Shown piece by piece: positions 1 through 26,669 of a DNA stretch of 26,669 nucleotides. How positions within the stretch are numbered: position 1 is the stretch's first letter; each line of letters begins with the position of its first letter. Under the pieces are notes generated by a model, which did not search any database, was not told the DNA's origin, and worked only from the letters and a program-made list of their open reading frames with translations. Source of the stretch: a virus; IMG/VR virus record IMGVR_UViG_3300032288_001111, positions 1 through 26,669 of that record. One strand, 5' to 3'. Position numbers and translations under genes: made by a program.

Positions 1-150
1 ACTTTCTATTAGAAACAACTTGTAAGTCTTTGTAGAGGACATCTTATTGCTTGATAGTTCTACTAACTCAGCTTTGAGCCTTTCTTCTCTCCTTACCCAT
101 TGCACAACCATCTCTAATTGTGACTCGGCTTTTTTTAGTGTTTGATTCAT
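1..150 (-). CDS. Small unknown protein, C-terminus cut by the window edge
   Basis: An open frame starts with ATG at 150 and runs 50 codons off the left edge without a stop, starting MNQTLKKAESQLEMVVQW. The visible part is charged and helical (Lys/Glu-rich with regular hydrophobics), suggesting a short coiled-coil or helical-bundle protein. Its ATG overlaps the stop of the upstream gene (ATGA), the same coupling used throughout this genome, which is the main reason to call it real. No family is recognised. It belongs to the leftward group of small genes beyond the lysis-module terminator. Confidence 0.55.
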   Translation of the reverse strand, partial: MNQTLKKAESQLEMVVQWVRREERLKAELVELSSNKMSSTKTYKLFLIES

Positions 151-320
151 TGTTTACGTGTTTTAACTTTTACTAACTCACCATCACGTGACTCTGCCAA
201 ATAACGATTAGCTAACTTCATTGCTTCTTTCTTAGAGTAACATGCGATTACTTTTGATTCGATTTCATTTCCTTGACCATCTTGAAAAGAAAATAAGTAG
301 TTTGATTCTTGCGTTTTCAT
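147..320 (-). CDS. Small unknown protein (57 aa)
   Basis: A complete 57-codon frame starts at ATG 320 (MKTQESNYLFSFQDGQGNEI) and ends at TGA 147-149. It is polar, with a likely beta-hairpin N-terminus, a central helix (YSKKEAMKLANRYLAES) and a basic C-terminus (KVKTRKQ). The pattern of a short protein ending in a helix that processes 'K/R A...' residues is common among phage hypothetical proteins, but I do not recognise a function. Its stop overlaps the next start by ATGA, so the two are probably translationally coupled. Confidence 0.6.
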   Translation of the reverse strand: MKTQESNYLFSFQDGQGNEIESKVIACYSKKEAMKLANRYLAESRDGELVKVKTRKQ

Positions 321-336
321 ATCGTTTAATTTTAAT

Positions 337-355
337 GTGCGTTAAAGATGCGCAC
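337..355 (-). other. Short inverted repeat between two small genes
   Basis: GTGCG at 337-341 pairs with CGCAC at 351-355 around a 9-base loop. It sits in the 47-base gap between the stop at 368 and the start at 320. There is no strong T-run after it on the minus strand, so it could be a weak terminator or processing hairpin. The call is tentative. Confidence 0.25.
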
Positions 356-367
356 CCCCTTGTTTTA

Positions 368-601
368 TTATCGTTTTTCCCAATTTAATTTACTTTTTCT
401 TTCGCCATCAATTAGAACAAAATGTGAATTTACATTCCATAAAAAAATGTCTGACCAAATACGGCTAAGCTCATTATCTGAAAGGTCTTTTATAGTTATG
501 AAATGCATTGTTTGTTCTAACGTGATTGAATCAATGTTATCAAACCATAACATAACTCTTTCATTTTTAAGCTCTTCTCTTTTTTCTTCAATCGTTTTCA
601 T
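368..601 (-). CDS. Small unknown protein (77 aa), first gene of the leftmost group
   Basis: The frame is open from 673, but the first residues of that longer version look non-coding. I chose ATG 601 (MKTIEEKREELKNERVMLWF), which lies about 24 bases downstream of the start site predicted from a Bacteroidetes-type promoter at 633-662. The protein has a charged N-terminal helix and then an alternating hydrophobic region (DNIDSITLEQTMHFITIKDL), so it is probably a small folded alpha/beta protein. No family is recognised. An alternative start at 643 (91 aa) follows an ATAGTTATG box like those at five other genes, so the start is not certain. The gene lies just beyond the terminator that closes the lysis module. 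Confidence 0.6.
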   Translation of the reverse strand: MKTIEEKREELKNERVMLWFDNIDSITLEQTMHFITIKDLSDNELSRIWSDIFLWNVNSHFVLIDGERKSKLNWEKR

Positions 602-632
602 GACTTTTAATTTTTCGTTGTTGATTACCTTA

Positions 633-662
633 CAAATGTACATAACTATTTTAAATAAACAA
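633..662 (-). promoter_or_regulatory. Bacteroidetes-type promoter, leftward
   Basis: Read on the minus strand, TTG (662-660) is followed by 19 bases and then TACATTTG (640-633). This matches the Bacteroidetes sigma factor consensus of TTTG/TTG, about 17-23 bases, TAnnTTTG. Transcription should start near 625, giving a leader of about 24 bases to ATG 601. The site lies just after the lysis-module terminator and would start a separate small-gene operon. Its -7 region, TGTACATTTGT, is the same as in the plus-strand promoter at 6286-6314. Confidence 0.6.
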
Positions 663-716
663 GAGTTATCCACATATATTTTTACAAGTTTTTTGTAACT
701 GCTTGATTATGAATGA

Positions 717-747
717 CAAAACCCCCTAAAATAATTTAGAGGGTTTC
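717..747 (-). terminator. Intrinsic terminator after the endolysin gene
   Basis: On the minus strand AACCCTCTAAA, a four-base loop and TTTAGGGGGTT form a stem with one mismatch, followed directly by a T-run. It lies about 55 bases beyond the endolysin stop (801) and before the promoter at 633-662. It therefore closes the leftward structural and lysis transcript. Near symmetry would allow some activity in the other direction, but no rightward gene approaches it. Confidence 0.75.
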
Positions 748-800
748 CTTACCTAAGCGAAAAATTAAACGTCTTTTGGATTTTTGGCTCTCAAATATAG

Positions 801-1268
801 CTATTTAGCTATTTCAAAGTGCATCCAATCATAGTTTTTTTCTATTCCTAAACTTTTAAAACCATGCTTATAGAATATGTCTATCATTGGCTTGTATTCT
901 GGTCTTGCAAACCTAGCAGTTAGACCACTTTCTTTTAACTTATTTCTTTCAGGGTCTAAGTCTATTGCTATACCCCAAGAATGGCGAGACCAATCACTAC
1001 CACCTCGCATTTTACGAAACGCAAAACAGCCTCCGTAAAGGTCTATTCCTAGTTCGACTATCTTATCATACCCATAAGTAGCTAAAAGTTCGTTAAACAC
1101 CTTGCTAAACGCATCAGCTACCAATGTGTGACATCTCATTGATGTTACTTTAGTGTCCTTGTCCCATGCCAATCTCATTGGATAAGGCAATTGTATCTTA
1201 ACTAGGTAAGGCTTACCCGTTTCATGGGGTTTGCCATACCGAGCAATACACTCTTTTGTTGTTATCAT
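801..1268 (-). CDS. Endolysin, M15-family peptidase (VanY / D-Ala-D-Ala carboxypeptidase fold)
   Basis: This 155-aa protein carries the zinc peptidase M15 signature: SRHSWGIAID at residues 94-103 (zinc ligands H96 and D103) and DWMHFE at 147-152 (third zinc ligand H150). Enzymes of this family cut peptide bonds in the peptidoglycan stem, either D-Ala-D-Ala or L-Ala-D-Glu. No signal peptide is present, so the enzyme should need the holin encoded just upstream to reach the wall. Its length fits a single-domain phage endolysin without a separate wall-binding domain. The ATG at 1268 overlaps the holin stop (ATGA). Substrate specificity cannot be read from sequence alone. Confidence 0.9.
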   Translation of the reverse strand: MITTKECIARYGKPHETGKPYLVKIQLPYPMRLAWDKDTKVTSMRCHTLVADAFSKVFNELLATYGYDKIVELGIDLYGGCFAFRKMRGGSDWSRHSWGIAIDLDPERNKLKESGLTARFARPEYKPMIDIFYKHGFKSLGIEKNYDWMHFEIAK

Positions 1269-1579
1269 TTCTTTAAAAATTTGTTTACTTTCTCTTTACC
1301 CCATGCAATAAATACATCATAGCTATCTTTTACTACAGCATCTAGAATGTCCATCAATTCATTGGATACCCAACCTACAGCGAAAGAAACTAAGATAATA
1401 ATACGAGGCTCTAAATCTCTAAAGAACATGTCCAATACCCCTATCGTGCAGTAAGCTAAAATAGCAGATACTGCCCCACTCAACATAATTGATTTCATGT
1501 TTATTTTATATTTAATGCCCTTGAGAATTGCCCCCATGACACCGATTCCGATTGCATATATATCTAAATTATTTTTCAT
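1265..1579 (-). CDS. Holin-like small membrane protein
   Basis: At 104 aa it has three hydrophobic stretches at about residues 7-22, 31-53 and 60-79, followed by a charged amphipathic tail (VKDSYDVFIAWGKEKVNKFLKK). The size, the three-segment layout, the charged C-terminus and the position directly before the endolysin match phage holins, which form the membrane lesion that times lysis. The GWVSNELMDILD segment is typical of LydA/phage_holin_3-like families, though I assign the family only loosely. It overlaps both neighbours by ATGA. No separate antiholin or spanin gene is visible between it and the terminator. Confidence 0.75.
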   Translation of the reverse strand: MKNNLDIYAIGIGVMGAILKGIKYKINMKSIMLSGAVSAILAYCTIGVLDMFFRDLEPRIIILVSFAVGWVSNELMDILDAVVKDSYDVFIAWGKEKVNKFLKK

Positions 1580-2085
1580 ATGAACATAAAACTATTTGTA
1601 TAACCCGTATCCTTATCCTTACTTGGTTTGATGTCACTATCCTTATTTTCAACGCTAGTAAACTCAGGAAAAAGGTCTTTGTTATCTTTTAAATAATCGT
1701 AAAGTCTAGCCTCATAGAATGATGCTTTTTGACCATAGTGTTCCATGGAGAAACTAATCTCACTTTGACTGACTGAGTTTGAATAGTCACCATTCTGTGT
1801 TTGTAGACCTTTGTTTTTTAATTGATATGATAAACCAAATACTGCATCCTCTGCACTTCGCCATGCGACAACAGGCTGAATATATCCTACCAGCACCTCT
1901 TCATTAGGTGTTAATGTTTGAGCATTGTACTTTCCTAGTATGTATTGGTAGAAATATGTACCTAAAATAGGTTGTACACGCATATCACTTTGCGTAGATA
2001 TAAATGGAGTGATAGCATTAACATCTATGTTAGCGGTGATAGGTGTCTTCGTCTTTAAGTAGTTTTCTGTAACAAAATAAATCAT
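1576..2085 (-). CDS. Putative head-tail connector or adaptor protein
   Basis: This 169-aa soluble protein begins MIYFVTENYLKTKTPITANI and is mainly helical in its first 100 residues, with a polar, Lys/Asp-rich, probably disordered C-terminus. Short helical proteins of this size immediately after the portal gene are usually head-completion or adaptor proteins that bind below the portal ring. The segment VQPILGTYFYQYILGKYN resembles proteins seen beside the portal in other Bacteroidetes phages. The assignment is by position and general character, and no catalytic motif is present. Overlaps with the portal stop and the holin start are both ATGA. Confidence 0.5.
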   Translation of the reverse strand: MIYFVTENYLKTKTPITANIDVNAITPFISTQSDMRVQPILGTYFYQYILGKYNAQTLTPNEEVLVGYIQPVVAWRSAEDAVFGLSYQLKNKGLQTQNGDYSNSVSQSEISFSMEHYGQKASFYEARLYDYLKDNKDLFPEFTSVENKDSDIKPSKDKDTGYTNSFMFI

Positions 2086-3404
2086 GGTGCTGGTGTTGTT
2101 GTTTGTGATTTAATTTTATCACCACCATCTACAGGAGGTAATGATGCCAATGCACGAATCTCATTCTCAGTCATTGATTCAAGCACTTTCGTAGCTACCA
2201 ATGGTGACATGGCATTAAGTGCATCGTTTATTTTCTTCGTTGAATCTTCTACCTCGATAATAGTCTCATTGATAACTTGAAAGTTATTCAACTTAATCGA
2301 ACAAGGTAATTTAGCTATATCGAAAAGGTCATTAATTATATCCTCTACCAGGCTTCGTCTAGGCATTACATCGTTTTTCTCGAAAATAGTGTATGCTTGT
2401 TTGATGTCTGTACCACTTCCTAACTTTCCACTTACTCGAATACCCATTAATATTGGGTCAATGATGTGTGCTTGACATATTTTAGAATCAATAGACTCTG
2501 TGGTAACTTGAAATAGATTATCGTTGTTGCTTGTTGGTATTGCTTCAATCGTTGGTAATTGGTCTTTATTATTTGCGAAAAAAGCTAATGCTTTACCAGC
2601 CTCACTTGCACCTTTTCCCTTTTCTATGGTGTCTTTGATACCTTGCATCTCTTCGGGAGTTTGAGGCTTCTTAGGGAACATCATAGCAAAAGATGGAAAA
2701 ATAGAGTTAACTATGTTACTCTTTTGAAGATAAGACATTTCACCATCGAGAAATGCCCAATTGAATGCTGATGTATAGCTAGGTAATGGATAAACGTCTT
2801 GACCAACACATTTAGCTTCATAAATATATAGCTGTGTTCTATCCTGACAATCGTGTTTATATGGTTTGATAGTTTCAACATCTATTAAAGTTGACCAATC
2901 ATAACAGATAGAATAGTTATCACCATACTTATCTTTTCTTACTTTTTCAGCACCTACAAATTCCACTTTAATAACATCCTTGGTTTGATTGAAAGTGATT
3001 TTAAAATAGCATCTGTTATGTAATATAATGTCCTTAGTCATCTGTGGCATTACCACCTTTAAATCTAGTCTTTTGATAAAAGTTAAAATATCTACCTCTT
3101 CAATAGCTGTTATTGATTTTGGTTTCATCACTTCAAAACCTCCACCAATTGTTGCATTCGTTTTAAAATCCACTATAGATGCATGTAGTGGTGAGGTATA
3201 GTATAATTGATTAATCAGCTGTGGGAAAAGATTATCCGAACCAAATCTCACATAGCCATTAACAAGCACCCTCGCATCAATGTAAGGTGTTGATAGGTTA
3301 CCTTTACCTACTTTTAAAAAGGGTGTGCTAAAGGTCTTATATCCTTGTACCTCCTCTACTTTGACAGAGTTTTCTCTGCTTAAATTAAAACCGAATAACT
3401 TCAT
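2082..3404 (-). CDS. Portal protein
   Basis: This 440-aa protein has the usual portal features. An N-terminal segment (VRFGSDNLFPQLINQLYYTS) is followed by PLHASIVDFKTNATIGGGFE, the early-helix region typical of portals. A central mixed region with CYFKITFNQ-like strands follows, then a long helical C-terminal region and a disordered TTTPAP tail. Portals form the 12-subunit ring at one capsid vertex through which the terminase pumps DNA and to which the tail attaches. Length fits the smaller siphophage (PBSX-like) portals. The gene starts at 3404, overlapping the upstream stop by one base (TAATG). It is unusual in lying downstream of the capsid gene rather than directly after the large terminase. 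Confidence 0.75.
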   Translation of the reverse strand: MKLFGFNLSRENSVKVEEVQGYKTFSTPFLKVGKGNLSTPYIDARVLVNGYVRFGSDNLFPQLINQLYYTSPLHASIVDFKTNATIGGGFEVMKPKSITAIEEVDILTFIKRLDLKVVMPQMTKDIILHNRCYFKITFNQTKDVIKVEFVGAEKVRKDKYGDNYSICYDWSTLIDVETIKPYKHDCQDRTQLYIYEAKCVGQDVYPLPSYTSAFNWAFLDGEMSYLQKSNIVNSIFPSFAMMFPKKPQTPEEMQGIKDTIEKGKGASEAGKALAFFANNKDQLPTIEAIPTSNNDNLFQVTTESIDSKICQAHIIDPILMGIRVSGKLGSGTDIKQAYTIFEKNDVMPRRSLVEDIINDLFDIAKLPCSIKLNNFQVINETIIEVEDSTKKINDALNAMSPLVATKVLESMTENEIRALASLPPVDGGDKIKSQTTTPAP

Positions 3405-3751
3405 TAGTCGTATATTGAATTACTTGTACCTATCACTTGCATTCGACCCTCTTCTAACTCAGTCAAACCCTCCTCACTTGTGGATGGTGTAACTAAAATC
3501 GGTGTTTCACTTTCATAAACACGATAGCTGTATTGACCTATGATTAAATTAAGGTCTGTAGGTTCGTCAAGTATAAATAGGTTGTATCTTTCTGGGTAAC
3601 TACTTTGGTCTAGTGGTGACCAATATAAAGGTGTTGATGAGGTGTTAAACTCATTCTCAAACTTAAACAAAAAATAGGGTGATGTAATAGTGCTACTTTC
3701 TGTGAGAGTTAACACTACTTTATTTTCTTGCCCCTTTTCAATGTATATCAT
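3404..3751 (-). CDS. Small phage protein of unknown role (115 aa), probably virion-associated
   Basis: The frame is open from 3787, but I chose ATG 3751 because the preceding bases carry a TAATATAGTTATG box shared with other starts here. The protein (MIYIEKGQENKVVLTLTESS) is predicted all-beta: 'VVLTLTE' and 'SPYFLFKFENEF' strands, a central 'ERYNLFILDEPTDLNLIIGQYSYRVYES' region, and an EEGRMQVIG ending. This pattern recurs in hypothetical proteins of Bacteroidetes phages next to structural genes. The function is unknown, and an accessory head or tail protein is an inference. It follows the terminator after the tail-tube gene. Confidence 0.6.
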   Translation of the reverse strand: MIYIEKGQENKVVLTLTESSTITSPYFLFKFENEFNTSSTPLYWSPLDQSSYPERYNLFILDEPTDLNLIIGQYSYRVYESETPILVTPSTSEEGLTELEEGRMQVIGTSNSIYD

Positions 3752-3761
3752 AACTATATTA
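3749..3761 (-). promoter_or_regulatory. TAATATAGTTATG start-site box
   Basis: Read on the minus strand, the last 10 bases before the start and the ATG itself are TAATATAGTTATG. Near-identical boxes end at the start codons at 19619, 15212, 6267 and 25704. It may be a translation-initiation or regulatory element; its function is not known. Confidence 0.45.
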
Positions 3762-3790
3762 CAAAGATTATAGTCATTGTACATCAATAG

Positions 3791-3818
3791 AAAAGCCTAC
3801 CCCAATTAAGAGTAGGCT
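3791..3818 (-). terminator. Intrinsic terminator after the tail-tube gene
   Basis: AGCCTAC and GTAGGCT (3794-3800 and 3812-3818) form a perfect 7-bp stem around an 11-base loop. On the minus strand the stem is followed by TTTTCT. It lies between the tail-tube stop (3839) and the start at 3751. The short T-run suggests partial read-through, which would let portal and lysis genes be expressed at a lower level than capsid and tube. Confidence 0.7.
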
Positions 3819-3838
3819 CATCTATTAAAGTGTAGCTA

Positions 3839-4345
3839 TTAGATAATAGTAGGTATCACAGCCGAGTCTACCTCGTATGCTAAATTCTCATTCTCTGCTA
3901 CTAGTGTGATGTTGTACTTAGAACCATCTGCTTTTGCTGTTCCTGACCCCTCGGTCACGGTTGCTAATTGAGCATATGGGAAATACCAAAACTTACCATT
4001 TGCATCCTTAACAATCACAGCTAGGTCTCTTTGACCCTCACCTAAAATCTTGATTGCTTTAGATTTAGCAGCCTCTCTTCTAGAGAACACTAAAGTGATA
4101 GTAGCACGTACAAAGTTTGAACCAGCAACTAAATCTCTTTGGTCTTCCTCAACATAAGATGAGGTATTTCTTAAAAATTCGAATGCTTTAAAGTCGGATG
4201 AAACCGTCATTGCAGTAATCTCCCAAGTCGCAGCATCCTCAGTAATCGCAGTTACGTTTGCTAAATCGTTGATATACACATTTGTTATACCTCCGATGTT
4301 GCCATCGCACCCACGAAGAATAGATGTTATTGTTTGACAAGCCAT
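3839..4345 (-). CDS. Putative major tail (tube) protein
   Basis: The product is 168 aa, beginning MACQTITSILRGCDGNIGGI, and is predicted mostly beta. Its C-terminal part (DLAVIVKDANGKFWYFPYAQ, then GSGTAKADGSKYNITLVAEN) resembles the last strands of tail-tube proteins, where a 'DGSKY-l-L-ae' strand packs on the tube surface. It lies directly after the capsid gene between two terminators, consistent with a product needed in many copies. Tube proteins stack as hexamers along the tape measure. Another decoration or structural role is possible. The start is preceded by an A/T-rich tract and no Shine-Dalgarno motif. Confidence 0.6.
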   Translation of the reverse strand: MACQTITSILRGCDGNIGGITNVYINDLANVTAITEDAATWEITAMTVSSDFKAFEFLRNTSSYVEEDQRDLVAGSNFVRATITLVFSRREAAKSKAIKILGEGQRDLAVIVKDANGKFWYFPYAQLATVTEGSGTAKADGSKYNITLVAENENLAYEVDSAVIPTII

Positions 4346-4355
4346 TTTATAAAGG

Positions 4356-4383
4356 TTTAAAAAGGGTAGTCACCTACCCCTTT
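4356..4383 (-). terminator. Intrinsic terminator or attenuator after the capsid gene
   Basis: GGGTAG and CTACCC (4364-4369 and 4374-4379) form a stem with a four-base loop, followed on the minus strand by five Ts. It is in the 45-base gap between the capsid stop (4391) and the tail-tube start (4345). Since no promoter is visible in the gap, partial termination would set the capsid/tube ratio. Confidence 0.7.
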
Positions 4384-4390
4384 GTTAATA

Positions 4391-5308
4391 TTAAGCGTAT
4401 AATACGATTTCTGTAGGGTTTGTGTAGTAGAAACCAATCTTCAAGTTAGCACGTGTGCGGATGTAAGGCTCTGCTACAGAATCAGATAAGTTAACAGCTT
4501 TTAATGCTTTACCATCTTGCTCACCATCGAATGCATAAATCATGTTAGATTTCAAAGTGATAACGAATGTATCGTTTGGCATACCCTCACATACAACAAC
4601 CTTAACTCCTAAGAAAGTAAGTGCTAAAGGTGCAGTTACATAAGTCATAGTGTTACCTGATGCAGCAGCAAATTCGTATGCTTGTGCAACATTAGGTGCT
4701 ACGAAAATACGTAGGTCAGCTTTTTTACGTTGTACAGCAGCTGGTAATGCAGCGAATGCTGTTTGTAATTTAGTTAATACGTTACCTTGGTTAACTGCTC
4801 CTGTTCCTCCTGAGATTACATCACCATCATTAGATAACTTTTTCAAGTAACCATCACACAATGCTAGTGTAGCATTAGCAGATGCTGTGTCACCTTGCCA
4901 TCTAATCAATTCAACATCCTCACCAATTTGCTTAGACATAGTGTCCCAGTAATAATTCATGAATGCTGGAACGGTAAAGTCAGCATTAGAACCTTGTGCC
5001 ATCTGTAAAGCTACGAATGACTGCTCTAAATCGAATTGACAGATTTGAGCCATTGCAGATACTGCGCATACATCAATGTCAATCGCATTTAACAAATCGG
5101 TTGGTGCAGAAAAGTTACAAGTAGATGCCTGTAGGATGTTACCAAATGTGATGTTACCTAATTTAGTAGCAGATTTAATTCCAGGTAATGAACGATAGTT
5201 ATCTACGATGTCTTCGCTAATATAAGCACGTGAATAAAACTCATTCGGGTTAGGACATAACAAAGCATTGCTTTCTATATCCAAATCAAATTTCAATTTT
5301 CTTTCCAT
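4391..5308 (-). CDS. Major capsid protein (HK97-fold candidate)
   Basis: This 305-aa protein begins MERKLKFDLDIESNALLCPN. The C-terminal half has features typical of HK97-type coat proteins: ADLRIFVAPNVAQAYEFAAA (spine-helix/strand region), then FLGVKVVVCEGMPNDTFVIT, SNMIYAFDGE and a closing IGFYYTNPTEIVLYA strand. The middle contains an Ala/Gln-rich helix. Seven or so cysteines are unusual for a coat protein. It starts 5 bases after the protease stop behind an A-run and is followed by a terminator. The combination of protease/scaffold directly upstream and tail-tube directly downstream makes the coat assignment strong, even though the family cannot be named. Confidence 0.8.
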   Translation of the reverse strand: MERKLKFDLDIESNALLCPNPNEFYSRAYISEDIVDNYRSLPGIKSATKLGNITFGNILQASTCNFSAPTDLLNAIDIDVCAVSAMAQICQFDLEQSFVALQMAQGSNADFTVPAFMNYYWDTMSKQIGEDVELIRWQGDTASANATLALCDGYLKKLSNDGDVISGGTGAVNQGNVLTKLQTAFAALPAAVQRKKADLRIFVAPNVAQAYEFAAASGNTMTYVTAPLALTFLGVKVVVCEGMPNDTFVITLKSNMIYAFDGEQDGKALKAVNLSDSVAEPYIRTRANLKIGFYYTNPTEIVLYA

Positions 5309-5313
5309 TTTTT

Positions 5314-6267
5314 TTAGTCTTTAAACGTTTGTCTGTATTTGATTAATCTTTCGTGTGCTGACATTTTTTGTTCTTTCATTTCTTCTATTACTTCCTCTTC
5401 AACTTCTTCTTGTGCAAGTTTGTCAGCAATGACTTGCAAAAGTTCAGCTTTAAGTGCTTCGAGTGCTGGTGCAACAATATCCAAAATAGCAGCCTCATCT
5501 GCCTTAGGGTCAACAGCCATAGCTACCTCTTCCTCTTTAGGCTCTTCTTCTACTACTTCTTCTTCTTGTGCTACCTCTTCTTCGATAGGCTCTTCTACTT
5601 CAGCAGCAGCTTCTACCTCTTTTTCTTCGACATCTTTAATCTCTACAATTTCTCCATCTTTTACAACGTAGATTTTGTCCTCGATTAGATGCTCACCATC
5701 GGGTAACTTCATACTATATTTATTTGTTTGTTCCTGTTCGTTAAATTTCAACCCGAAAAACCCCTCAATAGAAAACCCTACTTTACCCAAGTCCACAAGT
5801 TCGTTGTAGTAGTCTTTGTCCGTGATTTGCGCAGTACACATGATTGTACCTTTTTTGACATCTATACCAAACGATTTTGACTTGTCGGTCTCAGGGTCAT
5901 CAACTATCCATGCTTCTAGTACATAAGCTGGTACAACCTCATCTGTATGTTCTACATTAAACAAGTTTTGGTTGTTTAGGTTAGCCATGAATTTAGAAAA
6001 GATTTTCTCGGTCTCTTCCTCTGTGAACTGCACAAAGTATTCTCCATCCTCATCGTTACGATAGATTTCGCTTGGTATCATTAGAGGCGCACATATACGC
6101 ATCTTAGGTTCATCTGCGAAAATCATTTTTTTCTCGTGACTACTGAATGCAATTCCTTTAGTAACAATGGCTGGTTTACGGGTGAATGCTATCATAGATA
6201 CTCCAAGGTCATTACCCTCGCTGTATTCGTCGTCTATGGTTATTTTCTTTATAGGCAATTCACTCAT
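5314..6267 (-). CDS. Prohead protease fused to a scaffold-like tail (XkdF-like)
   Basis: I chose ATG 6267 (MSELPIKKITIDDEYSEG; 317 aa) over 6282, because it follows the ATAGTTATG box seen at other genes. Residues 25-180 look like the XkdF-type serine protease fold: LFNVEHTDE (putative catalytic H107) and GFSIEGFF (putative nucleophile S166). Residues 213-250 are a strikingly Glu-rich low-complexity stretch, then a helical segment at 258-290 and a basic C-terminus (ERLIKYRQTFKD). That layout suits a protease-scaffold that builds the prohead around its C-terminus and later cuts it out. The position directly before the coat gene fits. The third catalytic residue cannot be identified by eye. Confidence 0.75.
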   Translation of the reverse strand: MSELPIKKITIDDEYSEGNDLGVSMIAFTRKPAIVTKGIAFSSHEKKMIFADEPKMRICAPLMIPSEIYRNDEDGEYFVQFTEEETEKIFSKFMANLNNQNLFNVEHTDEVVPAYVLEAWIVDDPETDKSKSFGIDVKKGTIMCTAQITDKDYYNELVDLGKVGFSIEGFFGLKFNEQEQTNKYSMKLPDGEHLIEDKIYVVKDGEIVEIKDVEEKEVEAAAEVEEPIEEEVAQEEEVVEEEPKEEEVAMAVDPKADEAAILDIVAPALEALKAELLQVIADKLAQEEVEEEVIEEMKEQKMSAHERLIKYRQTFKD

Positions 6268-6277
6268 AACTATTTTA
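6265..6277 (-). promoter_or_regulatory. TAAAATAGTTATG start-site box
   Basis: Read on the minus strand, TAAAATAGTTATG ends at the chosen start of the protease gene. The same 13 bases occur at 641-653 in the spacer of the leftmost promoter. It is one of a set of five start-site boxes. Confidence 0.4.
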
Positions 6278-6285
6278 CACATTTA

Positions 6286-6314
6286 TTTGTTAGTGTACAA
6301 TTTTTGTACATTTG
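6286..6314 (+). promoter_or_regulatory. Bacteroidetes-type promoter for the plus-strand gene pair
   Basis: TTTG (6286-6289), 17 bases, then TACATTTG (6307-6314) is an excellent match to TTTG-N17-23-TAnnTTTG. Transcription would start around 6320-6323, only 6-9 bases before ATG 6329, so the mRNA would be nearly leaderless. The spacer and -7 region contain a perfect palindrome (6294-6310). This is the only promoter-like site pointing rightward in the window. Confidence 0.7.
6294..6310. promoter_or_regulatory. Perfect palindrome TGTACAATTTTTGTACA, operator-like
   Basis: TGTACAA and TTGTACA form a perfect 7-bp inverted repeat around TTT. It overlaps the -7 element of the plus-strand promoter and lies in the 61-base divergent gap before the protease gene. 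Binding here by a dimeric regulator would block RNA polymerase. No second full copy of the 17-mer was seen in the window; TGTACA alone recurs at 637-642 in the leftmost promoter. Confidence 0.5.
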
Positions 6315-6328
6315 TGAAAACTTCAACA

Positions 6329-6883
6329 ATGATAGAACTAGGTACAACAACAATCAAAAACAGAGTAGATGAGTTTACTCTAAACGAGTTTCAAACCATC
6401 ACATCGATACTTGCAGATGAGTCACTTGACAAAATAGAACAATGGGTAAAGGTATTCGTGTTTTTAGGCGCAGATGAAAATGAGGTAGATGGTTTAGACT
6501 TTTCCGAGTTTAAGGAATACGTAAAGCAATGGAATGAAAACCAACCTAATCTTGATAATTCATTCTTAAAGTCATTCGATTTAAACGGATACACATATCA
6601 AGCATATGATAATGAGTTTAAGCTGAACGTAAAAGATTTAAAACACATCGAAAAGATTATCAAACAAAAACCATCTGCATACATTCTAGATGTAATGGCT
6701 ATTATATTTAAACGTACTGATTTGTCATCTAGTGAACACTACACAGAAAGTCATTTAAAGCATAAAGCTAAACTTTTTAAAGACCTTGATGCATCTATTT
6801 GCATACCCTATATAAACTATATCGGTCAAAAAATATCTAACACAGCAACACAACTAGATGCAGTTACCGAAGTCGTGGAGTGA
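6329..6883 (+). CDS. Unknown protein, possibly a tail-assembly chaperone (184 aa)
   Basis: The frame is open from 6167, but the start is set to ATG 6329 (MIELGTTTIKNRVDEFTLNE) because a promoter ends at 6314 and the upstream codons overlap the opposite gene. The protein is acidic and helical: 'VDEFTLNEFQTITSILADES' leads, then 'LDFSEFKEYVKQW', and a C-terminal 'FKDLDASICIPYINYIGQKI'. Small acidic helical proteins paired with a second overlapping gene and lying between tail and head genes are often tail-assembly chaperones (G/GT type) that keep the tape measure soluble. That is an inference; a regulator is not excluded. It is transcribed against its neighbours. Confidence 0.6.
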   Translation: MIELGTTTIKNRVDEFTLNEFQTITSILADESLDKIEQWVKVFVFLGADENEVDGLDFSEFKEYVKQWNENQPNLDNSFLKSFDLNGYTYQAYDNEFKLNVKDLKHIEKIIKQKPSAYILDVMAIIFKRTDLSSSEHYTESHLKHKAKLFKDLDASICIPYINYIGQKISNTATQLDAVTEVVE

Positions 6884-7589
6884 CATTAGTCTTGAGCAGT
6901 TTATAGAACTTGCTGAACTAGACAAAAACGAGTTTGATTCATTAATAGAGTATAATGTGCTAGTGTTATCTATTCTTCTAGATGAGGATATAGATGTATT
7001 TGAAGAAATGGAACTAGATGAATTGAATGACTTGATGAAAAAAGTCAATTTTATTCGTAGTTATCCATCTAAAAATCACATACAAAAGCTAGGACATTAT
7101 ACTTTTAAGCCATTCGAGAAACTTTCTTTAGGCGAGTTTATAGATATAGAACACTACTTTAAAGATGGCATCAAAAACCTACCTTTAATTTGTGCTATTT
7201 TGTTTAAGAAAGTTAAGCTAGATGAATGGTCTAATATAAATTATGAGCCTTACACATACGACTTGAACACTAGACAAGAACTTTTCTTAGACATACCTAT
7301 CACCGATGTGTTTAATATATGGACAAGCTACTCGAAATTTCGTGAAAACTTTGTTCAAACATACCAGCCTTTGTTTAGTCAAAAGGTAGATGACGATGAA
7401 GAGATGGATGAGATGACAGCAGAAGAAAAGAAACAAGCTGACCTCGAATCTCGCTATTCAAAATGGGCATGGGAAAATATGGTATATAGTCTAGCTAATG
7501 AAGATATAACCAAGGTAAACGAAATCACGGACATGCCTCTAATATTCGTGTTTAATATGGTTAGTATGAAAGAGGAACTTAGTATGTAG
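6858..7589 (+). CDS. Unknown protein, possibly second tail-assembly chaperone (243 aa)
   Basis: This 243-aa acidic protein starts at ATG 6858 (MQLPKSWSDISLEQFIELAE), 26 bases inside the preceding gene and in the +1 frame relative to it. A TAG lies immediately before the ATG, so it is not simply a fusion. It contains 'LSLGEFIDIEHYFKDGIKNL' and 'NTRQELFLDIPITDVFNIWT', helix patterns common in small phage chaperone-like proteins, and an Asp/Glu-rich stretch near residues 176-195 (VDDDEEMDEMTAEEKKQ). It ends 11 bases past the stop of the opposite-strand gene (7579), so the two are convergent and overlapping. No slippery heptamer was seen in the overlap. Function is inferred from context only. Confidence 0.6.
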   Translation: MQLPKSWSDISLEQFIELAELDKNEFDSLIEYNVLVLSILLDEDIDVFEEMELDELNDLMKKVNFIRSYPSKNHIQKLGHYTFKPFEKLSLGEFIDIEHYFKDGIKNLPLICAILFKKVKLDEWSNINYEPYTYDLNTRQELFLDIPITDVFNIWTSYSKFRENFVQTYQPLFSQKVDDDEEMDEMTAEEKKQADLESRYSKWAWENMVYSLANEDITKVNEITDMPLIFVFNMVSMKEELSM

Positions 7590-8019
7590 CTGGTGCTATC
7601 TTTAGATTCCACTCTCCACTAGGGTCACCATATAAATCAAAACCTACTCTTACCGTTGGGTTGTTTAATATCTTAGCCATCTGTAATAGTGGGTAGTTTT
7701 GAAACTGCCATTGAATATAGTCTGCTACTATTTCTGAAATCACAGCTTGTACTCGTGGCGAAGCTAACCAAAGTTCAGTAATATTTTGAGGCTCAATAAA
7801 TCCCTTATTCCAAAGAATAGCACCTTTATCTTGAAACAAATAATAGTAAAGTGCAACGATTGTAATATCTATTTTGTTTAATTCTTCGCCAGTCATTGCT
7901 GAGATTCTAAGCGAATCATATAATGCACCCGTATCTATTAATCCTAGTCTACGAACCTCTTGCTGTAAAGCTCTCGCTAGTTTATTTCTCGTTGCATACT
8001 TTACTTTATATGTTGCCAT
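7579..8019 (-). CDS. Putative tail-completion or minor virion protein (146 aa)
   Basis: The 146-aa product begins MATYKVKYATRNKLARALQQ, with 'LGLIDTGALYDSLRIS', a basic N-terminal helix followed by DTGAL-S-like sequence. That pattern is seen in the HK97 gp10-like group of head-tail joining proteins ('DTGxLrxS'), so a neck or tail-completion role is the best guess. The rest is helical and tryptophan-rich without catalytic motifs. It starts with a one-base overlap (TAATG) with the upstream gene and its 3' end converges with the plus-strand gene. Position at the end of the tail module fits. The similarity is short, so confidence is low. Confidence 0.5.
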   Translation of the reverse strand: MATYKVKYATRNKLARALQQEVRRLGLIDTGALYDSLRISAMTGEELNKIDITIVALYYYLFQDKGAILWNKGFIEPQNITELWLASPRVQAVISEIVADYIQWQFQNYPLLQMAKILNNPTVRVGFDLYGDPSGEWNLKIAPATY

Positions 8020-8261
8020 TATAACTCAAATTGATTTCGTGTTTCAATAGGAACGTTATCCATTGCTTTGAATTGCTCAAATAGTATAGGTGTCATCTCA
8101 ACAATAAAAATATCAGTATCTGCAATAGCACTAGACTCGTTTGCATATGTTCTATATGTACAAATAAAGTCAGATATTTCAGCATCACTAGGTCGTAAAC
8201 ATACATTACATTCTAGGTCTTCCTCTACGATGTGACTAGCTATTAAAACAAACTTTTTCAT
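8019..8261 (-). CDS. Small unknown protein (80 aa)
   Basis: MKKFVLIASHIVEEDLECNV begins an 80-aa acidic protein with two cysteines (CNVC) and an alpha/beta look. The first residues form a strand rather than a signal peptide. It overlaps its upstream neighbour by ATGA and its downstream neighbour by TAATG, which supports it as a real gene. No family is recognised; its location beside tail-fibre genes suggests a fibre-related accessory protein, but this is only positional. Confidence 0.6.
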   Translation of the reverse strand: MKKFVLIASHIVEEDLECNVCLRPSDAEISDFICTYRTYANESSAIADTDIFIVEMTPILFEQFKAMDNVPIETRNQFEL

Positions 8262-9202
8262 AGTTGCGAATATACACCTAATTTATACAAGTCAAATTGA
8301 CCTGAGTTAGTTACTGCTGCATTCATTGTTCTAGAGGCAAAGAAATTTAACCCCGTAGTAGCAGATGGTAATGCTGTTACTCCACCCGTATATATACCTC
8401 CGATATACCCTCTAGCAATTGCACCCGTTTCTCTATTAATAACCTCGTACCAAATAACTTGTGCTGATGGTGGATTATAAAGAGTAACTGAATAGATAGT
8501 AGTAGATACTGCACCCGCAGTTCTATTCGCTGGGAATGATGCTCCTAGGTCTACCTTACCACAAGTCCCTGTTGCATCGTTGTAGAAAATCTGTAAGTTC
8601 GTATCACCAGCTTCACTACCTACACCTATTAAGTTGGTAAGTGTTGATAATTGAACCAATGATGTACCACCATATGCAAGGTCGGCTGTACTAGATGCCA
8701 TGCCATAAAATTGCTGACAATCTGCACCATATGCTGTATCACTAATATTAAAATCACAAACGAATTTAAAACCACTTGTAATATACCACAATAACGCAGA
8801 CCCTCTAAGACCCGTATATCTACCTGTCTGCACAATTGATGCATAGTAACGTAGACGAATAGATTTAGTTGCAAAGTTTGTTGATGCTACCGATTGTGCT
8901 AGAGTAGATGCAGATGCTGATGTAGTCACACCTCCATCAGTAACTAGAGTAGTAGAATTATTATTAAACGATACACCTCTGTACGTTTCATTTCCATTCA
9001 TCTGTGGTATAAACGTATTATTGAACACATTTTGCACTACCCCGTATGCATCTTTAAAGTATACTAGCTTACTTTCTAAATCGTAAAAGTATGTGCTATT
9101 GGCAACATCTAAAAAGTCTACGCTTGTATCTGTGACTTTTGTTATTTGTATGCCCGTTGTAGGATTAGATATAGTTAATCCTGTATAATTGTTTACTGCC
9201 AT
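8258..9202 (-). CDS. Probable receptor-binding / tail-fibre tip protein
   Basis: At 314 aa, starting MAVNNYTGLTISNPTTGIQI, it is predicted almost entirely beta and rich in Ser, Thr, Gly and Asn. The C-terminal two-thirds (from about residue 105) contains SIRLRYYASIVQTGRYTGL, then 'GSALLWYITSGFKFVCDFNI', 'GVGSEAGDTNLQIFYNDATG' and 'FPANRTAGAVSTTIYSVTLY'. I recognise this arrangement from the C-terminal domains of tail-fibre proteins in other phages, where the domain is thought to contact the host surface. It follows the long fibre gene and one small gene. A start overlap of one base (TAATG) couples it to the 86-aa gene. The receptor itself cannot be predicted. Confidence 0.65.
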   Translation of the reverse strand: MAVNNYTGLTISNPTTGIQITKVTDTSVDFLDVANSTYFYDLESKLVYFKDAYGVVQNVFNNTFIPQMNGNETYRGVSFNNNSTTLVTDGGVTTSASASTLAQSVASTNFATKSIRLRYYASIVQTGRYTGLRGSALLWYITSGFKFVCDFNISDTAYGADCQQFYGMASSTADLAYGGTSLVQLSTLTNLIGVGSEAGDTNLQIFYNDATGTCGKVDLGASFPANRTAGAVSTTIYSVTLYNPPSAQVIWYEVINRETGAIARGYIGGIYTGGVTALPSATTGLNFFASRTMNAAVTNSGQFDLYKLGVYSQL

Positions 9203-9462
9203 TATATGTCTGAATAGTTATCTAAAACAAATTGAGGTGCAAGTACATCTTTAATATAGTCCCATGCTGATTTCAAAGGTTCTGGTTGGTTAGCCATAAC
9301 AGAATTTGGAACTTCGAATGATGCTAAATCACTTAATGTTTTACCTTGTGCTTTAATCCCTTGAATCTCTGTTACTACCATGCATGATTGAACAAGCGAA
9401 CCATCTGCTTGTATCGTCGCTGTACCTATTGCTTGTACTTCTTTTAAAATGAAAGTTGCCAT
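9202..9462 (-). CDS. Small unknown protein between two fibre genes (86 aa)
   Basis: MATFILKEVQAIGTATIQAD starts an 86-aa protein with a beta-rich first half and an amphipathic helical second half (PLKSAWDYIKDVLAPQFVLD). It lies between the long fibre gene and the receptor-binding candidate, separated from the fibre by 10 bases. Small genes at this place often encode fibre-assembly helpers or short head-fibre-like proteins, but the sequence does not prove it. No signal peptide or catalytic motif is present. Confidence 0.6.
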   Translation of the reverse strand: MATFILKEVQAIGTATIQADGSLVQSCMVVTEIQGIKAQGKTLSDLASFEVPNSVMANQPEPLKSAWDYIKDVLAPQFVLDNYSDI

Positions 9463-9472
9463 GTGTTTATGT

Positions 9473-11938
9473 TTATGCGTAAATTACTTCTGTTGTTTCT
9501 ATCACAGCAGTCCATTGAATGTTTGTTGCTGCTGCACCTGTTACTTGTACTTGTAGACCTCCGTTAGTTGTATCCGCTGTAAGTGTTGGTGTACCCCACG
9601 CAGGTGTATTTTGAACCAAAGTTACATTTGATATTAATAGAGTTGTTGATGCTGCATTCGCACCTCTTACTATCAATCCATCAACATCCCATGCTGCTGC
9701 ATTAGTTGAACCTGATTGCTTTCCAATGATAGTACCTTTGAATCTATATGCTGAGTGGTTCTGCAAATTTACTTGATTTATGGCAGATGGCGCACCTGCT
9801 CCAAATCCCGAAACTAATGTTGTAGCTGTATTATTCGTTGTTCTTGTTGATAAGCAAAAAATTGATTTTTGACAATCACCTGTAACGGTGTTTACCTGAC
9901 CTGTAACCCACCGACCACGTACACTAAATGCAGATGTATAATACCCCATAGCAATAGCGTGTTCGGCATTAGCATAGGCATTATTACCAAATGCTATCGC
10001 ATCACCTCCTGTTGCTTGGCATCTATCACCTCCAGCGAATGAATTATTACCACTTGCTGTATTTTGACTGCCTATTGCTGTAGATTGAAGACCACTTGCT
10101 ATATTAGCATAACCAAATGATGTTGATGACTGACCGCTTGACGTATTAGAATAACCGATAGATGTTGCTCCTAAAATACCACTTGCTACGCACGAAACTC
10201 CTGATGCTGTTGAAAAAGCACCACTTGCTGTGTTACCCGCTCCAAAAGCAACCGAATCATTACCACTAACTGTATTTTCACGGCCACCAACTACTGAATT
10301 ATTACCACTTGCTACTTGTGTTGCTGATGTTCTATTCGTCTGTAAGTCTACTGAACGTGTGCCTCGTTTATTTCCTCCTGTTGTTGTGTTGTCAGGTATA
10401 GCTAAAGTAAACGCACCACTACCTTTAGGCCTTATGGATACATCCGCATTTGCTGCTGCACTTACCGCTGTTAAAGAATCTACAGGAACGGTAGCATTAG
10501 GTGCTGCTGTATTTTGTGCTTCTGTAAAATATGTCAACCCACCACTAGCGTAGTTAGGGATGTTTAATGTAGACCCTACTAAAGTAGCTGCTCCACTTGT
10601 ACCCGTTGTAGTTAGCGTTAATGCGTTCTGCTTCCCGTTAAATGTGCTCCAATCTGTAGATGTCAAATAACCACTTGTAGATGTTGATGCTGTACCTAAC
10701 TTAGATTGGATGGTAGCTTGTGTCTCATCACCCGTATTCGTACCACTAGTGTTACCTATGACTACTTGTTGCGCATCTGTTACATAGTTTTTATCTGTAG
10801 ATGCTGCAACACTAGCTGTTGTGAGTGATTTGTTTTTCCATAGTTGTGTACTAGATTCATACTGCAAAACTTGGTTGTTTGCAATTGATGCTATTTGTAC
10901 ATCATGTAACTCATCTACCTCGTAACCATTTTGGATTTTAACCTCAATAATTCCTTGTGTTGGATGGTCACGAACTACGACACCAACATAAACCAAATGT
11001 ATAGGTGCTTGTGGTTTAGTTGTTGTATATGCACCTGATGTCGTACCGCTTAAATATAATTGTGTTCCTGTGCCTAAGCCATTCGTGTTGAGGTCGCTTA
11101 GTTTACCAGCAACAATGACATAACCATTATTATTATTTGTAATGTCATTACGTACCCACCCAAAAGTTTGAGCAGATGTTGCATCAGCACTAGCATTAGC
11201 CTTAGTAATAGTAGGTAGGTTACCTTGACCACCATTGATGTAGACAATAGTACCCTTTGTTAACGTAGCACCCGTATTATTGTAGACCTCTGTAATTAGA
11301 CTACCAGCATCTAGTATAGTTGGAAAAGTTTGTAACGCTCCTGTGCCATCAATGTATTGTGCAGATGTGCCTGTAGGATTATTGAACTTTCCGTTTAAAG
11401 CAGTCTGTGTCGCTGTGCTTATTGGCTTGTTTAAATCGGATGTATTGTCAACGTTATTTAGACCTATATCATTTTTGTCTAAAACAACAACACCCGTATA
11501 TCCATTTACCGATGTAACAGCACCCGTAGGTGTAACGATTTCTTGCCAATTGTCTATATCGGTTGGGTCTGTGCCTATCAAGATGTAAGTTAAATCTACA
11601 TCTGTACGTATACACCAATCACCCTCTTGACCTAGTAAAGCTAACATAGCTGCTTGACTATTGACTGCTCCTAAGAACTCACTAATAGCAATAGCTGGTA
11701 TCTGTGAACTAGGAACTTTACCACCTACTAAATCAGCTTTGTTATCTAGTGCTGTTTGAGTAGCTGTACTTATAGGTTTGTCTGCATCACTTGTATTGTC
11801 TACATTGCCTAAACCCACATCTGTTTTATCAATCGTTAAATCACCCGAACCAAGGATAGTTTCTCCATTTATAGTTTTGATGTTTTCACCCGATACAAGG
11901 GTAGGTTGTACGCCTGTTAAGTTTACTATATAACTCAT
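9473..11938 (-). CDS. Tail fibre with YadA-like head repeats (821 aa)
   Basis: The 821-aa product starts MSYIVNLTGVQPTLVSGENI. Two phage-fibre repeats are present: DVGLGNVDNTSDADKPISTA at about residues 40-59 and DIGLNNVDNTSDLNKPISTA at about 157-176. A 'GTNTGDETQATIQSKLG...LTSTDWSTFNGKQ' segment follows at about 399-436, a further fibre motif. Residues about 543-668 are SG-x-S-x-A-x-G-type repeats (ASGAFSTASG, IASGLQSTAIG), which form the left-handed beta-roll head of trimeric adhesins such as YadA. The C-terminus (residues 670-821) is an unrecognised beta domain. There is no chaperone peptidase domain at the end. The gene overlaps the 241-aa gene by ATGA. Confidence 0.8.
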   Translation of the reverse strand: MSYIVNLTGVQPTLVSGENIKTINGETILGSGDLTIDKTDVGLGNVDNTSDADKPISTATQTALDNKADLVGGKVPSSQIPAIAISEFLGAVNSQAAMLALLGQEGDWCIRTDVDLTYILIGTDPTDIDNWQEIVTPTGAVTSVNGYTGVVVLDKNDIGLNNVDNTSDLNKPISTATQTALNGKFNNPTGTSAQYIDGTGALQTFPTILDAGSLITEVYNNTGATLTKGTIVYINGGQGNLPTITKANASADATSAQTFGWVRNDITNNNNGYVIVAGKLSDLNTNGLGTGTQLYLSGTTSGAYTTTKPQAPIHLVYVGVVVRDHPTQGIIEVKIQNGYEVDELHDVQIASIANNQVLQYESSTQLWKNKSLTTASVAASTDKNYVTDAQQVVIGNTSGTNTGDETQATIQSKLGTASTSTSGYLTSTDWSTFNGKQNALTLTTTGTSGAATLVGSTLNIPNYASGGLTYFTEAQNTAAPNATVPVDSLTAVSAAANADVSIRPKGSGAFTLAIPDNTTTGGNKRGTRSVDLQTNRTSATQVASGNNSVVGGRENTVSGNDSVAFGAGNTASGAFSTASGVSCVASGILGATSIGYSNTSSGQSSTSFGYANIASGLQSTAIGSQNTASGNNSFAGGDRCQATGGDAIAFGNNAYANAEHAIAMGYYTSAFSVRGRWVTGQVNTVTGDCQKSIFCLSTRTTNNTATTLVSGFGAGAPSAINQVNLQNHSAYRFKGTIIGKQSGSTNAAAWDVDGLIVRGANAASTTLLISNVTLVQNTPAWGTPTLTADTTNGGLQVQVTGAAATNIQWTAVIETTEVIYA
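9935..10312 (-). repeat. YadA-like head repeats within the fibre gene
   Basis: Residues about 543-668 of the fibre consist of degenerate ~14-residue units with the pattern SGxxSxAxGxxNxA (for example SGNNSVVGGRENTV, SGQSSTSFGYANIA, SGNNSFAGGDRC). The repeats are visible in the DNA as recurrent 'ccacttgctgt' and 'accaaatgctat' on the plus strand. Such regions are prone to recombination and length change. Confidence 0.75.
11390..11479 (-). repeat. Second copy of the fibre stalk repeat
   Basis: This segment encodes KNDIGLNNVDNTSDLNKPIS and following residues. It matches the first copy at 11744-11827 (KTDVGLGNVDNTSDADKPIS), with the rest of each about 28-residue unit also alike. Such paired stalk units are common in phage fibres. 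Confidence 0.65.
11744..11827 (-). repeat. First copy of the fibre stalk repeat
   Basis: Encodes KTDVGLGNVDNTSDADKPIS followed by TATQTAL, the first of two fibre units about 350 bases apart. See the unit at 11390-11479. Confidence 0.65.
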
Positions 11939-12660
11939 GGTTGTATTGTTATCGTGTTGTTGCCTAATGTCACTACTGATATAGTTTGTTGATATACGCT
12001 GTTAACGTATATATCTATATTAGTATCAGGCAAAGTTAATGTATTTTCAGCAGCAACTGATTCAGTATATGTGCTATCTGTATTTGTTACTATGCTATCA
12101 CCTACTACTATTATTTCGGATGCACCACTATCAATGTCACCAAAAGCAAGTATTTCATCATTCGTGTTTTCGATAGTATACAATGCTGGTAAACAATCAC
12201 TAGGTGTAGGTGTTGGTATAGGCTCAATTGGAATAGCACACACCCCGTACTGCTCAATCTCAAACGTTACATTTGCAACCCATCCCGCTACATAATCTAA
12301 ATCATAGTTGTTTAAAGGTGACATCGTTGCTGTACCTACCACATCTACCTCAAAATCATTACCATTTTTAAAGTAAATGAACAAATCATTTAAAATGAGT
12401 TCGCAGTCCGATAGAATCGTGTTTATGTTTTCTCGGTCATCTTGTATAAGGTCAACACAATAGATGTCTAGTGTGATAGCTTTTGCATTTAAGTCACTAT
12501 AACCCGATGCTGGAACTACAAATACAACGGGATACTTCTCGTCTTTAGTGCTAAAGTTTGGCATCTGTTCACGAAATTCCCCAGCATACTTTTTAATCTG
12601 CATGTGTGCCGAGCAGAATGCCTCTATTTTAGTCAGTAATTTTCTGTAACTTATTGTCAT
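11935..12660 (-). CDS. Putative tail-terminator or completion protein with an added beta domain (241 aa)
   Basis: Residues 1-145 (MTISYRKLLTKIEAFCSAHM, then a YPVVFVV strand, 'LDIYCVDLIQDDRENINTIL' and 'GWVANVTFEIEQYGV') look like a small alpha/beta tail-terminator-type domain, the ring that caps the tail tube at the head end. A Pro/Thr linker (IPIEPIPTPTPSD) then joins a C-terminal beta-rich domain of about 85 residues (SCLP-type start, ending NNTITIQP). The addition is unusual for a terminator and resembles a surface-exposed immunoglobulin-like or carbohydrate-facing domain. It lies between the tape measure and the fibre gene, with ATGA overlaps at both ends. Function is inferred from fold pattern and position. 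Confidence 0.5.
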   Translation of the reverse strand: MTISYRKLLTKIEAFCSAHMQIKKYAGEFREQMPNFSTKDEKYPVVFVVPASGYSDLNAKAITLDIYCVDLIQDDRENINTILSDCELILNDLFIYFKNGNDFEVDVVGTATMSPLNNYDLDYVAGWVANVTFEIEQYGVCAIPIEPIPTPTPSDCLPALYTIENTNDEILAFGDIDSGASEIIVVGDSIVTNTDSTYTESVAAENTLTLPDTNIDIYVNSVYQQTISVVTLGNNTITIQP

Positions 12661-15212
12661 AACGCACTTCCCTCTTCATAATATGCTTGTAGTTTTTGTG
12701 CAGATGTTATCTGTGTTTCACTCACTACCGCTGTGACTACTATATTTTTCTCCTCAGGTGTTGATGCACCGAGATTGTTTGCTTGGTTACCTTGTCCAAC
12801 TAGATTAAATGATGGTGATGCTGGTGTACTACTTACTCCACCACCTCCTAGGCTAGGGTTAGGTGCTTCGACACCTCCACCTCCTCCACCATCGTATTGG
12901 GTACTAGCTATTTTTGCTATGTTGGCTGCACTCGTTGCCACAGCAAAAGCTAGTGATGCTATTCCTAGTGGGTTAGGTACTGCTCCAATGGCTATAGGTG
13001 CTTGTGCTAGTGATGCAGTAACAGCTTTGAAACCATCCATGATAGCACCAGCTAACTGCAATTTTTTGTTAGCTTCAAATTGTTTTTTCATCAACTTCTC
13101 TTCCTCTTCACTACCCTTTTTAACTTTGCTTAACCTACTTGCAAATACAGCATCTGTTAACCCTTGTACAGCGTTTAAACCTTTCTCTGCTGTTTCTTGA
13201 TACTTTGCAAGTTCGGCTTGTCGTAGTGCTTTAATTTTTTCTGTTGCACCCTCTTCTGCTGTGATACGTGCTTGTCTATACTTCTCCTCTATTGCAGCTT
13301 TCTCGCTTTGACTTAAATCTAGTGCAGCCAATTCAGCTACTCGTTGTGCCTCAATTGTTTCAAGTTCTTTTTGTGCTGCTTGTTCAATTAAATCTACACG
13401 ACCACTTATATTACCTTTATAATGCTCTAGATTAAAATCAAGCATTGACTGCTCTACCTCTAGCATCTCAGCCATAGCTTTTAATTCTGCTTGGTTAGCT
13501 TCTATCTTTAAGGTGCTTATATCAAGTTCTGCTTGTTTGATTAGTTTCTCTCTTTCTCCTATTGTTAACTCCGTGTTTTGCAAGGCAATGTCTCTCTCTA
13601 CTTCAACTAATTTAATAGCTGCATTTAGTCTCTCTGCGTTATTAGTTGCATTAAGTTTAAGTAATTCGGCTTCTGCTTGTGCTTGTCTGTTTACACTATC
13701 GGTTACCGTTGTGTTAAAAGTTTCTTGTAGTTCTATTTTCTTTTCTTGATAATCTGCTTCAATCAATGCCAATTGGTCATTGGACATCTTAAACTCCTTT
13801 TGGTATTTCTTTAAGAAACCAAGCTCAGCATCTAGTTTATCTTTCTCAGCATTAACCCTATCTTGCGTACCCTCTTTTGTTTTAGCTATCTTTAGAGCCT
13901 CTGCATCTTGCAATGCTTTGTATTCCGTTTCTTTTAATTTAATGTAATCTTCTTTTGCTTTATTCGCAGCTTCACGTTGTTCTTTTGCTCTTTCTTGTCT
14001 AGCTTTCCTTTCGTCTTCCGCTACTCGTTTGTCAACCTTTTGTGCTTCACCAGCGTAGAACTTTCTAATCTCGTTTTTTGTCTGTTCTAATAATGTAGTA
14101 TTTTGACCTAGCTGTTTAGCTTTTCTAATTTCTATGTCTATTTCTGCTAATGCACGTTGCTCTTGAATTTTAAACTCAGCCTTAGCACGTTCATTCTCAT
14201 TCTTTATATTTTTAGTTTTCCAATCTTGTAAAGTCTGGAATGCTTTTCTGTTTAAGTCAATGATAGCCTTTTGTTTAGACCTCTCTATCTCAACCTCTTG
14301 TTGACTTAAATCTCGTCTTTTATCCTTTAATTCGGATAGTTGTTTTTTCTGTTCATCGGTTAACTCTCCACCCATGTCAGTAATCTTGTTGAGACTTTCA
14401 ATCTCTCTGTCTACTGATTCTTTGGTTTGTGTTACCTTGTTTTTTTGGATGTCGTATAAAGACTTGTTTAAATTTATTTGTTTGCCTATTCTCTTTTCTA
14501 ACATCTTTACTTCCTCATCGGACATATCTGCAGTTAGATTGTATAGGTCTTCTCGTGTTTTAGCAGTTTTTTCTATAGACTTTCTATTTTGCTCTTCAGC
14601 TTTTGCTATCTTTTCTGCACTCTCTTCTGCTGCATATGTTGTAAGTCCTAGCCAATCGGTCATCTTTTTAAATAGGTCTATAACAGCATTGATAGGTATC
14701 ATTAATGCTTTCATCACTTTTTGAAGAACACCTATCTTATTTAAGAAAATACCAACTGCCACAACGATAGCAGTAATCACAGCAACCAGCAAAAATATTG
14801 GATTGGTAAGTAATTGAATACCAAACTGCACAAACGTTTTACCCAATGTACCAACCGTGCTTATCAACCCTTTGATTTGTCCACCTATCTCTTTAGGTGT
14901 TAGACTTGTTAATGTTTGGTTAAATATTTTAGCTTTCTCACTAGCACCCTCGAAATCTAAAGACATCAAATCATTACCTATCATTCCAAACGAGTTACTG
15001 ATAGCTTCAAATTTAGACCCTGTGGCGAATATGCTTACTTGCTCGTTTACATCTTTTAATCTATCCTTTAGCTGTCCAGCACGTTCAGCAAGGTCTTGCA
15101 TCTGTTTTGGGTCTGTAGCTTGGTCTATCTGTCCTTGCAAAGACCGAATCTCTGCTTTGATTGCAGCTACTCCTGATAAACTAATAGGTATTTCAATCGG
15201 TTGTTGTGCCAT
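12657..15212 (-). CDS. Tail tape measure protein (851 aa)
   Basis: The product starts MAQQPIEIPISLSGVAAIKA and is dominated by coiled coil from about residue 195 to 690 (long runs of Lys/Glu/Ala/Gln). It has one strong hydrophobic segment at about 138-157 (PIFLLVAVITAIVVAVGIFL) and a Gly-rich C-terminal stretch (GGGGGGVEAPNPSLGGGGVS). These are the usual marks of a tape measure, which sets tail length and helps DNA cross the cell envelope. At roughly 1.5 angstrom per residue the tail would be on the order of 125 nm long. The start is preceded by the ATATAGTTATG box. No peptidase or lysozyme domain was seen in it. Confidence 0.85.
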   Translation of the reverse strand: MAQQPIEIPISLSGVAAIKAEIRSLQGQIDQATDPKQMQDLAERAGQLKDRLKDVNEQVSIFATGSKFEAISNSFGMIGNDLMSLDFEGASEKAKIFNQTLTSLTPKEIGGQIKGLISTVGTLGKTFVQFGIQLLTNPIFLLVAVITAIVVAVGIFLNKIGVLQKVMKALMIPINAVIDLFKKMTDWLGLTTYAAEESAEKIAKAEEQNRKSIEKTAKTREDLYNLTADMSDEEVKMLEKRIGKQINLNKSLYDIQKNKVTQTKESVDREIESLNKITDMGGELTDEQKKQLSELKDKRRDLSQQEVEIERSKQKAIIDLNRKAFQTLQDWKTKNIKNENERAKAEFKIQEQRALAEIDIEIRKAKQLGQNTTLLEQTKNEIRKFYAGEAQKVDKRVAEDERKARQERAKEQREAANKAKEDYIKLKETEYKALQDAEALKIAKTKEGTQDRVNAEKDKLDAELGFLKKYQKEFKMSNDQLALIEADYQEKKIELQETFNTTVTDSVNRQAQAEAELLKLNATNNAERLNAAIKLVEVERDIALQNTELTIGEREKLIKQAELDISTLKIEANQAELKAMAEMLEVEQSMLDFNLEHYKGNISGRVDLIEQAAQKELETIEAQRVAELAALDLSQSEKAAIEEKYRQARITAEEGATEKIKALRQAELAKYQETAEKGLNAVQGLTDAVFASRLSKVKKGSEEEEKLMKKQFEANKKLQLAGAIMDGFKAVTASLAQAPIAIGAVPNPLGIASLAFAVATSAANIAKIASTQYDGGGGGGVEAPNPSLGGGGVSSTPASPSFNLVGQGNQANNLGASTPEEKNIVVTAVVSETQITSAQKLQAYYEEGSAL

Positions 15213-15222
15213 AACTATATTG
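15210..15222 (-). promoter_or_regulatory. CAATATAGTTATG start-site box
   Basis: Read on the minus strand, CAATATAGTTATG ends at the tape measure start codon (15212). It shares 17 bases, through ATGGCACA, with the box at 19619. It lies in a 29-base intergenic gap. Confidence 0.45.
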
Positions 15223-15241
15223 TCTTTTTAATACCTAGTGT

Positions 15242-18211
15242 TTAAATAATTATCCATCGGTTTAATGTAGCTGATGCTATGATGGTGATTGAGTCTAAAT
15301 AAAGTGCTGTCTTTGTTAATGCATCGTCAATGTAGTAACCATCTGGTGTAGTTATTGTCACCGTAGTACCATCAGCAAAATTCTTAATAAAAAACTTTTC
15401 ATTGAAAGCAGCATTGTAATATGGTAATGTTACGGTTATACTAGGTGTAACGGGTGAACTTTTTACTACTACTACACCATGGTCGTTAATAGTCATGTCA
15501 TAGTCTACATCTGTATATACTACTTTTAACGCTATACCTCCATCAGTAACTTGTAATGCAAGTCCATCTGTAGAATCTAGTTCTATGGCTGCCTCATTAC
15601 TAGAACCTACATATAAGCTAGGTGCATCTGCAATAGGTTTAAAGTCCTTGTTTATGTAGACATTACCTCTGTCTAGATGTAGTTCGTTATTGTCTAGGTT
15701 GTGATTTCTTTCTCCCGTGAATAGTAAGTCAGCATTGGCAAAGTTTTCGAATGCTTGGTCTGCATCTATCCCGTTTATTGTTCGTGTTTCTAAATTGGGA
15801 GTATATACTCCAGCCTCATCCACAGACCATCCACTACCTACTACTATACCACTCGCATTACTACCTATTTGATTGCCTTGTCCATAAACGCTTACATTAG
15901 CCATACGACTTACAGCACTAGCTTGTGACTCTCTCACATCACGCAATGACTCACCTATCAAAAAGTCATCTTCTCGTTTTACAAATCTTCGTGTTTTAAA
16001 AGGTGTAAATCTCAATGCATCGTCTACAGATAATAACTCCACTTGTGTTACATCGGGATTGTTCGCATCGTAGTCTATCACCTTGTTTATGTTCCACCAA
16101 GAATTATTAATTCGAATCTTGTCGGATAGTTTCAGTTTAGCTATGTCTACTGCATTTAGTCTAAAGTAAGCAGTCAACATCTTGCCCGAGTTGATTTGTT
16201 CAATTGTGCGTCTCCAATAAAGGTTGTATAGGTTGTTGTTTGTTAGCTGTGCATTGTAAAAATATCTATCGCACACACCGAAATTTAAATCGAAATGAGG
16301 GTCACTAGGGTTATCAAAGTGAGTTACCATTGGGTAACTACTCACCTCCTCGTAATAGTCATATGTGATTGATTGATTCGAATTGATAGTAACCGATTCA
16401 ATTATTTTATAGGTCTCACATGGTTGTGCGCCACCATCGTATAAGATGCGTATGTTCGTGTTTGGTGCGATAAATGAAATAGCTGGTACATAACAACCCC
16501 ATGAATTGACCATTGTCGGAGTAGGTGAAAATATTACCTCTTTAGTGTCTACATCTTTAATATACTCGTTATCAAATGTAAATTCCAACTGACCATACAC
16601 CTCATTAGTGGCATCCTTGTATCCTACGTTTGCTTGGTCTTTGTCTTCTTTGTAAGTGAAAAGTATTTTCTTGTTCGTTAACTCAGGTAGAAATCTCAGC
16701 TTTTGGTCTTTGTTCTTTGCTAGTTTAGCTGTCCAATCTACCTCTGCACCATTGTCATAATAAGTGTCACGTTGTACTAGCCTTAACACATTGCTATCTG
16801 TACCATCGTTGTCTACGTACAAGTTGTACATGGTGAATATAGACTTTACAAAATCTTTTTGTTTTATCTTTTTAGGTATATAACCATTCATAGATACAGC
16901 ACCACCTACAACTAAAATCGTTTGGCTAGTAGTGACAGACATCTGTATGTCATAATCACATGCTACGTTTACAATTGCATCTACACCCGTTGAACTATTC
17001 GTCTTTTTCCAAAATGACTTTTGACCCGTATACAATCGTGGCATGTCAGCACCTAGTCTAAACTGCAAGATGTCACCAGCTTGACATCCACTTACCTCGA
17101 CCTCTACTACTTGTAAACCATCAATGATGGTAGTCGTACCACTTACTAATGTATCATTGTTGTAGTAAAGTTTTTCCCCATTTAAAGGTGTAGTGTATAT
17201 GACGTTTGATGTGCTATTTTTTGTTACATAGAACTTAGGTCGAATGTAGTATGCTGGTCCTGTAAAACCATAACCAGATGTGTCTTTCAAATAAGCTGTA
17301 CTCGTGTGGGTGTTATCTTGGCTATAAGAGTAGTTTATGATAAACTTAAATGTTACTTTATCACCAGCACTTACGTCAAAAGGGAATTGATATTGTCCCG
17401 TTGACATGTCCCATATCGATTGAGGGTCATACTCATTATCCCAATTGGTAAGAGGCTCACTCCATGTGGTTTGGAATCCATTACTAAAACCATCACTTAC
17501 ACCATTTACGGTATTACTTGTGATGTTGTACTCATCATAATTTATACTAGATAACTCCCCATTATATGGAATAAGTAATTTATCAAAGTTGCATTGGCTT
17601 AGTTCATCCCATACATAGCTATAACCAGCTTGTGCAAATATCCTGTCAAGATATGTCTTTGCGTATATAGCTGGTTTGTAATCCTTTAAGAAAGTATCTT
17701 TCGAGTCTGTGTAACCTAGCAGATATTTATACCCATCAGTTTGTGTATTGCCAAATGTAGTGAACACATCAACAGCAGTATAGGTGTGGTCTAGGTCGCT
17801 GAAATCTAAATCAGTTAATTCTAGGTTTGTTATCTTGGTAAAAAAGTCACTCTTGCTGTCTATGATAGCTACCTCGTACTCTATCTGTTGGTCTAGTGCA
17901 TTCGTAGTTTGTTTCTTGACTACATTTAAAAGTTGTATATAGGCATTGTCTACAATCACTTCACCATCTTGCCATACAACACATGGAGTTAACCTATTGA
18001 CATCAAATGTACCAGCAGATACGTTCACATCGTAATAGTGGTTAAGTAGGTTGTGATTGTTCCTAGTGTTGGCTAATGTGATAGTCCGTGAAAATGTACC
18101 ACCCTTTTTAGTCACATCACGAATGTCACTAACAGCAAAGTTTAATGGAAATGGCTTGTTATCTTTTACATCTAGATAACCATCTTGAAGTTGAATGCGT
18201 ATGTTAGACAT
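15242..18211 (-). CDS. Large tail/baseplate protein of unknown family (989 aa)
   Basis: At 989 aa it is the longest protein in the window. It begins MSNIRIQLQDGYLDVKDNKP, with 'FPLNFAVSDIRDVTKKGGTF' and 'SRTITLANTRNNHNLLNHYY', a motif set I have seen at the N-terminus of large structural proteins in Bacteroidetes phages. The body is beta-rich with Tyr/Asp/Asn-heavy strands; the last 90 residues (SPVTPSITVTLPYYNAAFNE onward) look like a small beta C-terminal domain. It directly precedes the tape measure in transcription order and overlaps the 471-aa gene by 8 bases. A tail-tip hub or distal tail role is the likely reading. No lysozyme or peptidase motif is evident. Confidence 0.55.
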   Translation of the reverse strand: MSNIRIQLQDGYLDVKDNKPFPLNFAVSDIRDVTKKGGTFSRTITLANTRNNHNLLNHYYDVNVSAGTFDVNRLTPCVVWQDGEVIVDNAYIQLLNVVKKQTTNALDQQIEYEVAIIDSKSDFFTKITNLELTDLDFSDLDHTYTAVDVFTTFGNTQTDGYKYLLGYTDSKDTFLKDYKPAIYAKTYLDRIFAQAGYSYVWDELSQCNFDKLLIPYNGELSSINYDEYNITSNTVNGVSDGFSNGFQTTWSEPLTNWDNEYDPQSIWDMSTGQYQFPFDVSAGDKVTFKFIINYSYSQDNTHTSTAYLKDTSGYGFTGPAYYIRPKFYVTKNSTSNVIYTTPLNGEKLYYNNDTLVSGTTTIIDGLQVVEVEVSGCQAGDILQFRLGADMPRLYTGQKSFWKKTNSSTGVDAIVNVACDYDIQMSVTTSQTILVVGGAVSMNGYIPKKIKQKDFVKSIFTMYNLYVDNDGTDSNVLRLVQRDTYYDNGAEVDWTAKLAKNKDQKLRFLPELTNKKILFTYKEDKDQANVGYKDATNEVYGQLEFTFDNEYIKDVDTKEVIFSPTPTMVNSWGCYVPAISFIAPNTNIRILYDGGAQPCETYKIIESVTINSNQSITYDYYEEVSSYPMVTHFDNPSDPHFDLNFGVCDRYFYNAQLTNNNLYNLYWRRTIEQINSGKMLTAYFRLNAVDIAKLKLSDKIRINNSWWNINKVIDYDANNPDVTQVELLSVDDALRFTPFKTRRFVKREDDFLIGESLRDVRESQASAVSRMANVSVYGQGNQIGSNASGIVVGSGWSVDEAGVYTPNLETRTINGIDADQAFENFANADLLFTGERNHNLDNNELHLDRGNVYINKDFKPIADAPSLYVGSSNEAAIELDSTDGLALQVTDGGIALKVVYTDVDYDMTINDHGVVVVKSSPVTPSITVTLPYYNAAFNEKFFIKNFADGTTVTITTPDGYYIDDALTKTALYLDSITIIASATLNRWIII

Positions 18212-19619
18212 TGACTATGTTTTCGTTTGCCAATCGTATAGTGATTGTTTTTCTAAATAGGTTCTTGTTTCTCTGTTTCTCTATCTCGAATGATGAGTCT
18301 TGAATAATGCATGGGGTAAGCACATCGTTTTCAATAAAGAAAGTTCTCGGTGATGTAAGTAACTCCTCAAAGTAAATTGCCATAGACTCAATCATCCAAT
18401 TGGTGGATAGTTCATAGGTCTTGTCTACTTGTACACCTGTTATTTGCTCACCTACATCTGTAGTCGAATAGAGCCAATCACCACCACTTACATAGCCATA
18501 TATGTTTTTGTTGTATGTCTGTCTTTGAATCGTTCCTCTTTCATATGATTTTAAGGTAAACGCAAATGTGTTGAATGCTCCCATCCTATCAATAAAACCG
18601 ATGTAGTAATCGTTTATTGAACATCGTCTATCTATGTAAAACTTAAACGACTGACCAAACTTTTCATCACCTACTTGGTAGTTGGTAGGATATATTTCGT
18701 ACCATTCAGTATCGGGTTTGATTAATGGTGCTGTGCCCGATTCTACATATAAGTCGAGATTAGCTGCGCCTAATGGCATATAGGTAACGGTGTTCGTGTT
18801 TGGGATGTCCATTCTAAATATGTCACCATTGCTGTTCTCTACATATAACCCTTGTTGATAGCCTCCTGTCGAATTTATCATTAGCGCAGATAGCTGTTGG
18901 TCTTCACGAACATACATGCCATCAGTAGGCATAGATGTAAGTAGCTTGAAATTGTTACTACTTGGTTGGTAGTCAACATAATTATAACTAGGAAAGTCTT
19001 TAAATGGCAATGCACCATTAAACACATATCTGTTCAACATCGTAGTGATGTTTCTCGTAATCGTCTTTCGACCATCAGCATAGACAATCGTACCCGTAGT
19101 AAGTGAGGCATATGCAGCCTTATAAGGTAATGATATAGTAAACGATGTAGCACTTTGAACTGACACGATATTGTAAAGTCCATCTACATCTACTACGTTA
19201 CTTCCCGATATAGATACTTGGTCACCAGCACTAAAGGTGTTTGATGTCGTAGTGTTCAATCTTAGATACCCTCCGTTATCTACGGGTGTGTTGATTGAGT
19301 AACTGATTTGATACTCTTCACCAACTTTGACATCGTACTTGTAAAAGCTATCTGTAGCATTTTGTCCACCTAATGTACCATACTCTTCAGTATAGGACAT
19401 TTGACTTACTAGCAACCTAGACAAGTCGCATTCACCATAGCCATCACCGAATCTAGGGAGTATCTTAAATTCTTTCAATTTAGTAGCTGAACCCGATGGG
19501 TAAATGTCAAATACATATTTAAAACCTACTTGATTTTTGTTTGTGGAGTCCATGATATATTTAACAGGATTGTATCCCGCTGTCCATAATTGTGGTGCTG
19601 CTATTGTTGTCTGTGCCAT
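18204..19619 (-). CDS. Putative tail/baseplate structural protein (471 aa)
   Basis: Product starts MAQTTIAAPQLWTAGYNPVK. It is beta-rich, with a central 'YLRLNTTTSNTFSAGDQVSI' segment resembling a short beta-barrel insertion and an aromatic-rich second half. It is the first gene after the large terminase and sits just ahead of the 989-aa protein, suggesting the two form part of the same baseplate or tail-tip assembly. The start is preceded by the TAATATAGTTATG box. No enzyme motif was seen and I cannot name its family, so the tail role rests on location and general composition. Confidence 0.5.
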   Translation of the reverse strand: MAQTTIAAPQLWTAGYNPVKYIMDSTNKNQVGFKYVFDIYPSGSATKLKEFKILPRFGDGYGECDLSRLLVSQMSYTEEYGTLGGQNATDSFYKYDVKVGEEYQISYSINTPVDNGGYLRLNTTTSNTFSAGDQVSISGSNVVDVDGLYNIVSVQSATSFTISLPYKAAYASLTTGTIVYADGRKTITRNITTMLNRYVFNGALPFKDFPSYNYVDYQPSSNNFKLLTSMPTDGMYVREDQQLSALMINSTGGYQQGLYVENSNGDIFRMDIPNTNTVTYMPLGAANLDLYVESGTAPLIKPDTEWYEIYPTNYQVGDEKFGQSFKFYIDRRCSINDYYIGFIDRMGAFNTFAFTLKSYERGTIQRQTYNKNIYGYVSGGDWLYSTTDVGEQITGVQVDKTYELSTNWMIESMAIYFEELLTSPRTFFIENDVLTPCIIQDSSFEIEKQRNKNLFRKTITIRLANENIVNV

Positions 19620-19629
19620 AACTATATTA
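19617..19629 (-). promoter_or_regulatory. TAATATAGTTATG start-site box
   Basis: Read on the minus strand, TAATATAGTTATG ends at the start codon of the 471-aa gene and overlaps the stop of the large terminase. The box is identical to that at 3749-3761. Confidence 0.45.
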
Positions 19630-20778
19630 GAAACTAATGTATGAATCGTTTGTAAAGTACATTTCCTTTATAAATGTCACAGCATAACGCACAGCATCCA
19701 TGGCATCGTCAAATAGCTTAATCGGTTCATCTGTTATCATGTCACCTACTTTTTTATACTTGTAGTTTTCATATTCACGTATGATTCTTTTGTCATCTTT
19801 TGCATACACCTTAAACGATTTCACGTAATCAATACCTTGCTTAACTACCTTGTTGGCATTGTTCACGTTATAACCAGCATTCTGCATCTCTGCAATTATT
19901 TCGGGTCTAGAATAATCTGCTAGTATGTCATCTGTTTGATTGATGCCTAAGGTCTTAAACTTTTCGATAAGTTCCGATGTGGTCAAATATGACTCGTATA
20001 TCACAGGCTCAATATAAATGTCATTGTCGCACCAATAAACTCTCATCAATGCAGTAGGGTGATTGTAACCAAAGTCTAACCCATATACATAGTTCTTGAA
20101 CCTCATCGGTTTGTCACTAATAAAATCCCAAGTGTTGTATATATTAGTTCGTGATATTGCTTTCTCGCCAAGTGCGTAGATTTGATACTGCGCTTCGTCT
20201 GTGCGCTTTAAATCTTCAATCTGTCTCTTTATACTCTCAGGTAAAAAAGGATTGTCCTTGTACGTTGATTTGATTAGGATTGATTCGTCTTGTGGCAGTT
20301 CGTAAAGCCATGAAACCGAGTCACTAGGGTTGTAGTCAAAGATTAGTTTTTGTTCAGTACGCATATTCAACTGCTGAAAGTCATCAAACCAAAGTTCATT
20401 GGCTTCATTACACCACCCTATGTCACGCTTCCGACCTCGTATCTTTTGCTCGTCATCCACAGAAAAGAACTCTACTATTGACCCGTTATTAAAACGATAG
20501 ATGTTCTCACTCATGTTGTGATTCGTCTTTTCATAGATGTTTAGGTCTTTCATTATCTCGAAGAAATCACGCATCACCGTTGCACGTAACGCTGGGAAAG
20601 TCTTTCGCACAATACTCACCACCTTGTTAGGATTTTGTAAGCAATACACGATAATAAGTTGACAGAGTGAATAGGTCTTTGATGAACGTGAACCACCTTG
20701 ATTAATGATGAACCTCACACCACTATTCGATAGTGCTTGATAATTACGCTGAAAGATATTAGTTGCTTTTATTTCCAT
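19627..20778 (-). CDS. Large terminase subunit (PBSX-type ATPase and nuclease)
   Basis: At 383 aa, it carries Walker A GGSRSSKT at residues 28-35 and a Walker B region ending in acidic residues (IGWCNEANE, 120-128). A nuclease domain follows: D235 in GLDFGYNHPTA, D288 in ILADYSRPE, and the acidic cluster in LFDDAMDAVRYA (about 355-366). The RNase H-like nuclease cuts concatemers and the ATPase drives packaging through the portal. Length and motif order match PBSX-family terminases. The gene starts at 20778, overlapping the preceding small protein by 10 bases. It is the best-supported call in the window. Confidence 0.93.
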   Translation of the reverse strand: MEIKATNIFQRNYQALSNSGVRFIINQGGSRSSKTYSLCQLIIVYCLQNPNKVVSIVRKTFPALRATVMRDFFEIMKDLNIYEKTNHNMSENIYRFNNGSIVEFFSVDDEQKIRGRKRDIGWCNEANELWFDDFQQLNMRTEQKLIFDYNPSDSVSWLYELPQDESILIKSTYKDNPFLPESIKRQIEDLKRTDEAQYQIYALGEKAISRTNIYNTWDFISDKPMRFKNYVYGLDFGYNHPTALMRVYWCDNDIYIEPVIYESYLTTSELIEKFKTLGINQTDDILADYSRPEIIAEMQNAGYNVNNANKVVKQGIDYVKSFKVYAKDDKRIIREYENYKYKKVGDMITDEPIKLFDDAMDAVRYAVTFIKEMYFTNDSYISF

Positions 20779-21119
20779 CCTATCAAATCTGTAATAGGTA
20801 ATAGTATCCCCTTGCTCGTGTTATTGTCACCACCTAGTACATCTCTATTCGTGCCTAGATACTTTCTACACATGTCTTTTAATTCGTCCTTTTTGATAAG
20901 TACATACCTTTGCTTAACAACGATACAATAATAGTCCGACTCGCTTATGGCTATTCCTGACCTCTTTCCTCTACTTTCATATTCGACAAACACATTGCCC
21001 GTTATGTGTGCCTTTTGGTCATTCTTTACCTCTATCTTTTTACCTAGTAATTGTGCAAGTTCACGTTCAGCAACTTGTCCTACCTCTAAGTCATATTTAA
21101 AATCGGAGTTAAAATTCAT
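20769..21119 (-). CDS. PD-(D/E)XK-like protein between the terminase genes (116 aa)
   Basis: At 116 aa it begins MNFNSDFKYDLEVGQVAERE. Residues 14-52 read GQVAERELAQLLGKKIEVKN then 'DQKAHITGNVFVEYESRGK'. This combination of an early Glu-bearing helix, an EVKxD strand, a GN-h-h-hE strand and a following basic residue is a pattern I know from small phage proteins assigned to the PD-(D/E)XK nuclease superfamily. Candidate catalytic residues are E18, D34, E46, E48 and K52. It might be a Holliday-junction-type or restriction-type nuclease acting near packaging. It overlaps the small terminase by ATGA. Catalytic activity is not certain. Confidence 0.55.
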   Translation of the reverse strand: MNFNSDFKYDLEVGQVAERELAQLLGKKIEVKNDQKAHITGNVFVEYESRGKRSGIAISESDYYCIVVKQRYVLIKKDELKDMCRKYLGTNRDVLGGDNNTSKGILLPITDLIGWK

Positions 21120-21529
21120 TCATTGCTCCCATTCACAATGGTTACCTTAATCTCGTTTATCTTGTCACCTTGTGTTGTGATGTCCGTCTTTTCAGTAAGA
21201 CCATTTAAACGCTGTGTGATAGATGGATTGAATTGTCCAACCATACCTCCCTCTATTTGGTCTTGTCGTATCTCTCTCTTTATACGTTGACAGATAGTGC
21301 AATATTCTTGATAAGAACCATTTGAGTTATTGAAATAATGGTCTAAGGTTAACCCTATTGAATAACCATATACTTCTAATCCCTCCATTGTAAGAGGTGG
21401 CATGTGCTTTTCTATCTTTACTCCTGTAGCTGTAGCCTTTTGTATTTCTCTTGGTTTAAGGCTTTTCTTATAGTCTTCGAATATCTTATAGAGTTTCTCA
21501 GGAGTCTCTATGTATTTTTTCTTTGCCAT
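21116..21529 (-). CDS. Small terminase subunit (gp3-like DNA-packaging protein)
   Basis: A 137-aa basic protein starting MAKKKYIETPEKLYKIFEDY. It has 'PLTMEGLEVYGYSIGLTLDH' at about residues 45-64 and 'GMVGQFNPSITQRLNGLTEK' at about 94-113, the two hallmark segments of the terminase small subunit group that includes gp3-like DNA-packaging proteins. It would recognise phage DNA and recruit the large subunit. The N-terminus (ETPEKLYKIFEDYKK) is also typical. It is the first gene of the packaging block and is followed by the PD-(D/E)XK-like gene and the large terminase with overlapping starts. Confidence 0.8.
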   Translation of the reverse strand: MAKKKYIETPEKLYKIFEDYKKSLKPREIQKATATGVKIEKHMPPLTMEGLEVYGYSIGLTLDHYFNNSNGSYQEYCTICQRIKREIRQDQIEGGMVGQFNPSITQRLNGLTEKTDITTQGDKINEIKVTIVNGSNE

Positions 21530-21550
21530 TGGTGTTCGTCTTTTTGTGGA

Positions 21551-21781
21551 TTAAACATCTTTCTTTCGTCTTCGTGTTTTTCTCTCTTCGAGTTTCTCTT
21601 TCACTTCCTCTACGATGACATCCTTAACGATTTCTACCAAGTCTTCAAAAATCTCAAAACCCAATGCTTTAATTCGTGCCATCATCTCAGGCTTGATTTT
21701 GTCTACTTCAATTTTGATTTGACCAAGAATAGGGTCGTACTTGGTTAAAATCTTTCCTTTAAATTCATCTTTGATTTTCAT
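21551..21781 (-). CDS. Small charged protein (76 aa)
   Basis: MKIKDEFKGKILTKYDPILG starts a 76-aa protein that is helical and highly charged. It has an 'IFEDLVEIVKDVIVEEVKEK' amphipathic helix and an Arg/Lys-rich end (LEERKTRRRKKDV). The basic tail could bind nucleic acid, and the position immediately before the small terminase suggests a packaging or regulatory accessory role, but no family is recognised. Its ATG overlaps the end of a small membrane-protein frame (21765). Confidence 0.6.
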   Translation of the reverse strand: MKIKDEFKGKILTKYDPILGQIKIEVDKIKPEMMARIKALGFEIFEDLVEIVKDVIVEEVKEKLEERKTRRRKKDV

Positions 21782-21932
21782 CTCTAATTTGATTTACGTA
21801 AATAATATAAACAAATATACCTATCCCTATGATAGGCTCTGTATAATCACTCCTAAACACTAAGCTGCAACCCAAAATTATTAAGTTCACCAGCATTAAA
21901 AGTTCTAGCAGTCTACTTATATTCCATTTCAT
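21765..21932 (-). CDS. Possible small membrane protein (55 aa)
   Basis: An ATG at 21932 opens a 55-codon frame (MKWNISRLLELLMLVNLIIL, continuing GCSLVFRSDYTEPIIGIGIF) that ends at TGA 21765. It would have two membrane segments at about residues 7-26 and 33-47 with a charged end. It begins inside the last codons of the sigma-like gene and ends inside the start of the 76-aa gene, filling a gap of about 130 bases that otherwise has no gene. Overlaps of 20 and 17 bases match the compact style of this genome. Because it is short, it could also be chance. Confidence 0.45.
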   Translation of the reverse strand: MKWNISRLLELLMLVNLIILGCSLVFRSDYTEPIIGIGIFVYIIYVNQIRDENQR

Positions 21933-22449
21933 TTGCTATCTGTTTGATTTCTTGCTTCATTTCTTTGATGTAACTATGCGCAGACATGGTGCTTATGCCA
22001 AAGTGACTACCCATCTTTCTACATGATGTGATGCCTTTATCGTAATAGGTTTCAAACACTATTTTTTTTACTTGGTCTTTTTGATTTTCACGATAATGCT
22101 TACAGGCTGACATTTGTAAGTTATATCTTTCCTCTATGAGTAGTTTTTCTTCTAGGTCTGTGTCTATGACATCTTCGATATACTCATTTTCCTCACTTGT
22201 GATTACCTCTTTTTTACTTTCCCTATTCCAAAAAATCTCTTTTTTTATTAGGTTGTACATCCGTGCGTTTATTTCGTGTTGCTGTAGGTTGTCTGTTAAT
22301 CCTTTTACGCATTGAATGTATGCTTCGTTGATTATCACATCGGCATCTATGTTTAGTTTGAGTCGATGAATGAAATAGTAGGTGTACTTTTCAATCTCTT
22401 TGTAGTGGTGCGTTATGTAACTATCTAGCAACGCTTTCATACCATGCAA
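21913..22449 (-). CDS. Sigma-70-like transcription factor (178 aa)
   Basis: The 178-aa product starts MHGMKALLDSYITHHYKEIE (ATG 22440 is an alternative start). Residues 30-80 (LNIDADVIINEAYIQCVKGL onward) resemble sigma region 2. Residues 136-168 (YYDKGITSCRKMGSHFGIST then HSYIKEMKQE) form a helix-turn-helix like region 4, and a charged linker lies between. Such small sigma-like proteins in phages often act as late-gene activators, and this one sits just upstream of the packaging and structural genes. The region 4 recognition helix seems intact. Sigma identity is inferred from pattern, not from a strict motif. Confidence 0.6.
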   Translation of the reverse strand: MHGMKALLDSYITHHYKEIEKYTYYFIHRLKLNIDADVIINEAYIQCVKGLTDNLQQHEINARMYNLIKKEIFWNRESKKEVITSEENEYIEDVIDTDLEEKLLIEERYNLQMSACKHYRENQKDQVKKIVFETYYDKGITSCRKMGSHFGISTMSAHSYIKEMKQEIKQIANEMEYK

Positions 22450-22627
22450 AAAAGTCTTTCGACCATATTTTTCTTTGTGTACCAGAGCAAAAGCATTGCT
22501 TCTCGGAGGTGTTTAAAACTCTATTTTTTATTTGAAGCAGTTTGTTTAAATTGCCCTTGCTTGTTCTTGTGGCTTCGTTACCGAGTTTTAGTAGTTCGAT
22601 AGTAGCCTGTTCAGTAGCTGTAAACAT
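22421..22627 (-). CDS. Small unknown protein with a CxCS motif (68 aa)
   Basis: The frame is open from 22723, but its first 32 residues overlap the neighbouring membrane gene, so I set the start at ATG 22627 (MFTATEQATIELLKLGNEAT). The 68-aa product has a helical N-terminal half and ends CFCSGTQRKIWSKDFFAWYE. The C-F-C-S, basic/aromatic and WYE pattern recurs in small proteins of Bacteroidetes phages and may bind a metal, but no function is known. It starts 40 bases inside the upstream gene and its stop lies inside the sigma-like gene's start region. Confidence 0.6.
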   Translation of the reverse strand: MFTATEQATIELLKLGNEATRTSKGNLNKLLQIKNRVLNTSEKQCFCSGTQRKIWSKDFFAWYESVAR

Positions 22628-22851
22628 AAATGTAAAAAATAAGCTGTTAATGATGCTATACATGCAGTAACGAATGACTGCGATACAATTAATCCTATCC
22701 AAAAAGACATGCACTTCATACATCCAAACGATGCATGTATCATATTAGACACAAAAGTAGGTACAACCCACTCAAAGACCTTATCAATTGCGTATTGCAA
22801 AGGTTCGAAATGAGTTATAAAAAAAGCTATTGCTATTGCTGTGATTATCAT
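22588..22851 (-). CDS. Small membrane protein with a CMKC motif (87 aa)
   Basis: MIITAIAIAFFITHFEPLQY opens an 87-aa protein with a short hydrophobic start, an amphipathic middle and a strong membrane segment at about residues 47-75 (SFWIGLIVSQSFVTACIASL). C44 and C47 form a C-x-x-C motif just before that segment. The layout resembles DUF1360-like phage membrane proteins, where the cysteine pair precedes a transmembrane stretch. The function of that group is unknown to me. It overlaps the NinG-like gene by ATGA, so the two are probably coupled. Confidence 0.6.
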   Translation of the reverse strand: MIITAIAIAFFITHFEPLQYAIDKVFEWVVPTFVSNMIHASFGCMKCMSFWIGLIVSQSFVTACIASLTAYFLHLCLQLLNRLLSNY

Positions 22852-23396
22852 TGATTCAAAGTTAACTCTTTTATTTTATTCTTGTAGGTGTCTATGATTT
22901 CTTTTAGTTCTTCCTTAGTGTAGTTTCGTGTTTTCTTAGATTCTGCTTCAAGCAATGCATACTCATCATATCCTAATTTAGAAACCAACCTTTTTTGGTA
23001 TTCAATTAGGTTTCCGTGTTTGTGTTGATTGCAGTTAACACATTGAGCATGTATGTTACGTTCATCAAACCTGACTGCCCAATGACCACCAGCGCTGAAA
23101 AAATGCCCAGCATCATACTTCGCACCAAGTTTTGAATCACAAGTAAAACACGAATTATCTTTATCCCTCAGTCGAATGTATTTGTTTACTACTTGCTGTG
23201 CTATTTTTATGTAGTCTTGAATGGTTCGTAACTCCTCTTTTACGCTTCTCTTTCTTTTTTCCCAATCCTTTTGTTTTTTTTGATTGGCTAACAGAACCGC
23301 ACATGTTACACTACAAGTTGACTGCGTAGTTGAATAGACTTGCTTAAACTCAGCCTTGCATACCTTGCACTTCCTTTCTCTATTCATAGTCCTCAT
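22848..23396 (-). CDS. ninG: NinG/Rap-like recombination nuclease (182 aa)
   Basis: The 182-aa protein starts MRTMNRERKCKVCKAEFKQV (ATG 23387 is an alternative). It has a zinc-ribbon-like N-terminus (C10, C13, C28, C32), then a helical region. A cysteine/histidine-rich second zinc site follows: C83 and C86 in 'CFTC', H98 in 'AGHFFSAGG', and C119, C122 and nearby histidines in 'CVNCNQHKHGNL'. That order matches the lambda NinG (Rap) family, which helps resolve recombination intermediates. The length is near that of lambda NinG. It lies with early or middle genes downstream of the helicase. The ribbon residues look intact. Confidence 0.8.
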   Translation of the reverse strand: MRTMNRERKCKVCKAEFKQVYSTTQSTCSVTCAVLLANQKKQKDWEKRKRSVKEELRTIQDYIKIAQQVVNKYIRLRDKDNSCFTCDSKLGAKYDAGHFFSAGGHWAVRFDERNIHAQCVNCNQHKHGNLIEYQKRLVSKLGYDEYALLEAESKKTRNYTKEELKEIIDTYKNKIKELTLNQ

Positions 23397-23697
23397 CTAA
23401 AACGTCATCGTCAGGAAAAAGTGATTCTATTCGATTCCAATATTGTTGGTTACTTACTTCCTCCCAATCCATCCACTCAACTAACTCTTTTTCGAGTTGT
23501 TCAATGAATTTGTCATCTACCATTACACGTATGTCATCACCATATTCAGGACAGATGTGTGCTACTAATGAATGTATTTCGACAACTCCGTAAAAGTCCG
23601 AGTTTATGTATGTAGTCATGTCTACCTGTGTTAATAGGTATTCGTTACCTTGGTAGGTTACATCTATGTAATCTGTGTTGTAATCGTTTACTTGCAT
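23380..23697 (-). CDS. Small acidic unknown protein (105 aa)
   Basis: MQVNDYNTDYIDVTYQGNEY starts a 105-aa protein that is strongly acidic, with a beta-rich first half ('LLTQVDMTTYINSDFYGVVE') and an Asp/Glu-rich end (DDDVLDEDYE). It overlaps the NinG-like start by 17 bases and follows the 98-aa gene by one base. No catalytic or binding motif is recognised. The negative surface might mimic DNA, but this is only a guess from charge. Confidence 0.6.
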   Translation of the reverse strand: MQVNDYNTDYIDVTYQGNEYLLTQVDMTTYINSDFYGVVEIHSLVAHICPEYGDDIRVMVDDKFIEQLEKELVEWMDWEEVSNQQYWNRIESLFPDDDVLDEDYE

Positions 23698-23698
23698 A

Positions 23699-23995
23699 TT
23701 AAAAATTATTTATTTGTTCGTTTTTCATTCTCCTTAATTCCGTTACCTCCGATAGTAACTCATGGTAAAGTTTGGTTAAATTAAAGTTTTGTTTTTTAAC
23801 TATCTCAATTTCTCGGTCAAAATATTTCATACATTCCGAGATTTCGAGCAAGTCTTTCTCAGTTGCTTTCATTGAACTAATCAAATCCGTGCGTGATGGG
23901 TGCTTCGTCTCTATGTCCTCTCGGCTACTTTTAACTTTCCAATACGTCAAGTTAAGAGTAGCCATATTTTTTAGTATGTAAAGTTCTCTGTCCAT
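23699..23995 (-). CDS. Small coiled-coil protein (98 aa)
   Basis: MDRELYILKNMATLNLTYWK opens a 98-aa helical protein rich in Lys, Glu, Ser and Leu. The central ISSMKATEKDLLEISECMKY and C-terminal 'LYHELLSEVTELRRMKNEQ' segments look like coiled coil. It is translated just after the helicase gene with 3 bases between them. It may be a helicase or primase partner, but there is no specific evidence. Confidence 0.6.
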   Translation of the reverse strand: MDRELYILKNMATLNLTYWKVKSSREDIETKHPSRTDLISSMKATEKDLLEISECMKYFDREIEIVKKQNFNLTKLYHELLSEVTELRRMKNEQINNF

Positions 23996-23998
23996 AAT

Positions 23999-24985
23999 TT
24001 AAAAAGGTACGTCATCTGGTTTCACATAATTTAATTTCGTCTGTGTTGGTTTGATAGGTTCACGATTAGCATATACACGATTACCTTTCCAATCAATCAT
24101 ATAATACTGATACCTTTCGACATCCAAAAACATCTTGTATGTTCCGTTTTTTGATACACCCTTTGGTTTGCTCTTTGCAACCTTTAGATGCACCTCATTC
24201 GCCTCGCAAATAGAACCATCATTATCTTTTAATCCATATGGAGGTCGCCATGGAATAAGTACACATAGACCTTTCCTAAACCATACTTGACCACCAGCAA
24301 AGTCTCTTGCACTAGGAGGAGGAAAATAAGTCACTTGCTCACCACTAAATAATTCTTTTGTGATTGGTGTTTGGTCTCTCACATGATTTATAATGCAATT
24401 GTGTCTATTCGTCTTTCTAGCATTCTTTCGTGCTATTCCTAAAATTCTTGATAGGTATTTATCTTCTCTACCAAGGTCACTCTGTATATACTCCTCGGTT
24501 AACTCGTTCCATGGGTCTATCGTAGTAGTATGTATTTGAATTTCTTGTGTTCTTTCGATTTCATCTACTAGGTCATAGTAGCCTTGTAGTGTTAAATCTT
24601 CATCTATTGGGTCTACTACAATAAAATGCTTATCTATAAACATCTCTGCTCTTATTTGCTCACCTTGTGTCATTGCATTGTCGCCTATTGTATATGGTTT
24701 ACCTATGTACTTGTAGCATAGTTCTGCATAGATTTCTGCTGCGCTTCCTGTCTCAGGTGAAAATACAACGTGATTCCATCCATACACACACGAAAGATTA
24801 ATTAAGAACTCAAACCATAGTTCAGTCTTACCCGATGCTGGAGCTGCACCTATGTATGTCGTACATCCCTCTTTGATGGTGTAAGGCAATAAGTCCCAAT
24901 CCCATCCAACCGATTTACCTCGCACATTTTTTTTGTGTCTAAGGTCTATCATTTCGTTGTTCACGTTTGATAATCGTTTATACAT
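23999..24985 (-). CDS. DnaB/Twinkle-type replicative helicase (328 aa)
   Basis: The RecA-like core has Walker A GAAPASGKT at residues 46-54, an E-rich loop (SPETGSAAE, 76-84), and the Walker B-type TTTIDPWNEL at 153-162. A strand ending INHVRDQ follows at 199-205, and a C-terminal strand pair (KVAKSKPKG, then YKMFLDVERYQYYMID) ends the domain. The DPWN and 'H-R' elements are typical of Twinkle/T7 gp4-type helicases rather than recombinases. It lacks the N-terminal domain and primase, so the core alone is encoded, or a primase lies outside the window. The start overlaps the initiator stop (TAATG). Confidence 0.85.
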   Translation of the reverse strand: MYKRLSNVNNEMIDLRHKKNVRGKSVGWDWDLLPYTIKEGCTTYIGAAPASGKTELWFEFLINLSCVYGWNHVVFSPETGSAAEIYAELCYKYIGKPYTIGDNAMTQGEQIRAEMFIDKHFIVVDPIDEDLTLQGYYDLVDEIERTQEIQIHTTTIDPWNELTEEYIQSDLGREDKYLSRILGIARKNARKTNRHNCIINHVRDQTPITKELFSGEQVTYFPPPSARDFAGGQVWFRKGLCVLIPWRPPYGLKDNDGSICEANEVHLKVAKSKPKGVSKNGTYKMFLDVERYQYYMIDWKGNRVYANREPIKPTQTKLNYVKPDDVPF

Positions 24986-25704
24986 TAGTCTATAATTGTA
25001 GGGTGAGACATTATTAATCTAGTATCTTTCGTTGATACATCACCATATTTGTCTATCGTAGCACTACGTGAGAAATATTCTATCGTACAATACTGATAAT
25101 TTTTATCCTTATGGAATGAATCGTTTTTGCAGTTGTTTATAGCACTTATGATTTGGTCTTTCTTATATCCTTGTTTTAGTAGTGACATATACTTTTCTTT
25201 TACTGCTTTAGAAACTACGGTAAACTTCCTACCAAAAGCATTATTTATATAAGATAACAAACCATCAAAATCTATGTTATATATTTCTTTTTCTTCTTTT
25301 CTTTCTTCTATTGGTGTCGTCTGTGTTTCATCTGCGTTTCGTTTGCGTTTCATCTGCGTTTCATCTGTGTTGCAAGTATCTTGATAACTCGCATAGTTAC
25401 AGATAGTTATCTGTGTCGTTATGGTGTCGCTTTTTAGTTCAATCATGTTATCCTTTTGAAGCAAGTTTAGAAAACGTCTTACTTTAGATTTATCCCAATT
25501 CCAGCGCTTTGCCCATGTGTCCAATGACATAATACTTTGACCTCGTTTTACATCGTATAATTTACCTTTAATGCTCGTTTTATTATCTAGATAGTTCACA
25601 TTTAAAAGCATATCATTCCATGCTTCATACTTGCTAAATATTCGTTTTTCAGTATACAACCAATGCGTAGTTATAGACCGATGTAATTTAATCCATCCAC
25701 TCAT
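24985..25704 (-). CDS. Replication initiator with an N-terminal winged helix (239 aa)
   Basis: The 239-aa product starts MSGWIKLHRSITTHWLYTEK. Residues 1-110 have a winged-helix pattern found in phage replisome organisers ('WAKRWNWDKSKVRRFLNLLQ' as the recognition helix). A central charged linker carries two DETQ units (114-117 and 125-128) encoded by 11-bp DNA repeats. The C-terminal part (YMSLLKQGYKKDQIISAINN onward, ending near 'YFSRSATIDKYG') resembles the DnaD-like domain that binds DNA and loads helicase. Immediately downstream is the helicase gene. The arrangement parallels lambda O/P-type and Gram-positive initiator loci. Start is after the ATTAGTTATG box. Confidence 0.75.
   Translation of the reverse strand: MSGWIKLHRSITTHWLYTEKRIFSKYEAWNDMLLNVNYLDNKTSIKGKLYDVKRGQSIMSLDTWAKRWNWDKSKVRRFLNLLQKDNMIELKSDTITTQITICNYASYQDTCNTDETQMKRKRNADETQTTPIEERKEEKEIYNIDFDGLLSYINNAFGRKFTVVSKAVKEKYMSLLKQGYKKDQIISAINNCKNDSFHKDKNYQYCTIEYFSRSATIDKYGDVSTKDTRLIMSHPTIID
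25310..25375. repeat. 11-bp tandem repeats, candidate replication origin iterons
   Basis: Four head-to-tail 11-bp units with consensus CTGYGTTTCAT lie at 25321-25331, 25332-25342, 25343-25353 and 25354-25364. A partial fifth lies at 25365-25375 and a degenerate one at 25310-25320. The unit length of one helical turn puts the same face of each unit on the same side. Immediately to the left, 25271-25309 is AT-rich and pyrimidine-rich, as expected for a duplex-unwinding region. The repeats lie within the initiator gene, like the lambda origin in gene O. Confidence 0.6.
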
Positions 25705-25714
25705 AACTAATCTA
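25702..25714 (-). promoter_or_regulatory. TAGATTAGTTATG start-site box (initiator gene)
   Basis: Read on the minus strand, TAGATTAGTTATG ends at the initiator start codon and matches the other boxes in TAGTTATG. It lies 2 bases after the stop of the 73-aa gene and is the most divergent member of the set. Confidence 0.35.
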
Positions 25715-25928
25715 ATAAAGCAATTTGTTTTTTTAATTCTTTTGACAATTTGATAGCTGTTTCACGGCTTATACAAATATGTTGATGCCCTGTCATTAAA
25801 CTCAAATCAGCAAAGTCATCTATAATGACCACAATCTCATTAAATTGATTTACATATAATTGTAGTGCTGTTCCTGTTGTGTCACTTCTTTCTGTTCCAC
25901 AAAATAATAATTTGGTATTCTCCATCAT
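25707..25928 (-). CDS. Small unknown protein (73 aa)
   Basis: A 73-aa frame starts MMENTKLLFCGTERSDTTGT and is predicted mixed alpha/beta, with 'IVVIIDDFADLSLMTG' and a C-terminal helix ('CISRETAIKLSKELKKQIAL'). The helix pattern is typical of short phage proteins but no family is recognised. It lies 2 bases before the initiator gene, so it is probably co-transcribed with it. The initiator follows directly and the gap upstream holds the inverted-repeat element. Confidence 0.6.
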   Translation of the reverse strand: MMENTKLLFCGTERSDTTGTALQLYVNQFNEIVVIIDDFADLSLMTGHQHICISRETAIKLSKELKKQIALLD

Positions 25929-25974
25929 TCATTCGTATTTTATTTAAAAACACGCAAAATTTTAATTAACAAAA

Positions 25975-26062
25975 AACCCCATCAACTCCACAGCTTCCTA
26001 CTTCTGCTTCATTGACAGGGTCAATAACATCTTTAAGTTCTTATAATGTAGGAAGAGAACTT
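25975..26062. other. Intergenic inverted-repeat element, RNA-like
   Basis: In the 150-base gap between the 73- and 71-aa genes three stems can form. CTTCCTAC/GTAGGAAG (25994-26001 with 26048-26055) is 8 bp and perfect. AAGTTCT/AGAACTT (26035-26041 with 26056-26062) is 7 bp and perfect. ATTGAC/GTCAAT (26011-26016 with 26020-26025) has a three-base loop. The 8-bp and 7-bp stems cross each other, so they can form a pseudoknot or be alternative structures. On the minus strand a six-T run follows (about 25971-25976). It may be a structured leader, attenuator or small RNA; the function is unknown. Confidence 0.45.
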
Positions 26063-26078
26063 TTCACAAAAATAACTT

Positions 26079-26294
26079 TTACTTGAATAAGTCTTGTTGG
26101 TTATCTTGTTTTTTGACATTAATTTTATCCACAGGATTCTCTTTCTCGTACTCGTCAAATAGTCCAGCATAGATGACATTTGAATGCTCTGCCTTACTTT
26201 TGCGAATAGCATCGTACTTGTCGAATGCTCTACCTATCCAAAAAGCCTCACCATGATTGTCACGATAAACAACCTTGTAAAATAACCCGTTCAT
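26079..26294 (-). CDS. Small unknown protein (71 aa)
   Basis: MNGLFYKVVYRDNHGEAFWI starts a 71-aa protein with a beta-rich first half followed by a helix (YDAIRKSKAEH) and a polar, disordered C-terminus (INVKKQDNQQDLFK). No family is recognised. It begins 2 bases before the end of the upstream gene's stop region and ends at the inverted-repeat gap. Its aromatic N-terminus and 'A-R-K-S' helix are seen in several small phage proteins. Confidence 0.6.
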   Translation of the reverse strand: MNGLFYKVVYRDNHGEAFWIGRAFDKYDAIRKSKAEHSNVIYAGLFDEYEKENPVDKINVKKQDNQQDLFK

Positions 26295-26296
26295 GG

Positions 26297-26506
26297 CTAA
26301 AATGGTAGGTCACTATTTAACTCTTCTACTTTCTTTTGAAACTCTTGTACCGTGCCTGACATGTACTTGCCTTTTGCGCTTTCTTTTATCCAAAGTGATA
26401 CGCTTAGTTCTTTTCCATTCAAAGTTACTTTACCCGTGTAGTCTGGATGTGTTTCTTTCTGTTTTTTATCGTTCTTGAAAATAACGATACCATCTCTCTT
26501 TTCCAT
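26297..26506 (-). CDS. Small unknown protein (69 aa), possibly DNA-binding
   Basis: MEKRDGIVIFKNDKKQKETH opens a 69-aa basic beta-rich protein. 'PDYTGKVTLNGKELSVSLWI' and 'KGKYMSGTVQEF' give it a look of the short beta proteins (DUF736-like) that occur in phage replication regions and may bind nucleic acid. That resemblance is loose. It lies 2 bases before the 71-aa gene, so both are probably co-transcribed. The start is preceded by an A-rich tract. Confidence 0.6.
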   Translation of the reverse strand: MEKRDGIVIFKNDKKQKETHPDYTGKVTLNGKELSVSLWIKESAKGKYMSGTVQEFQKKVEELNSDLPF

Positions 26507-26526
26507 TTTTATTTGATTTTAATTGT

Positions 26527-26607
26527 TTACTTTTTACCCATTTGATACCCTACGTACATCCATAGTGCATTACTTGCTATTATTGCTATCAATGTTGCTG
26601 TGTCCAT
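26527..26607 (-). CDS. Very small membrane peptide (26 aa), tentative
   Basis: An ATG at 26607 opens MDTATLIAIIASNALWMYVG then YQMGKK, ending at TAA 26527. A single hydrophobic segment with a basic end is typical of small phage membrane peptides. It begins 38 bases inside the end of the preceding frame, similar to the 40-base overlap seen for the 68-aa gene. Because it is so short, the call is tentative. The remaining 20 bases to 26506 are non-coding. Confidence 0.4.
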   Translation of the reverse strand: MDTATLIAIIASNALWMYVGYQMGKK

Positions 26608-26669
26608 CTTTTAGTTGTTGTTCTAACTTCGTCATATAAAGGATAGCATCCATTAACTCTTCTCTAAAG
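26570..26669 (-). CDS. C-terminal fragment of an unknown protein, cut by the right edge
   Basis: A frame without a start in the window covers 26668 to a TAA at 26570-26572 and encodes FREELMDAILYMTKLEQQLK then DGHSNIDSNNSK. The EEL-DA-LYM-KLE helix resembles the C-terminal helix of small phage proteins, some MazG-like, but the fragment is too short to assign. Its last 38 bases overlap the start of the 26-aa frame. Confidence 0.45.
   Translation of the reverse strand, partial: FREELMDAILYMTKLEQQLKDGHSNIDSNNSK

Follow-up and report, generated by a model that had tools for sequence, protein, structure and literature searches.

A probable replication origin of 11-bp direct repeats inside the gp38-type initiator gene of a phage

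Introduction

The initiator gp38 of phage SPP1 binds the direct repeats of two origins, oriL within gene 38 and oriR, each of which has an AT-rich unwinding element (PMC6316719, PMC5499656). At oriR, gp38 has been proposed to stall replication forks (PMC6316719). For the gp38-like initiators of the Staphylococcus phage 80alpha ORF20 and PVL type, an origin inside the gene has been proposed (PMC5499656). In lambda, 19-bp inverted-repeat iterons bind dimers of the O protein (PMC5043065). The placing of an origin within the initiator gene, as in SPP1 oriL and lambda, is already known and is shown experimentally in a related Bacillus phage.

Here we analyse a locus of this layout in a phage sequence of 26,669 nt, the whole of which is referred to as the window. 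No described origin for the phage lineage of the window was found in the open literature. The locus provides a mapped candidate origin for this lineage, probably of Bacteroidota hosts.

Results

The initiator gene and its neighbours

The minus-strand gene at 24985..25704 encodes a protein of 239 aa resembling the DnaD-like and SPP1 gp38-like replisome organizers. It matches PHROG_2514 (DnaD-like helicase loader, 5e-29) and PHROG_428 (replication initiation protein, 1e-9). Among annotated phages, the match with the best coverage is to gene 38 in SPP1 and related phages (36% identity over 190 aa and 2e-26 for SPP1), and further matches are DnaD-like initiators of Staphylococcus, Enterococcus, Vibrio and other phages. 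By homology the protein is a member of the gp38-type initiators (PHROG_2514 / PHROG_186). The DnaD domain proper was not recognised in it, as the Pfam DnaD/DnaB_2 C-terminal domain gave no match above the cut-off, and the Pfam matches to Phage_rep_org_N and Phg_2220_C are weak and below the cut-off. A profile search of solved structures with the initiator gave no match.

The AlphaFold model, computed from an alignment of metagenomic relatives only, shows a confident winged helix for residues 1-108 (pLDDT ~90 over residues 30-100), with the order of helices and strands of this fold. The best Foldseek matches of this N-terminal domain (codons 1-108, 25381..25704, minus strand), which is presumed to bind the origin, are winged-helix DNA-binding proteins with probabilities of 0.9-1.0 and weak E-values of ~0.01-0.05 (best 0.012). 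Residues 112-141 are predicted to be disordered, exactly where the repeat array described below is encoded, and the C-terminal part is predicted to be helical with less certainty. The C-terminal domain (codons ~142-226, 25027..25281, minus strand) matches proteins of Riemerella and Flavobacterium phages and is presumed to contact the helicase or its loader.

The adjacent gene (23999..24985, minus strand) probably encodes a phage replicative helicase of the RecA/DnaB type, matching PHROG_5482 (1e-38, no function) and PHROG_239 (DNA primase/helicase, 1.5e-9). It neighbours the initiator gene also in Riemerella PT33 and FCL-2. In the window, the initiator gene further has a gene for an SSB-like protein and one for NinG nearby. 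The host is likely to belong to the Bacteroidota, since Flavobacterium and Riemerella phages have similar helicases and initiator C-terminal domains, and Parabacteroides and Bacteroides phages have similar terminases; Flavobacterium-like bacteria are the probable hosts. Elsewhere in the window, two plus-strand open reading frames (238 and 243 aa) at 6167-7589 run against the otherwise minus-strand gene order and have no PADLOC match.

An array of 11-bp units beside an AT-rich tract

Five 11-bp units, CTGTGTTTCAT, CTGCGTTTCGT, TTGCGTTTCAT, CTGCGTTTCAT and CTGTGTTGCAA, run head to tail at 25320-25374 on the minus strand, within codons 107-130 of the initiator gene. Their consensus is TGAAACGCAGA on the coding strand and TCTGCGTTTCA on the plus strand, and TRF reports a period of 11 with 4.7 copies at 25320-25371. 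The letters are exactly those that the earlier note had given at 25321-25375, and the translation has DETQ at residues 114 and 125, as that note had stated. Because the array spans three reading frames, successive copies of the unit are translated as DETQ, KRKR and RNA. The array has a lag-11 self-match score of 33. Across 100 Markov-simulated sequences of 26.7 kb the score reached 13 at most, and a scan of the whole window found no second lag-11 array reaching a score of 18. A scan for short exact motifs gave 9 matches vs 7.8 expected, a count that is uninformative alone, whereas the clustering of the motifs is informative. A second initiator-binding cluster of the oriR kind was not found within the window, which is a fragment of the genome. 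A helical turn of DNA is about 10.5 bp. The sites would thus lie roughly on one face of the helix, as proposed previously from equating 11 bp with one turn, but not exactly so.

The array is adjoined by an AT-rich tract with purine/pyrimidine asymmetry (25240..25309), which is presumed to be the DNA unwinding element. The pyrimidine tract noted earlier at 25271-25309 is 87% pyrimidine on the plus strand and contains the longest pyrimidine run of the window (26 nt, 25284-25309). Of all 60-bp stretches in the window, 25240-25299 has the lowest helix stability; among separate sites, this stretch ranks fifth with 39-bp windows and third with 100-bp windows. AT content after the array is higher than that of the N-terminal domain in 80 of 83 homologous genes, the tract being encoded by K/E codons here and by N codons in most Firmicutes relatives.

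Both elements have counterparts in SPP1 oriL. The repeats of SPP1 gene 38 (AGAAACGACAG AGAAACGACAC GAAAAAGACAC GAAAAAGACAC) lie at the homologous linker with 11-bp spacing, so that direct repeats at the linker inside the initiator gene are found in both phages, and helix stability predicts an AT-rich unwinding element next to the repeats of the window. These observations bear on the possibility that the initiator binds the array as an operator or a silencing site, to control its own gene or to stall forks, with replication starting elsewhere. Such a role would suit the position of the array inside a transcribed gene and the fork stalling proposed for gp38 at oriR (PMC6316719). However, in SPP1 replication starts at oriL, the copy that lies within gene 38, and the array of the window is adjoined by an AT-rich, presumed unwinding tract. 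We regard this alternative as improbable, though slightly less so than those discussed below.

The 11-bp period in homologous genes

The homologues form a set of 83 distinct genes from phages of Staphylococcus, Bacillus, Enterococcus, Vibrio, Sulfitobacter, Pseudomonas and uncultured hosts. A strong array, defined by a lag-11 score of at least 20, is present in 71 of the 83, which are related genes so that the counts are not independent tests. It always lies at the inter-domain linker, at gene positions ~320-435 (start 321-361, end 377-436). No array of this score was found outside the linker in 398 kb of homologue loci, and lags of 7, 10, 14 and 16 gave no arrays in the homologous genes. The linker amino acids are wholly different between lineages despite the kept period, the array-encoded peptides being NADETQTKRKRNADETQ in the clade of the window, KRHRKDREKTEKEHRKD in Staphylococcus phi575, NQHQNDIKPTSKQHQ in PVL, KRHEKDTKKTQKR in SPP1 and GTPRSEKRDSSGTAAGQQ in a Sulfitobacter phage. 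The spacing had been expected to persist where linker residues change, and this is what was observed in phages that infect Firmicutes, Proteobacteria and uncultured hosts.

Some relatives depart from this pattern. In a close relative of 68% identity (L015, 3331-3395), the array is half degenerate, with units 1 and 3 kept well, the others worn and a lag-11 score of 6. Among loci L037, L036, L033, L029 and L030, the period is 12 bp in Listeria A118, Lactobacillus iA2 and Mammaliicoccus phi31, and 23 bp (11+12) in Pseudoalteromonas SL25 and Vibrio 1.064. The search of genome contigs for homologues returned one locus only. A homologue with the same 11-bp array comes from a metagenomic bin assigned to Candidatus Poribacteria, on a contig of 4.3 kb (L017) that is probably phage DNA.

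The linker is of low complexity and predicted to be disordered, and its protein sequence repeats every 11 residues, as the two DETQ motifs show; the period might therefore simply follow from a linker peptide that is charged and repetitive. This was analysed with permutations of synonymous codons that left every protein and its codon usage unchanged. Most of the period was lost, with p<0.05 in 76 of 83 genes and a median z of 4.7, in agreement with the earlier proposal that the DNA period is more than protein repetition. For the window, the score of 33 compares with 16.4+-5.4 after shuffling (p=0.002), and 72 of the 83 genes still pass when codons are shuffled within the linker only. Third codon positions in the array are conserved as much as first and second positions, unlike those in the N-terminal domain; the three entropies are 0.64, 0.55 and 0.66 in the array and 1.15, 0.61 and 0.45 in the N-terminal domain. 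In L070 and L104, the units changed together from CAG to CTG in several reading frames. Together with the unrelated amino acids of linkers that keep 11 bp, these results make a protein by-product very unlikely.

The SPP1-like phages 049ML001 and Ray17 carry a further copy of the layout in a largely non-coding stretch among head genes (L105:4540-4730 and L107:40690-40870, respectively), where the GAAACGACA/AAAAAGACA units of the gene-38 linker recur at 11-12 bp and are again followed by its AACAACAATGATAA tract. The sequence after the units, AAACAACAATGATAAACAATGA, is nearly that encoding INNNDNNEN after the array in the initiator gene. From its position, setting and layout, this oriR-like stretch would correspond to oriR. 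Protein coding does not constrain the sequence of this copy, an argument that selection acts on the DNA. A small annotated open reading frame of Ray17 (40682-40915) overlaps the stretch and may be spurious.

Extent of the DNA-level element

Synonymous codon identity was analysed in 1440 pairs drawn from 55 close relatives, all with N-domain identity <=85%, and the expected identity was taken as the level for the same amino acids in codons 1-85. Identity equals the expected level over codons 1-90, rises to 0.73-0.84 vs 0.43-0.65 expected over codons ~92-148, and is 0.57 vs 0.58 expected over codons 146-155, where comparisons are fewer. The confinement of the constraint to codons ~92-148 thus delimits a DNA-level element of ~170 bp at about 25261-25431. 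The span of 25271-25375 given in the earlier note is real, but the constrained element is larger, containing a satellite box, the array and the start of the AT-rich tract.

The satellite box AACGACAC (25413..25420, minus strand) lies in the wing-hairpin codons. It is kept in 48 of the 55 close relatives, and ACGACAC in 54, third codon positions included. In other lineages, the best extra match to the lineage's own unit lies at the corresponding place, ~35-55 nt before the terminal Y-Q or W/F-Q of the domain, in 15 of 22 genes tested, and the copies are near-exact in PVL, L085, Sulfitobacter and SPP1-like phages. In the clade of the window, AACGACAC matches the array unit only in part. A control in which lineage iteron models were swapped in the satellite region was partly discriminating, the own model not ranking first for most lineages. 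The positional clustering and the near-exact copies in some lineages suggest that the box is likely to be a genuine extra unit. A second ACGACACC box occupies the far edge of the array (25313..25320, minus strand), where CAAACGACACCA is the commonest sequence (20 of 55 relatives). Between the satellite box and the array, 25381-25412 contains a strongly conserved TAACTnTnTGTAAnTATGAnAGTTACCAA with a short inverted repeat.

Neutral tandem duplication by slippage, with no function, would fit the variation in unit number (4 to 9 across genomes) and the likeness of units within one genome, as concerted evolution gives. However, the period, its position and its neighbourhood persist across lineages with N-domain identity of only ~30-50%, the synonymous constraint reaches ~50 bp outside the array into non-repetitive codons, and no comparable array occurs elsewhere in the 398 kb. 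Slippage is thus about as implausible an explanation as a by-product of the protein.

Constraint on mRNA structure or another RNA element was rejected as a negligible prospect. RNA of the coding strand folds a little more stably than its shuffled versions (z -2.35), but it has no Rfam match, and the array itself is A-rich and unpaired. A consensus fold computed from 20 relatives contains a single 6-bp stem (-1.8 kcal/mol), which lies outside the array and shows no compensatory change.

Exchange of C-terminal domains

The N-terminal domains of the 83 genes form one cluster, yet their C-terminal parts fall into 12 unrelated clusters, and most of the pairs with similar N-terminal domains have no C-terminal match. 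Riemerella PT33 (L108:1052-1130) and Flavobacterium FCL-2 (L109:1087-1158) combine the C-terminal domain of the window with another N-terminus and linker repeats of their own, which are of 12 bp in PT33 and palindromic CTCGGAAAATAATCCGA units in FCL-2. Judging by these combinations, the C-terminal domain is exchangeable between relatives.

Discussion

The homology of the initiator to gp38, the location of SPP1 oriL in gene 38 and the kept spacing support the earlier placing of an origin at the array. We consider it very probable, from these sequence comparisons, that the array and its flanks are a phage replication origin inside the gene of its own initiator, bound by the N-terminal domain of the gene product. 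By analogy with SPP1, binding of the repeats by the initiator would carry over to the phage of the window; melting and initiation are inferred. The origin would sit between the codons for the DNA-binding domain and those for the helicase-recruiting domain. Initiator molecules would line up along the array through their winged-helix domains, each taking one 11-bp unit, or about one for every turn of the helix, and the satellite copy ~50 bp away would be bound as well. The assembled complex might then strain and open the adjoining AT-rich tract, and the C-terminal domain would bring in the phage helicase encoded next door.

On balance, we lean towards a broader reading, in which the N-terminal domain and the ~170-bp origin are a self-contained specificity cassette common to phages of several bacterial phyla and joined to many unrelated helicase-recruiting domains. 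The array, the wing-hairpin satellite and the unwinding tract would diverge in concert, and the protein linker would follow passively. The same letters encode a linker and a row of putative protein-binding sites. The two codes overlap, and the linker sequence is set by the DNA sites. Origins of the gp38-type family should be readable from sequence by the lag-11 period combined with synonymous constraint. The collection is also a data set on the joint change of initiator and origin specificity, suited to this question in that the winged-helix fold is retained across lineages whose unit sequences differ. Against the open literature searched, three features may be new: the occurrence in phages of several host phyla, the ~170-bp extent of the element and the satellite box.

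Comparison with known systems shows several degrees of likeness. Iteron plasmids of the RepE, TrfA and Pi types share tandem direct repeats by an AT-rich tract and a winged-helix initiator, but their iterons are longer, about 17-22 bp, and usually lie outside the rep gene, and the proteins are unrelated. Lambda, named in the earlier note as a precedent for iterons in an initiator gene, holds as an analogy of layout only: its origin lies in the middle of the O gene, with iterons followed by an AT-rich region, the DNA-binding domain encoded before and the helicase-loading part after. The four 19-bp inverted-repeat iterons of the lambda type were not found in the window, which has 11-bp direct repeats, and O homology does not go beyond a marginal match to PHROG_345 (E 0.017). 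In the 80alpha/PVL type, PVL orf46 has a clear 11-bp array (AACCAACATCA), but the unit sequence is different and a DnaC-like loader acts with the host helicase rather than a phage helicase. The window differs from SPP1 in its unit (GAAACGCAGAT against GAAACGACAC) and in its tract of K/E codons (AAA/GAA) instead of N codons (AAT/AAC); the C-terminal part is unrelated or very distant in most relatives, and no gp39-type loader was recognised adjoining the initiator gene of the window. Nevertheless, the locus shares with SPP1 oriL and gp38 a homologous initiator, repeats at the same linker, the 11-bp spacing and an AT-rich tract directly after the repeats.
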